Source: Lysinibacillus sp. FSL W8-0992 (GTDB taxonomy: Bacteria; Bacillota; Bacilli; Bacillales_A; Planococcaceae). Taken from it: a stretch of DNA of 64,000 nucleotides. Every line of letters starts with the position of its first letter. Position 1 is the first letter of the stretch. Shown piece after piece: positions 1-64,000 of the stretch. Under the pieces are notes generated by a model. The model did no database searches, was not told the origin of the DNA, and saw nothing but the letters and a program-made list of their open reading frames with translations. The stretch covers positions 1,054,001 to 1,118,000 of the forward strand of contig NZ_JBBOZQ010000001.1 in assembly GCF_038008685.1 (NCBI RefSeq), given 5' to 3'. Both the position numbers and the translations under genes were made by a program.

Positions 1-2
1 TA

Positions 3-989
3 TCATTTTCTATATTAGTAGCTTCACCTTTCTTAATTGCAATTGTGGCTTTAATTTCTGTCATGTACGGTACAAAGGATATTAGCAGCTTAACCGTATG
101 GCAAGCACTTACGGCATTTGATGCTGGAAATATTGATCATCAAATTGTTAGGACTAGTCGTATTCCTAGAATTTGCGCCGTATTACTAGTAGGTGCGTTT
201 TTGGCAGTAGCCGGGGCGGTTATGCAAGGTATTACTCGAAATTATTTAGCATCACCATCATTGATGGGCGTTAATGATGGCTCCGCATTTGTCATTACAT
301 TGGCGCTTGTATTTTTTCCAGGACTTCCAAATTACCAAATGATTTTACTATCTATGCTCGGCTCTGCTATGGGAGCAGGCATCGTTTTCGGGTTTGGCTC
401 TCTAATACGGAATGGGCTTTCCCCAGTTCGGTTAGCAATTATTGGAACAGTAATAGGGACATTTTTGAGTAGTATAGCGACAGCAATAGCAATGTATTTC
501 CAAGTGTCGCAAACGGTTAGTGCTTGGTATAACACTAAGGTACATACAGTAGACAATGATATGCTCATGCTTTCAATACCTTTCGGATTAATAGGCCTTA
601 TTCTTGCATTATTATCGGCAAGAGCTATTACTATCACCGCATTAGGCGACGATATTGCCTTAGGTCTTGGTCAAAAAACAAAAGCAGTAAAAATTGTTAG
701 TATGCTTGCAGTTGTATGTTTAACAGGTACAGCGGTGGCACTTGTCGGAAAAATAGCTTTTGTTGGGCTTGTTATTCCACATATTACACGTTTCCTTGTT
801 GGTGTTGATTATCGCTTTATTATTCCATGTGCAGCGGTAATAGGAGCATTTTTCTTAGCACTGTGCGATGTGCTCAGTCGTTATGTAAATTATCCATACG
901 AAACGCCAATTGGTGTATTAACAGCGCTAGTCGGTGTACCATTCTTCTTATACTTAGTTCGTAAGCACGGAGGTGAAAAGCATGCATAA
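3..989 (+). CDS. FecCD-family ferric-siderophore ABC permease, 5' end outside window
   Basis: Membrane permease of an iron-siderophore importer. The frame is open from the window edge through a first hydrophobic segment, so the true start lies upstream and the GTG at 45 is not a convincing start. About eight or nine hydrophobic helices are visible, with the FecCD-type segment GLVIPHITRFLVG near the C-terminus that contacts the ATPase. It overlaps the next permease gene by 8 bases, as in translationally coupled fep/fhu/yfi-type operons. Substrate cannot be told from sequence alone; the esterase at the operon end favours a catecholate siderophore (inference). Confidence 0.9.
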   Translation, partial: SFSILVASPFLIAIVALISVMYGTKDISSLTVWQALTAFDAGNIDHQIVRTSRIPRICAVLLVGAFLAVAGAVMQGITRNYLASPSLMGVNDGSAFVITLALVFFPGLPNYQMILLSMLGSAMGAGIVFGFGSLIRNGLSPVRLAIIGTVIGTFLSSIATAIAMYFQVSQTVSAWYNTKVHTVDNDMLMLSIPFGLIGLILALLSARAITITALGDDIALGLGQKTKAVKIVSMLAVVCLTGTAVALVGKIAFVGLVIPHITRFLVGVDYRFIIPCAAVIGAFFLALCDVLSRYVNYPYETPIGVLTALVGVPFFLYLVRKHGGEKHA

Positions 990-2013
990 AAAAACTTCCC
1001 GTGCAGTCATTACGACTGTCGCTATCCTTCTATTATTTATATTAGGGGCAAGCTATCTCCATATTACGAATGGCGTTTTTGATATGTCAGTATTAGATGT
1101 ACTAAAAACACTTTTACGTATTGAGCCAAACCCGAAATATGATCTTGTTATTTTTGAATTTCGTTTACCTCGAATTGTAATAGCAGCACTTGTTGGTGTG
1201 GGGCTAGGCATGGCAGGGGTTGTGCTGCAGGGCATTACACGAAATGGCTTAGCAGACCCAGGAATTTTAGGTATTAATGCTGGAGCGGGTGCAGCAGTAG
1301 TTATTTTTATGTTTTTCTTTCAATTCCGTCTTGTAACAGCGGATATTAGTAGCTGGTTATCTATTTTAATCATGCCGATATTCGGTTTTGTGGGCGGTAC
1401 GATGGCCGCAGCTTTAATTTTTTCGTTTGCCATGAAAAATGGCCACCTAGATATGCAGCGACTGATCTTAACAGGGATTGCTATTAATAGTGGATTTGGT
1501 GCATTATCGCTGTTTCTATCGTTGAAAATGAATGCGCAAGATTATGAATCGGCAGCAGTTTGGATGGCTGGTTCTATTTATAATGCCAATTGGATTTTTG
1601 TCGTGTCGATGTTGCCATGGCTCCTATTGCTAGGTTTTTATGTATATCGTAAATCGTATTTACTCGATTATTTTCAATTGGAAGAAGACAGTATTACAAG
1701 CTTAGGCATAGCGCTAGAAAAAGAGAAAATTAAATTATTATTGGCGAGTGTAGGCTTAGTGAGCGCCTGTGTATCCGTCTCCGGAAGTATTGGTTTTATT
1801 GGATTAATGGCGCCACATATTGCTAAACAACTTGTCGGTATTCAACATCGTTATGTAATGCCGGTGAGTGCCCTAATAGGTGCATGCCTTCTTGTGTTTG
1901 CTGACTTTATTGGTAAAACTGTCTTTGCACCTTCAGAGCTAGCAGTTGGTATTGTTGTTTCAATTATTGGTATTCCGTACTTCTTGTATTTACTAGTGAA
2001 GTCAAAAGCATAG
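982..2013 (+). CDS. FecCD-family ferric-siderophore ABC permease (second subunit)
   Basis: Second permease subunit, about 343 residues, expected to pair with the preceding FecCD protein. ATG 982 is preferred over an in-frame GTG at 973 because GGAGGTG (969-975) sits 6 bases upstream of the ATG, whereas the GTG lies inside the ribosome site. Multiple membrane helices; the conserved coupling segment GFIGLMAPHIAKQLVG lies near residue 270. The gene overlaps its upstream neighbour and is followed 11 bases later by the ATPase, a canonical permease-permease-ATPase order. The binding lipoprotein is not in view and may lie upstream of the window. Confidence 0.93.
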   Translation: MHKKTSRAVITTVAILLLFILGASYLHITNGVFDMSVLDVLKTLLRIEPNPKYDLVIFEFRLPRIVIAALVGVGLGMAGVVLQGITRNGLADPGILGINAGAGAAVVIFMFFFQFRLVTADISSWLSILIMPIFGFVGGTMAAALIFSFAMKNGHLDMQRLILTGIAINSGFGALSLFLSLKMNAQDYESAAVWMAGSIYNANWIFVVSMLPWLLLLGFYVYRKSYLLDYFQLEEDSITSLGIALEKEKIKLLLASVGLVSACVSVSGSIGFIGLMAPHIAKQLVGIQHRYVMPVSALIGACLLVFADFIGKTVFAPSELAVGIVVSIIGIPYFLYLLVKSKA

Positions 2014-2024
2014 GAGGAAGTAGT

Positions 2025-2825
2025 GTGCAAACTGCATTTAGAATGGAAAATCTGTCTTCAGGTTATGAGCATGTTCGTGTATTTGAAGGATTGAACTTAA
2101 CGATAGAAGAGGGAAAAGTGACAACTATTATCGGTCCTAATGGTTGTGGAAAATCTACCTTATTAAAAACAATAGGACGTATTTTAAAGAAACAACAGGG
2201 AACGGTTTATTTACAGGAACAAAATATGCAAAATTTGTCGACGAAAGAAATTGCGAAAAAGTTAGCAATCCTATCACAGACACCAATTGCACCAGGACAG
2301 TTGAAGGTAGAGGAGCTAATTGCATACGGTCGTTATCCACATCGTAATAATGTCAATCGCTTAACGAAAAAAGATGAAGAAATGATTGAATGGGCCTTAA
2401 CGGTCACAAATACATTGGAGTATCGCAACCGAGAGCTTGCACAACTTTCTGGAGGTCAACGCCAACGTGTTTGGCTAGCAATGGCATTAGCACAAGAAAC
2501 GAGCATTTTGCTGTTAGACGAGCCAACGACTTATTTAGATATGGCGCATCAGTTAGAGGTTTTAGATATCGTAAAAAATTTAAATGAACAACACAGCTGT
2601 ACGATTGTTATGGTTTTGCATGATATTAACCATGCAGCAAGATATTCTGATCATTTAATCGCTATGCGTCAAGGTGTTATTGTGGAAACGGGAACACCAC
2701 AGGAAATTTTATGTGCGGACGTCATGCGGAAAGTGTTCAATATTACGGCAAGAATTATGGAAGACCCAGCAACAAACACTCCTGTATGTTATGGCTATGA
2801 TGTTTTAAAGGAGGAAGATAAATGA
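2025..2825 (+). CDS. ABC transporter ATP-binding protein, iron-siderophore type (FecE/FepC family)
   Basis: ATPase that powers the two permeases. Visible motifs in 266 residues: Walker A GPNGCGKST at 37-45, signature LSGGQRQR at 141-148, Walker B ILLLDEP at 161-167, and the switch His199 in VLHD. GTG start at 2025 with AGGAGG at 2012-2017. The stop overlaps the next start as ATGA (2822-2825), indicating one transcript with the esterase gene. Length and motifs are normal for the FecE/FhuC/YusV group. Fur control is likely, but any Fur box lies outside the window. Confidence 0.95.
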   Translation: MQTAFRMENLSSGYEHVRVFEGLNLTIEEGKVTTIIGPNGCGKSTLLKTIGRILKKQQGTVYLQEQNMQNLSTKEIAKKLAILSQTPIAPGQLKVEELIAYGRYPHRNNVNRLTKKDEEMIEWALTVTNTLEYRNRELAQLSGGQRQRVWLAMALAQETSILLLDEPTTYLDMAHQLEVLDIVKNLNEQHSCTIVMVLHDINHAARYSDHLIAMRQGVIVETGTPQEILCADVMRKVFNITARIMEDPATNTPVCYGYDVLKEEDK

Positions 2826-3601
2826 CTGTAGAACAAGCAATTAACGTATCAGATTTTATTTCTTATGAAATGAATTCGAAGTTTACTGATTATACGTATA
2901 CAATAAACATCTATGTACCTCAAGGGGAAATACCTCAAGGCGGCTTTCCAGTTTTATATGTATTAGACGGATCGTCATACTTCAATTTGGTGAAGGAAGC
3001 AATTCGCCTGCAAAGTCGTAATGCGCCCAAAACAGGCATCGTACCTGCTATTGTCGTCGGTGTAGGACATGGGGCTGATATGCATGAACGACGTTTTTAT
3101 GATTTTACAGCACCAGCCGAAACGTATAGCTATCCTGCAAGATTTAAAGGAAATGGATATGATAAGCATGGAGGTGCAGTGAGTTTTAGTCGCTTTTTAC
3201 AGGAGGAATTAAAGCCACAAATTCAGCAACAATTCCATGTAAATGAACAGCATCAAACTTTATTTGGGCACTCTTTAGCAGGCTATTTTGTGTTGTGGCA
3301 ATTATTGAATGAAAAACAAAGTTTCCAACGTTATATAGCTATTAGTCCTTCCATCTGGTGGAATGAACATGAATTGTTCCATAAGGCAAGTGTATTTATG
3401 GAAGAGCACAAGCAAGTGAACGAACAATTATTTATCGGTGTAGGGGAACTTGAAACATTTATGGTAGATGACGGACGACAAATGGCCAATGAGCTAATGC
3501 AAGTAATGAGTATTGAATTTTATGAAGCATTGAATGAAAATCATGCGTCTGTCGTACCCACTGTAATGAGTAGAGCAATACGTTTTGTGAATAAATATTA
3601 A
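2822..3601 (+). CDS. Alpha/beta hydrolase, IroE/BesA-like siderophore esterase
   Basis: Predicted cytosolic serine hydrolase of 259 residues in the esterase group that opens ferric-siderophore scaffolds (BesA, IroE, Fes). The nucleophile elbow GHSLAG places Ser151; His241 (NENHAS) is the probable catalytic histidine; the N-terminal YVLDGSSYF block is typical of this group. It overlaps the ATPase gene by 4 bases and has GGAGG in that gene's last codons. Context argues that it releases iron after import of a trilactone or catecholate complex; this is inference. A hairpin terminator follows directly. Confidence 0.8.
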   Translation: MTVEQAINVSDFISYEMNSKFTDYTYTINIYVPQGEIPQGGFPVLYVLDGSSYFNLVKEAIRLQSRNAPKTGIVPAIVVGVGHGADMHERRFYDFTAPAETYSYPARFKGNGYDKHGGAVSFSRFLQEELKPQIQQQFHVNEQHQTLFGHSLAGYFVLWQLLNEKQSFQRYIAISPSIWWNEHELFHKASVFMEEHKQVNEQLFIGVGELETFMVDDGRQMANELMQVMSIEFYEALNENHASVVPTVMSRAIRFVNKY

Positions 3602-3607
3602 TTCAGT

Positions 3608-3634
3608 AACCGCATTATCTTTGGTAATGCGGTT
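3608..3634 (+). terminator. Hairpin at end of siderophore operon
   Basis: Perfect 10-bp stem AACCGCATTA / TAATGCGGTT with a 7-base loop, 7 bases after the esterase stop. The T tract is short, so termination strength is uncertain. Confidence 0.7.
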
Positions 3635-3690
3635 TACTTATGGATAAAAATGCAATAATATGTATTTATAATTAAAAGGATGTGACTTAG

Positions 3691-4158
3691 ATGGGAATTA
3701 TTTTGGCAAATAGTAAGGATGCACAAGTAGTGCATAAATTAATGCTTCAGGCTTTTAAAGAATATGAACATGCAATGCCACCATCCAGTGCATTAAGTGA
3801 AACGGTAGAATCAATTGAACAGGCGCTCAATAATGGCGAGCAAGCGTTTATTAGTTATATGGAAGATCAACCTGTAGCAATGGTTCGATTTACGTTGAAT
3901 AATAAAGGCATTTATTTCTTTCGGTTATCTGTAGTTCCAGAAAAGCAAGGGCAAGGTTTGGCAAAAGCATTAATAGTTGAACTTGAAAATTATGCACGTG
4001 CACAAGGGAAAACGATTAGTGAATGTAAAGTCCGTATGAATGTACCACGTAATATTGAGTTATACCGCTCGTTAGGATATGTTATCACTAAAGAAACGAT
4101 AGGAGAAAATCGTAATGGTTTTTCTCTTCCGATTGTAACAATGGAAAAGAAACTTTAG
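3691..4158 (+). CDS. GNAT-family N-acetyltransferase
   Basis: Single GNAT domain of 155 residues. The acetyl-CoA pocket motif is seen as LSVVPEKQGQGLAKAL (Q/R-x-x-G-x-G/A type) around residues 88-103, followed by the typical C-terminal LYRSLGYV block. Substrate unknown. ATG start preceded by AAAGGATG. It is separated from the siderophore operon by a terminator and followed after 11 bases by the racemase-like gene, so these two are probably cotranscribed. Confidence 0.85.
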   Translation: MGIILANSKDAQVVHKLMLQAFKEYEHAMPPSSALSETVESIEQALNNGEQAFISYMEDQPVAMVRFTLNNKGIYFFRLSVVPEKQGQGLAKALIVELENYARAQGKTISECKVRMNVPRNIELYRSLGYVITKETIGENRNGFSLPIVTMEKKL

Positions 4159-4169
4159 GGGGAGTGCAT

Positions 4170-4805
4170 TTGAAGAAAAGAATAGGCTGTTTGCACGCAC
4201 ACTATTCCAATATAGACTACATAGAGCAGGCATTTAATAGCATACATGAATTAGAGCTTGAGCATTTTGTTGATCCGGGACTTATACAGCATGTGGCAAA
4301 GGGTACTGGTGGTTTGTCATTAAAGGTGAAGGAGCAAGTAGAGTGGATAGCAAGTTGTAATGTCGATGCCATTTTAATTACATGTACAAATTATATTGCG
4401 TTGTTAAAGGAAGAAGAGTTGTCATTATCTATTCCAATTATTAAAATAGATGAACCCTTTTTTCAATCACTGTGCGAAGTGACGCAACCACAAATAATAC
4501 TTTTTACAAACCCTGCAACGGTGGATGGAACGATGGAGAGACTCTACCAATATGCTAAGCTCCATGATAAAGCGATAGACGTTCAGGCGAAGGTAATAAA
4601 CAATACATTTGAGCTTATTATGCAAGGGAAAAAGCAAGCATACAACAATGCAATTATACAATATTTCCGGGAAATAATGAGCGAAGGTCGGCTAATTTCT
4701 GTTGCCCAGCTATCGATGGTCGAAGCGGCACAACAATTTGAAAAGGAGTTCGAGATTCCAATTATACATCCTTTGAAATCATTAGTTGGATTTGTTATGA
4801 AATAG
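4170..4805 (+). CDS. Asp/Glu/hydantoin racemase-superfamily-like protein
   Basis: Uncharacterised protein of about 211 residues. The pattern GCLHAHYSNI near the N-terminus, a central ILITCTNY with a cysteine in the place of the first racemase catalytic Cys, and a C-terminal LSMVEAAQQF block are reminiscent of the Asp/Glu racemase superfamily; the second catalytic Cys is not obvious, so activity is doubtful. TTG 4170 is chosen because AGGGGGAG (4156-4163) lies 6 bases before it; the in-frame GTG at 4164 abuts that site. Substrate unknown. Confidence 0.6.
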   Translation: MKKRIGCLHAHYSNIDYIEQAFNSIHELELEHFVDPGLIQHVAKGTGGLSLKVKEQVEWIASCNVDAILITCTNYIALLKEEELSLSIPIIKIDEPFFQSLCEVTQPQIILFTNPATVDGTMERLYQYAKLHDKAIDVQAKVINNTFELIMQGKKQAYNNAIIQYFREIMSEGRLISVAQLSMVEAAQQFEKEFEIPIIHPLKSLVGFVMK

Positions 4806-4809
4806 GAAA

Positions 4810-4903
4810 ATCGCCGATAGAAATGCTCAAATCGCCGATAAAAGTCGAGCAATCGCTGATAGAAGTGCCCAAATCGCCGATAAAACTCACGCAATCGCCG
4901 ATA
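4810..4903. repeat. Five-copy 21-bp tandem repeat (core ATCGCCGATA)
   Basis: The 10-mer ATCGCCGATA begins at 4810, 4831, 4852 (one base changed, ATCGCTGATA), 4873 and 4894, exactly every 21 bases, with degenerate 11-base spacers. It lies just after the racemase-like stop codon and before the yfiT promoter region. A 21-bp pitch equals two helical turns, so protein binding on one DNA face is possible; function unknown. Confidence 0.9.
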
Positions 4904-4981
4904 GAATTTTAAATTCAAATGAAATGAAACTTCTAAATTGGTAGTATAATGAAATTAGAAAGAGAAACGGGGGCGAGCTAA

Positions 4982-5494
4982 ATGAACGATTTACGATATC
5001 CGATTGGACAATTTCAATTTCCAGAAGTAGTAACGGCACAGCAAGTACAGAAATGGATTGATGATATCCGTCTATTGCCAAGGCAATTAGCGGAGGCATT
5101 AAGTGGAGCAAGTGAACAATCATTAGCGAAATCCTACCGAGAGAATGGTTGGACTGTAACGCAACTGGTCCATCATCTGGCGGATAGTCACATGAATAGT
5201 TTTATTCGCTTTAAATTAGCTTTAACCGAAGATACACCGACTATTAAGCCATACAATGAAGAGGATTGGGCAGTGCTTCCGGATTCTGATATGCCTGTTG
5301 CCACTTCCTATAAGTTACTTGAAAGTCTACATGAACGTTGGGTTTATTTGCTGACAAGTTTAACGGATAAGCAAATACAACGGGCTTTTCAGCATCCAGA
5401 CAACGGGCTAATGACGCTTGAAAAAGCACTCGCTCTGTATGCATGGCATGGAAAGCATCATCTTGCTCATATACAAAATGCTCTTGCAAAATAA
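4982..5494 (+). CDS. yfiT: DinB-like bacillithiol S-transferase YfiT (BstA family)
   Basis: Four-helix DinB-fold metalloenzyme of 170 residues, closely resembling B. subtilis YfiT, which conjugates bacillithiol to electrophiles. The HHLADSH motif (His64/His65) and the C-terminal WHGKHHLAHI motif (His156-His163) hold the metal-binding histidines. The N-terminal RYPIG and the PTIKPYNEEDW blocks match YfiT. ATG start preceded by a G-rich ribosome site. Monocistronic: a repeat array lies upstream and a hairpin follows. Together with fosB in this window it shows a bacillithiol-based detoxification chemistry. Confidence 0.9.
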   Translation: MNDLRYPIGQFQFPEVVTAQQVQKWIDDIRLLPRQLAEALSGASEQSLAKSYRENGWTVTQLVHHLADSHMNSFIRFKLALTEDTPTIKPYNEEDWAVLPDSDMPVATSYKLLESLHERWVYLLTSLTDKQIQRAFQHPDNGLMTLEKALALYAWHGKHHLAHIQNALAK

Positions 5495-5499
5495 ATAAA

Positions 5500-5545
5500 A
5501 AAGGCGACTTATCCTCACTTCTGAGGAAAGTCGCCTTATTTTATT
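5500..5545. terminator. Bidirectional terminator between convergent genes
   Basis: AAGGCGACTT pairs with AAGTCGCCTT around an inner TCCTC/GAGGA helix, flanked by A-rich and T-rich tracts on both sides, so it can serve yfiT (+) and the BclB-type gene (-). Confidence 0.85.
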
Positions 5546-5605
5546 TTGACTATTCAAATGTGTGTGGATTTTTAGCCGAATAAACTGGGACGTTAAAAAT
5601 TTAAT

Positions 5606-6241
5606 TTATTGAATTGTAATGCCAGCACTTGCTGTACCAGTAAGTACTTGAGCAACAGCTACACCAGCTGTAGTAATAGAGTACACCATAACTAGTTTGT
5701 CACCAGCAGTCACTGGAACAGGTGCAAAACTGCCTGAACCAAATGCTGTAGTACCTAGTGCTATAATGCCTGTAAATGGCGGAGCTAAATTAACAGTAGC
5801 AGTTGTAGCTGTATAAACCGTGCTTCCAGCAGGTGCACGATAGATTGTAGCAGTAACTGTAGTACTACCAACTAGAGTAACGGCAAGCGTAGTAGAGAAT
5901 GATGCAGAAAGGCCTGTAATATTACCTGCGCGTGGTACCGTAAATGCTTCCGTTACTACGCCAGACAAATCAAGTGTTTCTCCAACGAGCGTAACACCAG
6001 GAACTGCAGTACCGAATCCAATAAGGGATGGTGTAGCGATTAAACCTGTTACTAAAGAAGTTAACACAACAGGTGTAACCCCAGAAGAGAATGGGATAAT
6101 GGAACCTTCAGTAACTGGTTGTAGTGGTGGAATACATGCAGCATCAATCGCTAAAAATGGGCCAAAATTTTGGCATTCCATATTACCAGATCTAGATGAG
6201 CAACCACATCCACTATTAGACATAGAATTATTTAAGAACAT
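5606..6241 (-). CDS. Exosporium-type protein with BclB-like C-terminal domain, no collagen repeat
   Basis: Secretion-signal-free protein of 211 residues, rich in Thr, Val, Ala and Gly. After a short Cys-containing N-terminus (SGCGCSSRSG) comes a beta-rich region with features of the BclB-type exosporium glycoprotein domain (GFGTAVPG, FTVPRAGNITGLSASF, IYRAPAGS, PVTAGDKLVMVYSI). The Gly-x-y collagen tract that usually precedes this domain is absent. ATG 6241 is chosen because AAGGAGGTG (6248-6256) stands 6 bases upstream; an earlier in-frame ATG at 6274 lacks a site. Probably deposited on the spore surface during sporulation (inference from the domain). Confidence 0.75.
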   Translation of the reverse strand: MFLNNSMSNSGCGCSSRSGNMECQNFGPFLAIDAACIPPLQPVTEGSIIPFSSGVTPVVLTSLVTGLIATPSLIGFGTAVPGVTLVGETLDLSGVVTEAFTVPRAGNITGLSASFSTTLAVTLVGSTTVTATIYRAPAGSTVYTATTATVNLAPPFTGIIALGTTAFGSGSFAPVPVTAGDKLVMVYSITTAGVAVAQVLTGTASAGITIQ

Positions 6242-6574
6242 ATTTACACCTCCTTTCTTCATTATTCTATTCATAGAAGAATAAAGAAAAAGGGCTATTA
6301 ACTACATACATAAAGCTATTTTGACAATACAAGAAAAAGAGAAAAATGCCTGTAAGTGATACAGATTAGTCTATTGTCTACTTAAAAAAATTTTAAAGCC
6401 ACTATTACACGTTCATCATGTGTAAATGTTCTTCAAGGCACTTGAAAGCAGAATTCAAAGATTGGACGTAAAAAAGTCCAATATGTATTTTTGAATACCT
6501 ATTGGACATTTACCTATAGGAATAATGATGGTTGATTTTATACCGTTGAATTGTTTTTCCTCCGAAGTCTCAAG
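6242..6574. other. Intergenic region with one minus-strand terminator
   Basis: 333 bases without a credible gene. It holds the promoter-side sequence of the BclB-type gene and the terminator of the following minus-strand gene; nothing else recognised. Confidence 0.6.
6470..6507 (-). terminator. Terminator of coiled-coil/repeat protein gene
   Basis: On the minus strand GTCCAATA and TATTGGAC pair across a 16-base interior and are followed by six T residues (A run at 6470-6475). Confidence 0.8.
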
Positions 6575-7852
6575 CTAATTGCGTCTCCGAAATAGATTGA
6601 AAAATAAAGAATTTTTTTCTTTCTTCACTTCTTCCTCCACTACTTCTTTTATATCTTCAGTTTGGTTATTGAACTCCATTTGTGCAATGCTTTCTTCCTT
6701 TACTAGTTCTATGTTTTCATTCGATACGCTTAAAGAAGAAGGCTCAGCTTGAATAATTGAAGATGTAGGAACTATAGATGTAGAGGTTTCTGTTATGTCC
6801 AAGTCATTTGCGTTAGGAGCGGAGGTTTCTGCTATGTCCAAGTCGTTTGCGTTAGGAACAGATGCTTCTGTTATCTCTAATTCATTTGTGAGAGGAGCAG
6901 AGGCTTCTATTATCTCCAAATCATTTGCGTTAGGTGCAGAGGCTTCGATTATCTCTAATTCATTTGTAGTAGGAGCAGAAGCTTCTGTTATGTCCAAGTC
7001 ATTTGTGATAGGAGTAGGGACTTCTGTTATGTTCAATTCATTTGTGGGAGGAGCAGAGACTTCTGTTATGTTCATATCAGTAGCAGTAGGAGCAATAGCT
7101 TCCGTAGTCTCCTCTTTTGCTATAGGAGCTGTTAAACTATTTGCTTCTACAACGCTTACTGGGATTCCTTGCGTGTCTGCTGCATTTTTAAAATGAAAAG
7201 TTGATTCTGCTGTGGTGTTTCTATATAAACCGTTATAAATCTGACTTGGGTGTGTATTGATTGATTGAAAGTAGTGCTGGTTAAAATGGCGTTCTTCTTG
7301 TTTTTGTACAGGATTATTATTAGGAGGAAAAGGTACTCCATTGTTCATATTAAAAGCTTTACCAGCCAAATCTTGAAGGAATTTATAACTTGGTTCAGTA
7401 GTAGGTAATGGTGGTTGTACAGTAGTTTGCTCTATTTTTTCTAAAAGTTTTCTTGAAGGAAGGGCTATACTTTTTACTGAGCTTTCATCAACATTTGTTG
7501 GAAAATTGTCTTTTGGTATATTGTTTTCAACGGTTATTAATTTATTTAATACGGCTAAAATTTCTTGATTCATTTCCTCAATTGCTTGATTGAGGGATTC
7601 AATATGAATAGAAAGCTGTTTGACTTGCTCTTCATATTCTTTAATTTGCATACTGTGTTTACCATCAATTGTTTCTGTGAGTCCTTCTAAATGTACAATT
7701 TGTTTTTTAAGATCCTCAAACTCATTTTTCATAAATAAGTAATCCTCGATTGAAGTACCCATTTTTAATGTTGTTAACGTTTCTTTATAGCCATCGATTT
7801 TTTCTTTTAATTTTTCAATGTCTTGAGTGGAGTACAACTTCGAATCTTCCAT
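6575..7852 (-). CDS. Coiled-coil protein with eight 13-residue repeats, putative spore-surface component
   Basis: Unrecognised 425-residue protein. Residues about 1-110 are charged heptad-like coiled coil; about 110-230 is a Pro/Asn/Gln-rich linker; about 250-360 is a run of eight 13-residue units of the type TNELEITEASAP / NANDLDITETSAP; the end is strongly charged and finishes with basic residues (NLFRRRN). No signal peptide or membrane segment. ATG preceded by AAGGGGTG. It lies divergently from the Cys-rich protein gene and next to the BclB-type gene, which suggests a spore-surface or scaffold role; no family is recognised. Confidence 0.75.
   Translation of the reverse strand: MEDSKLYSTQDIEKLKEKIDGYKETLTTLKMGTSIEDYLFMKNEFEDLKKQIVHLEGLTETIDGKHSMQIKEYEEQVKQLSIHIESLNQAIEEMNQEILAVLNKLITVENNIPKDNFPTNVDESSVKSIALPSRKLLEKIEQTTVQPPLPTTEPSYKFLQDLAGKAFNMNNGVPFPPNNNPVQKQEERHFNQHYFQSINTHPSQIYNGLYRNTTAESTFHFKNAADTQGIPVSVVEANSLTAPIAKEETTEAIAPTATDMNITEVSAPPTNELNITEVPTPITNDLDITEASAPTTNELEIIEASAPNANDLEIIEASAPLTNELEITEASVPNANDLDIAETSAPNANDLDITETSTSIVPTSSIIQAEPSSLSVSNENIELVKEESIAQMEFNNQTEDIKEVVEEEVKKEKNSLFFNLFRRRN
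6789..7100 (-). repeat. 39-bp coding tandem repeat (8 units)
   Basis: In-frame 39-base units inside the coiled-coil gene encode alternating TNELEI- and NANDLDI-type 13-mers. The units are diverged at DNA level but keep phase and length. Confidence 0.85.
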
Positions 7853-8030
7853 TGCATTTCACCCCTTTCAGTCCATTAGTATTTTATTAAAAACCCCCAC
7901 TTTCTGTTACAAATCATTTAATCCTACTCGAAAGGGGAGAAAAGTGTTCTTTAATAGTAAATAGCAATAACACTTGTTGAATAATTATCATGGTAAATTA
8001 TTTGTTAGCCCATGCACTTAACGCTAAAAA

Positions 8031-8039
8031 TCATATGCT
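8031..8039 (+). promoter_or_regulatory. Possible sporulation (SigK-type) -10 element
   Basis: CATATGCTA fits the SigK -10 pattern CATAnnnTA 39 bases before the Cys-rich protein ribosome site region; the -35 AC element is only weakly placed at 8016-8017. Tentative. Confidence 0.3.
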
Positions 8040-8078
8040 ACAAACGAAAGATAAAAAACTTATGGAGGTGTCAAAAGG

Positions 8079-8717
8079 ATGCAAGATAATATGCCATCCC
8101 AGGCGCGCGAACTAATTTGTATAAACGTCGATAAAGTATATGACTGGATTGTAAAGGAAATGTCATTTGATATTTCTCCAACTGGTGCAATTACCTTCCC
8201 AGGCGTAACACCGGCGACGGTTTTAACAGGTGCAACTGTCACATGTAGAGTAACTCCGGCTGCGACAAACCCAATCGTAATTTTAAATCGTGAGAACCGT
8301 CAATTTTCTATTGATGGAGCAACAGTTTGTCTACAACACTTAAATATTCAAAAGAACTTCATTCTTACGATTGTTGTTACTTTACCAACTGGAGCTGTAT
8401 TAACAAGTAGTGAGATTCCGGTATCACGTTGTGAACAAGTTACATTATGCGCACCTCAAGGAACAGATGTAGAAATCCTTTATACTGATTTAGATTGCTT
8501 CGTGTGTACAACGGGTACACTTACTGCTGGTACTGGAACAATTACGTTTTCTGCGTTGACAATAACAGTAGCAGTTTGTCAAAGTATTCAATCTACATTC
8601 CCAGTTACTGTGGAATTCTTAGCGAATTACTGCGAGCCAAGAGCAGATTTACCATTCTCATGCCCGTCTACGGTTCGTCCAAAGCAATGCTCCGTTATTT
8701 TCCCAACTATGGGTTAA
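8079..8717 (+). CDS. Cys-rich putative spore-surface protein
   Basis: Unnamed 212-residue protein with eleven cysteines, no signal peptide, and a beta-rich Thr/Val/Ile composition. It opens with RELICINVDKVYDWIV, a block I associate with uncharacterised spore-envelope proteins of Firmicutes but cannot assign, and ends with a Pro/Cys tail (SCPSTVRPKQCSVIFP). The number of cysteines suggests disulfide cross-linking in an outer spore layer (inference). ATG 8079 has GGAGGTG 8 bases upstream; a strong terminator follows. Confidence 0.75.
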   Translation: MQDNMPSQARELICINVDKVYDWIVKEMSFDISPTGAITFPGVTPATVLTGATVTCRVTPAATNPIVILNRENRQFSIDGATVCLQHLNIQKNFILTIVVTLPTGAVLTSSEIPVSRCEQVTLCAPQGTDVEILYTDLDCFVCTTGTLTAGTGTITFSALTITVAVCQSIQSTFPVTVEFLANYCEPRADLPFSCPSTVRPKQCSVIFPTMG

Positions 8718-8750
8718 GAGTGCTAACACATAAACATATGTCATACCTTA

Positions 8751-8778
8751 AAGAGAGGATTATCCTCTCTTTTTTTAT
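8751..8778 (+). terminator. Intrinsic terminator
   Basis: AAGAGAGGA / TCCTCTCTT stem with a 3-base loop followed by a run of T residues, 34 bases after the Cys-rich protein stop. Confidence 0.92.
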
Positions 8779-8815
8779 TTTTGTTACATATTATATAGGC
8801 AAGGGGGCACTAATT

Positions 8816-9391
8816 ATGAGTACTCATAAAGATTCTGTCGAAGAAAAAATAAAGAATCTTAAAGAGCAAACGACGTTTTATGTCCGTGAAATAAAAAAGC
8901 TAGTGGAGGAACAAAATTTTCAAAAAAATGTAAGTGTTATTAGTTATTTCACGACTTCTCTTAATATTTCTTATGATTCAGAACAGGAGAGTCTATGTCT
9001 TGGTTCTTATCATATTCGCAATATAGGTAATCAACCAATAACAAATCCTTATTTGTGCATAAAGCTACCTGAAGATTCCCCGTTTTCCTTCTCAGGTAGA
9101 TATGTATATGAGCATTTTAGTCAAAATTTAAAAACCGCGGGTAGCTGGGAACGAATAAATGATAGCTCTAACAATACAGAATTTTGGCTTAAACCAATAG
9201 GCAAAACAACAATTGAACCAAACGAGACGATTTCATTTACTAATTTCCAAATTAAATGGTCCCATAATTTATCCTATGCTGGTACAATAACGGGCTTTAC
9301 ATATTGTGATGAGCTACAAGACGGTGTCTTCGTACTAAATCCTATTAATCTCAATGGAATTAACGTTGTACAGGAGGATCAAGATGAGTGA
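8816..9391 (+). CDS. Conserved-looking protein of unknown function in spore-surface block
   Basis: 191-residue protein with a charged helical N-terminus (about 1-45) and a beta-rich remainder (LCLGSYHIRNIGNQPITNPYLCIKL, SWERINDS, KTTIEPNETISFTNFQIKW), suggesting a helix plus beta-sandwich fold. Start ATG 8816 has AGGGGG upstream; the frame is also open far upstream but that part lies across the previous gene and its terminator. Its stop overlaps the next start by 8 bases. I do not recognise a family; the context with coiled-coil and Cys-rich proteins suggests a structural role. Confidence 0.75.
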   Translation: MSTHKDSVEEKIKNLKEQTTFYVREIKKLVEEQNFQKNVSVISYFTTSLNISYDSEQESLCLGSYHIRNIGNQPITNPYLCIKLPEDSPFSFSGRYVYEHFSQNLKTAGSWERINDSSNNTEFWLKPIGKTTIEPNETISFTNFQIKWSHNLSYAGTITGFTYCDELQDGVFVLNPINLNGINVVQEDQDE

Positions 9392-9680
9392 AATAGAAGA
9401 ACAAAAACTAGAAGCAGGTTTAGAACAAATCGTTCGTCATTTTATGAAGGATCAACTTAGTAATGTCACGGATTTTAGAAAGGAGGGAGATAATAGCTTT
9501 GCATTTCTTGAAAAAAGTACGTTGCATTTACTGCTTTCCTATTTATTATCTGGCGACAAGAGAGCACCAGAAGAGAATATAACTGGACAGTTTGAATTGC
9601 ATCTCATAAAAGAACTTGATGATTTAATAGCTGATAATAAAGTGCAATTTGAGGAAATAATAGATTATTTGAAAAGCTAA
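9384..9680 (+). CDS. Small acidic helical protein, unknown function
   Basis: 98-residue, acidic, predominantly helical protein (EEQKLEAGLEQIVRHFMK, LLLSYLLSGDKRA). ATG 9384 with AGGAGG at 9373-9378, overlapping the upstream gene by 8 bases, so translation is coupled. No recognised domain. Part of the three-gene run 8816-10509. Confidence 0.75.
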   Translation: MSEIEEQKLEAGLEQIVRHFMKDQLSNVTDFRKEGDNSFAFLEKSTLHLLLSYLLSGDKRAPEENITGQFELHLIKELDDLIADNKVQFEEIIDYLKS

Positions 9681-9699
9681 CGTGATAGGAGGTACTAAC

Positions 9700-10509
9700 G
9701 TGGATAATCAAAGCGTTAAAAATAACGATCCTATACAGCTCCAGCAAATGATTATTTTTTTAAGAGCAGAACTTGCTAAATATAAAAATGAAATAAATAG
9801 ACTTAGAGATAGCGATTATTATTCACTCGTACTTAGACTAGAGCGGGAAAATGTTCAATTGACGAAACGTAATAAAGAGCTTGCGATGGATCGGATGAAA
9901 TTAAAAAGAACGAATGAAAAGGAATTAAAGGCTTATAATGAGGATATACAGAGAAGGGAAATTCAACGAAAAAAACACATTTCCTCGATAGATACATTAT
10001 TAAGAGAAATTGAACATTTACGTTCTGAGAATAAAGAATTACGGCAAACTACAAACGCTAATAATAATGAACTGCTCGCTATTAAAAGAAATTATGTAGC
10101 GGAAGAAAAGCAGGCGATTGAAAGTCTTGAAATACAGCTAAGTACATTTACAAAAGCAGCGAATGAAAAAATGAATGCTATAGTCGAAGCCATACAGAGA
10201 CATGACGAAAATAATGTACATGACTATTTAGTTAAGGAGTTAGTAGAAAGAGATAATGAAATAAATAGATTGTCCTTTGAGTTAATGGATATTAAAAACA
10301 ACAACAACACAAGTGCTGTAGGCTTAAATGGCGAAAATATGTCTGTCAATTCGAAGGTGCTTTTAAATCTAGATGCTAAGATACAAAAAATAATAGCGCA
10401 ATCCAATGATTTTGAGGAGCAACTAGAGAAGAAAGTTCGTATCCTAGATGACTTAGAGCACCAATTGACTCAGCTCGCTATGGAGATTAATGTGAATAGG
10501 TCTATGTAA
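9700..10509 (+). CDS. Long coiled-coil protein, unknown function
   Basis: 269 residues, nearly all predicted coiled coil (repeated Leu/Ile/Asn/Glu/Lys heptads such as LERENVQLTKRNKEL), without signal peptide or membrane segment. GTG 9700 is chosen because AGGAGGT (9687-9693) lies 6 bases ahead; an earlier in-frame GTG at 9682 precedes that site. Last gene of the 8816-10509 run, followed by a terminator. Probably a structural or scaffold protein; no family recognised. Confidence 0.75.
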   Translation: MDNQSVKNNDPIQLQQMIIFLRAELAKYKNEINRLRDSDYYSLVLRLERENVQLTKRNKELAMDRMKLKRTNEKELKAYNEDIQRREIQRKKHISSIDTLLREIEHLRSENKELRQTTNANNNELLAIKRNYVAEEKQAIESLEIQLSTFTKAANEKMNAIVEAIQRHDENNVHDYLVKELVERDNEINRLSFELMDIKNNNNTSAVGLNGENMSVNSKVLLNLDAKIQKIIAQSNDFEEQLEKKVRILDDLEHQLTQLAMEINVNRSM

Positions 10510-10545
10510 AACCAGGCTGTTTATAAGGATAGTATGAAGAGAAAA

Positions 10546-10583
10546 AGTGTTAGATTGACTACAATCAATCTAGCGCTTTTTTT
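10546..10583 (+). terminator. Terminator, copy 1 of a repeated sequence
   Basis: AGTGTTAGATTGA pairs with TCAATCTAGCGCT (two G-T pairs) across CTACAA, followed by eight T. Nearly the same sequence recurs at 46404 and 59661. Confidence 0.9.
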
Positions 10584-10595
10584 GCTGTAATCGTT

Positions 10596-10705
10596 ACTTC
10601 GCTACTGCGGGCGCTTTCCGCTCAGCACAACGTAAGGCGCAACACTCGAAAGTTTGTAGTTTGTTGCGCCTTACGTTCTGAGCAGGTGCTCCGAACTACT
10701 AGTGC
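10596..10705. repeat. Palindromic interspersed element, copy 1
   Basis: Contains a perfect 14-bp inverted repeat CGTAAGGCGCAACA (10631-10644) / TGTTGCGCCTTACG (10662-10675) flanked by GC-rich sequence ending in ACTAGTG. Related elements occur at 18835, 22124, 36080, 37491 and 59700. Confidence 0.8.
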
Positions 10706-10807
10706 TCACTTCTAAACTATATTGAAGCAAAATATCGAATTTTTTTATCTTACATAGCGGAACTTTTAAAACCTTTGACAGGATTGTTTAGTTGACGATG
10801 AATTTTT

Positions 10808-10957
10808 TTATTTTGTTTCTCTGTGTAACGTTACGCGCTTTAAACGAGGAGAATATTTTTTTAACTCCAGTCTTTCTGGATTATTTCGTTTGTTTTTTGA
10901 AGTAATGTAGTTTTTATCTCCAGTTTCTGTACAGGCTAAAATAATTTGAACACGCAT
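10808..10957 (-). CDS. rpmG: Ribosomal protein L33, zinc-free (C-minus) paralogue
   Basis: 49-residue protein beginning [20 protein letters not shown] and ending TLHRETK, the signature of bacterial L33. Of the four zinc cysteines of the ordinary form only one remains; the others are Thr/Ser/Leu ([13 protein letters not shown]), as in zinc-independent paralogues that replace zinc-loaded L33 during starvation. ATG 10957 has AGAGGTG upstream. A TTGACA-17-TATTGT promoter and a Zur-type operator stand directly in front, divergent from yciC. B. subtilis rpmGC is the Zur-regulated counterpart. No clear terminator seen. Confidence 0.92.
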
Positions 10958-10973
10958 CCTATCACCTCTTTTT

Positions 10974-10994
10974 AAATAGTAATCATTACGCTTT
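10974..10994. promoter_or_regulatory. Zur-type operator for rpmG
   Basis: 21-bp site with the palindromic core GTAATCATTAC inside AAAT...CTTT, matching the Zur/Fur-family pattern AAATnGTAATnATTACnnTTT. It lies just downstream of the rpmG -10 box, where binding would block transcription. Confidence 0.85.
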
Positions 10995-10996
10995 AT

Positions 10997-11025
10997 ACAA
11001 TATTATTTTTATTTTCTATTGTCAA
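10997..11025 (-). promoter_or_regulatory. SigA promoter of rpmG
   Basis: TTGACA (complement of 11020-11025), 17-base spacer, TATTGT (complement of 10997-11002). Confidence 0.8.
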
Positions 11026-11090
11026 GATGTAGCTACACAAAAAGTTAAGCATTGCATTATCAGCTTTTCTATGATTAAATTACAACTTGT

Positions 11091-11111
11091 AAATAGTAAT
11101 GATTACGATTT
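11091..11111. promoter_or_regulatory. Zur-type operator for yciC
   Basis: Second 21-bp site with core GTAATGATTAC and outer AAAT/ATTT, ending directly before the AAGGAGG of yciC. It shares its first ten bases with the rpmG operator. Confidence 0.87.
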
Positions 11112-11125
11112 AAGGAGGTTGGAAT

Positions 11126-12322
11126 ATGACGACAAAGAAAATCCCAGTGACAGTTTTAAGTGGTTATTTAGGTTCAGGTAAAACAACGATGATGAATCAT
11201 GTCCTACAAAATGAGAAAAATATACGGGTGGCTGTTATTGTCAATGATATGAGTGAAATTAATATTGATGCAGAACTTATTGCAAGTGGAAGTGGTATTT
11301 CTCGAACGGAGGAAAAATTCGTAGAGCTTTCCAATGGTTGTATATGTTGCACGTTACGTGAGGATTTATTACAAGAGGTTAAACGCCTCGCGGAGCTTGG
11401 AAATATAGATTATATTTTAATTGAGTCGACGGGTATTAGTGAACCTATTCCAGTGGCGCAAACGTTCAGTTATTTGGATGAGGAGCTTGGAATTGATTTA
11501 ACAAAGTTTTGTCAACTCGATACGATGGTGACTGTAGTCGATGCACACCGTTTTTGGCATGATTTTCAGTCAGGCGAAAGCTTGTTAGAGCGTAAGGAAG
11601 CTGTTGGTGAATTAGATGAACGAGATGTGGCAGATTTATTGATTGACCAAATTGAATTTTGTGATGTTTTAGTATTGAACAAGTGTGACCTCGTAACAGA
11701 AGACGAACTTGAACGATTAGAACGTATTTTGCGTGCATTACAACCTGAGGCAACGCTAATACGTACAATTAATGGTGTAATCGAGCCAAGTGCAATTTTA
11801 AATACAGGACGTTTTGATTTTGAGCGAGTATCAGAATCTGCTGGCTGGTTAAAAGAGTTAGAACTTGGGCATGAAAATCATACACCGGAGACAGAGGAGT
11901 ATGGCATTGCTTCATTCACGTATAAGCGTAAAATGCCTTTCCATCCGATGCGTTTTGTTGAGTGGTGTGATAATATGCCTCAATCCATTGTGCGTGCAAA
12001 GGGTATTATTTGGAGCGCAAAACATCAGGAAGTAGCGTTGTTATTGTCACAGGCAGGTTCCTCTGCAAAAATTGAACCTGTTTCCTATTGGGTAGCGGCA
12101 TTACCAACAGCGCAGCAAAAGGATGTTTTTTTACAAAGCCCAGAGGTTTTGGAGGATTGGGATGAGGAATTTGGTGACCGTATGACACAGCTAGTCATTA
12201 TAGGCATCGATTTAGACAAAGAAGCAATAACAAAGGAACTAGATGCATGCTTATTGACGACTGATGAATTTACAGAGCCGTGGGGCAAGCTAGAGGATCC
12301 CTTTCATTGGGAGTGGAGTTAA
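11126..12322 (+). CDS. yciC: Zinc-starvation GTPase YciC (COG0523 metallochaperone)
   Basis: 398-residue G3E-family GTPase thought to deliver zinc to essential enzymes under starvation. Motifs: Walker A GYLGSGKT (residues 13-20), metal motif CICC at 72-75, NKCD at 185-188, and a C-terminal COG0523 domain. It aligns almost end to end with B. subtilis YciC as I know it. ATG 11126 with AAGGAGG. A Zur operator abuts the ribosome site and a divergent zinc-free L33 gene shares the control region, so induction by low zinc is expected. Confidence 0.95.
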   Translation: MTTKKIPVTVLSGYLGSGKTTMMNHVLQNEKNIRVAVIVNDMSEINIDAELIASGSGISRTEEKFVELSNGCICCTLREDLLQEVKRLAELGNIDYILIESTGISEPIPVAQTFSYLDEELGIDLTKFCQLDTMVTVVDAHRFWHDFQSGESLLERKEAVGELDERDVADLLIDQIEFCDVLVLNKCDLVTEDELERLERILRALQPEATLIRTINGVIEPSAILNTGRFDFERVSESAGWLKELELGHENHTPETEEYGIASFTYKRKMPFHPMRFVEWCDNMPQSIVRAKGIIWSAKHQEVALLLSQAGSSAKIEPVSYWVAALPTAQQKDVFLQSPEVLEDWDEEFGDRMTQLVIIGIDLDKEAITKELDACLLTTDEFTEPWGKLEDPFHWEWS

Positions 12323-12409
12323 TGTAGTGCTGCTTGATTGTGAGTTAAGCCGCGCTAGCAAAAAGTAGTCAATTTGTAATGAAAATCGACCTTATTTACG
12401 ATTTACGTA

Positions 12410-12450
12410 AAAAAGAATCTACCACATTATTTTTGTGGTAGATCCTTTTT
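12410..12450. terminator. Bidirectional terminator yciC / ypbQ
   Basis: ATCTACCACA / TGTGGTAGAT stem with A run before and T run after; the ypbQ stop codon sits in its loop. Confidence 0.88.
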
Positions 12451-12969
12451 AAATACATGATTATAGTTTGTCGCATCACGTAATGCTTTTTCCTCAATAG
12501 GAATCCGTACTGAAAGCATTGTAATGTTTAAGAGCGTAAAGCAAAATGCTGTGAAATAAGCTTGGAACATAATTGGTAGTAGAAGAATCTCCAAGCTAAC
12601 AACGGCATAATTCGGGTGTCGCATAAATGTATAAGGGCCTTTACGTACAACTTTTGCGCCAGGTAAAATCAGTATTTTCGTATTCCAAAATGGTCCTAAT
12701 GAACGGATACACCAAATACGCAAAGCTTGCACCATAAGGAATAATAAGAAAAATAACGGGAATAAGGACGATGGACCATTTTTATTTGAAACTACTTCAA
12801 CAATTAAAAATAGAAAAAAGCTAACATGCATAGCAACCATATAGGGATAATGTGAAGCGCCGACTTCATAGGCTCCTTTTGCAAACATCCATTTTTCATG
12901 ACGTTTTGCTATTAAAACCTCTGCTAATCTTTGTAGAATAACAAGAATTAAAATAATGTAAAAAAGCAT
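12427..12969 (-). CDS. ypbQ: Isoprenylcysteine-methyltransferase-family protein YpbQ (BpsB)
   Basis: 180-residue membrane methyltransferase with about five hydrophobic helices and the ICMT-type C-terminal motif GPYTFMRHPNY that binds S-adenosylmethionine. In B. subtilis the bpsA-ypbQ pair makes alkylpyrones and O-methylates them. ATG 12969 with GGAGGGA upstream and only one base from the bpsA stop, so translation is coupled. An upstream in-frame start inside bpsA is less likely. Confidence 0.9.
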   Translation of the reverse strand: MLFYIILILVILQRLAEVLIAKRHEKWMFAKGAYEVGASHYPYMVAMHVSFFLFLIVEVVSNKNGPSSLFPLFFLLFLMVQALRIWCIRSLGPFWNTKILILPGAKVVRKGPYTFMRHPNYAVVSLEILLLPIMFQAYFTAFCFTLLNITMLSVRIPIEEKALRDATNYNHVFKKDLPQK

Positions 12970-12970
12970 A

Positions 12971-14053
12971 TTACTCCCTCCATTTAAGTAATACAGCCTC
13001 TGCACAGAAGCCTGGACCGAGGGCGACTAGCAACCCAATATCATCTATTTGCCCTTCGTTTAACATAAACTGCTCTAGTACATACAAAACAGTAGGAGAA
13101 GACATATTACCGTGTTGACGTAATATTTCCCGAGAAATGTCGGTTTTTTGTTCAGCAAGATATAACGTATCCTCATACGCTTTTAACACTTTTTTTCCCC
13201 CTGGATGTGCAATAAAATGATCAAGCTGCTCACTGTAAAGTTGTTGTTCAACTAAAAATTGTTCAATGAAAGGACCAAGCCAATTTGTAATAATGGATGG
13301 AATACTTTTTTGGAAAACGACATGAAGGCCATTGTTTTTTATATTCCAGCCCATTACATTTTCTGAATCGGGCATCCACTTAGAACCAGTTGAAACAATT
13401 GAAGGAATTGGTTTTTTTGTTGGAATTGCAACATCGTCTCCACAAACGAGTATGCAGGCAGCGCCGTCAGCGAATAGGGAGGCGCCAATTAAATTACTTT
13501 TAGAAAGATCGTTTTGCTGAAAAGTTAGGCTACAAAGTTCGACACATACAACAAGTACCTTTTCTTGAGGATGCGCTTTGCAATAATCATAAGCACGACT
13601 AACTCCAGCAGCTCCCCCTGCACAGCCTAACCCCCACAATGGTATGCGCTTTAACCTATCGGAAAAAGGCAGTTGATTCATGATACGAGCATCTATGCTT
13701 GGTGTAGATATGCCCGTACTACTCACGAAAATAATAGCATCAATATCTTTAGGGGAAATAGGTGCTTCTAAAAAAGATTCATTTTGTAAACAGGCTTGAA
13801 TGACTTCAACGCTATATTGTGTTGCTAGCTCTATATACAGATTGTTACGTTCTTCGAAAGTATGCTCACTACGGTGCCACTCAGCGGGTACACAGAAATG
13901 ACGAGTATCGATGCCACCATTATCAAATACTTTTAAATAACGCTCTAACTTTGGAATTTTTTCATAAAAGAGCTCCTTTGTTAACGCCTCTGCGTTCGCC
14001 TGTTGCAATGTGTAAGGTGGTTGATATGTGCTGATAGAAATAATTTTTGACAA
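12971..14053 (-). CDS. bpsA: Type III polyketide synthase (alkylpyrone synthase BpsA)
   Basis: 360-residue chalcone-synthase-like enzyme expected to condense fatty acyl-CoA with malonyl-CoA into alkylpyrones. Catalytic triad visible: Cys144 (GLGCAGGAAG), His283 (AHPGGKK), Asn316 (QHGNMSS). TTG 14053 is chosen because AAGGAGA (complement of 14061-14067) lies 7 bases upstream and the resulting N-terminus MSKIISISTYQPPY matches family length; the frame is open farther upstream without a good site. Cotranscribed with ypbQ. Confidence 0.93.
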   Translation of the reverse strand: MSKIISISTYQPPYTLQQANAEALTKELFYEKIPKLERYLKVFDNGGIDTRHFCVPAEWHRSEHTFEERNNLYIELATQYSVEVIQACLQNESFLEAPISPKDIDAIIFVSSTGISTPSIDARIMNQLPFSDRLKRIPLWGLGCAGGAAGVSRAYDYCKAHPQEKVLVVCVELCSLTFQQNDLSKSNLIGASLFADGAACILVCGDDVAIPTKKPIPSIVSTGSKWMPDSENVMGWNIKNNGLHVVFQKSIPSIITNWLGPFIEQFLVEQQLYSEQLDHFIAHPGGKKVLKAYEDTLYLAEQKTDISREILRQHGNMSSPTVLYVLEQFMLNEGQIDDIGLLVALGPGFCAEAVLLKWRE

Positions 14054-14131
14054 TTCAACATCTCCTTCGCAAATAGTGGTCTTGTACATTGTATGCAGAT
14101 AGGAAGGGCGTACATGCTTCAATAAATTTAT

Positions 14132-14160
14132 TTGACAATTATGAACAATTTAGATATATT
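14132..14160 (+). promoter_or_regulatory. SigA promoter of rsgA leader
   Basis: TTGACA at 14132-14137, 17-base spacer, TATATT at 14155-14160. The expected transcript starts near 14167. Confidence 0.85.
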
Positions 14161-14176
14161 GGTAACATCTAAATTG
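14146..14176. promoter_or_regulatory. Perfect 10-bp inverted repeat over -10/+1 (operator candidate)
   Basis: CAATTTAGAT (14146-14155) and ATCTAAATTG (14167-14176) with an 11-base spacer; arm centres are 21 bp apart. It covers the -10 box and start point of the rsgA leader promoter. Binding protein unknown. Confidence 0.65.
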
Positions 14177-14193
14177 GAAGTAGGTGATGTGAC

Positions 14194-14268
14194 ATGATGA
14201 ATAGATCCGTTTTTAACGAACTGCAATTCGGTTTGTTCAATTTCACACGCCTAAAATATGCGATTTGA
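14194..14268 (+). CDS. 24-residue leader peptide of rsgA attenuator
   Basis: Short frame with tandem ATG codons (14194, 14197), AGGTGAT at 14182-14188 as ribosome site, and a TGA stop at 14266-14268. It starts MMNRSVFNELQ and is rich in Phe and Leu. The antiterminator segment lies within its codons 9-13. Role inferred: ribosome movement or stalling on this frame decides whether the downstream terminator forms. Confidence 0.65.
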   Translation: MMNRSVFNELQFGLFNFTRLKYAI

Positions 14269-14338
14269 CCTTGCCCGTAGAGTTAACGACTACTATGTGA
14301 CAAAGGCTATTTGTGTATTCCCTTAAACGTGCCTGTGA

Positions 14339-14377
14339 AACCTTGTAACTGCCGAATTGCAGTTGCAAGGTTTTTTT
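14339..14377 (+). terminator. Attenuator terminator before rsgA
   Basis: AACCTTGTAACTGC pairs with GCAGTTGCAAGGTT around CGAATT, followed by seven T. It ends 57 bases before the rsgA start. Confidence 0.92.
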
Positions 14378-14433
14378 ATGCTTGTTTCGCACTTAGAGGC
14401 GTAATTGATAGACACATTTAGGAGGAATAACAA

Positions 14434-15504
14434 TTGAAATTAACAACATTAGGGTTTTCAACTTATTTTGAAGAGCAAGTAACTGCGTTTAAAGAGGAAT
14501 CAAAGTTAGCGAACTGTGTACCTGCCCGAGTTACTTTGGAGCATAAGCATTCATATCGTGTACTAGCTGAAGAAGGTGAATGGCTAGCTACAGTCGCTGG
14601 ACATTTTGCATATACATCGGTAGCAAGAGAGGACTATCCAGCAGTTGGAGATTGGGTATTAGTCGAGAAAATGGCGGGGGAAGAAAAGGCGATAATTCAT
14701 AAATTATTTAACCGAAAGTCCGTATTTTCTCGTAAGGTTGCAGGACAGGAAATAAAGGAACAAATTGTAGCATCAAATGTTGATATTGTGCTACTTGTAA
14801 TGAGCTTAAATGCAGATTTTAATATTCGTCGTTTAGAGCGCTATTTAGTAGCCGCTTGGGATTCCGGTGCGAAGCCAGTAATTGTACTGACAAAGGCTGA
14901 TTTATGTGAAGATATTTCGAGCATGGTACGGGAAGTCGAGCTTGTAGCTTTTGGTGTGGATATTTTTGTAACTAGTGCACGATCAGGCGAAGGCATAACA
15001 GCTATTCAGAACCTCTTTACAGAAGGGGTGACAGGTGCACTGCTCGGTTCATCGGGTGCAGGGAAATCCACTTTAATGAATGCATTAAGTGGAGAAGAGC
15101 TTATGAAAGTTTCAGGTATTCGGGAGGATGATGCCAAAGGGCGCCATACGACTACACACCGAGAATTAATTGTATTGCCAAGTGGTGGCTGCTTAATCGA
15201 TACCCCAGGAATGCGTGAGTTGCAATTATGGGATCAAAGTGAAAGTCTATCTTCTAGTTTCCGTGATATTGAAGAATTTGCAGCCGCATGTCGTTACAGA
15301 GATTGTACGCATCATATGGAGCCACACTGTGCGGTGCAACAAGCTATTAAAGATGGAGCACTTGAACAATCACGTTTGCAAAGCTATTTCAAGTTGCAAA
15401 AGGAGCTTGCTTTTATTGAGCGAAAAACGAATATGCAGGCAAAGCTGAATGAGCAACGCAAATGGAAGCAAATTGCGAAAGGCATGAAGAAGGGCAAAAA
15501 ATAG
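14434..15504 (+). CDS. rsgA: Ribosome small-subunit-dependent GTPase A (RsgA), long paralogue
   Basis: 356-residue circularly permuted GTPase that assists 30S maturation. Order seen: N-terminal OB fold, G4 TKAD (153-156), G1 GSSGAGKST (205-213), G3 DTPG (256-259), and a zinc site Cys286, Cys291, His293, Cys299. It is about 60 residues longer than the B. subtilis housekeeping RsgA, with a basic Lys-rich tail (KGMKKGKK), so it is probably a second copy. TTG 14434 with AGGAGGA. It stands alone behind an attenuator, implying inducible expression. Confidence 0.92.
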   Translation: MKLTTLGFSTYFEEQVTAFKEESKLANCVPARVTLEHKHSYRVLAEEGEWLATVAGHFAYTSVAREDYPAVGDWVLVEKMAGEEKAIIHKLFNRKSVFSRKVAGQEIKEQIVASNVDIVLLVMSLNADFNIRRLERYLVAAWDSGAKPVIVLTKADLCEDISSMVREVELVAFGVDIFVTSARSGEGITAIQNLFTEGVTGALLGSSGAGKSTLMNALSGEELMKVSGIREDDAKGRHTTTHRELIVLPSGGCLIDTPGMRELQLWDQSESLSSSFRDIEEFAAACRYRDCTHHMEPHCAVQQAIKDGALEQSRLQSYFKLQKELAFIERKTNMQAKLNEQRKWKQIAKGMKKGKK

Positions 15505-15521
15505 TTAACAAGCTTTTAAGG

Positions 15522-15550
15522 GCAACTTCGCCATCGTGTTGCGAAGTTGC
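15522..15550 (+). terminator. Hairpin after rsgA
   Basis: Perfect 10-bp stem GCAACTTCGC / GCGAAGTTGC with a 9-base loop; no T run follows, so termination is uncertain. Confidence 0.55.
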
Positions 15551-15588
15551 TATCTGATAAGCGAGTTAATCGGTAAAGGAGATGTACT

Positions 15589-16014
15589 ATGGCTATACAA
15601 AATATTAACCATTTTTTATTTTCAGTGTCTAGTCTAGAGCAATCAATAGCATTTTACCAAAATGTTTTTGATGCCAAGTTATTAGTGCAAGGGAGAAGCA
15701 CTGCTTATTTCGATTTAAATGGGCTGTGGCTTGCACTAAATGAGGAAGCGGATATTCCACGTAACGAAATACATCGCTCCTATACACATATTGCTTTTTC
15801 TATCGATGAAGAAGATTTTGAGAAAATGTATGACAAGCTTGTGCATTATAAGGTTAATATTTTAGAGGGCAGACAAAGAGATGAACGAGATAAACAGTCC
15901 ATTTATTTTACCGATCCAGATGGTCATAAATTTGAGTTCCATACAGGTACATTACAGGATCGCCTAGAGTATTATAAAAACGAAAAAACGCATATGGAAT
16001 TTTTCAATGATTAA
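15589..16014 (+). CDS. fosB: Metallothiol (bacillithiol) transferase FosB, fosfomycin resistance
   Basis: 141-residue VOC-fold enzyme that opens the fosfomycin epoxide with bacillithiol. Metal ligands His8, His67 (SYTHIAF) and Glu116 (HKFEF) are in place, and [32 protein letters not shown] match B. subtilis FosB closely. ATG with AAAGGAG. A HAD phosphatase follows after 22 bases. Confidence 0.96.
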
Positions 16015-16036
16015 CAATGACTAAGGGGGTTATATT

Positions 16037-16693
16037 ATGAAAAAAGCAATTATTTTCGATATGGATGGTACTTTATTTCAAACGAATCTTATATTGGAGC
16101 CAGCACTGACAGCGACTTTTGATGTGCTACGTACAAAGGGGTTATGGCAAGGGGACACACCGATTGAACAATACCGTGAAATTATGGGAGTTTCATTGCC
16201 TGTTGTATGGGAAACTTTATGTCCTATGCATACTTTAGAGGTCCGTGAAGCAAGTAATGCCCTATTTCATGACAAGCTTATTGAGCTGATAATAAATGGC
16301 AAAGGCGCATTATATCCGAATGCAGAGCAAGCACTTGCTACGTTAGCAAACGACTATCATTTATACATAGCGAGCAATGGTCAAAAAGAGTATTTGCAAG
16401 CAATTGTAGATACATATAAGCTAGATCGTTATATAGAAGGGACGTATAGTATTCAGTCTATTCCAAGTGGTCATAAATCCGATTTAGTAAAAAGTGTCAT
16501 CGAAGAAAATAACATTCAAACCGGTGCTGTTGTCGGAGATCGTGCATCTGATATCCAAGCGGCACTGGATAATCATCTATTTTCCATAGGTGTACGCTTT
16601 GATTTTGCGCAGGACTCTGAATTACAAAAGGCACATGTCGTGATAGATAATCTACATGATATTTCAAAGCATTTACCTACTATTTCTCACTAA
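16037..16693 (+). CDS. HAD-family phosphatase (subfamily IA)
   Basis: 218 residues with the nucleophile motif FDMDGTLF (Asp8, Asp10), the SNG motif II near residue 115, a conserved Lys (HKSD), and acidic motif GDRASDIQAA. Resembles phosphoglycolate or beta-phosphoglucomutase-type phosphatases; substrate unknown. ATG with AGGGGG. Probably cotranscribed with fosB. Confidence 0.88.
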   Translation: MKKAIIFDMDGTLFQTNLILEPALTATFDVLRTKGLWQGDTPIEQYREIMGVSLPVVWETLCPMHTLEVREASNALFHDKLIELIINGKGALYPNAEQALATLANDYHLYIASNGQKEYLQAIVDTYKLDRYIEGTYSIQSIPSGHKSDLVKSVIEENNIQTGAVVGDRASDIQAALDNHLFSIGVRFDFAQDSELQKAHVVIDNLHDISKHLPTISH

Positions 16694-16718
16694 TTCGAAG
16701 CGAAGATAAATGTTTACA

Positions 16719-16747
16719 TTGCATTTCATAAGGGGAAAGAGTAAAAT
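16719..16747 (+). promoter_or_regulatory. SigA promoter of metG T-box transcript
   Basis: TTGCAT at 16719-16724, 17-base spacer, TAAAAT at 16742-16747. Confidence 0.7.
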
Positions 16748-16753
16748 AGTGCC

Positions 16754-17046
16754 AAACTATAACAAAGCGTTGAAAAGGAAAAGTAAATTGGACAAGCATT
16801 TAATAGAGAGCCTCTGTTGGTGGAAATGAGGTAAATGAACCCTTTTGAAAATGACCTTTGAGCTTCGTACCGAAAGCATTTTTGTGAGTAGATTACGACG
16901 AGATGGGCACTCGTTACAACAGCGGCAGTATCTCTTATATGAATGCAAGACGTACTGATTGAGGCAAATAGTGTGAGCTATTTGTAAATATAGGTGGTAA
17001 CACGGGTATACTCGTCCTAATCAGTCATGATTAGGGCGTTTTTTTT
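16754..17046 (+). ncRNA. T-box riboswitch, tRNA-Met specific
   Basis: Stem I begins with AGAGAGCC; the specifier loop reads GGTAA-ATG-AACCC with ATG (Met) at 16835-16837; the T-box AGGTGGTAACACGG is at 16992-17005, whose TGGT can pair with an uncharged ACCA end; the terminator CGTCCTAATCA / TGATTAGGGCG plus T run is at 17013-17046. Uncharged tRNA-Met should allow readthrough into metG. Confidence 0.95.
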
Positions 17047-17179
17047 ATCTTCAAAAACGATGGATGCTAGGGAATATTTCTATTGTCCATTGAATGAAGA
17101 GAATGCCGCGGATAGCTGTCCGATTTTTTTCGCGACAGCTTAAGAGTAGAATTTAATAAATTGAGGGGAGCAACTTAGG

Positions 17180-18814
17180 ATGACAATAGTAATTGGAGGA
17201 GCTTGGCCATATGCCAATGGCTCATTGCATTTAGGGCATATTGCCGCATTATTACCAGGTGATATTTTGGCTAGATATTACCGACAAAAAGGTGACAAAG
17301 TATTGTATGTTTCAGGTAGTGATTGTAATGGGACACCAATATCGATTCGAGCTGCACAGGAAAATACGACGACAAGTGCGATTGCAGACCGGTATCATCA
17401 AGAATTTACGCAATGTTTTCATGATTTAGGATTTACTTACGATTTATATACGAGAACGGATGCTCAGCATCACCATGAAGCTGTACAGACAATTTTTTTA
17501 CAGCTGATGGCAAATAATTATTTATACAAAAAGAAAATTGAGCAGGCTTATTGTGAAACGGACAAACAGTTTTTACCTGACCGCTTTGTGGAAGGTGTTT
17601 GTCCAAATTGTGGGGCAAAGGCACGTGGAGATCAGTGCGATAATTGTTCGAAAATTTTAGATCCACTTGAATTAATCGACAAGCGTTGTAAAATCTGTGG
17701 CAATGAGCCTGTTATTCGAGAAACTGAGCATTTTTATTTTACTTTTAGTCAATTTCAAGGAAGGCTAGAAACTTTTGTAGCTGAAGCAAAGGCGGAAAAG
17801 CGCTGGCGAGATAATGCAATAGGCTTGACCGAACGTTACTTAGCAGAGGGCGTTCCTGACCGTGCTGTTACAAGAGATTTGCCAAACGGTATTGATGTAC
17901 CAGTACCGGGCTTTGAAGGGAAGAAAATTTATGTGTGGATCGAAGCCGTTGCAGGTTATTTAACAGCAAGTATGGAATGGGCAAAACAACATAATATTGC
18001 GATTGAGGATTTATGGAATGAAGAAACAATTTCTTATTATGTGCATGGCAAGGATAACATTCCATTCCATACAGTTATTTGGCCAGCGATATTGATGGGT
18101 ATTGGTGCGAAATCATTACCAACACATATTGTCTCCAATGAATATTTGACTTTAGAAAAACGAAAATTATCAACTAGCCTAAATTGGGCGGTTTGGGTGC
18201 CATATATTTTAAGTCGTTATGATGCAGATTCTATTCGTTATTTTTTAACAACAAATGCACCTGAAAATCGTGATACGGATTTTTCTTGGCGAGAATTTAT
18301 TTATAGTCATAATGGAGAATTGCTAGGAGCTTACGGCAATTTTGTCAATCGGACGTTGAAATTTATAGAAAAATCATTTGATAGCCAAGTGCCACAGGTC
18401 GATGTAGATGGGGCTGTAAGGAAACAGACGATACAGTTGTTTAGTGATGTTGGTGTGGCGATTGAAGCGGGACATTTTAAGCAAGCGTTAGAAGAAATTT
18501 TTGCTTACATCCGTGCGGCCAATCGATATTTTGACGAGCAGCAACCGTGGTTACAGGTGAAGGAGAATATAGCGGATTGTCATGAAACGCTTGCAACGTG
18601 CGTCTACATGATTGCAAATTTAGGACAAGTGTTGCAGCCATTTTTACCGTTCTCCACAGAGAAAATTCGAGGCATGTTAGGCATAACAGAATTGATGTGG
18701 TATGAGCAAGTGGAGCTACCGAAAAGCATTGGCGAAGTGACACCACTATTTGAACGACTTGATGTGGGGCTAATTGAAGAAGAATACCAGAAGTTAGTTA
18801 ATGACAGTCACTAG
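17180..18814 (+). CDS. metG: Methionyl-tRNA synthetase, MetRS2-type, short form
   Basis: Charges tRNA-Met. 544 residues: class I HIGH motif as HLGH (17-20), double zinc knuckle (CPNC, CDNC, CKIC at about 145-175), KMSKS variant KLSTS (329-333), anticodon-binding helical domain after 390. The C-terminal tRNA-binding domain of the usual B. subtilis MetS is absent. This architecture resembles MetRS2, the second, inhibitor-tolerant enzyme of B. anthracis and S. pneumoniae, so another metS probably exists elsewhere. Controlled by the T-box upstream. Its stop is directly followed by a repeat array. Confidence 0.93.
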
Positions 18815-18834
18815 CAGCCGTTGATTTCTGGCGC

Positions 18835-19187
18835 ATTCAAATTGTGTGAGTGCCTGTCACTTTTTACTGCTCCGGGTGGTCATTTATCGTGAGCACAAAG
18901 TAAGCCGCAACTCTCGCTAGTGCGCGGATTGTTGCGGCTTACATTTTGTATGTTCCCGCAGGCGTCGCCCCCTGCGCTTAAATCAACTAGTAGCGTATTC
19001 AAATTGTGTGAGTGCCTGTCACTTTTTACTGCTCCGGGTGGTCGTTTATCGTGAGCACAAAGTAAGCCGCAACTCTCGCTAATGCACGGATTGTTGCGTC
19101 TTATATTTTGTATGTTCCCGCAGGCGTCGACCCTGCGCTTTAAATCAACTAGTAGCGTATTCAAATTGTGTGAGTGCCTGTCACTCG
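18835..19187. repeat. 162-bp tandem array of palindromic element with GTGCCTGTCAC boxes
   Basis: ATTCAAATTGTGTGAGTGCC starts at 18835, 18997 and 19159, exactly 162 bases apart, giving two full units and a third boundary. Each unit carries an inverted repeat (GTAAGCCGCAAC / GTTGCGGCTTAC at 18900-18942, decayed in unit 2). Fills the metG-leuA gap; frames open through it are not genes. Confidence 0.9.
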
Positions 19188-19210
19188 CCCTAAGTTCCAA
19201 TTAACGAAAC

Positions 19211-19241
19211 AAAAGGCATCAAGAAGTTTATTCTTGATGCC
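19211..19241 (-). terminator. Terminator of leuA
   Basis: On the minus strand an 11-bp perfect stem GGCATCAAGAA / TTCTTGATGCC with 5-base loop followed by TTTTG. Confidence 0.85.
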
Positions 19242-19281
19242 ATTTATCGTTATACAGCTTTTTATAATTGCTTTTGAAATG

Positions 19282-20853
19282 TTAGTTCATAACAGGCGTT
19301 AATTTCGCCACAACAATGCTGTTGATTGCATTAATGTATGCAAGCGCACTAGCTTTTAAAATATCTGTATCTGCAGCTTTTGCGATATATTTTTCGCCCT
19401 CATGCTCAATCGTTATTTTAACTTTACCAAGTGCTTCCTTGCCACGTGATACGCTGTTAATATTATACTCTACTAGCTTCACATCAATTTTTACAATATC
19501 TGCAATGGCAGAATACAATGCATCAATTGGGCCTGAGCCAACAGCACTTGCTTTCAATACTTCTTCACCTTTGCGAATTTTTACACTAGCGGAAGGGAAG
19601 CTTGCGTTGCTGACGACTTGTAAATCTTCAATGTCAAAAAATTGCTCGCTATAATGAGTAGCATTGGCGTGATTTGCGTCATGCTTTTCATAATAACTTT
19701 CTACAATCACATATAAGTCATGGTCATAAACTTCTTTTTTCGCATCAGCTAATTTGAGGAAACCATCGAAAATGCCTTCAAATTCCTCAGTAGAAAGATT
19801 AGAAAAGCCTAACTTTTCAAGTGCATTTTTTACGGCATGGCGTCCTGAACGAGCTGTTAAGACAAGTTCCATATCATCTAGACCTACATCTTCTGGATGA
19901 ACGATTTCGTAGGCATCGCGAGATTTAAGTAGACCATCTTGATGAATTCCTGAAGAGTGTGCAAATGCATTGTCTCCAGTAATGGCTTTGTTTACTTGTA
20001 CGTCTAAGCCCATAAAGCTAGAAACAAGGCGTGAAGTGTTCATGATTTCTCTTGTATTAATGCGCGTCTCTGCATTATAAACAGAACTACGTGTTTTTAG
20101 TGCCATCACGACTTCTTCTAGTGCAGCATTTCCGGCACGTTCCCCAATGCCGTTAATTGTACATTCCACTTTGTCTGCACCGTTTTTAATGGCTGCAAGT
20201 GTGTTAGCTGTTGCCATACCAAGGTCATTGTGACAGTGTACACTTAATAAAACACTGTCGTTTAAGTTTTTCATACGGTCATTAAGCTTATAAATCATAG
20301 CGCCAAATTCCTCTGGTTCAGCGAAACCTACAGTGTCAGGCACATTTATCATTGTTGCGCCGGCCTTCATAACGGCTTCAATTGTTTTCCATAGGTACTC
20401 AAAATCTGAGCGGGAGGCATCTTCTGTTGAATATTGCACTTGTGGTAAAAGAGTTTTTGCATATTTCACAGCATCTACGCCAATTTGTAGTATTTGGTCT
20501 TTAGATTTACTAAATTTCTTTTCAACATGTATATCAGAAGTGCCAAGCACCATATGAATCATTGGGTTTTCTGCATATTTTACAGCGTTATAAACGGAAT
20601 CAATATCAGCTTTTACTGCTCGTGCTAAAGCTGTAATCATAATGTCGTTCGTATTACCAACCTTTTGTGCCACAGCTTTTACCGCATCAAATTCACCTTG
20701 TGAAGAAGCCGGGAAACCAGCTTCGATAATATCGACGCCTAATTTTTTGAGTTGCTGTGCAATCTCTACTTTTTCGTATAAGTTCAGTTTTGCTCCCGGC
20801 ACTTGTTCGCCATCACGTAAAGTTGTATCAAACACCCAAATTTTTCTTCCCAT
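19282..20853 (-). CDS. leuA: 2-isopropylmalate synthase
   Basis: First committed step of leucine synthesis: acetyl-CoA plus 2-oxoisovalerate to 2-isopropylmalate. 523 residues; catalytic TIM barrel with FDTTLRDGEQ near the N-terminus, SVHCHNDLG metal motif, GIGERAGNA, and a C-terminal LeuA dimer/allosteric domain. ATG 20853 has GGAG nine bases upstream; the TTG at 20859 is too close to it. Unlike B. subtilis, leuA stands alone here with no ilv or leuBCD gene following, behind its own leucine T-box. Confidence 0.94.
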   Translation of the reverse strand: MGRKIWVFDTTLRDGEQVPGAKLNLYEKVEIAQQLKKLGVDIIEAGFPASSQGEFDAVKAVAQKVGNTNDIMITALARAVKADIDSVYNAVKYAENPMIHMVLGTSDIHVEKKFSKSKDQILQIGVDAVKYAKTLLPQVQYSTEDASRSDFEYLWKTIEAVMKAGATMINVPDTVGFAEPEEFGAMIYKLNDRMKNLNDSVLLSVHCHNDLGMATANTLAAIKNGADKVECTINGIGERAGNAALEEVVMALKTRSSVYNAETRINTREIMNTSRLVSSFMGLDVQVNKAITGDNAFAHSSGIHQDGLLKSRDAYEIVHPEDVGLDDMELVLTARSGRHAVKNALEKLGFSNLSTEEFEGIFDGFLKLADAKKEVYDHDLYVIVESYYEKHDANHANATHYSEQFFDIEDLQVVSNASFPSASVKIRKGEEVLKASAVGSGPIDALYSAIADIVKIDVKLVEYNINSVSRGKEALGKVKITIEHEGEKYIAKAADTDILKASALAYINAINSIVVAKLTPVMN

Positions 20854-20883
20854 TTTCAAACACTCCTTTTGTTGTAATAAAAT

Positions 20884-21214
20884 AAAAAAAACCCGCCTCT
20901 ATATAAAAATATAGAGACGAGTTATTTGCTCGCGGTACCACTCTAATTGACCTTCCCTTTAAAGAAAAAGCCCCCTTATCGACAGCTATCACTGTCTATC
21001 CTAATAACGGTGGAAACCGACATCCCTTACTTTTTAAACGGCATTCAACTCACTGCTTTAGGAGCAGGAGAATTGTGCTGACTCGTTTTGGTTCAGGGAG
21101 TAGCTCATGGATGAGTTCAAAATGTGTGCCTACCGATTTACACCAACCATCGGCTCTCTACAAGTACACGGGCATTTTTACTATTTCCAATCTTTGCTTA
21201 ACAATGTGTTGTTG
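20884..21214 (-). ncRNA. T-box riboswitch, tRNA-Leu specific
   Basis: Read on the minus strand: AGAGAGCC of stem I, specifier segment GAA-CTC-ATCC with Leu codon CTC followed by A, T-box AGAGTGGTACCGCGAGC (complement of 20928-20944), and terminator CTCGTCTCTATAT.../ATATAGAGGCGGG plus T run (20884-20922). Leucine shortage should raise leuA transcription. Confidence 0.94.
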
Positions 21215-21220
21215 AAAGCT

Positions 21221-21249
21221 ATAATACGTTGATATTGTCAGTATGTCAA
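21221..21249 (-). promoter_or_regulatory. SigA promoter of leuA leader
   Basis: TTGACA (complement of 21244-21249), 17-base spacer, TATTAT (complement of 21221-21226). Confidence 0.88.
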
Positions 21250-21401
21250 CAATATTCTAAAAATTAATTGTTTTCAGTTTTAATCACTATAGTTTTAACC
21301 GTACTAGTAAGATGGAATGTTAAAATGTGTATTTCAAAAATATAGGCATTTATTTATGAGATAATGAGGATGGATTTTATACATAGAAAGTAGGTAGAAC
21401 G

Positions 21402-22151
21402 GTGAAATTTGTATTTGATTTAGATGGTACGATTTGTTTTAAAGGTCAGCCTTTAAGTGCAGGAATAACGGCTGCATTAGAGGATTGTCTAAAGAATGGA
21501 CATGAAGTTATTTTTGCTTCAGCTCGCCCGATTCGAGATATGTTACCAGTATTGCCAGAGTCAATGCGCACGTTTCCAATGGTTGGGGGAAACGGAGCTT
21601 TTATAGCCAACAATGGCGATATAAGAGAAATCGCAGCATTTGATGGAGAAATTATAGAAGCAATCAAACAAATTATAACAACCTATCAATTAGCGTATTT
21701 AGTAGATGGTGACTGGGATTACGCCTACACAGGTAGTGAATCACATCCGATTTATCAAAACTTAGATCCACTACAGCTTGCAAAACGAGTGGTACTGGAG
21801 GAACTAAAAGACATTGTTAAAATTGTATTATTCCCTGGTGAGCACCATCAAAATATTTTGGCACAGCTACGAAAGCTACCAATTTCGTTATATGAACATG
21901 CATCTGAAAATATTTTAGATATGAGCCCCAGTGGGATTGATAAATGGACAGGTTTAACGAAATTAGGGGTATTACAAAATCAGTTTATCGCGTTTGGCAA
22001 TGATGCAAATGATGCTGCAATGTTTGAAAAAGCATTAGCGAGTGTTTGTGTTGGTGAGCATCCAGTAGGTCAGCATGCCACTGTACAGGTGCCATCTGAA
22101 GAAACAGCAGTGATCGAAATAATAAAGTGTCAGGCACTCAAACAATTTTGA
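21402..22151 (+). CDS. HAD-IIB (Cof-type) sugar/cofactor phosphatase, 3' end formed by a repeat
   Basis: 249 residues with FDLDGTI (Asp6, Asp8), the Cof-type cap in the middle and the C-terminal GNDANDAAMF motif. Substrate unknown. GTG start with a weak AGTAGGT site. The last eight codons (KCQALKQF) and the TGA stop are encoded by the first copy of an interspersed repeat that begins at 22124, so the native C-terminus has been replaced or extended. Confidence 0.88.
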   Translation: MKFVFDLDGTICFKGQPLSAGITAALEDCLKNGHEVIFASARPIRDMLPVLPESMRTFPMVGGNGAFIANNGDIREIAAFDGEIIEAIKQIITTYQLAYLVDGDWDYAYTGSESHPIYQNLDPLQLAKRVVLEELKDIVKIVLFPGEHHQNILAQLRKLPISLYEHASENILDMSPSGIDKWTGLTKLGVLQNQFIAFGNDANDAAMFEKALASVCVGEHPVGQHATVQVPSEETAVIEIIKCQALKQF

Positions 22152-22440
22152 AAATTTTAACCAAGAAAAAACCCACTTAGACTCCTGCGGGAACGTACAA
22201 GAAGTAAGACGCAACAAGTCGCGTGTTTGCGACTGCTGCGGCTTACGATGCGCCCGCGGAAAGCGAAGTAGGCTAAAGTGTCAGGCACTCAAACAATTTT
22301 GAATATTTTAACCAAGAAAAAACCCACTTAGACTCCTGCAGGAACGCACAAGAAGTAAGACGCAACAAGTCGCGTGTTTGCGACTGCTGCGGCTTACGAT
22401 GTGCCCGCGGAAAGCGAAGTGGGTTTAAAGTGCCAGGCAC
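22124..22440. repeat. 151-bp tandem array of palindromic element with GTGYCAGGCAC boxes
   Basis: AAAGTG-YCAGGCACTCAAAC starts at 22124, 22275 and 22427 (period 151-152). Each unit continues with a CCCACTTAGACTCCTGC segment, an inner hairpin AGTCGC/GCGACT, GCGGCTTACGATG and GCGGAAAGCGAAGT. Occupies the gap between the HAD gene and the chemoreceptor gene. Confidence 0.92.
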
Positions 22441-22477
22441 TCAAACAATTCAGAATTTTGTAAGGTCAGTCGCTTAG

Positions 22478-24172
22478 CTATTGCACCTTAAAGCGAGAAA
22501 CTTGTGTTTGCAATTCTTCAGCCATTGTCGATAAAGTTGCCGCAGAAGCTGCAACTTCTTCAATTGTCGCAAGCTGCTCTTCGGAAGCAGAAGCTACATT
22601 TTGAAGGTTAGAAGATGACGTTTGTGCAATTGTAGCTATTTCATCGAAGGATGCATAGATTTGTTCAGCACTAGAAGACATTTCCTCAGAAACAGTTGTT
22701 GCTTCTTGTATTTGTTTTGACACTTGCTCAATAAGGTCAACGATTTTTGAAAAACCTTCCTCAGCCACTTTAACAACCTGCATACCAACTTGAACCTCTT
22801 GTGTACCAGTATCCATTACTGTAACAGCACGGTTTGTTTCCTGTTGGATTTCTGAAATTAACCCTGAAATTTGTTCTGCTGACTTTTTAGATTGCTCAGC
22901 TAACTTTTTCACTTCGTTAGCTACGACTGCAAAGCCTCGACCATGATCACCCGCTCGAGCAGCTTCAATAGCAGCGTTCAATGCTAGTAAATTGGTTTGC
23001 TCAGCGATGTCAGTAATAATACTAATAATATTCCCAATCTCAACAGAATGGTTACCTAAATTTTTAACAACGTTAGCAGATTCTAAAACTGCTGTATTAA
23101 TAGTATCCATCTGCGAAATGACGCGATGTAGCGACTCATTCCCCTTGTTTGCCTCAGTATTCGTTTCAATGGCAAGTTCAGAAACAGCAGCCGTTGTTGA
23201 TGCTAATTGCTGAATGCCGTTAGTCATATTTTTCATAGCTTGTGAGCTTTCTGTAGCATTTTTCCCTTGTGCCTCTGAGCCACTAGCGACTTCCTGCATA
23301 GCGGATGTAATTTGTTCAGTAGCTTGGATTGTTTGATCTGCACTTGCAGTTAATTCAGCAGCTGAAGCACTTACTTGTGCTGTGTTTTTACTAACATTGG
23401 TAATTAAACTTTTTAGATTTTGAGCCATTTGATTGAAGGCAAGGGCTAAATCACCAACTTCATCACGATTTTTAATGCGAATTTGTTCAGCTGTTAAATC
23501 ACCCTCAGCAATTTTTTGCGCTGCTTTTGCCATCCCTTTAATAGGTCGAGAAATAATAGTTCCCATAATCATGGCAATTATCAGACTAATGATGACGGCA
23601 AACACACCAAGCGAAATCATGTTTAATTTAATAGCATCAATATCTTTTGAGGTAGTAGCTATTTTTGCTTCTACAGCTTCACTTTGATAGTTGGCAAGGT
23701 TTTCAACACGCTCGTCGAATTGTTTAAGAATAAGTCGACCTTGAGAGCTGTCTAATTTCTCATATTGTTCTGTTTCGCCAGCATCCTTTAAAGCAAACAT
23801 ACGATCAGCAAATTGCTGAACGTTTTGCTCACTTTTATTGACAGATTCTAATAATTCAATTGATTTTTTTGATTCTAATGTTGCCATTAAACTTTCGGAT
23901 TTTTCTTTAAATTCTTCACGAGCGGATTTATTACCATCACGATTTTGTTTATCTCCAAGTAAAAGATATCCACGCATACTTACAATTTCCTGTTTTGCAA
24001 TTACTCTTAGCTCTTGAATGCTAATAGATTTTTTTGTCTGTTCTTCGAGTAACTCTTGATAAGTCCCGTTTACTGAATTAAGCTGCTTAAAGTTTAAAGC
24101 TATAGTGCCAATTAAAACTAAAATAACAATAAAAAAACCGAGAATTAATTTTTTGTAAATCGTAAATCGCAT
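22478..24172 (-). CDS. Methyl-accepting chemotaxis protein (four-helix-bundle sensor)
   Basis: 564-residue transmembrane chemoreceptor. N-terminal membrane helix at about 10-30, an all-helical extracellular 4HB-type sensor to about 185, second membrane helix at about 190-212, HAMP, then a long signalling coiled coil whose hairpin tip contains [21 protein letters not shown] 24172 with AAGGGA. Ligand unknown. Followed by a tandem repeat array, no clear terminator. Confidence 0.95.
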
Positions 24173-24226
24173 GTATTGTAAGTCCCTTCCTAGTAATTTA
24201 GTAGAAATGTTACAAAAAAGTGAAAT

Positions 24227-24430
24227 ATGTATATATACTTATTTATAGCAGATTATATGTATTTTAAAAAGCATTATGAGTTTATTCATAGTGAAAAAAA
24301 TGAAATAAGAGGGAATTTAGTTATAGTATGGACTCTTATAGGTGGCAATTTATGCACTATGTACTATGTGTTTACTTATGAAGAAGAAACTAAATTGTAT
24401 CATGAAAAACGCGATTTATATAATGTTTGA
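24227..24430 (+). CDS. Small hypothetical protein
   Basis: 67 codons, Tyr/Glu/Lys-rich with one short hydrophobic stretch ([13 protein letters not shown]). Only a weak ribosome site precedes the ATG and no family is recognised. It may be a chance frame. Confidence 0.25.
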
Positions 24431-24487
24431 AACCTAATTGTTGGAAGTAACGTAAATACAATTAACGATAAACGAGGATGTGGAGCA

Positions 24488-24982
24488 ATGTATAGACCGG
24501 TTTTGAAATTGCCGAAAACGAAGTATGAAAAAATTTTGGACATAATTGGTGGCGGAATATTTATTGTATCCATCATATTTATTATTTCTCAATGGAACAC
24601 CTTACCTGAAGAAATTCCAGCACATTTTAATGGTGCGGGAGAGGTGGATCGATGGGGTTCGAAAATAGAACTATTCATTTTACCGGGTATCGGAATTTTT
24701 TTGTGGATATTTTTAGGACTTCTTGAAAAAGTACCATATATGCATAACTACCCAGCACGTTTAAATGAGAGCAATGTCGAGGCCTTTTATTTAAATAGCC
24801 GTAAAATATTGAATGAAATAAAAAACCTTTGCTTAATTTTATTTGCAGTCATCTCTTTTGAAATTGTACTTGTTGCATTAGGAAAGGTAGATGGATTAGG
24901 TTGGTGGTTCTTGCCAGTTGTACTAATTGGTACAGGTATTCCGATTGTTAAAGGCTTAATTGCTTCATCGAAGATTAAGTAA
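24488..24982 (+). CDS. DUF1648-domain membrane protein (SdpI-like)
   Basis: 164 residues with four membrane helices and the DUF1648 block LPEEIPAHFNGAGEVDRWGSK between helices 1 and 2. Related to the N-terminal half of the SdpI immunity protein; exact role unknown. ATG with GGATGTGGAG upstream. Confidence 0.82.
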   Translation: MYRPVLKLPKTKYEKILDIIGGGIFIVSIIFIISQWNTLPEEIPAHFNGAGEVDRWGSKIELFILPGIGIFLWIFLGLLEKVPYMHNYPARLNESNVEAFYLNSRKILNEIKNLCLILFAVISFEIVLVALGKVDGLGWWFLPVVLIGTGIPIVKGLIASSKIK

Positions 24983-25152
24983 ACCGTATCCAAAGTGGGG
25001 AATTTTAAAAAAGTAACGATATGAGCAGGAGAATGAAGACGTAAATAGAATAACTTATATATTTACAAATACTGGAGGTCGCATTTTGTTACTATTCTTT
25101 TGATTTCTAGCAGCTAACTAATAGTTAAATAATATTAGGAGTTGATAGAAAA

Positions 25153-25560
25153 ATGATTTATAAAAATTCACTCGAAGGTATTTCTTCAGATATGTTAAAC
25201 GGTTTTTTTGTAGACTGGCCGAGTCCACCTAATCTACAAACGCATTTACGTTTATTGGAGAAAAGCAGCAAAATAGTTTTGGCGATTGATGATAATACAA
25301 ACGAAGTGATAGGGTTTATTACCGCAATTAGTGATGGTGTTCTGTCTGCCTATATCCCCTTACTAGAAGTATTACCACAATACAAAAATAAAGGTATAGG
25401 CAAGGAGTTAGTAAGACGAATGCTTATAGAACTCGATAATATTTATATGATCGATTTATGCTGTGATGATGACCTCGTACCATACTATGAAAAATTCGGA
25501 ATGACAAAAACAAACGGTATGGTTTATAGAAATTATAAAATGCAATCAGGAAGTTTATGA
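25153..25560 (+). CDS. GNAT-family N-acetyltransferase
   Basis: 135-residue single GNAT domain; acetyl-CoA motif LLEVLPQYKNKGIGKELV at about 71-88 and a C-terminal YYEKFGM block. Substrate unknown. ATG with TAGGAG. Monocistronic with its own terminator. Confidence 0.85.
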   Translation: MIYKNSLEGISSDMLNGFFVDWPSPPNLQTHLRLLEKSSKIVLAIDDNTNEVIGFITAISDGVLSAYIPLLEVLPQYKNKGIGKELVRRMLIELDNIYMIDLCCDDDLVPYYEKFGMTKTNGMVYRNYKMQSGSL

Positions 25561-25567
25561 AAGACTA

Positions 25568-25596
25568 AAACGCTTGAGAATGTTCAAGCGTTTTTT
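25568..25596 (+). terminator. Intrinsic terminator
   Basis: AAACGCTTGA / TCAAGCGTTT stem with 6-base loop and T run, 8 bases after the acetyltransferase stop. Confidence 0.93.
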
Positions 25597-25679
25597 GTAT
25601 ATATTTTGGACAATTAGAGTTAAATTAAAATTTTTTATGATAAATTTAATGTAAATAAATGCAAAAGGGTGCTGAAAAG

Positions 25680-26335
25680 ATGCAGAAGAAATTCAAATTA
25701 AAGGATGGACTTTCTATTACAATTCACAATTTGCCAGACAAAGTGCTATTTGAGGGGATTTCGGATGTAGGACACGCACCTTACGATCGCGTCATTTCTT
25801 TTGTGTTTACAATTGATGAAATGTTAACGTATTTAAAAAGCACACTTAAACAGAACATGTTAGCAGAGCAAGGCTATTTATTTTTTGTTTATCCGAAAAA
25901 AATAATAAAAAATACAAAGAATATATTCACCGAGATGACATTTTCCCAGCAATTCAGGTGGACGAGGCAAAATATATTGCGGGTAGCGATTATAAATTTT
26001 CAAGTCTTATGTCTTTGGATGATACGTTTTCCATTGTATGCATTAAACGGGATGCAAAGGGAAGAGGAAAGAAAAAAACAGCAAGTAGTCAATGTGTAAG
26101 TGACTATGAAAGTATGGTTCCTTTATTGCGAGATGAACTTGCAGAACATCCAATTGATTTAGCCTTTTACGATGCATTAACGCCAGGATATCAAAAGGAT
26201 TGGGCTCACTACATTTATAGTGCGAAAAAGCAAGAAACGCAGCTAGCTCGTTTAGTGGAGATGCGTGAAATTACAAGGGCTGGCTTTAAGACGAAGGAGC
26301 ATTATCGAAAAGCGAAAGCGGAAGGCCAAGTATAA
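25680..26335 (+). pseudogene. YdeI/OmpD-associated-family protein, frameshifted at a 7-A tract
   Basis: Two adjoining frames read as one protein of about 218 residues if one A is added to the seven-A run at 25896-25902: frame 1 gives MQKKFKLKDGLSITIHN...FVYPKK, frame 2 continues NNKKYKEYIHRDDIFPAIQ and ends with the YdeI-type C-terminal block LAEHPIDLAFYDAL...TKEHYRKAKAEGQV. ATG 25680 has AAAGGGTG 8 bases upstream. Homopolymer context allows a true mutation, a sequencing error, or slippage that still makes some full-length protein. Confidence 0.75.
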
Positions 26336-26490
26336 GAATATTTTCAGATGTAGTAGTTATCTGTTAAAACTTTTGTCGAATGTTGTAACAAAGGAGCTTA
26401 CGCTATTGCTAATAAATAAGCTTCATACTACTATTAAGGAATATTTTTAAATCGTGCAATGACACATTTTTAAAAAGTGGGGTGGAAGTT

Positions 26491-26925
26491 ATGGAAGCAT
26501 ATATTGAACTGGTAGATGAAAAATGGCGTGATAGTTTTGCCAAGCTTGCGGACGTTATAGCAACGAATATTCCTGCTGGATTTGAACAAACAATGAATTA
26601 CGACATGATAAGTTATGTAGTTCCGTTAACGTCATATCCAAAAGGGTATCATGTAACACCTAATACGCCCTTACCATTTATTAGCTTGGCAGCGCAGAAG
26701 CGACATATAGCTGTTTATCATATGGGCATTTATGCAGACAACGCTTTATTGTCTTGGTTTCAAGAGGAGTACGCCAAGAGAGTGCCAACAAAGTTAAATA
26801 TGGGGAAAAGTTGTATTCGTTTTACTAGTACAAAAAATATTCCTTATGATTTAATAGGAGAGCTCGTTTCGAAAATGACTCCTGGGGAATGGATTAATAG
26901 ATATGAAGGAGAATTAAGCAAATGA
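26491..26925 (+). CDS. DUF1801 (YdhG-like) protein
   Basis: 144 residues with the DUF1801 pattern: PAGFEQTMNYDMISYVVP, PLPFISLAAQKRHIAVYHMG and KLNMGKSCIRF. Family members resemble frataxin-like iron chaperones; function here unproven. ATG 26491 with GGGGTGG. Its stop overlaps the next start as ATGA. Confidence 0.85.
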   Translation: MEAYIELVDEKWRDSFAKLADVIATNIPAGFEQTMNYDMISYVVPLTSYPKGYHVTPNTPLPFISLAAQKRHIAVYHMGIYADNALLSWFQEEYAKRVPTKLNMGKSCIRFTSTKNIPYDLIGELVSKMTPGEWINRYEGELSK

Positions 26926-27299
26926 AAAGTGCTACTACATTTTTAATGTTTCAAGGACAAGCTCATGATGCCTTGGAGCAATACAAGCAATGGTTTCCAG
27001 AACTAGCGGTTGAAACTTTGACATATGTGGAAAACACACAACAGGTTGCTATGGCAGAAGTCGATTTAAAAGGTTTGAAAATCAAGTTGAATGACAGTCC
27101 AATCAAACATAACTTTTCATTTACTCCAGCGATATCAATCTTTTTAGAGTGTGAGACGAAGGAAGAAATTGAAAGCCTTGTTGAGCAAATATTGGACGGT
27201 GGTCAAGCGTTAATGCCATTGGATAATTACGGTTTCTCGAAACAGTTTGCTTGGATTCAGGATCGCTTCGGTGTATCGTGGCAACTTACGTATAATTAA
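26922..27299 (+). CDS. VOC/PhnB-like protein (3-demethylubiquinone methyltransferase-type fold)
   Basis: 125-residue single glyoxalase-fold protein: FLMFQGQAHDALEQYKQWFP at the N-terminus and GFSKQFAWIQDRFGVSWQL at the end match the PhnB/YjdN group. Substrate unknown; such proteins often neighbour DUF1801 and YdeI-type genes, as here. Translationally coupled to the DUF1801 gene. Confidence 0.85.
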   Translation: MKSATTFLMFQGQAHDALEQYKQWFPELAVETLTYVENTQQVAMAEVDLKGLKIKLNDSPIKHNFSFTPAISIFLECETKEEIESLVEQILDGGQALMPLDNYGFSKQFAWIQDRFGVSWQLTYN

Positions 27300-27317
27300 T
27301 TATCAGGGGGAGTATAT

Positions 27318-27770
27318 ATGAACCGATGGATGGAGCGAGCAGTGGAGCTAGCTCTTCAAAATATAGAACAAGGTGGTCAACCATTTGGGGCTGTCTTAGT
27401 AAAAAATAATGAAATCATTGGTGAAGGTGTAAATGAACTGCACCTACGACCAGATAGTACGGGCCATGCCGAGCTGCTTGCTTTAAGACGAGCGCAAGAA
27501 AAGCTAGGCTCTACAGATTTACGCGGAACGGTGATGTATGCAAGTGGGGCACCTTGTCCGATGTGCTTTGGCGCGATGGCGATGGCCGGAGTGGATAAGG
27601 CTTATTTTGCAAACTCTTTAGCTGATGCCATTGCAGTAGGTTTAAGCCGCTCAAGCGAGGTCTATGCAGATTTACAAAAAATAGATGAAGAACGCGAGTT
27701 TCGAATGATTCATATGCCAGTAGAGGATGAAGGTAAAAATCCAATGCATGTTTGGTATAGTAAAACTTAA
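27318..27770 (+). CDS. Cytidine/guanine deaminase-family nucleoside deaminase
   Basis: 150-residue zinc hydrolase with the deaminase signatures HAE (His50, Glu52) and PCPMC (Cys80, Cys83). Resembles guanine/tRNA-adenosine-type deaminases but diverges from B. subtilis GuaD, so the base is not assigned. ATG with AGGGGGAG. Confidence 0.88.
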   Translation: MNRWMERAVELALQNIEQGGQPFGAVLVKNNEIIGEGVNELHLRPDSTGHAELLALRRAQEKLGSTDLRGTVMYASGAPCPMCFGAMAMAGVDKAYFANSLADAIAVGLSRSSEVYADLQKIDEEREFRMIHMPVEDEGKNPMHVWYSKT

Positions 27771-27793
27771 TTGCGTAAAAAGGAGAAAAGGGT

Positions 27794-28774
27794 ATGGCAG
27801 TAACTTTAGTGAAGCATGACATTAAATATGCTGAAGCAATGCATGCATTGTCTTCAATGCCACAGGTTCGGGATGCTCTTGGGTTACCTGCTGGGAAAGT
27901 AGAAGATACGATTAACTTTATAAAACGTGAATGTGTAGACGAGGAAGAGGGGAAAACTGTTCCTCGCGTTGTGCTCAATGAAGAAGGACGACTCATAGGT
28001 GTAACGGCACTAATGTATATAGATCATGATAATAAAAACTGTCATATTGGATCTTGGTTAGGTCATGAGTTTTGGGGACAAGGCTACAATGAGGAAGCGA
28101 AAAAGGCAATTTTAGAAATCGCTTTTTTTGATTTAGGACTTGAACGTGTTTTCGCAGGAGCTAGAAAGATCAATATTCGCTCACAAAAGGCACAAGAAAA
28201 GTTGCCTTTTATTCGTATTGGGGTAGAAAAGGATTTTCCACAGGAACATTCTTGGTTAGAACTGAAGGAAAAGCAACCGTGTGTATTAAATGTTTTTGAA
28301 CGAAAGGATTTTGTTCGATACCATACATCTATTGAAAAGGTGCAGGGTGATCGTGAAAGCTATATGTCCTATCTATTACTAGCAGACGAAAGTGAAGTTG
28401 CCGTTCGTCAATATATGAATGACGGTGAATTATACGCAATTACATGTGGTGAGAAATTAGCAGGTGTCGCATTACTTATTGCACAGTCTGATACAACAGT
28501 AGAATTAAAAAATATAGCTGTTGTGCCAGCGTTTCAAGGTAAAGGTATCGGTAAGGAAGTTTTAAACAAAATTTATGCGGTTTGTGAAGCGCAATGTTTT
28601 AAAAATATTATAGTAGGCACAGCCAATTCTAGTATCGATAACATTGCTTTTTATCAAAAATCGGGTTTTCGTATGGAAGCCATAGAGAAAGATTTTTTCA
28701 GTAATTATCCAGAGCCGATTTATGAAAATGGTATACGCGCATTGGACATGATTATATTTTCAAAGGCACTATAA
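27794..28774 (+). CDS. Fusion of two GNAT acetyltransferase domains
   Basis: 326 residues. Residues 1-165 form a RimJ/RimL-type domain (IGSWLGHEFWGQGYNEEAKKA, SQKAQEKLPFIRIG); 180-326 form a second GNAT domain with the motif NIAVVPAFQGKGIGKEVL and FYQKSGF. Substrates unknown. ATG with AAGGAG. The first domain resembles a stand-alone ribosomal-protein-type acetyltransferase, so a gene fusion is likely. Confidence 0.85.
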   Translation: MAVTLVKHDIKYAEAMHALSSMPQVRDALGLPAGKVEDTINFIKRECVDEEEGKTVPRVVLNEEGRLIGVTALMYIDHDNKNCHIGSWLGHEFWGQGYNEEAKKAILEIAFFDLGLERVFAGARKINIRSQKAQEKLPFIRIGVEKDFPQEHSWLELKEKQPCVLNVFERKDFVRYHTSIEKVQGDRESYMSYLLLADESEVAVRQYMNDGELYAITCGEKLAGVALLIAQSDTTVELKNIAVVPAFQGKGIGKEVLNKIYAVCEAQCFKNIIVGTANSSIDNIAFYQKSGFRMEAIEKDFFSNYPEPIYENGIRALDMIIFSKAL

Positions 28775-28802
28775 AAGATACCGTAAAGTATTAATTATAA
28801 AG

Positions 28803-28838
28803 AAATACCCGACCAACAATTGTTGAGCGGGTATTTTT
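28803..28838. terminator. Bidirectional terminator GNAT fusion / nsrR
   Basis: AAATACCCG / CGGGTATTT stem with an inner CAACAATTGTTG palindrome and T-rich/A-rich flanks. Confidence 0.9.
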
Positions 28839-29274
28839 ATTTGCCAAATAATAAAGCCATTAATTTTTCCTTTGAATGTAAAAAATCATCAAGGGAGTAA
28901 CGATCAAGGACAGCCATATATGCTTGTAAGGCTTCATAAAGAACACCTTTTAATTGACATTCCGGTGCGATTTTACATAAGTTATTTTCTTTGTCGAAGC
29001 ATTCAACAAGGTGAAAATCTTCTTCTGTATGGCGTACAATTTCACCAATAGTAATTGATTTAGGGTCAATTGCTAAACGGATGCCGCCACCTCTGCCTCG
29101 AATTGTTTCGATGTAACCAAGTAGCCCCAATTGGTGTGTCACTTTCATAAGATGGTTTTTTGATATATTATAGGCATCTGAAATTTCTTGAATGGTTGAG
29201 AGCTGACCCTCTTCTTTTGCTCCTAGATAAATGAGTGTCCGAAGGGAGTAATCTGTGTATAAAGTTAATCGCAT
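28837..29274 (-). CDS. nsrR: Nitric-oxide-sensing repressor NsrR (Rrf2 family)
   Basis: 145-residue winged-helix regulator. The three Fe-S ligands Cys92, Cys100 and Cys106 are at exactly the positions known for B. subtilis NsrR, and Asp8 (TDYS) is the expected fourth ligand. Damage of the [4Fe-4S] cluster by NO relieves repression. Divergent from hmp with NsrR-type operators between them. ATG with a GGGTGT ribosome site. Confidence 0.93.
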   Translation of the reverse strand: MRLTLYTDYSLRTLIYLGAKEEGQLSTIQEISDAYNISKNHLMKVTHQLGLLGYIETIRGRGGGIRLAIDPKSITIGEIVRHTEEDFHLVECFDKENNLCKIAPECQLKGVLYEALQAYMAVLDRYSLDDFLHSKEKLMALLFGK

Positions 29275-29358
29275 TGGAACACCCTACTTTCTATATTGTC
29301 ACTATAATAATTATATCATTTCTACAATAATTTATAGTAATACATTACTTTTTTAAAA

Positions 29359-29377
29359 GATGTATTTAAAATACATC
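29359..29377. promoter_or_regulatory. NsrR operator 1 (perfect palindrome)
   Basis: GATGTATTTAAAATACATC, a 19-bp near-perfect dyad of the NsrR type in the nsrR-hmp intergenic region, upstream of the hmp -35 box. Confidence 0.85.
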
Positions 29378-29398
29378 AAATATGTCCATTTTGTTAAA

Positions 29399-29417
29399 GA
29401 TGTATTTTAGATATTGC
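29399..29417. promoter_or_regulatory. NsrR operator 2 (one strong half-site) at hmp -35
   Basis: GATGTATTTTAGATATTGC keeps the left half of operator 1, 40 bp downstream, and overlaps the hmp -35 box. Confidence 0.7.
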
Positions 29418-29442
29418 TTTAAGGAAATGAAAGCGTTATATT
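29414..29442 (+). promoter_or_regulatory. SigA promoter of hmp
   Basis: TTGCTT at 29414-29419, 17-base spacer, TATATT at 29437-29442; this places transcription start near 29449 and rules out translation starts upstream of it. Confidence 0.8.
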
Positions 29443-29468
29443 GTAATCACGAAAGGATGGTATGCGAT

Positions 29469-30635
29469 ATGTTAAAACAAGAAACAGTACAAATTATTAA
29501 AGCGACAGTACCCGTATTAGAAGTTCATGGGGTAGAAATTACGAAGACGTTCTATAAAAATTTGTTTCAAGCTCATCCAGAATTATTAAATATTTTTAAC
29601 CACACAAACCAAGAAAAAGGTCGTCAACAAACTGCGCTAGCAAATACAGTTTATGCAGCGGCAGTTCATATTGAAAATTTAGAAGCCATTTTACCGGCAG
29701 TTATGTTAATAGCTCATAAACACCGTAGTTTAGGAATTTTACCAGAGCATTACCCAATTGTGGGTGAGTTCTTATTAAAAGCGATTAAAGAAGTATTAGG
29801 TGATGCAGCTACAGATGACATTATCAATGCATGGGCTGAAGCTTATGGCGTCATTGCTGATGTTTTCATTCAAGTAGAAGAAGAGCTATATCAAAAAGCT
29901 GAAAATAATGGTGGCTGGCGTTTATTTAAACCATTAAAAGTAGCGAAAAAAGAAGTTGAAAGCGACCTTGTTACTTCTATTTACTTTGTAAATGAAGATG
30001 GCTCACCACTTCCTGAATACGAACCTGGCCAATATATTAGCATTCGTGTGAAAGTACCTGGTGAAGAATATTTATTGAACCGTCAATATACGCTTTCACA
30101 AGCTAGTGCAGAGGACGGCTACCGTATTTCAGTAAAACGTGAAAGTGAGCATACTCCGAATGGTAAAGTATCTAACTTCATTCATAATGTGTTACAAGTT
30201 GGAGATTTAGTAGATGTAAGCGTACCTGCAGGATTATTTGTTCTACAAGAAAGTGCAACGCCAATTACATTCGTTAGTGGAGGTATTGGTGTAACACCAT
30301 TAAACAGTATGCTGCAATCATTAAAAGATAATGCAGCAAATGAAGTTAATTTCATTCAATGTGCGCGTAATGAAAATGTAGTAGCTTTCAGTGATGACAT
30401 TAAAGACAAAGTAAACATGCTTCCTAATGCATCGTATACTGCGCTTTATTCTGATGAGGACAAGTTACTGACAAAAGAATTATTAGCTGAGCAAGTAACG
30501 AACAATACGGACGTTTATATTTGTGGTCCGATCGGCTTTATGGAAGTAGTAATTAAAAATCTCCATGAAATCGGCGTAAAAGATGAAAAGATTCACTATG
30601 AATTCTTTGGTCCAGCTATGCAATTAGCAAACTAA
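29469..30635 (+). CDS. hmp: Flavohemoglobin, nitric oxide dioxygenase
   Basis: 388 residues converting NO and O2 to nitrate. N-terminal globin domain ([11 protein letters not shown], proximal His in IAHKHRS) of about 145 residues, then FAD domain (NRQYTLSQ) and NAD domain ([23 protein letters not shown]). Start ATG 29469 matches B. subtilis Hmp (MLxxxTVxIIK) and lies just after the predicted transcription start; AAAGGA is 12 bases upstream. Regulated by the divergent NsrR. Confidence 0.95.
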
Positions 30636-30648
30636 AAAAATAATAACT

Positions 30649-30696
30649 AACTCTGTTATAAGCCGCATTTTGTGCACTTGTAGCAGAGTTTTTTTA
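30649..30696 (+). terminator. Terminator of hmp
   Basis: 14-bp stem AACTCTGTTATAAG / CTTGTAGCAGAGTT (two G-T pairs) with T run. Confidence 0.92.
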
Positions 30697-30735
30697 TGTA
30701 AAAAAGTAAGAAAAACAATAATTAGATCTTTCGTG

Positions 30736-30764
30736 TTGACAATATACCTACAGGGGTATATCAT
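30736..30764 (+). promoter_or_regulatory. SigA promoter of cstR with CstR operator in the spacer
   Basis: TTGACA at 30736-30741, 17-base spacer, TATCAT at 30759-30764. The spacer contains ATACCTACAGGGGTAT (30744-30759), the dyad type bound by CstR/CsoR repressors, so bound repressor would occlude RNA polymerase. Confidence 0.85.
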
Positions 30765-30815
30765 AAAGCACGTAAGCAAGATGGATTACTAAATTTGAAG
30801 GGAGACGTGCACATA

Positions 30816-31076
30816 ATGGCGTACGATGCTAAAACAGCCAATCGTATAAAGCGAATGGAAGGCCAATTGCGGGGAATTTTACGCATGATGGAAGAAGGTC
30901 AAAACTGTAAAGATGTGATTACACAGCTATCCGCCGTACGTTCTGCAGTTGATCGGACGATAGGGGTTATCGTCAGTGAAAACTTGTTAGATTGTGTAAC
31001 GACTGCCGATGGAGATTCAGAGAAAATGAATACTGCCATCCAAGAAGCGATGGATTTAGTTGTGAAAAGTAGATAA
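30816..31076 (+). CDS. cstR: Persulfide-sensing repressor CstR (CsoR/DUF156 family; YrkD-like)
   Basis: 86-residue helical repressor. Cys31 and Cys60 are present at the positions of S. aureus CstR, while the copper-ligand His of CsoR before the second Cys is replaced (ENLLDC), so per- and polysulfide sensing is more likely than copper sensing. ATG 30816 gives the family length; the frame extends to a TTG at 30795. It heads the sulfur operon and its promoter contains a matching operator. Confidence 0.9.
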   Translation: MAYDAKTANRIKRMEGQLRGILRMMEEGQNCKDVITQLSAVRSAVDRTIGVIVSENLLDCVTTADGDSEKMNTAIQEAMDLVVKSR

Positions 31077-31119
31077 TTTCATTATACCCTTTATAGTATG
31101 TGGATAGGAGGTAGTACAC

Positions 31120-31461
31120 TTGGAAACATGGATTATTATTGCGATTGTTATTGGTTTTTTAATTTGGCGTATGAAGCCAGCGAAAGGGGTGCAGTCAATT
31201 TCAACAGCACAATTAAAAAATATGCTGAATGATAAGGATAAAGTATTTATTGATGTGCGAACACCTGCTGAGTACAAAGGTCGAAACATTCCTCAATTTA
31301 AAAATATTCCCCTTGGCTCTGGATTCGATAAATTACCGAAGGACAAAGAAGTTGTTGTTATTTGTCAAAGTGGTATGCGTAGTAGTCAGGCGTGCAAGCA
31401 ATTGAAAAAACTAGGATATGAGCGTGTAACTAATGTCCGTGGTGGCATGAGCGCTTATTAG
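31120..31461 (+). CDS. Membrane-anchored rhodanese (sulfurtransferase)
   Basis: 113 residues: an N-terminal membrane helix (METWIIIAIVIGFLIW) and one rhodanese domain with active-site Cys82 in VICQSGMRSS. Moves sulfane sulfur near the membrane. TTG start with AGGAGG. 43 bases after cstR and 12 bases before the next rhodanese gene, hence one operon. Confidence 0.9.
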   Translation: METWIIIAIVIGFLIWRMKPAKGVQSISTAQLKNMLNDKDKVFIDVRTPAEYKGRNIPQFKNIPLGSGFDKLPKDKEVVVICQSGMRSSQACKQLKKLGYERVTNVRGGMSAY

Positions 31462-31473
31462 GAGGTAACAATC

Positions 31474-31770
31474 GTGAAAGAAATAGCAGCAAAAGAAGTT
31501 CAAGAGGCTTTGGCACAAGGCGAAACTTTAAAATTAATTGACGTACGTGAAGTAGATGAAGTGCAGGAAGGTCATATACCTGGTGTTATTCATATTCCGC
31601 TAGGCTTGCTGGAGTTTCGTATGCATGAGTTAAATAAAAATGAAACATATATTATGGTTTGCCGATCAGGTGCTCGGAGTGGTCGAGCTACTCAATTTTT
31701 AGAAAGCCAAGGCTTTGATGTGACAAATATGGTTGGTGGTATGCTTGCGTGGGAAGGTGAAGTTCGGTAA
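31474..31770 (+). CDS. Single-domain rhodanese (sulfurtransferase)
   Basis: 98-residue cytosolic rhodanese, Cys63 in MVCRSGARSG, DVRE and GHIPGVIHIPLG motifs in place. GTG start with AGGAGGT. Same operon as cstR. Confidence 0.9.
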   Translation: MKEIAAKEVQEALAQGETLKLIDVREVDEVQEGHIPGVIHIPLGLLEFRMHELNKNETYIMVCRSGARSGRATQFLESQGFDVTNMVGGMLAWEGEVR

Positions 31771-31824
31771 AAAGTGTAGTGAAGGTTATGCAATGGCCAA
31801 CTCTATATTTTTTTATTAAAAATA

Positions 31825-31840
31825 ATACCCCTGTATGTAT
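31825..31840. promoter_or_regulatory. CstR-type operator 2
   Basis: ATACCCCTGTATGTAT: left half-site ATACCCC perfect, right half degenerate. It ends directly before the AAGGAGG of the TusA-rhodanese gene, suggesting an internal CstR-controlled promoter. Confidence 0.65.
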
Positions 31841-31852
31841 AAGGAGGAAGTT

Positions 31853-32407
31853 ATGACAATTAAAGCAGATTTTCAGCTAGATGCTAAAGGGCTATCTTGT
31901 CCAATGCCAATCGTAAAAACGAAAAAGGCAATGGCGGAATTAGCAGATGGCCAAATTTTAGAAGTATCAGCAACGGATAAAGGTTCGAAAGCGGATATTG
32001 CTGCTTGGGCTGACTCTGTTGGGCATCAGTATATTGGAACGATAGATGAAGATGCTGTGCTGAAACATTATATTCGTAAATGTGCACAAGATACAGTCGG
32101 TGAAAAAACGTTTGAATCCACAATTGAGTTGCAGCAAATACAAGGAAGAGATGGGCTTATTCTTGATGTGCGTGAGGAAGCGGAGTTTGCTTTCGGTCAT
32201 ATTGAAGGTGCTAAGTCGATTCCGATGGGTGAGCTTGAAGCGCGACTTTCTGAACTAGATAAAGAACAAGAAATTTATGTAATTTGCCGTACAGGAGCGC
32301 GTAGTGACTTAGCGGCGCAAAAACTTGTGGCAAATGGTTTTACAAAAGTATTTAACGTCCTACCAGGTATGACATCTTGGACGGGCGAATTATTCAAAAC
32401 TATTTAA
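31853..32407 (+). CDS. yrkF: TusA-rhodanese fusion sulfurtransferase (YrkF/CstA-like)
   Basis: 184 residues: TusA domain 1-75 with Cys16 in LSCPMP, then rhodanese with Cys145 in ICRTGARS. Such fusions relay persulfide sulfur in the cst/yrk systems. ATG 31853 with AAGGAGG; an earlier in-frame ATG at 31835 lies inside the operator. Matches B. subtilis YrkF in length and order. Confidence 0.9.
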   Translation: MTIKADFQLDAKGLSCPMPIVKTKKAMAELADGQILEVSATDKGSKADIAAWADSVGHQYIGTIDEDAVLKHYIRKCAQDTVGEKTFESTIELQQIQGRDGLILDVREEAEFAFGHIEGAKSIPMGELEARLSELDKEQEIYVICRTGARSDLAAQKLVANGFTKVFNVLPGMTSWTGELFKTI

Positions 32408-32423
32408 ATTGGAGGTATTTATT

Positions 32424-32819
32424 ATGTCAAACAAAGTAGCAATTATTGCAAGTAACGGTGGTCTTTTCGATGCGTATAAGGTGTTCAATATCGCGACAGC
32501 AGCGGCGGCTTCTGACAAGGAAGTAGCAATCTTTTTCACATTTGAAGGGTTAAATTTAATTCATAAGCAAGGGATGTATGCTTTACCGATGCCTGCTGGA
32601 GCAGAGCATTTTGCTGAAGGATTTGCAAAAGCGAATGTCCCTGCAATTCCGCAATTAGTGGAAATGGCACAGGAATTAGGCGTTAAATTTATTGCGTGTC
32701 AGATGACGATGGACGTCATGGGCTTAACGATTGAAGATTTCGTAGATGGTATTGAGGTTGGAGGGGCTGTTACATTTTTAGAATTTGCTAAAGATGCAGC
32801 ACCATCATTAACGTTTTAA
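32424..32819 (+). CDS. yrkE: DsrE/DsrF-family sulfur carrier (YrkE-like)
   Basis: 131 residues of DsrE fold: SNKVAIIASNGGLFDAYKVFN at the start, FFTFEGLNL, and a conserved Cys in FIACQMTMDVMG. Proposed sulfur-relay partner of TusA proteins. ATG 32424 with GGAGGT. B. subtilis YrkE is the closest named relative. Confidence 0.88.
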   Translation: MSNKVAIIASNGGLFDAYKVFNIATAAAASDKEVAIFFTFEGLNLIHKQGMYALPMPAGAEHFAEGFAKANVPAIPQLVEMAQELGVKFIACQMTMDVMGLTIEDFVDGIEVGGAVTFLEFAKDAAPSLTF

Positions 32820-33024
32820 CTTGCTTAAGATGAATGCTCATGATGCACGAAAATTTAGTAGTGCTCAAATCTCGACTGAAGGAAGTTAAAGGTCACAGAT
32901 TATAAGAGGCGTTTTTCAGGTTAGGAATAAATGAATGCAATTATATCGTTGGGTAAATGATTTTGCTCAATAAAGTAAGTAAGCGGAGAGGCATGTCCTT
33001 TCCGCTAAAAAAATAAGTAATATA

Positions 33025-33041
33025 ATACCTTAGGGGGTAAT
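33025..33041. promoter_or_regulatory. CstR-type operator 3 with overlapping -10
   Basis: ATACCTTAGGGGGTAAT, near-dyad of the cstR operator, overlaps TATAAT (33021-33026) and the ribosome site of the persulfide dioxygenase gene. Suggests separate CstR control of this gene. Confidence 0.7.
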
Positions 33042-33045
33042 ATTG

Positions 33046-34173
33046 ATGTCACTATTAAAATGGAACGCTTCTGATGTAGCGAAAAAAGTAATCGAAAATG
33101 ATGATTTATTTATTTTAGATGTACGTAATGCAGATGCATTTGCAGATTGGAAAATTGATGGGCATAAATTTGAGTACCTAAATGTTCCGTATTTTGCGCT
33201 ATTGGATGGTGTTGAAGAAATTTTACCTAAAATCCCAGCGGATAAAGATGTATTAGTCGTTTGCGCAAAGGAAGGTTCATCGATGATGATAGCTGAGATG
33301 CTATCAGAAGCTGGACGTTCAGTTGCTTATTTAGAGGGTGGTATGAAAACGTGGAGTGAATATTTAGAGCCAATTAAAGTAGGCAATTTAACTGGTGGGG
33401 GCGAGTTATACCAGTTCGTCCGTTTAGGTAAAGGATGCCTATCATATATGGTTATTTCGGAAGGTGAAGCAGCAATTATTGATGCTGTTCGTTTCACAGA
33501 TGTATTTACAAACTTTGCAAAAGAAAAAAACGTAAACATTAAACATGTCTTTGATACGCACTTACACGCTGATCATATTTCAGGTGGTCGTCATATAGCA
33601 GCTGCAACAGGCGCTGCCTATTACTTACCTCCGAAGGATGCAGAAGAGGTCGTATTTGATTATACGCCATTAATAGATGGCACTACTGTGCAAATTGGTG
33701 CATCGAAAATTGATGTAGGTGCACTTTATTCACCAGGTCATACGATTGGCTCGACATCGTTTGTTGTAGATAGCAAATATTTATTAACGGGTGACATTTT
33801 ATTTATCGATTCGATTGGTCGCCCTGATTTAGCAGGACTTGCAGAAGACTGGGTTGGTGATTTACGAGAAACGCTTTATAAGCGCTACCGTGAATTATCG
33901 GATGATTTAGTTGTGTTACCTGCCCATTTTATGATTATTGATGAATTAAATGAGGATGGTACTGTTGCGAAGCGTCTAGGGGAGTTATTTGCAGAAAATC
34001 ACGGTTTAAATATTGACGATGATGAGACATTCCGCAACATTGTAACAAATAATTTACCGCCACAACCAAATGCATATCAGGAAATTCGCCAAGTGAATAT
34101 GGGGAAAGTAACACCGGCATTAGAGGAACAAACAGAAATGGAAATCGGGCCGAACCGCTGCGCAGTTAGATAG
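33046..34173 (+). CDS. yrkH: Rhodanese - persulfide dioxygenase fusion (YrkH/CstB-like)
   Basis: 375 residues. N-terminal rhodanese domain (1-110, Cys73 in VVCAKEGSS), then a metallo-beta-lactamase-fold persulfide dioxygenase (115-375) with iron ligands THLHADH (His172, His174, Asp176, His177), SPGHT and a late HF motif. Oxidises persulfide sulfur to sulfite/thiosulfate. Domain order is the reverse of S. aureus CstB. ATG 33046 with AGGGGG. The stop is followed at once by a GTGCCAGGCAC repeat box. Confidence 0.9.
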
Positions 34174-34174
34174 A

Positions 34175-34199
34175 GTGCCAGGCACCCACACAATTCTCA
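34175..34199. repeat. GTGCCAGGCAC repeat box (short copy)
   Basis: GTGCCAGGCAC at 34175-34185 followed by CCACACAATT, one base after the persulfide dioxygenase stop codon; member of the nine-copy family. Confidence 0.8.
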
Positions 34200-34221
34200 C
34201 ACAATTTAAAAGGAGATTAAC

Positions 34222-34449
34222 ATGAACGCGAACTTACAATTAGATGCAAAGGGCTTATCTTGCCCAATGCCTATCGTGAAAACGAAAAAGGCTATTGATA
34301 CACTGAAATCAGGTGAGGTTTTAGAAGTACAAGTTACGGATAAAGGAGCTTTAGCGGATATTCCTGCATGGGCTAATGCGGGAGGTCACACGATTTTAGA
34401 TAAATCGGAAGAAGCTGGCGTCATTACATTCTTTATTCAAAAAGCGTAA
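34222..34449 (+). CDS. yrkI: TusA-family sulfur carrier (YrkI-like)
   Basis: 75 residues, single TusA domain, Cys14 in LSCPMPIVKTKKA, almost the same as the TusA half of the upstream fusion. ATG with AAAGGAG. Confidence 0.92.
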   Translation: MNANLQLDAKGLSCPMPIVKTKKAIDTLKSGEVLEVQVTDKGALADIPAWANAGGHTILDKSEEAGVITFFIQKA

Positions 34450-34580
34450 TGCGGGGTGAGTGTTCAAATGAGGACACTCACCTTTCATCTTCATTCTAAA
34501 ATTCATTGGGATATTTGCCTTGATATGCCTCGTAATTAATAGAGGACAAGGTGTAAAAGACTTGAAAGAAGGAAAACTGA

Positions 34581-35357
34581 ATGGCTATATCGTGGGTAAT
34601 TACAATATTTATAATTGGCTTTGTAGGTTCTTTTGTATCAGGTATGCTAGGAATTGGAGGAGCAATTATTAAATATCCTATGCTTCTGTATATTCCCTCC
34701 TTACTCGGATTTACGGCATTTACAGCGCATGAGGTATCGGGTATTAGTGCTGTAGAAGTTTTGTTTGCTTCGATTGCGGGTGTATGGGCATATCGTAAAG
34801 GTGGCTACTTAAATAAATCGCTTATTATTTATATGGGAGGAGCCATTTTAGTTGGTAGCTTTATAGGTAGCTTTGGTTCGCGATATTTATCGGAGGCGGG
34901 AGTCAACATTGTATATGGAATATTGGCACTCATTGCTGCAATTATGATGTTTATTCCTAAAAAACAAATTGATGAGAAGCCGATGAATGAGGTTACATTT
35001 AATAAGTCAGTAGCAGCTATTTTAGCATTTATCGTCGGTATTGGTTCTGGCATTGTGGGGGCAGCTGGTGGATTCCTTCTTGTACCGATAATGCTTGTTG
35101 TACTAAGAATTCCAACACGTATGACGATTGCTACAAGTTTAGCCATTACGTTGATCTCCTCCGTTGGGGGGACAACAGGAAAACTGATAACGGGTCAAGT
35201 CGATTATTACCCTGCGGCTATAATGATTGTAGCTAGTTTAATAGCAGCACCATTGGGGGCAAAGGCAGGTAAGAGTTTGGATACGAAAGTATTACAAGGA
35301 GTATTGGCTGTCCTGATTTTAGCTACTGCAGTGAAAATTTGGATGGATATTTTATAG
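34581..35357 (+). CDS. yrkJ: TauE/SafE-family sulfite/sulfonate exporter (YrkJ-like)
   Basis: 258 residues with about eight membrane helices and the two TauE repeats ([26 protein letters not shown]). In sulfur-oxidation operons these proteins are thought to export sulfite or related anions made by the dioxygenase. ATG with GAAGGA. 11 bases before the DsbA-like gene. Confidence 0.9.
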
Positions 35358-35367
35358 GAGGGATACT

Positions 35368-36075
35368 ATGAAAATTGAAGTGTTTTCAGATTTCTCATGT
35401 CCATTTTGTTATATCGGGAAAAAAGAATTAGAGCACGCAATAAAAAAGGCAGGCTATACAAATCAAGTAGACATAGAATATAAATCTTACCAAATTGATC
35501 CGGGCGCATCCAAAGAGGTTGGTCAAAATTATTATGAATATTTCATGGCACACCAAAAAGTAACGTTTGAAGAAGCCCAGCAAATGACTGAGGGTATAAT
35601 AGACCGAGCGAAAGAAGTTAATCTAGCATATAATTTTGCTGAGATGAAAAAAGTGCATACTGAAAACGCCCATCGACTAGCAAAATGGACGAAACAATTT
35701 GGTAAAGAAGCGGCTTATACGGAGGCTTTAATGGCTGCTTATTTAATAGAAGGTAAAGATTTAAATGATGAGGCTGTTTTACTAGCAGTTATTAAAGAAT
35801 TAAACTTGAATGTTGCTACAGCAAAAGAAGTGCTGACTAATCCAAACGATTTTATGGAAGAGTTGGATAAAGATCGCTATGATGCACAACAGATTGGCGT
35901 ACAAAGCGTACCGTTCTTCGTCTTTGAAAATCGTTACGGCATTAAAGGTGCTGAGCCAAATGAAGTGTTCGTGCGTACATTGCATCAAGCAGCAGAAATT
36001 GCAGGCATTAAACCAACTTTCAATCTAGTTGGTCATGGAGACGCTACCTGTGCTGATGGCGAATGTAAATACTAA
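35368..36075 (+). CDS. DsbA-family oxidoreductase (FrnE-like)
   Basis: 235-residue thioredoxin-fold protein with CPFC (Cys11-Cys14), helical insertion, cis-Pro segment VPFFVFENRYGIKGA, and a C-terminal Cys pair (CADGEC). Cytosolic, no signal peptide. FrnE-type proteins act in thiol redox stress; position at the end of the sulfur operon suggests handling of persulfidated thiols (inference). ATG with GGAGGG. Confidence 0.9.
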   Translation: MKIEVFSDFSCPFCYIGKKELEHAIKKAGYTNQVDIEYKSYQIDPGASKEVGQNYYEYFMAHQKVTFEEAQQMTEGIIDRAKEVNLAYNFAEMKKVHTENAHRLAKWTKQFGKEAAYTEALMAAYLIEGKDLNDEAVLLAVIKELNLNVATAKEVLTNPNDFMEELDKDRYDAQQIGVQSVPFFVFENRYGIKGAEPNEVFVRTLHQAAEIAGIKPTFNLVGHGDATCADGECKY

Positions 36076-36079
36076 GTAA

Positions 36080-36245
36080 GTGTCAGGCACCGAAACAATT
36101 TTGAATTTTCAGATTATTAACTTGTGAGTATGTAAGTAGAAATCACGTAGACTCCAGCGGGAACAACATAAGATGTAAGACGCAATAGACCAAGCGTCGC
36201 AAGGGTTGCGGCTTGTGCCCGACAGAAAGCAAAGTGGGTTTTTAC
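36080..36245. repeat. Interspersed palindromic element with GTGTCAGGCAC box
   Basis: GTGTCAGGCAC at 36080-36090 plus CGAAACAATTTTGAAT, then a TAGACTCCAGCGGGAAC...GTAAGACGCAAT...TTGCGGCTT...GAAAGCAAAGTGGG body, collinear with the 151-bp units at 22124. Confidence 0.85.
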
Positions 36246-36258
36246 AATATAGGAGACT

Positions 36259-36292
36259 ATAGTATGCCAAGTGTTCTTGGCATACTATTTTT
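36259..36292 (+). terminator. Terminator of sulfur operon
   Basis: 13-bp perfect stem ATAGTATGCCAAG / CTTGGCATACTAT with a TGTT loop followed by T-rich sequence. Confidence 0.88.
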
Positions 36293-36391
36293 GTTGTTTT
36301 CTTATCGAAAACAGTGGGTTTTGCTATGTAGACAGCACAGTTTTTAGCAGAAAAAATTAGGTACTTCAAGAGGTATTAAGGATTGTTTCTA

Positions 36392-36420
36392 TTGTTATAG
36401 AACAAAATATTATGTATAAT
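36392..36420 (+). promoter_or_regulatory. Upstream SigA-like promoter for cytochrome gene
   Basis: TTGTTA at 36392-36397, 17-base spacer, TATAAT at 36415-36420. Confidence 0.55.
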
Positions 36421-36461
36421 AATTCCATTTTTATCGTCTTTATGGTTCTATTCCTGTGAAG

Positions 36462-36477
36462 TGTGAGAAAAGTCACA
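36462..36477. promoter_or_regulatory. Perfect Crp/Fnr-family site
   Basis: TGTGAGAAAAGTCACA matches TGTGA-N6-TCACA. With the -10 TAGAAT at 36499-36504 (start near 36511) the site centre falls at -41.5, the geometry of a class II activated promoter. Confidence 0.8.
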
Positions 36478-36533
36478 TCGTGCCATATATTATCTTGCTA
36501 GAATAAAATTAACATTCAAAGGGGGTATTGGTA

Positions 36534-37484
36534 ATGAAGAAAATGGCTACTGGTATAGCGGGAACAGTCTTATTAGCCGCTACACTTTTTGTTGGGGCAG
36601 TGATTAGTGACAAAATTTTAGGTGATGCAAATGGTGAGATGCAAGAAGCAGCAGTACAGACAAAAATTCCAACAACGGCAGCTTCTCAAAAGGTAGTCTA
36701 CGCTCCACCGAGTATCGAAGAAGTACCTGATGGACCGATGAAAGAAGCTATTTTATTTGGTTATGAGCTTGTAAATAATACGCACGTTGCTGCGGATGAA
36801 TATGTAGGAAATCAGTTATCTTGCACAAGCTGTCATGCAGGTGCAGGCTATGATGAACAAGCCTCTTCTTTAGTTGGCGTTATGGCTAACTATCCACAAT
36901 ATATCGCTCGTTCTGGAGGAATTGTGACGATTGAAGAACGCATAAATGGCTGTATGGTAAGAAGTATGAACGGCAAAAAGTTTGAAATGAACAGTGACGA
37001 ACTTGAAGCTATGGTTGCCTACTTTGCTTATATTTCACAAGGAGTACCGATTGGAGCAGAGCGTGAATGGGCAGGTACAAGTAATATGAAAAACATACCT
37101 GTTCCAGATGTAGCAAACGGCGAAGAATTATACGGACAATCTTGTATTGCTTGTCATGCTGCAGATGGCTCTGGTACTGGCGCTAACACAGGTCCAGCAT
37201 TATGGGGCGATAATTCCTTTAATGATGGTGCGGGAATGGCGCGTATGTCCAAAATGGCTGGCTACATTAAAAATAATATGCCTGTTGGAGCTGGTGGAAC
37301 ATTATCTGATCAAGATGCTGCTGACTTAGCTGCCTACATTTTATCGCAGGATCGTCCTGAATGGGCCAACCATGATAAAGACTGGCCAAAAGGTGGTCGT
37401 CCTAACGACTTAATGGATAAAGAGAAGCGCGATCAAGTAAAAAATGGCACGATTGATTGGGCGCAAGTGCTTTCTACGAATTAA
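36534..37484 (+). CDS. Diheme c-type cytochrome, thiosulfate dehydrogenase TsdA-like
   Basis: 316 residues, N-terminal membrane anchor/signal (residues 5-27), then two cytochrome c domains: CTSCH at 97-101 and CIACH at 204-208. Between them the block EERINGCMVRSMNG (Cys140) matches TsdA, where that Cys is an unusual axial heme ligand. TsdA interconverts thiosulfate and tetrathionate outside the cytoplasmic membrane. ATG 36534 with AAAGGGGG. Its Crp/Fnr site suggests low-oxygen control; the sulfur operon before it could supply thiosulfate. Confidence 0.82.
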   Translation: MKKMATGIAGTVLLAATLFVGAVISDKILGDANGEMQEAAVQTKIPTTAASQKVVYAPPSIEEVPDGPMKEAILFGYELVNNTHVAADEYVGNQLSCTSCHAGAGYDEQASSLVGVMANYPQYIARSGGIVTIEERINGCMVRSMNGKKFEMNSDELEAMVAYFAYISQGVPIGAEREWAGTSNMKNIPVPDVANGEELYGQSCIACHAADGSGTGANTGPALWGDNSFNDGAGMARMSKMAGYIKNNMPVGAGGTLSDQDAADLAAYILSQDRPEWANHDKDWPKGGRPNDLMDKEKRDQVKNGTIDWAQVLSTN

Positions 37485-37490
37485 AAAAAA

Positions 37491-37592
37491 GTGCCAGGCA
37501 CCGAAACAATTCTGAATATTGTCAGTGAAAATCCATGGAGATTTCTGCGGCTTACGAAAAGTCAGCGGAAAGCGAAGTGGATTTTTACGTTA
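37491..37592. repeat. Truncated interspersed element with GTGCCAGGCAC box
   Basis: GTGCCAGGCAC at 37491-37501, six bases after the cytochrome stop, then a shortened body ending GCGGCTTACGAAAAG and GCGGAAAGCGAAGTGG. Confidence 0.8.
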
Positions 37593-37734
37593 TAAGAAGT
37601 CCTATTATGCGTAAAAGAAAATAGTGGAACTGCCTTCAACTTATCTTGCTGTCCCTAGTAGTTCGGAAAAGAAAGTTAGTACATGAATTTGGTATACTAG
37701 CAGTATTAGGAAAAACAACGGGAGGTGGCGCTTG

Positions 37735-39720
37735 TTGATTTACTTGAAGTTACTTATTCAAATTATATTTGTTGCAGGAATTATTTATTTTGTTAGTGGT
37801 CGTTTAATAGGCTCAAATATTAACTTTGTACGAAGAGTACTGTCTGTTGTTATTAGTGTTACGCTTACGTCCTTTGTTTATTGGTACTCCTATTTGCGTC
37901 ATCGAGATTTTTTATCGGAGTCGATGATGCAAACCGTTACCGAGGTAAGTACGCTTATTTGGATAGGTAGTATGTTGCTTATCTCGATGCTACTCTATCT
38001 CGTATTCGAACTGTTTGATCCAATAGGGATTAAAGGTGGAGAGCGCCGTAATGGGCAAAAATCAATATTGTTGAGATTGCGCAGCTACTGGCGTCAGCAG
38101 AAGAGATTGCGTCAGGTGCTAAAAATAGCAGTAACAAATGGTATAGTGCAAACGATTAAATATGCAAGGCAGCGGGAAAATGAGAAGGAGCTTGCTGTTG
38201 CATTACGTACAACTTTGGAGCAATGTGGCGGGATATTCATTAAATTCGGGCAAGTACTTTCAACGCGCAAAGAATTATTTTCTCCTATTATTATAGATGA
38301 GTTGAAACATTTACAGCAAAGTGTAAAGCCTTTACCTCAAGAGCAAGTTACAAAGATTTTAGAGGAATCCCTTCCAATGTCTGTAGATGATGTATTTACA
38401 AACTTTCAAATGGAGCCATTGGCAGCAGCTTCTATTGGACAAGTACATAAGGCACGACTGAAAAACTATGAAGAAGTCGTAGTCAAGCTATTGCGTCCAG
38501 AAGTAAAAGGAATTATGCGTGATGATCTTGATATTTTAGAGGAATTTGCAAATTGGTTTGCAAACAAGTCTACTTGGGCAGAGTCTTTAGGCTTCCGAGA
38601 ATTAGCGGGAGCATTTGCAGATGGCTTAAGGGAAGAAATTCATTTAGATATTGAAGTACGCAATACTTTACAGGTAACGAATGCTCTTGCCAAAAGTGAA
38701 TATAAAGTACGTATACCTAAAATATATACAGAGTTTTGCGATGAAGACATCATTGTAATGGAATACGTTCGTGGTAAAAGTGTGGCTGAGGGTTCATCTG
38801 AATTTAGACGATTGAATATTGATCGCAGACAATTTGCACGAACAATTTTGTATTCCTTTTTTGAACAAATGTTATTTTCAGGAATATTTCATGCAGATCC
38901 GCACCCAGGAAATATTTATATTGATGAGACAGATGGGGGACCAATTCTCCTCGATTTCGGAGCGGTGGGACGCTTAGGAGCTACTCAACAAGAGGGATTA
39001 AAGTTATTTTTATTAGGTATTCAACAAAATGATTCCAGTATTTTATACGATGGCTTAATGTTGCTAGTAGAAAATAAGGACTATGCGGATCGTGGTAGGG
39101 TAGAACAGGCAATGGACCAAATATTACTCAAAATATCCTATGTAGATCGTATTCCAACTGAAGAATTGATACATTCGTTGTTTACTGTCGTACGGGATTT
39201 TGGCCTTGCGTTTTATCCTTCTGTTGGTTTAGCGCTTCGATCATTAGTAACATTAGATGGGACATTACGTGTAATTGATTCGCAATTTGATATTTTTACA
39301 GAAGCTAAAGATTTTTCCGCATCTTATATGAGAGCTGCATTTTTAAGACCATTTAAAGAACCGATGGCGACAAAAGATCGAGTGCAGGAAGAACTGTCGA
39401 TGCTGATTCCTACTTTACGAAAAATGCCAAGACGTATCGATCAGCTTATTCAAAGAGTAGAAAGCGGAAAAATTATATTGCATCATGATATTTTTTCAGA
39501 TGACCATAACTCACGTTTCATTACCCAGCTATTTGCACGTTTTGTTTTATTACTTGTCGGCATTACATTTGGTATTATCTCGGTCGCACTACTAGCAATT
39601 TCTCAATTCATTCATGAGTCGTATGCAGTGTATTTGAATACTGCCGCTTATCTAGGGTTGTTCTTATGTGCAATTTTATTAGTAAGACTATCTATTCAAG
39701 CGCTACGCTCAATGAGGTAG
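37735..39720 (+). CDS. ABC1/UbiB-family atypical kinase
   Basis: About 661 residues. Two N-terminal membrane helices, a UbiB/ADCK kinase-like core with KxGQ motif FIKFGQVLSTR, ASIGQVHKA, EYVRGKSV, DPHPGNI and LLDFGAVGR, then two C-terminal membrane helices. Family members support quinone synthesis in the membrane. TTG 37735 is preferred over the TTG at 37732 because GGAGGTGG (37721-37728) is better spaced. A TATACT box lies at 37693. Terminator at 39954. Confidence 0.92.
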   Translation: MIYLKLLIQIIFVAGIIYFVSGRLIGSNINFVRRVLSVVISVTLTSFVYWYSYLRHRDFLSESMMQTVTEVSTLIWIGSMLLISMLLYLVFELFDPIGIKGGERRNGQKSILLRLRSYWRQQKRLRQVLKIAVTNGIVQTIKYARQRENEKELAVALRTTLEQCGGIFIKFGQVLSTRKELFSPIIIDELKHLQQSVKPLPQEQVTKILEESLPMSVDDVFTNFQMEPLAAASIGQVHKARLKNYEEVVVKLLRPEVKGIMRDDLDILEEFANWFANKSTWAESLGFRELAGAFADGLREEIHLDIEVRNTLQVTNALAKSEYKVRIPKIYTEFCDEDIIVMEYVRGKSVAEGSSEFRRLNIDRRQFARTILYSFFEQMLFSGIFHADPHPGNIYIDETDGGPILLDFGAVGRLGATQQEGLKLFLLGIQQNDSSILYDGLMLLVENKDYADRGRVEQAMDQILLKISYVDRIPTEELIHSLFTVVRDFGLAFYPSVGLALRSLVTLDGTLRVIDSQFDIFTEAKDFSASYMRAAFLRPFKEPMATKDRVQEELSMLIPTLRKMPRRIDQLIQRVESGKIILHHDIFSDDHNSRFITQLFARFVLLLVGITFGIISVALLAISQFIHESYAVYLNTAAYLGLFLCAILLVRLSIQALRSMR

Positions 39721-40274
39721 GAGAAGACACTACAAAGTGCTGATTAAAAGTATAAAGAAATTCACTATTACTGTATTTTGTCATTTAGTAGGCATTGGCT
39801 GCAATGCAATTTTGTTAAGCAATTAAAGTCGTCAATCGCATATTTCCTAGTGTTTTTCACAATGTACATTTTCAGTTGATTGGAGCGGCAAGCGCTCGCC
39901 CGAAGCAGAAATCAATGGTAGTAGTTTAATTCTATGAGTTTGGATACAGTTTGAGGTAGGGGATGATTCTCCTACCTTTTTATATTACAAAAAGATTACA
40001 AATAACCAAGGCGCAAGGTGCTATTTAGAGAAATTTGTAGTAATTTGTAGCGTTATATTAACGTTTTGTAGAAAAATGTCGTATTAATTACAATGTTACA
40101 ATTATATTTCGAGTTTTACTAAACTATTAAAACGGTCGGAAATAGTATAAAAGTTACGGCAATAATGCTAAACTTTAAAAGGCTAATAAAAACATAAGAT
40201 TTTAAAATGATCGTTCATGTATTTACATAGGAAAATAAAGAGCGAAATTGATAGATGAAGGGAAATGAAGACCC
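39721..40274. other. 554-base intergenic region
   Basis: Contains the terminator of the UbiB-like gene and AT-rich sequence presumably carrying the promoter of the NlpC/P60 gene. No gene or riboswitch recognised. Confidence 0.6.
39954..39981 (+). terminator. Terminator after UbiB-like gene
   Basis: AGGTAGG / CCTACCT stem with further GGA/TCT pairing in the loop and a T run. Confidence 0.85.
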
Positions 40275-41438
40275 ATGGGTAAGCGTAATAAATGGCGTAA
40301 GTCGATGGTGCTAGCATTAGCACTTGCAGGCGGCCTATTATTTAATACAGTTCAACCGATTGAAGCACACGCTGAAGAAACGTCTCAGCATATGATAGAT
40401 AAAAAAGCGAAAATTGATGCAGAAGTTAAAAGTTTAGAAAAAGAGTTAGACCAACTTCAACAAGAAATTGATCAAAAAGTTAAAGTATTTAACCAAGTAC
40501 AAGCAGATATAAAAGAAGTAGATGCAGGTATTGTTGAAACTGAAAAACGTATTGAGCAACGTTCAACTATTTTAAGTGAGCGTATGGCTGCATACCAAGC
40601 ACAAGATAACACAGTGGGTGTATACTTAAGCGTTGTTCTAGAATCGAAGAGCTTTGCAGATTTAATGGACCGTGTCGTAGCGGTAAAAACATTAATGGAT
40701 GCTGACCAAGAGCTAGTAAATCAACAAGAAGCAGACAAAGCGAAATTAGAAGAACAAAAAGCAACATTAGACGAAAAACAAAAAGAGCTTCAAAAACAAT
40801 TCCAAGAGCTTCAACAAAAAGAAAGCGAAATGGAAGTAAAAAAAGCTGAAAACCAAGCAAAATCACTTGCATTAAAGGCACAAATTGCAACGAAACAAGA
40901 AGAAGAGCGTCTTGAAGCAGAGCGTAAGGCAGCGGAAGAAGAAGCAGCTCGTTTACGTGCACTTCAAGCAGCTACACCTGTAGTTCATGTCAACAACAAT
41001 AACAACAACACTAACACTAGCGGTAAAAATAACGGTGGTAGCAAACCTCAACCAATCATAGTTGGATCTGGTTCAGGTACTGCATCTTCAGGTGATGCTA
41101 TTTCTACAGCGAAGCAATTCCTAGGTCGTTCATATGTTTGGGGTGGCAGTAATCCTACAACAGGCTTTGACTGCTCAGGTCTTGTACAATGGTCTTACAA
41201 GCAAGCTGGCGTATCATTACCTCGTACAGCATCACAACAATATTTATCAACAAAACGAATTTCAGCAAGTGAAGCTCGTGTTGGTGACTTAGTATTCTTC
41301 AGCTATGGCTCAGGCGTAGCGCATGTTGGTATTTACCTTGGTAATAACACAATGATTGATGCTCAAAATAAAGGGGTAGTCATTGAGTCACTTGATTGGT
41401 GGAACCAATATTTAGTAGGCTTCGGTCGTATTCAATAA
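40275..41438 (+). CDS. Secreted coiled-coil NlpC/P60 peptidoglycan DL-endopeptidase (CwlO-like)
   Basis: 387 residues: signal peptide with cleavage likely after AHA (about residue 33), long coiled coil (35-235), Asn/Gly/Ser linker, and a C-terminal NlpC/P60 domain with Cys300 (FDCSGLVQW), His350 (VAHVGIYLG) and a polar third residue near 362. CwlO and PcsB share this layout and cut cell-wall cross-bridges during growth, usually with FtsEX. ATG preceded by GAAGGGA. Own terminator. Confidence 0.92.
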   Translation: MGKRNKWRKSMVLALALAGGLLFNTVQPIEAHAEETSQHMIDKKAKIDAEVKSLEKELDQLQQEIDQKVKVFNQVQADIKEVDAGIVETEKRIEQRSTILSERMAAYQAQDNTVGVYLSVVLESKSFADLMDRVVAVKTLMDADQELVNQQEADKAKLEEQKATLDEKQKELQKQFQELQQKESEMEVKKAENQAKSLALKAQIATKQEEERLEAERKAAEEEAARLRALQAATPVVHVNNNNNNTNTSGKNNGGSKPQPIIVGSGSGTASSGDAISTAKQFLGRSYVWGGSNPTTGFDCSGLVQWSYKQAGVSLPRTASQQYLSTKRISASEARVGDLVFFSYGSGVAHVGIYLGNNTMIDAQNKGVVIESLDWWNQYLVGFGRIQ

Positions 41439-41481
41439 GTCTATATTAGTTAGACGATTTTAATAGCAAAAAAGTTAAATA

Positions 41482-41525
41482 AAATAGCATTCATTATCAA
41501 GTAACGATAATGGGTGCTATTTTTA
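41482..41525 (+). terminator. Terminator of NlpC/P60 gene
   Basis: 17-bp stem AAATAGCATTCATTATC / GATAATGGGTGCTATTT (two G-T pairs) followed by T run. Confidence 0.88.
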
Positions 41526-41745
41526 TTTGAAAATCTATAAACATAAATCTGTATAACAGTTTTAAAAACTGTAACAGACACTAAGGAATTTGGTCCAAAC
41601 AATTAAATCACACGAAAAAACGATTGCGCCAACTGCTTACATTACTTGTGTAGAAGGAGCAGTAATAATCAAACACTTCTTAAAGAAAGCGGAGTCAATC
41701 AATTTATAACTTCATATTCTAGTAGTCGTAAATAGACAAAAATGT

Positions 41746-41784
41746 AAGGCACCCTCTGTTTAAAAAGAACCGAGAGTGCCTTTT
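41746..41784 (-). terminator. Hairpin at end of AI-2E-family gene
   Basis: AAGGCAC-CTCT / AGAGTGCCTT with one bulge; on the minus strand followed by ACATTTTTG. Direction not certain. Confidence 0.55.
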
Positions 41785-41851
41785 GGTATTTATACGCCCA
41801 TCAAATAGAATATCCCTTACTGCAGTATATTTTTTTCAATCTAATCTTATA

Positions 41852-42910
41852 TTAAATTTTGAAATTGAATTTGATAACCCCTGTTTCTTTTAAGGCGAAG
41901 AGGAAGATGATAACAAATGGTCCTACGAGTAAGCCGATGACGCCAAACAATTGCAAACCGATAAACATCGCGATTAATGTTGGCAGAGGGGGTAAGCCGA
42001 TATGTGCACCCATTACTTTAGGCTCGACAGTTCGGCGAATAATTAATAAAATAGCTGCAAGAACAAAGAGCTTAATGGCAATCGCTGTATTACCCATCAG
42101 GAGGTGATAAGTTCCCCAAGGTGCTAAAATAATAATTGAGCCAAGGAACGGGATAACATCAATAATCCAAATAATTATGGTCATTACTATCACATATTTC
42201 GGTTGAATAAGTAGTAAACCTACAAGTGTAACCCCAGCTATAATAAAGCTAACAAGAATCTGAGCCTTCATAAAACCGAAAAATGCATCTTTTAAACGAT
42301 TAGTAATAATTTTCAATTTCTCTTCAGTTGTAGGCTTTAAAAATTTGTAAGTTGACTGTTTTAATTTTGGTAAATCTAGCATAAATAGAAATAGGGCGAT
42401 CATATAAACAAGAAGACTTATAAAGAGGCTTGGAATTTGTGAAAAGAAGGTCGTAACTTTGGTATAATTAAAGAAGTTTAAAAAAGATTCTTCAACTTTC
42501 TCAATGAAGTCGGTTGTCGTTTTTTGAAGTGAAGCACTCACTTCAGTTGGAAAGTCTTCTGTATATTTTGAAATATTCTCTTGCATATGACCCCACATCT
42601 CGGATAATTTAGAAATATAGTAAGGTGCTTGCTTTGAAATGGAAATAATTTGCGACATTAGTTGCGTAATAGTAAAGTAACAAATAATAGAAATAAAAAT
42701 AACACTTACTATGTATATAAAAGCAACAGCTATTTTTCGCGACATTTTCCATTTTCGTTTAAAAAACATAACAATGGGTTCTAATAAAAAAGCTGTAACA
42801 CCTGCTAAAATAATTGGCACGGAGACAGGAATGATAAAATATAAGGCTATAAGTAGGCATATAATCGCTAGAGTTCGTATAGTCAACTTTCGAGTTATAG
42901 TTCTATTCAT
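41852..42910 (-). CDS. AI-2E-family membrane protein, YtvI-like
   Basis: 352 residues with about seven to eight membrane helices, a central charged soluble loop, and the family blocks WIIDVIPFLGS and EPKVMGAHIGLPPLPT. B. subtilis YtvI, a sporulation membrane protein, is the nearest named relative; transport substrate unknown. ATG with GGAGAG. Divergent from the HEAT-like gene. Confidence 0.88.
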   Translation of the reverse strand: MNRTITRKLTIRTLAIICLLIALYFIIPVSVPIILAGVTAFLLEPIVMFFKRKWKMSRKIAVAFIYIVSVIFISIICYFTITQLMSQIISISKQAPYYISKLSEMWGHMQENISKYTEDFPTEVSASLQKTTTDFIEKVEESFLNFFNYTKVTTFFSQIPSLFISLLVYMIALFLFMLDLPKLKQSTYKFLKPTTEEKLKIITNRLKDAFFGFMKAQILVSFIIAGVTLVGLLLIQPKYVIVMTIIIWIIDVIPFLGSIIILAPWGTYHLLMGNTAIAIKLFVLAAILLIIRRTVEPKVMGAHIGLPPLPTLIAMFIGLQLFGVIGLLVGPFVIIFLFALKETGVIKFNFKI

Positions 42911-43003
42911 AAGCTCTCCTTTTATCGTTATTTTTAAGTAAAGTGTAACATAAAAAAATTAAAATTTGAAAACGTTCTGAAAGAATGAAGGTAGGGATAA
43001 ATC

Positions 43004-43552
43004 ATGGAAAAAGAGATTTTGCAACTTTTTAGTAATTTAACAGAGCGTGACCGTGAGATTGAATACGAGTCGTATAGAAGATTGATAAAAATTATGCAAG
43101 AACCAGTAGATTGGACATATGCAGTTTGGGAACAGCTTATTAAAGCCCTTACATATACAGATGGACATGCTCGTGCACGGGCAGCACAGTTTTTATGTGC
43201 ATTAGCAGCAAAAAGTGACCCGGAAGAACGTGTTCTGGATGATTTTTTAAAAATTTGGGCCGTAACATATGATGAAAAAACAGTAACTGCAAGGCATGCT
43301 CTTCAAGCAATTTGGCAAATTGGGCTTGCTGGACAAGTTCAAAGGGATTTAATTGTTTCGTATTTAGCGAAAAGGTTCCAAACATGTATCGATGAAAAGC
43401 AACCATCGCGTATTCGATATGATATTATTGTCTCCTTCAAGAAATTGTTTGATGCTACGAATGATCAAAACTTACTGGATATTGCAAAGAGATTAATAGA
43501 AGAAGAGCAGGATATAAAATACAAAAAGAAATATAAAACAGCCATCCGTTAA
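43004..43552 (+). CDS. HEAT-repeat-like protein of unknown function
   Basis: 182 residues, all-helical, with alternating helices reminiscent of HEAT/armadillo repeats (GHARARAAQFLCALAAKSDP, TARHALQAIWQIGLAG). No catalytic motif. ATG preceded by GGTAGGG. Monocistronic. Confidence 0.7.
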   Translation: MEKEILQLFSNLTERDREIEYESYRRLIKIMQEPVDWTYAVWEQLIKALTYTDGHARARAAQFLCALAAKSDPEERVLDDFLKIWAVTYDEKTVTARHALQAIWQIGLAGQVQRDLIVSYLAKRFQTCIDEKQPSRIRYDIIVSFKKLFDATNDQNLLDIAKRLIEEEQDIKYKKKYKTAIR

Positions 43553-43789
43553 AATAGCGAGATGACTATTTTTATGCCCAAGTGTGTTATTTTGAAGAAA
43601 GAAAAGTTATTGATTATAATGAAAACAGGAGGATGGATTCAGTTTTTGATAGGTCTTATATACTGACGTAAGCTTTAGTATAAGCGAGAGCCAGAAACTA
43701 TCTATAAAGAGGAAACACGTAAATCTGCAACTGTATATAGCATAGTAACAGTATAATTTTTGTAAATAAGAAAGGGTCGGGTCGAAAAA

Positions 43790-44335
43790 ATGGGGATTTA
43801 TAATTATTTAGTGAAAAAGCCCAATGGTGAAATTTTATCAATGGAGACATTTCGTGGAAAGACAATGTTAATCGTCAACACAGCCAACCAATGTGATTTT
43901 ACATATCAATTTGAAGATTTACAAAAAATGTATAATAAATATGACAAGGAAAATTTCGTTGTTTTAGGTTTCCCATGTAATCAGTTTGGACAGCAGAACC
44001 CAGAAGATGGAGTTGAGACAACTCAACTTTGTCAACTTAACTACGGAGTAACTTTCCCGATTTTTGAACTAGTTCAGGTTAATGGAGAAGAGACACATCC
44101 GTTATTCAATTATTTAAAGCATGAAGTAGATTTTCGTGAATTCGGAAAGGCGAATATGCAGGAAAAGATGTTAGCTGAGGCTATTATCCAAATTGCACCT
44201 AGCTTTTTAGATGGACGTAACATTCGTTGGAACTTTACGAAATTTTTAGTAGATAATCAAGGTCATACAGTTGAGCGCTTTGAACCAACAGATTCACAAT
44301 TAGATATTGAGCAAGCTATTGAAAAAATTTTATAA
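43790..44335 (+). CDS. Glutathione-peroxidase-family thiol peroxidase
   Basis: 181-residue peroxidase with the catalytic Cys35 (NTANQCDFTYQ) in place of selenocysteine, Gln in GFPCNQFGQQ and the WNFTKFL block. In bacilli these enzymes reduce peroxides through thioredoxin or bacillithiol. Slightly longer than B. subtilis BsaA, and the mid-region departs from the common NVNG/HPLF pattern only lightly. ATG start fits the family N-terminus; AGAAAGGG is 14 bases upstream. Confidence 0.92.
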   Translation: MGIYNYLVKKPNGEILSMETFRGKTMLIVNTANQCDFTYQFEDLQKMYNKYDKENFVVLGFPCNQFGQQNPEDGVETTQLCQLNYGVTFPIFELVQVNGEETHPLFNYLKHEVDFREFGKANMQEKMLAEAIIQIAPSFLDGRNIRWNFTKFLVDNQGHTVERFEPTDSQLDIEQAIEKIL

Positions 44336-44499
44336 CTAGCTATTTTAATCAGAATTTTTAGGCTGGAATAACAAATAGCGGATCACTATGTAGAAATAGT
44401 GCTAAGTTTTGTATAAATATATTCGAATATTCCACAATCTCGCAACTACTCTTTCGAATCAATATATGATAAACTGCTAATCAAGTGAATAATTCTTGC

Positions 44500-44690
44500 A
44501 GAATAATGGTGCTAACTTTAGCATAATCGGGAATTCGGTGTAAAACCGAAGCTGTTTCCGCAACTGTAAGTACAAGAATCATAAAAAATGCCACTGTCGA
44601 AAAGGGGAAGACCCAAGATGGGAAGGTTTTATGATATCGCTACTGCATTGGGTAGTGAGCTGTACGAGCCAGGAGACCGACCTTTATTTA
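44500..44690 (+). ncRNA. Cobalamin riboswitch
   Basis: Conserved elements in order: GGGAATTCGGTGTAAAACCG, CCGCAACTGTAA, GCCACTG, GGGAAG and GAGCCAGGAGACC. An expression platform with terminator follows at 44777. Cobalamin binding should switch off the two downstream genes. Confidence 0.95.
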
Positions 44691-44776
44691 ATGTATAAAA
44701 ACTCTTCGGAAGCTAGGAGGATATACGGCAAATACATAGGCAATGTCGCGTGAGGCGGCACTATATATGCTATTTT

Positions 44777-44805
44777 CGTCGTTCCCTAGGGAGCGGCGTT
44801 TTTTT
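44777..44805 (+). terminator. Terminator of cobalamin riboswitch
   Basis: CGTCGTTCCC / GGGAGCGGCG stem (two G-T pairs) followed by seven T, between aptamer and the first gene. Confidence 0.88.
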
Positions 44806-44854
44806 ATGCACCTGTAAAGCAAAATCTGTTCATGAAAGAAAGAAGGGACTAAGT

Positions 44855-45397
44855 ATGAAAAAAGATGCCCGTTATTCTTGCTACCCGTTCATGCGTGAAA
44901 AAATATCTACAGTAGATTTTGAGATTCGTACGGATAGTTTAACAACTCATGTCGGTGTAGCATTGACGGCTGTAAAAGCTGAAAAAGTTGAAGTAGTGGC
45001 GACAGATTTATTGACTATTTTACCAATGGCCTACCATGTAAATGGCTCAGTACGTGGCAAATTAGCGGTAACGGAAGAAGATTTGTTATGGCTTAGTGAG
45101 CGCTATGATTTTTATGTGGGGCATGTAAAGGAAGAAATCCAAAACTTTGTTTTACCACAAGGTACGGGGGCTGCAACTGCGCTTCATTTATGTCGTAGTG
45201 AGGCAAAAAAATCATACCGTGTTCTACATAAAGTTTCTGAGGAAAGAGAAGTACCAGCCATCCTTTTCGACTACTTAGGATTATTAGCTAATGTATTTTT
45301 TGTAATGGCTGTATACATGAATCAACAAGCTGGTATTGCTGAAATACCGTTTATAAGCAAATCATATCCGATGAAGAAAAAGAAGGAGAATGTGTAA
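44855..45397 (+). CDS. Divergent cobalamin adenosyltransferase-family protein
   Basis: 180 residues resembling PduO-type ATP:cob(I)alamin adenosyltransferase: SVRGKLAVTEEDLLWLSERYD, FVLPQGTGAATALHLCRSEAKKSYR, and a C-terminal LFDYLGLLANVFFVMAVYMNQ. The ATP-binding N-terminal TRxGDxG segment and the usual paired Arg/Glu of the RRAER motif are missing, so it may bind rather than adenosylate. ATG 44855 with GAAGGGA. Under the cobalamin riboswitch and one base before the lipoprotein gene. Confidence 0.72.
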   Translation: MKKDARYSCYPFMREKISTVDFEIRTDSLTTHVGVALTAVKAEKVEVVATDLLTILPMAYHVNGSVRGKLAVTEEDLLWLSERYDFYVGHVKEEIQNFVLPQGTGAATALHLCRSEAKKSYRVLHKVSEEREVPAILFDYLGLLANVFFVMAVYMNQQAGIAEIPFISKSYPMKKKKENV

Positions 45398-45398
45398 A

Positions 45399-46358
45399 GT
45401 GAAGAAACTATTTAAATTCCAATGGCTTACAGTGTTAATGTTAGCACTTGTATTGGCAGGTTGCGGCACAGCAAATGAAACTAAAAAGGACGATACATCG
45501 AAAACAGGACAACAAGCTGAGCAAACAGGCTACAAAGTGACAGATGATCGCGATGTAGAAGTAGCATTTGATGCAGTACCAAAAACGGTTGTGTCATTAC
45601 AACCGAGTAACACTGAAGTTCTATTTGCACTAGGTGTTGGCGATAAAGTAGTTGGGGCAACTGAATATGATACGTACCCAGAAGAAGCAAAAAAAATCGA
45701 ACGAGTGTCAGATTCCGTAACATTCAATAGCGAGAAAATTGTAGCGTTAAAGCCAGATGTTGTAATTGCTTATTACACAGGTAATGACGAGACACTAGAT
45801 GCCCTTAAAGGTCTTGAAGATGCAGGCGTGAAAGTATTTGTTATTAAATCAGCCGCATCATTTGAAGATGTTTTTGGAGATATTCAACAAATCGCTGAAG
45901 TGATGGGTGTTCAAGATAAAGGTGAGCAATTAAACAAAGATATTAAAGCGAAAATTGCGGATGTGCAAGCAAAAGTAAAAACTGTAGAAACACCGAAAAA
46001 TGTTTATTTAGAAATTAGCCCTAAGCCAGATATTTATACAACAGCAGCTGGTACTTTCCAACAAGAGATTCTTGATGCAGCGAATGTGAACAATGTATTT
46101 GGTGATCAAACAGGATGGGTAAAAGTTTCTGAGGAAGATGTTATCGCGAAAAATCCTCAAGTTATTTTAACAACAGTAAACTATGTAGAAGACTCAGTAG
46201 GCGAAATTCTTGGGCGTGATGGATGGAATACAATTACTGCTATTCAAGATAAAGCAGTAAATTATATTGATACTGATATTTCCAATCGTCCAGGTCCACG
46301 TATTGGTGAAGCTGTTGAGATGGTAGCAAAAGCAGTATATCCCGAATTATTTAAATAA
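45399..46358 (+). CDS. Cobalamin-type ABC substrate-binding lipoprotein (BtuF-like)
   Basis: 319 residues: lipoprotein signal with lipobox LAGC, then a class III binding-protein fold (VSLQPSNTEVLFALGVGDKVVG, LKPDVVIAYY, RPGPRIGEAVEMVAK). Placement under a cobalamin riboswitch suggests capture of cobalamin or a precursor. GTG 45399 chosen with AAGGAG at 45382-45387; the ATG at 45390 is too near. No permease or ATPase follows, so it must use components encoded elsewhere. Confidence 0.88.
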   Translation: MKKLFKFQWLTVLMLALVLAGCGTANETKKDDTSKTGQQAEQTGYKVTDDRDVEVAFDAVPKTVVSLQPSNTEVLFALGVGDKVVGATEYDTYPEEAKKIERVSDSVTFNSEKIVALKPDVVIAYYTGNDETLDALKGLEDAGVKVFVIKSAASFEDVFGDIQQIAEVMGVQDKGEQLNKDIKAKIADVQAKVKTVETPKNVYLEISPKPDIYTTAAGTFQQEILDAANVNNVFGDQTGWVKVSEEDVIAKNPQVILTTVNYVEDSVGEILGRDGWNTITAIQDKAVNYIDTDISNRPGPRIGEAVEMVAKAVYPELFK

Positions 46359-46403
46359 GGATAAATGGTGAAAGCCAACCATTAAAATTTGGGCAAAATA
46401 GAT

Positions 46404-46442
46404 AAAGTGTTAGATTGACTGCAATCAATCTAACACTTTTTT
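46404..46442 (+). terminator. Terminator, copy 2 of a repeated sequence
   Basis: AAAGTGTTAGATTGA / TCAATCTAACACTTT perfect 15-bp stem across CTGCAA with T run; 27 of 32 core bases equal the copy at 10546 or differ by pairing-preserving changes. Confidence 0.93.
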
Positions 46443-46576
46443 GCTTGTGAATGTTGTTGTCCGCTAAGTACAGGCTTCACGGTCTTCAACCTCCGATATC
46501 TTCAAGACAATCGGTGATTCATAGACTTTGAATCTCTACTAAAAGGCATTGTGAATAATTGGTATTATCTTCAGTT

Positions 46577-46593
46577 GTTCTATAAAATAGAAC
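46577..46593. promoter_or_regulatory. Palindrome GTTCTAT-AAA-ATAGAAC upstream of phosphatase gene
   Basis: Perfect 7-bp arms with 3-base spacer in the promoter region 36 bases before the start codon; operator candidate, binder unknown. Confidence 0.4.
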
Positions 46594-46628
46594 TATAAAT
46601 GATTGCTTAAATAAGGGAGGCGTAGTGG

Positions 46629-47396
46629 ATGACACAGTTTGACATGAAGGTTATTCCGTTTGAGGCAGTCTTAAATTTCCGCGATATGGGTGGCTATAAG
46701 ACGCGAGATGGCAGAGTGGTTAAGAATGGATTGCTATATCGTTCGGCTGCACTAGGTAAGATGACACCGGCGGATAAGGAGCGCTTTGAAGCACTAGGAG
46801 TAAAAACAATTTTCGATTACCGAGATCAACAAGAGGCTCAAAATAATCCTAACCCCACATTCAAGGGAGCAAAGTATATTCAAATTCCTGCAAAAGGCAA
46901 CCACGCATTTGAGATGCCGACAAATACCGGCGGCCACAATTTTTATAAGGTTGTAAGCCCAGAGATGTTCCGCGATTTTTATGCACAAATGCCATTTAAC
47001 AATGCTTCATTTAAAAAATTAATGTCTACAATTCAAAATCCAGATAATTTAGGCCTCGTCCATCACTGTGCCGTAGGAAAAGATCGAACGGGAATTGGCG
47101 GTGCGCTCATTTTGCTCGCTTTAGATGTACCCGAGGAAACCATTATGCAAGACTATTTAGATACGAATATTTATTTACGCCCTATGGTAGAACGAATGGC
47201 ACAGGCAATACAAAATACTTTTAATGACCAAGAGTTACAACAGTTCCATGCATTAATGTCAGCACGTGAGGATTATTTGCAAGCTGCCTTCGATGCTATA
47301 GATAGTCGTTATGGTTCGAAAACAGTGTTTTTAGAGCAAGAGTTTGGTTTAACAACAGAAAAACGCCAGCAATTACAAGAAAATTGCTTATGCTAA
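46629..47396 (+). CDS. Tyrosine/serine-type phosphatase (IphP/LipA-like DSP fold)
   Basis: 255 residues with the P-loop HCAVGKDRTG (Cys147, Arg153), the N-terminal NFRDMGGY signature of IphP-type phosphatases and a conserved FDYRDQQE acid block. May act on phosphoproteins or phosphoinositides; substrate unknown. ATG with GGGAGG. Confidence 0.9.
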   Translation: MTQFDMKVIPFEAVLNFRDMGGYKTRDGRVVKNGLLYRSAALGKMTPADKERFEALGVKTIFDYRDQQEAQNNPNPTFKGAKYIQIPAKGNHAFEMPTNTGGHNFYKVVSPEMFRDFYAQMPFNNASFKKLMSTIQNPDNLGLVHHCAVGKDRTGIGGALILLALDVPEETIMQDYLDTNIYLRPMVERMAQAIQNTFNDQELQQFHALMSAREDYLQAAFDAIDSRYGSKTVFLEQEFGLTTEKRQQLQENCLC

Positions 47397-47403
47397 TAGG
47401 CCG

Positions 47404-47438
47404 CCCTTTCACAGTAAGTTAGTGAGAGGGATTTTTTT
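47404..47438 (+). terminator. Terminator of phosphatase gene
   Basis: CCCTTTCAC / GTGAGAGGG stem with 9-base loop and seven T. Confidence 0.88.
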
Positions 47439-47530
47439 GTAAGCTATTCAAAATATTTTTGTATTAGCTATCCTTTACAGTAGTAAATCTGTGATAAGAT
47501 ACAATAGATTTTTATGTAATATAGAGAGAA

Positions 47531-48919
47531 GTGAAGTTGTTGGGAAATGCGATTAGAGAGAAACATTCGGCAGACCAATTTAGTCTATTTCATTTAACAT
47601 GGCCGATTTTTTTAGAAGTTTTTTTATTTATGTTGATGGGATTAGCCGATACATTTATGTTAAGTGCCTTATCGGATAACGCTGTATCAGGTGTGGGCGC
47701 AGCAAATCAATACATTCATATTGCGATATTAATTCTTGAAGTGGTAGGCAATGGTGCTGCGATAGTTGTCTCGCAATATTTAGGTTCAAAAAGATTATTA
47801 GAGGCTACAAAGATTTCAGCGTTGGCAATTACGATGAACTTAATTGTTGGGCTGATTATGAGTGCTCTGTTTTTCTTAGGCTCAAGCCATTTAATGACGA
47901 TGATGAATTTGAAGGGCGATGTCTTACAATATGCCCAAAGTTATTTAGTCATAATTGGTAGTTTTATTTTTTTACAAGCTATTATTAATGCATTAGCGGC
48001 TATTATTCGTGTACATGGTTGGACGAAGCAGACAATGTATGTATCACTCGGTATGAATGTCGTTCACGTCGTGTTAAACTACGGTTTGATTTTTGGTAAT
48101 TTAGGATTGCCGGAATTGGGTGTGAAAGGGGCTGCGATTTCCTCCATTATTAGTCGTGGACTTGCGGTTATTGTATTTGCATGGCTGTTGTATCAGGTAA
48201 TGGAGATACGTGTGAAAATCGAATACTATTTCACTTTTTCAAAAGAGTATGTTAGAAAAATTTTAAATATCGGGTTACCGTCTGCATTTGAGCAAGTGCT
48301 TTATCAATTTTGCCAAATTGTCTTCCTCTATTATGCAACTTATATAGGATCTGAAACGCTTGCAGCAAGACAATATGCAATGAATATTTCGATGTTTACG
48401 TATTTGTTTGCGGTTGCAATCGGTACGGGGACAGCTATTATTATTGGCCGCTATGTAGGCGCGGGTAAAAAAGATGAGGCTTATCATCAATTATGGATAA
48501 GCGTGCGCTCAGCTTTTATTTTTACAATACTAATGGTAAGTGTAGTGACGATTTTTAGAAAACAGTTAATGAGCATATTTACAGATAATGCAGAGATTAT
48601 AGCCATTGGTGGGTCTGTATTAGCATTAAGTATTTTATTAGAAACAGGTCGTACGATGAATATCGTAGTTATTAATTCATTACGTGCTTCAGGCGATGCA
48701 AGATTTCCTGTGAAAATCGGCTTTTTATCGATGGTCTGCATGAGTTTGCCACTTGGCTATTTATTTGTATTTGTTTTAGATTGGGGACTAGTAGGGATAT
48801 GGTTAGCTATTTCAGCAGATGAATGGATGCGTGCCATTATCGTATACTTTAGATGGAAAAGTCGAAAGTGGGAGCGTTTTGCAATTGTCTCACCTACTGA
48901 ACAAAAGGAGGCGAATTAA
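47531..48919 (+). CDS. MATE-family multidrug/metabolite efflux protein
   Basis: 462 residues, twelve membrane helices in two MatE halves (WPIFLEVFLFMLMGLADTFMLS; GLPSAFEQVLYQFCQIVF). Sodium- or proton-driven exporter; substrate unknown. Start uncertain: GTG 47531 or the TTGs at 47537/47540, since only a weak GAGAGAAG site is visible. Directly abuts the RlmA-like gene. Confidence 0.9.
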   Translation: MKLLGNAIREKHSADQFSLFHLTWPIFLEVFLFMLMGLADTFMLSALSDNAVSGVGAANQYIHIAILILEVVGNGAAIVVSQYLGSKRLLEATKISALAITMNLIVGLIMSALFFLGSSHLMTMMNLKGDVLQYAQSYLVIIGSFIFLQAIINALAAIIRVHGWTKQTMYVSLGMNVVHVVLNYGLIFGNLGLPELGVKGAAISSIISRGLAVIVFAWLLYQVMEIRVKIEYYFTFSKEYVRKILNIGLPSAFEQVLYQFCQIVFLYYATYIGSETLAARQYAMNISMFTYLFAVAIGTGTAIIIGRYVGAGKKDEAYHQLWISVRSAFIFTILMVSVVTIFRKQLMSIFTDNAEIIAIGGSVLALSILLETGRTMNIVVINSLRASGDARFPVKIGFLSMVCMSLPLGYLFVFVLDWGLVGIWLAISADEWMRAIIVYFRWKSRKWERFAIVSPTEQKEAN

Positions 48920-49750
48920 ATGGGAGCACTTTCTAAACGTGCTGCAGGAGCAGCGTTAATAGATGCAAATATCGGGTTATTTGCTTGTCCGATTTGTCAG
49001 GAGTCCATGCAGGTCTATGATCAAGGGAGGCTTACATGTTCAGCAAACCATTCCTTTGATATTGCTAAGCAAGGTTATGTAAATATGCTGACGCATAGTG
49101 CAGCTTCTAAATATAGTAAAGATCTTTTTGAATCCCGTAAAACGATTATTGATAGTGGTCTATATGATCCACTAGAGGAGAAAATAGCAGAACTAATAGG
49201 AGAAGCCAAAACAGTGCTTGATACAGGCTGTGGAGAGGGATCACATTTAGCCCGTATACTGTCGCAAAAACAAGGGATAGGCATTGGTATTGATATTGCA
49301 AAAGAGGGTATTCTTGCAGCTGCTCGGCATTATCCAAAGCAAATCTGGTGTGTTGGTGACTTAGCAAAGAGTCCATTTGCCAAGACAAGCTTTGATGTTA
49401 TTTTAAATATTTTATCCCCAGCTAACTATGAAGAATTTAAACGATTGCTTACATCAAATGGATGTGTCGTAAAAGTGGTACCACAAAGTGGCTATTTGCA
49501 ACAATTACGTTCACAACTTTATGCTGATTCTGCAAAAGAAACATACTCCAATGAGCAAACTGTAGAACGCTTTCGTGAAAGTTTTTCAAATGTCACAGTA
49601 GAGCGTATAACTTATACGGTGCCACTTGCTTCTGTGCTCGTTCCTGCACTGCTTGAAATGACGCCGATGGGCTGGCATAAGGCGCAGCATGCAGAAGTGA
49701 CTGTAAATGAAATCACGATTGATGTCGATGTCCTAGTAGGTCGGGTCTAA
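48920..49750 (+). CDS. 23S rRNA (guanine-N1)-methyltransferase, RlmA family
   Basis: 276 residues: N-terminal zinc finger (Cys23, Cys26, Cys40, His44), linker HSFDIAKQGYVNML, and Rossmann methyltransferase with SAM motif DTGCGEGSH (101-109). RlmA enzymes methylate G745 or G748 of helix 35; the Gram-positive RlmA(II) type adds tylosin tolerance. Which position is modified cannot be told. ATG directly after the MATE stop, with AAAGGAGG. Confidence 0.9.
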   Translation: MGALSKRAAGAALIDANIGLFACPICQESMQVYDQGRLTCSANHSFDIAKQGYVNMLTHSAASKYSKDLFESRKTIIDSGLYDPLEEKIAELIGEAKTVLDTGCGEGSHLARILSQKQGIGIGIDIAKEGILAAARHYPKQIWCVGDLAKSPFAKTSFDVILNILSPANYEEFKRLLTSNGCVVKVVPQSGYLQQLRSQLYADSAKETYSNEQTVERFRESFSNVTVERITYTVPLASVLVPALLEMTPMGWHKAQHAEVTVNEITIDVDVLVGRV

Positions 49751-49838
49751 ATAAAATAGTTTTGACTTGGACAATTGCAGTATACAACTCTTTTCGATTA
49801 CAATGGTAATAACTATTGAATAAGGTAGGAATAAAACA

Positions 49839-50447
49839 GTGTATAAATTTACGGCAAATCTTGTCAAATTGATATTAAAATTATCAGGTTCAAAAGCACG
49901 TGTATATGATGAGCAAAACTTACCGAAAGATGGTGGGTTTATTATTGCATGTACACATACAGGGTATGTGGATATATTAAACTTAGGTGTTGCAGTCTTG
50001 CCTCGTGAAATTCACTTTATGGCGAAAAAGCAATTGTTTGATATTAAGGGGCTTGGCTGGCTTATTAACCATTTAAACGCCTTTCCAGTTGACCGTGACA
50101 ATCCAGGACCAAGTGTTATTAAAGTTCCATCGCAGTTGCTGAAGGAAGGGAAGATTGTTGGGATTTTCCCATCAGGTACTCGAAACTCAGAAGGATCTGA
50201 TTTAAAGCAAGGTGCTATAACGATTGCACAGCTGTCTAAAACACAGATTGTTCCAGCTGCTTACGTTGGAGCGCGAAATGCTGGCGATGTGTTTAAGCGT
50301 GGGAAAGGTTATCTCATCTATGGTGAGCCGTTTTATGTAACAGGCAAAGGAAAAGAAGGGCGTGAGGAATTTACACTCCATCTTGAACACGAGCTTATAG
50401 CCTTAACAGACGAATTAAATAAACGAATTGCAGCGGATAAAAAATAA
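49839..50447 (+). CDS. plsC: 1-acyl-sn-glycerol-3-phosphate acyltransferase (PlsC family)
   Basis: 202 residues with the acyltransferase motifs HTGYVD (40-45, HX4D), NAFPVDRD, and FPSGTRN. Makes phosphatidic acid at the membrane. GTG start with GTAGGA. A hairpin and then the phosphatase gene follow. Confidence 0.9.
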   Translation: MYKFTANLVKLILKLSGSKARVYDEQNLPKDGGFIIACTHTGYVDILNLGVAVLPREIHFMAKKQLFDIKGLGWLINHLNAFPVDRDNPGPSVIKVPSQLLKEGKIVGIFPSGTRNSEGSDLKQGAITIAQLSKTQIVPAAYVGARNAGDVFKRGKGYLIYGEPFYVTGKGKEGREEFTLHLEHELIALTDELNKRIAADKK

Positions 50448-50455
50448 TACGGACA

Positions 50456-50488
50456 GCACTCAGAATCAAGTTGATTTTGGGTGCTTTG
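50456..50488 (+). terminator. Hairpin between plsC and yfkJ
   Basis: GCACTCAGAATCAA / TTGATTTTGGGTGC (two G-T pairs), then TTTGTC. Ends 19 bases before the yfkJ start. Confidence 0.65.
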
Positions 50489-50506
50489 TCGTAGGGGGCA
50501 TTTTTC

Positions 50507-50971
50507 ATGATTAATGTACTTTTTGTTTGCCTAGGGAATATATGTCGCTCTCCAATGGCTGAGGCAGTTATGCGAGATTTAATAAAAAAAGAGAAGTTGC
50601 ATGACAAAATAAAAGTAGATTCGGCTGCAACAAGCTCTTGGCATATTGGCGAGCCTCCACATCGAGGTACACAAGACAAGTTGCGAGAATATGGTATTTC
50701 GACGACAGGAATGCAAAGTAGACAACTACATAAGCAAGATTTTGACCAATTCGATTACATTATTGGAATGGATGAAAATAATATTCGTAACATTTACACG
50801 ATGCTTGGAAATCCCGATTCTCCAAAAATTTTTCGTTTTTTAGATTTAACGGACCATCGGATGGATGTACCTGATCCATACTATACAGAGGATTTTCAGG
50901 AAACTTATGATTTAGTGCTAGAAGGCTGTCGGGCTTTATTAGAAAAAATTAAGCAAGAGCAAAAGCTATGA
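50507..50971 (+). CDS. yfkJ: Low-molecular-weight protein tyrosine phosphatase (YfkJ-like)
   Basis: 154 residues; P-loop CLGNICRS (Cys8, Arg14) and general acid in DVPDPYY. Closely follows B. subtilis YfkJ in length and sequence (LFVCLGNICRSPMAEA, DSAATSSWHIGEPPHRGT). ATG with AGGGGG. Confidence 0.93.
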   Translation: MINVLFVCLGNICRSPMAEAVMRDLIKKEKLHDKIKVDSAATSSWHIGEPPHRGTQDKLREYGISTTGMQSRQLHKQDFDQFDYIIGMDENNIRNIYTMLGNPDSPKIFRFLDLTDHRMDVPDPYYTEDFQETYDLVLEGCRALLEKIKQEQKL

Positions 50972-51189
50972 ACATGTAAGAACGATTAAGAGCCTTAAAA
51001 TTAAAATATTTCATGCAACAACCTGTTCAGAAAACATTACGTTAGACATTGGTATATCTAGCTTTGTAAGCATCAATATGTTATTATTTGCAGAGTAAAG
51101 ATACGAAAAGTATTTAAATACCATTTGCAGATGTGCAGTTGTACATCTATGATTTTTATAAACTTTATTTTCGAAAGAGAGTGGAAACA

Positions 51190-51909
51190 ATGGGTCGTAA
51201 GTGGAACAATATTAAAGAAAAGAAGGCGTCAAAAGACCAAAGCACAAGTCGAGTGAATGCAAAATTCGGTCGTGAAATTTATGTAGCAGCAAAATCAGGC
51301 GAACCAGATCCTGAATCAAATCGCGCTCTTAAAGTTGTTCTTGAACGTGCTAAAACTTACAGTGTTCCTAAACATATTATTGAAAAAGCAATCGAAAAAG
51401 CGAAGGGTGGCGGCGATGAAAGCTTCGATGAACTACGCTACGAAGGTTTCGGACCAGCTGGAACAATGCTAATCGTTGATGCTTTAACAAACAATGTTAA
51501 CCGTACAGCTTCTGATGTACGTGCGGCATTTGGTAAAAACAACGGTAACATGGGCGTAAGTGGTTCTGTAGCTTATATGTTTGATTCAACTGCAGTTATT
51601 GGTTTAGAGGGCAAGACTGCCGATGAAGTTCTTGAAATTTTAATGGAAGCAGATGTCGATGCACGTGATATTCTTGAAGAAGATGAGACAGTCATTGTTT
51701 ATGCGGAACCAGACCAATTCTTTGCTGCACAAGAAGCACTGAAGGCGGCGGGCGTTCAAGAATTCACTGTTGCTGAGCTTTCTATGCTACCTCAAACAGA
51801 AGTTGCATTAACAGGTGATGATGTAGCGAAATTTGAAAAATTAATTGATGCATTAGAAGAATTAGATGATGTACAAAACGTTTACCATAACGCAGATTTA
51901 GGTGAATAA
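51190..51909 (+). CDS. yeeN: YebC/PmpR-family protein YeeN
   Basis: 239 residues, three-domain YebC fold: [54 protein letters not shown]. YebC homologues act as transcription regulators or as translation factors relieving ribosome stalling at proline stretches; YeeN is the less studied paralogue. ATG 51190 gives the family N-terminus; the frame is open upstream without support. Terminator follows. Confidence 0.93.
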
Positions 51910-51927
51910 TTTTTTATTATAAGTCAG

Positions 51928-51959
51928 ACCAGTAGCAATCCTTTGCTACTGGTTTTTTT
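51928..51959 (+). terminator. Terminator of yeeN
   Basis: ACCAGTAGCA / TGCTACTGGT stem with 6-base loop and seven T. Confidence 0.95.
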
Positions 51960-52067
51960 AACTTAGGGGTAAAGAGCTATTAATGAAATCAAATCATGAT
52001 GGATACAGACCGTGGTTGAATCAAGTTAAAGGTTCTACCGGATGTCGCAGATTTAAGGAGGAGAATT

Positions 52068-53363
52068 GTGCAAACTTTTTTAGCTATCGTTATATTTTTA
52101 GTGACGTTATTTTTAGTAATTGTCCAGCCACGTAAATTATCTATCGGCTGGTCTGCATGTATAGGTGCAGCATTTGCCTTAATGCTCGGTGTCGTAACAA
52201 TCAACGATGTCGTGGCAGTTACCGATATTGTTTGGAATGCAACGTTATCGTTTATAGGGATTATTATTATTTCCCTCATTTTAGATGAAATCGGATTTTT
52301 TGAATGGGCTGCATTGCATATGGCTCGACTTGCGAGAGGAAGTGGGATTCGGCTATTTATCTATATAGCCTGCTTAGGTGCGATTGTTTCTGCATTATTT
52401 GCAAACGATGGTGCAGCACTAATATTAACGCCAATCGTCTTAGCGATGGTAAGAAAGTTAAACTTAACAGAGCAAAGGGTATTTCCGTTTATCATTGCGA
52501 GTGGTTTTATTGCAGATACAACGTCATTACCACTAGTAATCAGTAATTTAACGAATATCGTGTCAGCGGATTATTTTAATATAGGTTTTATGGAATATGC
52601 AGTGCATATGGTCGTGCCTAATATCGTTTCTTTAATCGCTAGCATTTTCGTGCTATATGTTTTTTTTAGAAAAGTCATTCCGAAGCAGTATTCAATGGAA
52701 GCATTAGTTCACCCGAATGTCGCGATTCGAGATCAAAAGTTATTTAATATTTCTTGGTACGTTATCGCAGTATTATTACTAGGTTTCTTATCGAGTGAGT
52801 ATTTTACTATTCCAGTGTCATTTATTTTATGTAGTGTTGCAATTATCTTTTTATCGTTGGCACGGAGAAGCAAAAGCATTGATACGAAGAGGGTTATTAA
52901 AGGTGCACCGTGGAGCATAGTGTTTTTTTCAATTGGTATGTACGTTGTTGTTTATGGTCTGAAAAATGTAGGTCTTACAGGTTTATTAGCAGATTTGTTA
53001 GAGCTTACTGTTCAGCACGGCTTGTTTGTAGCGACATTAACAATGGGCTTTGTTGCAGCAATTTTGTCTGCAGTTATGAATAATTTGCCGACCGTTATGA
53101 TTGATGCATTGGCTATTGCTGAAACAAGTGCAAGCGGAACAATTAAAGAAGGATTGATTTACGCCAATGTGATAGGTACGAATCTAGGACCGAAAATGAC
53201 ACCGATTGGTTCATTGGCAACATTATTATGGCTTCATATATTGGCACAAAAAGGTATTAAAATAAGTTGGGGGCAGTACTTTAAAATAGGTATTTTACTA
53301 ACTATACCGACACTTTTCATTACATTACTAGCATTAATTGCTTGGTTAGTAATAATATCATAG
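52068..53363 (+). CDS. arsB: Arsenite efflux permease ArsB (ion transporter superfamily)
   Basis: 431 residues, about eleven to twelve membrane helices, with the ArsB-typical blocks [31 protein letters not shown] and [21 protein letters not shown]. Exports arsenite/antimonite. GTG start with AAGGAGGAG. No arsR or arsC lies next to it, so it is either constitutive or controlled from elsewhere. Confidence 0.9.
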
Positions 53364-53454
53364 TATAAAAGTCAAAATAGTTGAAAAAATAAAATATTCA
53401 GTAATAATAAGTAATTAGTATACTAGTAAAATGAAGAAGGAAAGTGCTAATAAT

Positions 53455-55203
53455 ATGACAAGAACAAATAAGTTAAGTAATAAAATTATTTTAATGTTAT
53501 TAATGACAATAGTCGCTTTATTGATTGGTTTTATAGTAACTACTATTTACACAGCAAAATCATCTGTAAATAAAACGATGGGCACACAGGCAGTTGCGAT
53601 GGCAGAAAACATTGCTAAACAGTTAAATGTTGATGATTATATTGCACTTTCAAAAAGCCCATCGGAGTCTAAATTATACTGGGAGTTAAGAGAAGAGTTA
53701 AATGGATTACGTGAACAAAATGGCGTTCTCTATGCTTACACATTTGCCGTACCAAAGGAAGATCAAAAAGTAAAATTTTTAGTAGATGGAATGCCTAAAG
53801 ATGATCAAGAAAATGCAGGTATTATTAATACGGAATCATCTTCTACATACTATAAAGATATAGAAAAAGTAATGTCTACAGGCAGTTATTATTCAGCAAT
53901 ATTACATAGTGATTTTGGCGATTATTTATCAGGTACAGTACCGTTAAAAGATGCATCAGGTACTATCGTTGCCTTTGTTGGTGTAGACATTGATGCAACA
54001 CAAGTAAGCGGCGTAACGAATACCGTATTATCTTCTGTTTTACCAGCTCTTATTGCAATTATGTTAATTTTAACGGCGATTGTTATGTACGTAGTGTATC
54101 GTTATGTAAATCGTTCATTAAAACCGTTAAGTTATTTAGGGGAAGCTGCAGAAAGCTTTGCGCAAGGTGATATTGAGGAAGCTACAAAAGCAGTGGAACA
54201 AATTCATTTTAAAAATAAAAATGAAATTACAGTTTTTGCACTGGCCTTCAAGGAATCACTTATAAAGTTAAAAGACACATTCCAAACTATTCAACATCGT
54301 ACTGTGGCATTGCAAGATGTTGTAGGCAAAATAGATGCTACATCACAGCAGGTTGAAACATCCAATTTGAAGATTGCAGACCGTATTATCGAAATTGCAA
54401 CAGGCAGTGAGCAGCACCAGCAAAATAATAATGAGGTTGTGTTAACGATGAACGAAATGTCGATTGGCATTCAACGTTTAGCAGATACAACTTCGGAAAT
54501 AGCTGAGTCTTCTACTGCGATGACAGGATTAGTCGAATCGAATGTAACCCATTCCCATGAGGTTGTTTCACAAATTCAAAGTGTAGAATCTTCAGTCTTA
54601 CGTACAGCAGGACATGTGGAAGAAATGGGTAATAAATTTCAATCAATTGAAGATATGGTCCAGGTTATTACAAATATCGCTGATCAAACAAACTTACTTG
54701 CATTAAATGCAGCTATTGAAGCGGCGCGGGCTGGAGAAGCTGGGAAAGGCTTTGCTGTTGTAGCTGACGAGGTGCGTAAGTTAGCTGAAATGTCTAAGAC
54801 TTCAGCCGATGATATTCAAAAGCATTTAATAAGTTTCAAAGATATTACGGAACGCGCCCTTTCTGAAATGGCGCGAAGTGCGGAGGATGTGCAGGCAGGT
54901 AATGTAGCAGTGCAACGTATCGGTACGAGCCTTTCTCAAATTTTACAATCCGTAGTGCTTGTTAATAATAAAATTCAGGATGACTCTTCAGTCATAGAAC
55001 AAATGTCAGCAGGCTCAGAAGAAATATTAGCGACAATAGAGCAAATGCAAAGTATTGCACAGCAAAGTGCCCTAGGAACTAAAGAAGTAGCAGCAGCTTC
55101 GGATCTTCAGGTGGCAATGGTTTCAGAATTAAATGAAGTTGTGGAAATTTTGGAACGTACATCAAAGGAAGTAATTGAAGCGATTAATACATTTAAATTA
55201 TAA
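53455..55203 (+). CDS. Methyl-accepting chemotaxis protein (Cache-type sensor)
   Basis: About 582 residues: membrane helix at 15-37, extracellular single-Cache-like sensor ([28 protein letters not shown]), second helix near 195-215, HAMP, signalling hairpin [21 protein letters not shown] 53455 is preferred over ATG 53431 because a TATACT box at 53416 lies too close to the earlier codon and GAAGGAAAG precedes the later one. Confidence 0.93.
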
Positions 55204-55215
55204 AGAAAATCAAAA

Positions 55216-55259
55216 AACTATTTTTCTACACAACGTATCCCTGTAGAAAGATAGTTTTT
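55216..55259 (+). terminator. Terminator of chemoreceptor gene
   Basis: AACTATTTTTCTACA / TGTAGAAAGATAGTT stem and T run. Confidence 0.88.
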
Positions 55260-55411
55260 CTTCTGTGCGAAAAAATGTGTATATTAGCATATTTACTCGA
55301 AAATCTGAATATTCTACACATTTATTGTGAATTACCCATTGTGTAAACTGTAAAACCATTCCATAATATGATTAATGCATTAAACGATAGAAGTAAAAAG
55401 GGGTGTAAAGT

Positions 55412-57154
55412 ATGAAATTTTTACGTTCAATACAGGGGAAATTAATTATCGTTTCAATGGCATTATTAATAGTGCCGAGCTTAATCATTGGTATAGTTAG
55501 CTATGGGAAAGCAAAGGATGGGATGGAAGGATTAGGGGAACAAGTCCTTCAAAATAGCGTTGAGTCTACTTTGCAATTAATCGAACTGGCAAATGAAAGT
55601 GTAGAAAAAGGCGACATCCCATTGGAGGTTGCGCAGGAAAAAGTACGTGAAGCGTTACTTGGTCCAAAGGATAGTGAGGGAAAGCGACCAATTAATTATC
55701 CTGGTAATTTAGGTGAATATGGGTATATATACGTGTTAGACGATAAAGGGACGCTAACAACACATCCTACTCGTGAAGGGGATAACTTGTGGGATGAACA
55801 GGATAGTAGTGGTACGTATTTTATTCGCGATGTAACTGAACGAGCATTAGAGGGTGGGGGCTTTACAAAATATGAATTTGCACTTCCAGGTCAGGATGTT
55901 TTAGCCGATAAAATCATTTACTCTACAAAAGATCCACATTGGGGATGGATTATAGCATCGGGTACATATATGCAAGATTTTAATAAGGAAGCTAATTCAT
56001 TGTTATTAGTTATTGGACTGACACTATTAGGAGCCATTATTATCGGTACAGTTATCGTCATATTGGTTTCTAGACATTTGGCTTTGCCTGTTAAAAAATT
56101 GTCGACTCGTGTACGTGAAGTAGCGCAAGGTAATTTAACGGTGGAAATTGAAAACCTACAACGTACAGATGAGATTGGCCAATTAAACACGGGCTTTAAT
56201 GATATGGTAGATCAATTGAAGACATTAATTACAAATGTGGAAGAATCAATCGCTGAAATTCAATCTACTTCGTCTAATTTAACAGCCGTTGCTGAGGAAA
56301 CTAATGCGTACGGTGATGAAATTGTGAAAGCGATTAACGAAGTTTCAAGAGGTGCAGTTAAACAAGCTTCAGATGCTGAAGATACGAATCATACAGCTAT
56401 AGCATTTGCTCAGCAAATTGTAGGGCTGCATGATAAAAATGAATTAATGTTAGATGCTTCTCAAATTATGAAGCATTCCAATGAAGAAGGGCTTGTAAAT
56501 TTAAATAGTTTGAAGGACACATCACAGGAATCGTCTACGCTTATTAATAGTGTACAAACAGTGTTTAATAGCTTAATTGTTAAAGTAAGAGAAATTGAAG
56601 GTATTGTGGGAACGATTAATGAGATTTCCGATCAAACAAACCTTCTTGCATTAAATGCATCGATTGAAGCGGCACGTGCTGGGGAGCATGGCAAAGGATT
56701 TGCAATAGTAGCGGAGGAAGTGAGAAAGCTAGCAGACCAAACTTCCGTTGCCACAGACTTAGTACGCACAACGCTACGTGGAATTGAAAGTGAAACGAAT
56801 TTAGTGAACGATGAAATGCAAAAAACAAGTGCTATTGTTCGAGAGCAAAATAATTCAGTTGGAATAATGGAATCTTCATTTAATGAAATTGAACTAGCTG
56901 TTGAAAAAATTATAGCAATTATTGGAGACATGACTTCAGGTGTGGCATATTTAAATAGCTCTAAAGATGATATGATGCAGTCTATTGAAAGTATCGCTAT
57001 GATCAGTGAAAAAAATGCAGCAGCTTCTGAGGAAGTAACAGCATCTGTTGACGAGCAACAAAGAGCTATACAACTTGTTAGCGAATCCTCCAACGATTTA
57101 ACAGACGAAATCTCAGCATTACAGGAATCGATTCAACGCTTTACTATAAGATAG
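55412..57154 (+). CDS. Methyl-accepting chemotaxis protein (Cache_2-type sensor)
   Basis: 580 residues: helix at 9-30, extracellular Cache_2 domain with [21 protein letters not shown] and [14 protein letters not shown], second helix near 200-220, HAMP ([20 protein letters not shown]), hairpin [18 protein letters not shown]. Cache_2 sensors often bind small carboxylates; ligand unknown. ATG with AAGGGG. Separate transcript from the previous receptor because a terminator lies between. Confidence 0.94.
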
Positions 57155-57162
57155 TTAATAAA

Positions 57163-57204
57163 GATGCTTGTACAGTAGCCAATATTTGTACAAGCATCCT
57201 TTTT
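57163..57204 (+). terminator. Terminator of chemoreceptor gene
   Basis: Perfect 12-bp stem GATGCTTGTACA / TGTACAAGCATC with 12-base loop and CTTTTT. Confidence 0.93.
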
Positions 57205-57241
57205 ATATTCTGGACGTTGTAAGTAAAAAGGGGTGTTGCAT

Positions 57242-57817
57242 TTGAAAAAGTGGTTGGTGGGAGGAATCACAATTGTCGTTTGTATAGGTAGTGCCCTCTA
57301 TATATGGTTAGGACAAGAAATGAAACGAGGGACACAGCCAGTTGCTGATGGAACCGAACAATATGCGATAGTGCTTGGGGCAAAAGTAAAGCCTGGTGGG
57401 ATATTATCTCTATCTTTAAAAAATAGATTGGAAGAGACTGTAGCTTATCTAAATGAGTATCCGCACGTGAAGGTAATCGTATCAGGTGGTCAGGGAGCAG
57501 ATGAGGATAGGACAGAGGCTTCTGCAATGTTGTCGTACTTGCAAGAGAAAGGGATTGACCCTGAACGAATTTTAGTGGAAGAACAATCCACATCGACATA
57601 TGAAAACCTACTATTTTCAAAAGAATTACTTCCAGAGGGAACTAAGCATATTACGATCGTCTCGAATGATTTCCATTTGCAAAGAGCAAAGTATTTAGCG
57701 AATAAGCTTCAGCTAGAGGCGGATGTCGTTGTTGCAAAAACGCCAAAATCTGTAGAAGCGAAGTTAAGGATTCGTGAAAGAGCTGCATTGTTAAAAACAT
57801 ATATCATAGGACATTAA
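57242..57817 (+). CDS. YdcF/SanA-like DUF218 protein, membrane-anchored
   Basis: 191 residues: N-terminal membrane helix, then DUF218 with AIVLGAKVKPGGILSLSLKNRLEET, VIVSGGQGADE, EEQSTSTYENLLFSKELL and IVSNDFHLQRA. Family function is unclear, linked to envelope integrity. TTG 57242 selected with AAGGGGTG 6 bases upstream over GTG 57233 within that site. Confidence 0.87.
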   Translation: MKKWLVGGITIVVCIGSALYIWLGQEMKRGTQPVADGTEQYAIVLGAKVKPGGILSLSLKNRLEETVAYLNEYPHVKVIVSGGQGADEDRTEASAMLSYLQEKGIDPERILVEEQSTSTYENLLFSKELLPEGTKHITIVSNDFHLQRAKYLANKLQLEADVVVAKTPKSVEAKLRIRERAALLKTYIIGH

Positions 57818-57898
57818 TGGTATATTTACTTTCTTTCTTTAATATATTTGTCATATAATAGAAATATAATGAGTAAACGACAGAAAGAGGGTACTTCT

Positions 57899-59596
57899 AT
57901 GACAACGTTTAAAGATTATAAATACAGCCGTCCAAACGTGGCAGCAATGAAAGAGCAGCAATTAGCTTTAATTGAGCAATTTAAAGAAGCGCAATCTGTT
58001 GAGGCGCAAAGCGAGCTAATTGAAAAGTTAAATGAATTAAGCAATGAGTTTGCGACAATGGCTAATCTCGTTTATATTCGAGCATCGATTGATACGAACG
58101 ATTCGTTTTATCAAGAAGAACGTGACTATTTTGATGAAGTAGGCCCAGAGCTTGAAGAGATTACAACAGAATACTATAAAGCATTAATAGTTTCACCATT
58201 CCGTGAGCAGCTTGAAGAAAAATGGGGCCAACAGTTATTCGACTTAGCGTCCTATCAAATTAAAGGGTTCTCTCCGCAAGTTATTGATTTAATGCAAAAG
58301 GAGAACAAGCTAGTTTCCGAATATAATAAATTAGTTGCCTCAGCTCAAATTGACTTTAATGGGGAAACATTAACGTTAGCTCAGCTAGGACCTTATGCAG
58401 AATCGACAGATCGTGAAATGCGTAAAGCGGCTACAGAAGCTCGCTTTGGCTTTTTTGCTGAGCATGAAGAGGAATTTGATCGGTTGTATGATGAGCTTGT
58501 CAAAGTACGCCATGAGATTGCTGTAAAGTTAGGCTATAAAAATTATGTAGAGCTTGGCTATATTCGTATGAACCGCATTGATTATAATGCGGATATGGTG
58601 AAAAAATTCCGTGACCAAGTGCGTGATTTAATCGTGCCAGTTGCAACAAAATTATTTGAGCGTCAAGCGAAGCGCATCGGCATTTCGGACTTAAAGTTTT
58701 ATGATGAAGCGCTAAACTTCTTAACAGGAAATGCTACGCCAAAAGGTGATGCAGATTGGATTGTCGCAAACGGTAAAAAAATGTATGAAGAACTATCATC
58801 TGAGACTGGTGAATTTTTCAACTTTATGATTGACCATGACTTAATGGACTTAGTAGCGAAAAAAGGAAAAGAAAGTGGCGGCTATTGTACGTTTATTGAA
58901 AATTATCATTCGCCATTTATTTTCTCAAACTTTAACGGTACATCAGGTGATATTGATGTGTTAACACATGAGGCTGGACATGCCTTCCAAGTATACTCAA
59001 GCCGTGATATTGGCATTCCAGAATATTTATGGCCAACATATGAATCATGTGAAATCCATTCTATGAGTATGGAGTTCTTCACATGGCCTTGGATGGAATT
59101 ATTCTTCAAAGAAGATACAGAGAAATATAAATTTACACATTTAAGCAGTGGCTTACTATTTCTTCCTTACGGTGTTGCTGTTGATGAATTCCAACATGTT
59201 ATTTATGAAAACCCTACGATGACACCTGCTGAGCGTAAAGCTGCATGGAAAAAAATCGAGGAAACATATTTACCGCATCGTGACTATGATGGCAATAGCT
59301 ACTTAGAATCAGGTGGTATATGGCAACGTCAGGCACATATTTATGCAAGCCCATTCTATTATATTGACTACACGTTAGCGCAAATTTGTGCATTCCAATT
59401 CTGGAAACGTTCACGTGAAGAGTTTGAGGCTGCTTGGAAAGACTATATCCATTTATGTGGCTTAGGAGGCTCTATGTCATTTACGAAGCTTGTGAAAGAA
59501 GCTGGTTTAATTTCACCATTTGAGGATGGCTGTGTAGAATCAGTAATTGGTGATATTGAAAACTACTTAAATTCAGTGGATGATACAAAATTATAG
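57899..59596 (+). CDS. M3-family oligoendopeptidase F-type metallopeptidase
   Basis: 565 residues; zinc motif HEAGH at 357-361 and the downstream ESCEIHSMSMEFF segment holding the third ligand Glu. Cytosolic enzyme degrading short peptides. ATG 57899 with AGAGGG; the frame extends to an unsupported ATG at 57848 near a TATAAT box. Followed by a terminator that is copy 3 of a repeated sequence. Confidence 0.93.
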   Translation: MTTFKDYKYSRPNVAAMKEQQLALIEQFKEAQSVEAQSELIEKLNELSNEFATMANLVYIRASIDTNDSFYQEERDYFDEVGPELEEITTEYYKALIVSPFREQLEEKWGQQLFDLASYQIKGFSPQVIDLMQKENKLVSEYNKLVASAQIDFNGETLTLAQLGPYAESTDREMRKAATEARFGFFAEHEEEFDRLYDELVKVRHEIAVKLGYKNYVELGYIRMNRIDYNADMVKKFRDQVRDLIVPVATKLFERQAKRIGISDLKFYDEALNFLTGNATPKGDADWIVANGKKMYEELSSETGEFFNFMIDHDLMDLVAKKGKESGGYCTFIENYHSPFIFSNFNGTSGDIDVLTHEAGHAFQVYSSRDIGIPEYLWPTYESCEIHSMSMEFFTWPWMELFFKEDTEKYKFTHLSSGLLFLPYGVAVDEFQHVIYENPTMTPAERKAAWKKIEETYLPHRDYDGNSYLESGGIWQRQAHIYASPFYYIDYTLAQICAFQFWKRSREEFEAAWKDYIHLCGLGGSMSFTKLVKEAGLISPFEDGCVESVIGDIENYLNSVDDTKL

Positions 59597-60066
59597 ATTG
59601 CGATAGAATCTTTCTAGAGCTAATATAGTTACTCCAGAAGGACATTAGCATATATCAGTTAAAAAGTGTTAGATTGACTGCCATCGATCTAACACTTTTT
59701 ACTATGCCGTTGATGCCCGCTACGGCGTTTGCTTTCAGTGGGCACACACGTAAGCCTCAACGCTCGCTAGCGCGCGGATTGCCCACGTCTTACGCTGTGT
59801 GCGTCTCGCAGGATTCACCGCCTTCGCTACCATCAACTAGTGTGCTCTCAATATATGAACATCGTTGCCCATTTAAAATATTTTATGTTATGTCCCAGCC
59901 TTTTTTTGGGGAGACCACGGAAGGGTTTTTATACAAAATTGTCCAATATAAGTTGTTTTTTAGTCTGTTATCTTTTTTTATGTTTGTAATAAATACTAGG
60001 ATACTTGCGAAATGGTTAATATATAAGTAGTATTTTCAGTAACTGTGATAAAAGGAAGTGAAGAAC
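59597..60066. other. 470-base intergenic region
   Basis: Apart from the repeat at 59661-59850 it holds only AT-rich promoter-like sequence before the AI-2E-family gene. A 118-codon frame crossing the repeat is not considered a gene. Confidence 0.6.
59661..59850. repeat. Repeated terminator (copy 3) joined to palindromic element
   Basis: AAAAAGTGTTAGAT / ATCTAACACTTTTT hairpin at 59661-59700 is the same sequence as at 10546 and 46404. It is followed by a GC-richer palindromic element (CACACACGTAAGCCTCAACGC ... GCCCACGTCTTACGCTGTG type, ending ATCAACTAGTG) related to the unit at 18835. Confidence 0.85.
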
Positions 60067-61155
60067 GTGACGAGGAAAGTATGGTTTCAAGTAGGAGTAG
60101 GCACTTTACTAGTTCTACTAATACTTAAATATTTTATAGAAATTCATTGGATTTTTTCACCGCTTGCGATTATTTTAAAAGCGATATTTGTGCCGTTATT
60201 ACTTGGTGGCGTGTTGTATTATGTGACAGAGCCGATTCAGCGTTTTTTAGAAAAGCGAAAATGGCCAAGATGGGCTAGTATATTAACAATTATTGTTGGA
60301 CTGATTGCCATGGTAGTTATCTTTGGGTGGGTTGTTGGTAATCCGATAGCTACACAGCTTAATAATCTAGCGAAAAATGCACCGTTGATTGGATCAAGCA
60401 TTCAAGATGCAACTGATTATGTGGTCAGCTTGTTCAGCAATAAGGATAATTTACCTCCACAAATAACCGAATTTATCGATAATCTTGCTAATTCTGTACA
60501 AAGTATTGCTGTCGTTGCAAGTAAATGGCTCGTATCATTTATACAGTCCATTGTTTCAGTTTCCTTATTAGCTATTTTAATTCCATTTTTCTTCGTCTTT
60601 ATGTTGAAAGATCATGAGAAATTTGCGCCATCCATTTATAAATATTTTAGTGGTGAACGTCGGGAATGGATAAAAAAGACGTTAAGTGAAATTGATGATG
60701 TATTACGTAGTTATATTCAAGGTCAACTGCAAATTAGCTTTTTATTAGCACTTATTATGTATGTTGGATATTTAATTATTGGCTTAGAGTATTCATTATT
60801 GCTCGTTATTTTTGCCTTCTTTATGAATATGATACCGTTTATCGGACCGTGGATAGCCCTTGCACCAGCAGTGATTGTGGCAGTTATTCAGGATCCGATG
60901 CTTGTTGTTTGGGTATGTGTTGTTACGCTTATTGCGCAGCAGATTGATAGTAACTTCATTACACCGAATGTCATGGGAAAATCTCTCGATATTCATCCGT
61001 TAACGGTTATTACAATTATTTTAGCAGCAGGAAATATAGCAGGCTTCATAGGGATTATAATTGCCGTTCCTTTTTATGCGGTATTAAAGGTTATTGTTTC
61101 GAATATTTATGATAAACGAATTGCAATAAAGAAAAAGGCTACGAAGTCTGTATAG
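60067..61155 (+). CDS. AI-2E-family transporter
   Basis: About 362 residues, seven to eight membrane helices, with the family blocks MNMIPFIGPWIALAP and NFITPNVMGKSLDIHPLTVI. Relative of the protein at 41852 but clearly distinct; substrate unknown (possible autoinducer or ion export). GTG 60067 is preferred over GTG 60058, which lies too near AAAGGA (60051-60056). Confidence 0.9.
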   Translation: MTRKVWFQVGVGTLLVLLILKYFIEIHWIFSPLAIILKAIFVPLLLGGVLYYVTEPIQRFLEKRKWPRWASILTIIVGLIAMVVIFGWVVGNPIATQLNNLAKNAPLIGSSIQDATDYVVSLFSNKDNLPPQITEFIDNLANSVQSIAVVASKWLVSFIQSIVSVSLLAILIPFFFVFMLKDHEKFAPSIYKYFSGERREWIKKTLSEIDDVLRSYIQGQLQISFLLALIMYVGYLIIGLEYSLLLVIFAFFMNMIPFIGPWIALAPAVIVAVIQDPMLVVWVCVVTLIAQQIDSNFITPNVMGKSLDIHPLTVITIILAAGNIAGFIGIIIAVPFYAVLKVIVSNIYDKRIAIKKKATKSV

Positions 61156-61168
61156 GGGTCGAATAAAA

Positions 61169-61786
61169 ATGGAACAAGAGATTGTGAAAGTTTTTAATGA
61201 GCAGCATGAACAAATTGGCACGGCTACACGAGCAGAAGTACATGAAAAAGGCTTGTGGCATGAGACTTTTCACTGTTGGCTTGTCAACGAGAACTATATT
61301 TATTTCCAAATTCGTAGTGCCCAAAAAAAGGACTATCCAGGACTGCTTGATATTACAGCAGCAGGTCACTTACTAGCCATTGAGACAGTGGAAGCGGGCA
61401 TACGAGAAGTAAGAGAAGAATTAGGATTAACAATCGATATTAATGAAGTCGTGAAAATGGGTATGACTTCATGTAGTATCGTATCCGAAAAAATGATTGA
61501 TAATGAATTTTGTCATGTTTATTTGTACCCTTTTGAAGACAATTGGGATTCTTTTGAGTTGCAATATGAGGAAGTTTCGGGTGTTGTTCGAGCAAAGCTT
61601 GATGAAGCCGAAGATTTCTTTTTAGGAAAAACCGTCACGCTGAATATTGAAGGATATGAATATTTTCCAGATGGACAACGTGCACGGGTAGTGAGACCTG
61701 TAAGCACTGCGCAATTTGTTCCATATCGTGAGTTGTATGTTGCAGATGTAATAGATTTTGTAAAAAATTCAATGTACAGACGATAG
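61169..61786 (+). CDS. NUDIX hydrolase
   Basis: 205 residues with a complete Nudix box at 66-88 (GHLLAIETVEAGIREVREELGL, GX5EX7REUXEEXGU). N-terminal region resembles isopentenyl-diphosphate isomerase-like Nudix proteins (WHETFHCWLVN). Substrate unknown. ATG with AGGGG, 14 bases after the AI-2E-family gene. Confidence 0.9.
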   Translation: MEQEIVKVFNEQHEQIGTATRAEVHEKGLWHETFHCWLVNENYIYFQIRSAQKKDYPGLLDITAAGHLLAIETVEAGIREVREELGLTIDINEVVKMGMTSCSIVSEKMIDNEFCHVYLYPFEDNWDSFELQYEEVSGVVRAKLDEAEDFFLGKTVTLNIEGYEYFPDGQRARVVRPVSTAQFVPYRELYVADVIDFVKNSMYRR

Positions 61787-61879
61787 AATAGCTTAATTAT
61801 CCGCTAGTTGATTACACATATGAAAAACAATGAAGTATGGTAAGAAACAGTGCTAATTCGCATGTATATAATCATAGTG

Positions 61880-61930
61880 GCTCATAAAGATAACTTCGAA
61901 ATGAATTGAAGTTATTTTTATGAGCATTTT
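61880..61930 (+). terminator. Long hairpin after NUDIX gene
   Basis: GCTCATAAAGATAACTTC pairs with GAAGTTATTTTTATGAGC (one mismatched region), followed by ATTTTATG. Confidence 0.75.
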
Positions 61931-62001
61931 ATGTCTATATGTTAATTTGTGTAGAAAATAAGCTATACTTGTAATTACAATGAAAGAAAAGGAGCATATA
62001 C

Positions 62002-62466
62002 ATGCTAACATTTGAACAAAAACAAGCGATAATTGAATCGTTTTCAGAATTAACGAGAAAAGAAATTTCGATGAAACGAGTGAATTATCATTTTATGGAC
62101 AGTCTGTTTGAAAAAACGATTGTCGTTGAAAAATTGCATCCAAACGGAAATGGTTTTGTCTTTGTAGGGGATTTATTGCGCTACGAAAATGAGGCAAATG
62201 ATAAAGGATTAGTAAATATTCGTGATTACGATGAGCAACAGCTACGTACCATTATTGAAGATGCGATTACGTATTTAGGTGAGGAACAAGAGGAAGAAGA
62301 ACCGATTATTGAGACTTGGCGTAATCGTGAAGGTGATCAATTAGAGCTTGCTTTTGAACAACGTTCATGGAATGTGTATCATCGAGATAATCTAGAAGAA
62401 GCCTTTGGCACGTATGATGCGGCAAAAGAATATTTATTGGAAGAAGGCTTTCGTAAAAAGAACTAA
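62002..62466 (+). CDS. Hypothetical protein, acidic
   Basis: 154 residues, acidic (EEQEEEEP), no signal or membrane segment. Pattern SFSELTRKEISMKRVNYHF and a C-terminal AKEYLLEEGFRKKN. I do not recognise a family. Strong ribosome site AAAGGAG before the ATG and 22-base spacing to the next gene support it as real. Confidence 0.75.
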   Translation: MLTFEQKQAIIESFSELTRKEISMKRVNYHFMDSLFEKTIVVEKLHPNGNGFVFVGDLLRYENEANDKGLVNIRDYDEQQLRTIIEDAITYLGEEQEEEEPIIETWRNREGDQLELAFEQRSWNVYHRDNLEEAFGTYDAAKEYLLEEGFRKKN

Positions 62467-62488
62467 GTAATATGGGGGAAAACGCGTA

Positions 62489-62680
62489 ATGAGTGGTAAA
62501 AAATTGGTGGGGGTTGTACTTATTGTTTTAGTAATTGCATGCTTATTTTCAGTTTTTACGATTCAAAATTTCTATAAAAACAATGAAGAACAGCCAAATA
62601 GCGAAAATCGTGAAGTTAATAAGTCAAAAAGTTTGAATTTAATTTTACCACAAGCTACAATTATCTCGGATTCAAGATAA
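62489..62680 (+). CDS. Small single-pass membrane protein, hypothetical
   Basis: 63 residues: N-terminal membrane helix (LVGVVLIVLVIACLFSVF) and a polar tail rich in Asn/Glu/Ser. ATG with GGGGGA. Its stop is 18 bases before the MhqD-like start, so it is probably cotranscribed. No family recognised. Confidence 0.65.
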   Translation: MSGKKLVGVVLIVLVIACLFSVFTIQNFYKNNEEQPNSENREVNKSKSLNLILPQATIISDSR

Positions 62681-62698
62681 TTGAAAGGTGATGTGTTC

Positions 62699-63304
62699 AT
62701 GCAACATATATTTCATAAAGGAACAGATGAAACAAAGCCTACCTTATTGTTATTACACGGTACAGGTGGAGACGAACATTCTTTAGTTAGCCTTGCAAAA
62801 GAAATTGATGCAACAGCTAATGTTTTAAGTGTACGCGGTAATGTATTAGAAAACGGTATGCCTCGGTTTTTCCGTCGTTTAGCTGAAGGTGTTTTTGATA
62901 TAGAAGATTTAATTTTCCGTACGCAAGAATTACAAAGCTTTTTGGCAACAGCTGCACAGCAATACGGTTTTGATCGTACACGCATAGTAGCACTTGGCTA
63001 CTCTAATGGGGCAAACATTGCTGCAAGTTTATTATTCCATTTTGAAGATGCATTGGCAGGGGCGATTTTACATCATCCAATGGTGCCGAGACGTGGAATT
63101 GAACTTCCTGCATTAGCTAATACGCCTGTATTTATTGCAGCCGGAACAAATGATCCAATGTGTTCAGCACAGGAATCAGAGGATTTAGAGTCGCTATTAT
63201 CTGGTGCAGGCGCTAATGTAACAACAGCATGGTTTAACTATGGTCACCAGCTTACAATGCCTGAAGTAGACTCAGCAAGAGAGTGGTATCGTAAATATTT
63301 TTAA
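62699..63304 (+). CDS. Alpha/beta hydrolase, MhqD-like carboxylesterase
   Basis: 201 residues with Ser102 (GYSNGA), Asp152 (GTNDPM) and His183 (YGHQLT) as catalytic triad; LLHGTGGDEHSL and VRGNVLENGMPRFFRRLAEG are typical of the B. subtilis MhqD group induced by quinones and thiol stress. ATG 62699 with AAAGGTG. Terminator follows. Confidence 0.88.
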   Translation: MQHIFHKGTDETKPTLLLLHGTGGDEHSLVSLAKEIDATANVLSVRGNVLENGMPRFFRRLAEGVFDIEDLIFRTQELQSFLATAAQQYGFDRTRIVALGYSNGANIAASLLFHFEDALAGAILHHPMVPRRGIELPALANTPVFIAAGTNDPMCSAQESEDLESLLSGAGANVTTAWFNYGHQLTMPEVDSAREWYRKYF

Positions 63305-63310
63305 ACGAAA

Positions 63311-63348
63311 AAACCGAGAACGCTGTAAATTAGCATTCTCGGTTTTTT
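63311..63348. terminator. Bidirectional terminator
   Basis: AAACCGAGAACGCT / AGCATTCTCGGTTT stem with 7-base loop, A run before and T run after; serves the MhqD-like gene and the convergent MMPL gene. Confidence 0.92.
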
Positions 63349-63359
63349 GTTTGTAGAAA

Positions 63360-64000
63360 TTACTTCTTCTTAGCAAAGGGTAGCCACCAATTCCAGTCGC
63401 CAAATAGCTTCATAAGACTTGGGACAAGCATAAGGCGAATAATTGTAGCGTCAATCGCGATTGCAATGGCAATACCAACACCGATTTGCTTTACAGGCAT
63501 AACGTCGGTAAAAGCAAATGCGCCAGTAATAACGATCATAATAAGCGCAGCAGATGTAATGATACGGCTAGTAGATGTAAGTCCCTCTACTGTTGCACGA
63601 GTATTATCCGCACCTTTTTGATATTCCTCTTGTATTCGAGATATTAAAAATACTTCATAGTCCATACTCAAACCAAATACAAGGCAAAATACAATAACCG
63701 GAATGATGAGGACAATTGTGCCAGCCTCTATTCCGAAATGTCCATATTGGAATATATATACGAGTATCCCAAACGCTGAGGATAACCCAATAATATTCAT
63801 AATGATTGCTTTGAGAGGAATTAAAACCGAACGGAAAGCAAGCATTAAAATAAAGAACGTTGACACGATAATAATCAAAACAGCGAATACGATTTTATCC
63901 GCAATTTCATCGAAAATCTCTTGATTGAATTTACCTTGTCCACCTAGTTTAAAATCGACGTTTAAATCTTTGTCCATCCATGTTCTTGCAAATTTTTGTG
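63360..64000 (-). CDS. MMPL/RND-family transporter, C-terminal part (gene continues past window)
   Basis: The visible end of a large membrane transporter: about five hydrophobic helices with the MMPL blocks LVFGLSMDYEVFLISRIQEE and GVGIAIAIAIDATIIRLMLVPSLMKLFGDWNWW. The frame stays open to the window edge (QKFARTW before Met at 63977), so the internal ATG is not the start. Substrate unknown; relatives such as YdfJ export lipids or drugs. Confidence 0.9.
   Translation of the reverse strand, partial: QKFARTWMDKDLNVDFKLGGQGKFNQEIFDEIADKIVFAVLIIIVSTFFILMLAFRSVLIPLKAIIMNIIGLSSAFGILVYIFQYGHFGIEAGTIVLIIPVIVFCLVFGLSMDYEVFLISRIQEEYQKGADNTRATVEGLTSTSRIITSAALIMIVITGAFAFTDVMPVKQIGVGIAIAIAIDATIIRLMLVPSLMKLFGDWNWWLPFAKKK

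Follow-up and report, generated by a model that had tools for sequence, protein, structure and literature searches.

The question raised by this locus is how the expression of a second RsgA-type GTPase gene is governed by the long leader in front of it, and whether that leader would respond to the state of the ribosomes. The window is the whole stretch of 64,000 nucleotides that was analysed, taken from Lysinibacillus sp. FSL W8-0992, and an earlier note on it had proposed a ribosome-mediated attenuator before an RsgA paralogue. This proposal is supported, by sequence and comparison only, and a probability of roughly 0.75 is given to the reading in which positions 14132-14377 form a ribosome-mediated transcription attenuator of the rsgA paralogue, which would be turned on by ribosomes standing at about codons 1-4 of a small leader frame. 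The component parts, their conservation and a pairing rebuilt in other genera are found in the sequences compared, and the stall positions come from a folding model. The elements concerned are the following.

14132-14160, + strand: sigma-A-type promoter, TTGACA-17-TATATT, with 11 of 12 consensus matches; TTGACA present in 30 of 30 aligned orthologues
14181-14253, + strand: P1 hairpin of the minimum-energy fold, the proposed anti-antiterminator, in which the Shine-Dalgarno and start region of the leader pairs with codons 17-20
14182-14186, + strand: AGGTG, the Shine-Dalgarno of the leader frame, which is at the same time the base of P1; its columns A16-G20 do not vary across 30 leaders
14194-14268, + strand: leader frame MMNRSVFNELQFGLFNFTRLKYAI, 24 codons, stop at 14266-14268, found in all 30 orthologues of the genus
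14219-14254, + strand: proposed antiterminator 5' strand, codons 9-20, containing the matches 14219-14231 (13 nt) and 14241-14247 (7 nt)
14255-14319, + strand: P2 hairpin, from the leader stop to the terminator, predicted in both states
14323-14364, + strand: proposed antiterminator 3' strand, made of the terminator 5' arm, the loop and the start of the 3' arm
14337-14377, + strand: intrinsic terminator of 16 pairs (14337-14374) followed by a T-run; 91.2% of cells paired in 30 leaders
14420-14425, + strand: Shine-Dalgarno AGGAGG of the rsgA paralogue
14434-15504, + strand: rsgA paralogue, 356 aa, TTG start; PF03193 and TIGR00157 above cut-off

The near-consensus promoter, the 24-codon frame with its own ribosome site, the strong terminator and two distant pairings had all been named in the earlier note, and each was located where it had been placed. 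Codons 9-13 of the frame and the terminator 3' arm are perfect reverse complements (14219-14231 with 14352-14364, 13/13), and a nested second helix joins 14241-14247 to 14334-14340 (7/7). Among perfect helices whose arms lie 60 nt or more apart, the longest reaches 13 bp, compared with a maximum of 11 in 300 dinucleotide shuffles, none of which (0/300) matched it. Folding of 14167-14377, a check proposed with the original claim, gave -61.1 kcal/mol with a z of -4.61, which was equalled by 0 of 200 shuffles. What had been overlooked is the hairpin P1, and the length of the antiterminator had been understated, as it possibly extends over 14219-14254 with 14323-14364 and covers the full terminator 5' arm and loop. 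Since P1 and the antiterminator use a common strand, they would be mutually exclusive, which gives the leader a three-state design of anti-antiterminator, antiterminator and terminator; mutual exclusion of the three was found by computation.

RsgA acts on the 30S subunit. The protein encoded behind this leader carries the RsgA_GTPase domain PF03193 at 182.4 bits against a curated cut-off of 30 and matches TIGR00157 at 182 against 100, and it is not the canonical housekeeping RsgA of the genome, which is encoded at another locus and matches PF03193 better (208 bits versus about 182-184 for the paralogue). The two proteins are 35% identical over residues 113-334, whereas the paralogue is 44-57% identical to proteins from 9 of 24 further families sampled in the class; these identities point to an old lineage of its own and not to a recent duplication. 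A family-wide search at E 1e-60 recovered the paralogue from 121 of 151 genomes, with 17 of 19 genera represented. Its AlphaFold model, with a mean pLDDT of 59.6, was too poor to be used in a fold comparison.

Several neighbours were recorded in the window. Divergent from the leader promoter, a type III polyketide synthase-like gene and then an isoprenylcysteine-methyltransferase-like gene occupy 12427-14122 on the - strand. Directly 3' of the paralogue lies a FosM-type fosfomycin resistance gene (15589-16014, + strand; 260.5 bits, cut-off 255), which likewise adjoins the paralogue on the L. fusiformis plasmid pMGMM7; the copy on that plasmid (L138 4880-5000) retains the terminator 3' arm, and neither a leader frame nor the leader 5' part was found in the 300 bases upstream of it. 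Two plasmid records named Stenotrophomonas rhizophila, CP031730 and CP065518, hold a Lysinibacillus-like paralogue with 83% identity, perhaps on account of a mixed culture. Further downstream in the window, T-box leaders precede a methionyl-tRNA synthetase gene (T-box 16761-17022, gene 17180-18814, both + strand) and a 2-isopropylmalate synthase-like gene, which bears this annotation on pMGMM7, where the gene order is the same (T-box 20910-21203, gene 19282-20859, both - strand), and a cobalamin riboswitch is located at 44490-44699 on the + strand. The frame at 18880-19200 on the - strand contains a duplicated segment, with SDRHSHNLNTLLVDL occurring twice, and probably represents an intergenic repeat, not a gene.

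Within the genus, 32 genomes were compared (the source genome and 31 others), 30 of which carry the paralogue, and promoter, leader frame and terminator accompany it in all 30. Alignment of these 30 leaders, 28 of them distinct, showed 97.4% of cells paired in P1, where 18 of 28 pairs are invariant, 95.3% in the antiterminator helix, and 93.5% in the lower part of P2 against 67.5% in its variable upper part; when partners were shifted by 1-3 columns, the paired share of whole structures fell to 28-46%. The comparison of upstream regions called for in the earlier note therefore bore out the short frame and the pairing, and it did not bear out a conserved peptide or strong covariation. A double change occurs in one antiterminator pair and in no P1 pair, three sequences having codon 11 altered from CAA to CAT (Gln to His) together with a matching change in the terminator loop. 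Most double changes fall in P2, a hairpin common to both states; as many doubly changed pairs as observed arise in 27 and in 202 of 500 shuffles, and two of five covariation measures are equalled in 27-439 of 500. Codon alternatives within the genus comprise 31 amino-acid-changing and 9 silent ones, spread evenly over codon positions, and nothing in them points to conservation of the peptide itself; in the sequences compared, it is the RNA pairing and the open frame that appear to be retained.

Within the genus, leader and gene also go together. A covariance model of the leader 5' half (89 positions, trained on 20 of the 30 leaders and applied with strict filters) returned exactly one copy in each of the 30 paralogue-bearing genomes, 20 of which had supplied the training leaders, and no match in the 2 same-genus genomes that have no paralogue; over 81 genomes, one further match was obtained, in genus 42. 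The exact leader motif was met in 17 contigs of a named collection, all of them Lysinibacillus, with the paralogue 139-269 nt downstream in 14, the other 3 loci ending before it.

Outside Lysinibacillus, 60 upstream regions from 15 genera, taken from 106 matching genomes, were searched automatically, and a leader frame of 20-29 codons with its ribosome site and a terminator behind it was recovered in 56 of them. Among the four loci missed by the script, L063 and L065 have frame and terminator by eye, L097 has them far apart, and L087 is the fourth. The same script, applied to 21 canonical rsgA regions as a control, gave 2 positives, which are the same frame in two genomes and lie inside a preceding long open frame ending 11 nt before rsgA. 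The peptides mostly differ between genera, with some residues shared by neighbouring ones, and in most genera a different stretch matches the leader's own terminator, as illustrated by the rebuilt pairings CACGAATCAGTAA/TTGCTGATTCGTG in genus 5, CAATCCGG/CCGGATTG in genus 4 and GCGATTTGG/CCAAATCGC in genus 35; the longest helix begins at codons 8-13 in 42 of 56 other-genus leaders.

The strongest evidence for a real antiterminator, as judged from sequence comparison, is the ranking of cognate duplexes against non-cognate ones. The cognate antiterminator duplex was the best of all in 40 of 86 leaders and in the top 5% in 62; the corresponding numbers were 29 and 48 of 56 outside the genus, and 11 and only 14 of 30 within it. 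The median rank fraction per genus was at most 0.183 in all 16 genera, genera 36 and 37 pairing poorly (0.183 and 0.167). For P1 the same test was weaker (best in 16 of 86, top 5% in 28), perhaps because the ribosome-site strand is much alike across genera, and in Lysinibacillus P1 alone is not cognate-specific, with a median rank fraction of 0.607. More distant paralogues (L043, L044, L047, L048, L050, L053 and L136) have small leader frames as well; some of these leaders may hide the ribosome site of the gene instead, for which the computed pairing probabilities are mixed (0.03-0.67). One of them, in a Listeria monocytogenes record (L136 2399-2515), has an RsgA paralogue with the small leader frame MAIVKMENLIINTGVFYL; no terminator was seen by eye between frame and gene, and this leader is possibly a translation attenuator.

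Where a ribosome would have to stand was examined in 86 leaders with a footprint mask, applied at every codon, from 14 nt upstream to 17 nt downstream of the first base of the P-site codon, the transcript being folded before the last part of the terminator emerges. The main scan assumes that P1 persists once formed, and under this assumption the antiterminator was modelled in 88, 87, 77 and 49% of leaders with the P-site at codons 1, 2, 3 and 4 (87, 79, 74 and 36% when balanced by genus). Under the same assumption the share was 5-14% for codons 5-16 and about one half for codons 18-20. With no ribosome the antiterminator was obtained in 5% (genus-balanced 9%), provided that P1, formed first, stays. 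At equilibrium, that is, when the persistence rule was lifted, the antiterminator appeared in 76% of leaders free of ribosomes, and stalls at codons 21-25 gave it in 69-93%. The proposed OFF state would therefore be kinetic and P1 must form first, which is feasible, as transcription completes P1 70-110 nt ahead of the strand that competes with it. When chimeras carrying the gap and terminator of another genus served as a control, 39 cognates gave 0.87 and 234 chimeras 0.33 at codon 1 with at least 15 pairs, chimeric leaders also switching in part.

The switch may accordingly be pictured as follows. The strong promoter would keep producing leader RNA, and as long as the leader frame is freely translated or untranslated, P1 would close over the ribosome-binding site and codons 17-20, mask the antiterminator strand and let the terminator form, so that transcription ends at about 14377. 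With a ribosome stalled on the first codons (about 1-4), P1 could not close; the free codons 9-20 could then pair with the emerging terminator 5' arm and loop, and RNA polymerase would read into rsgA. On this model, what the leader seems to sense is a ribosome halted right at the beginning of its frame. The natural trigger, we infer, would be an antibiotic blocking early elongation, of the pleuromutilin, lincosamide, tetracycline or phenicol type, or else some other defect early in translation, and the induced RsgA paralogue might help to keep 30S subunits or translation working. That the peptide appears unimportant fits drugs which act just after initiation with little sequence context, a behaviour described, in the portion of PMC10201436 consulted, for the short frames of ABC-F leaders. 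Codon 2 was also considered, since phenicol or oxazolidinone stalling would suit Ala, Thr or Ser there (excerpts of PMC8987054), and one of these is encoded in 44 of 56 leaders outside the genus and in 11 of 16 genera, compared with 29% among 38 genes of the window chosen by our own rule. This argument is not relied on, because the window leader has Met, the genera are related and the codons lie within P1.

Three other explanations would account for part of these observations. The stall might lie deep in the frame, a drug together with the nascent peptide arresting the ribosome, for instance a macrolide at an R-L-K in codons 19-21, and thereby freeing codons 9-13. Macrolide +X+ leader peptides are defined by the motif R/K-X-R/K; here R-L-K occupies codons 19-21 in 24 of 30 Lysinibacillus leaders, any R/K-X-R/K is present in 26 of 30 against 9.1 expected from residue shuffles, 3 of the 5 genus 4 leaders have R-L-R at codons 18-20, and in the model a ribosome stalled at codons 18-20 leaves the antiterminator strand unpaired with P1 in about half of the leaders. 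Outside the genus, however, the motif occurs in 12 of 56 leaders against 8.5 expected, at varied positions, while within it R19-L20 is set by the P1 strand CGCCUA in related leaders that are not independent. An RLR motif belongs to the hflXr leader too (excerpts of PMC6310831). The evenly spread codon alternatives weigh against an arrest peptide and make a start-proximal stall sensor likelier, so the deep stall is considered unlikely, and the R-L-K of the 24 leaders leaves room for a second, macrolide-type trigger.

The combination of leader frame, terminator and antiterminator is equally the design of trp- and his-type attenuators, which sense charged tRNA under amino-acid starvation, but the leader peptides of the genus and of other genera contain no run of any codon or of one amino acid, the peptide varies between genera and the regulated gene is not metabolic, which makes this the least probable of the explanations weighed. 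The strong terminator about 57 nt upstream of the paralogue, together with a promoter-like match (9/12) at 14405-14434, would also suit a stand-alone small RNA with its own terminator and a separate rsgA promoter. That match overlaps the rsgA start codon, and a scan of 601 bases, as made here, should yield 2.1 such matches by chance; moreover, a small RNA leaves unexplained both the leader/terminator pairing rebuilt beside the gene in other genera and the absence of the RNA from genomes devoid of the gene, and it is regarded as very improbable. The attenuator sensing ribosomes at its first codons is thus preferred.

As for known relatives, a search of Rfam with the window leader gave no family above threshold, and 11 loci that contain relatives gave only matches unrelated to the leaders, all in the Listeria locus. 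Below its gathering score of 60, RF02452 (ncr1575) matched the window leader over its full length with 26.0 bits (E 0.065). This family is taken to be the vmlR leader, from the MIN frame in its consensus, and by our reading of the Rfam consensus the 3' arm of its hairpin would be the antiterminator strand. An RF02452 leader lies above threshold in the same genome, 22 kb upstream of the leader studied here (L159 1501-1810; G000:C1:1045671-1045980), with 126 bits and a MIN frame, before a ribosome-protection ABC-F gene; the organism would hence possess the vmlR switch plus a separate switch of like wiring and other target.

The published systems are compared on the basis of excerpts of their sources. 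The vmlR leader of Bacillus subtilis shares with the present one a small frame in an anti-antiterminator hairpin and an intrinsic terminator, whereas the frame here has 24 codons instead of 3, another sequence and an RsgA paralogue instead of an ABC-F protein as target (PMC9226507). vmlR is switched on by lincomycin or retapamulin, through ribosomes that these drugs hold on the frame, and it is also induced in a cshA deletion strain whose ribosome assembly is defective (PMC9226507); in view of the latter, an assembly GTPase makes sense as a target. The rli80 leader of hflXr (lmo0762) in Listeria is a ribosome-dependent transcription attenuator of the kind proposed here, with small frame, antiterminator and anti-antiterminator, and its target is likewise a spare copy of a ribosome-associated GTPase, HflXr, which gives drug resistance (PMC6310831). 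It differs in its 14-codon frame with the RLR motif, and HflX is a 50S-associated ribosome splitter (PMC6310831 for HflX), whereas RsgA is a 30S factor. With this precedent, the attenuation of a ribosome-GTPase paralogue is not a fully new link, and the tie between ribosome trouble and RsgA, which the earlier note had thought undescribed, is partly described in Streptomyces coelicolor, where RsgA/EngC proteins SCO6149 and SCO5211 are named among the WblC-activated genes and paralogues under antibiotic (PMC7157823). An RsgA paralogue is among those raised under a ribosome-targeting drug in that system, which works by transcription-factor control, no leader attenuator being found in the excerpts of PMC7157823. 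toiL of E. coli has a small frame at whose start codon tetracycline stalls ribosomes, and is induced by retapamulin as well, but it acts via translation and Rho on topAI (PMC12121999). Reports of a leader peptide, attenuation or term-seq on rsgA were not found in the open-licence literature, which does not imply their absence in print, and the terms engC, yloQ and GTPase are absent from the main text of PMC2965389.

A wider reading, held tentatively and at somewhat less than even odds, would make the paralogue a dedicated drug-inducible ribosome factor, the 30S counterpart of HflXr, under a peptide-independent first-codon stall sensor across this family of Bacilli, with a related leader in Listeria, and an unrecognised intrinsic antibiotic-tolerance gene. 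If the attenuator reading is right, the paralogue would be a widespread candidate stress or tolerance gene, and its leaders would form a natural series with changing peptide and rebuilt RNA logic, of use in telling the effect of stall position from that of peptide sequence. Compared with these systems, the locus is best read as an attenuator of the vmlR and hflXr design, known in kind, with an RsgA paralogue as its new target, through which a family of ribosome-assembly GTPases would join ABC-F, HflXr and Erm under ribosome-sensing attenuators.
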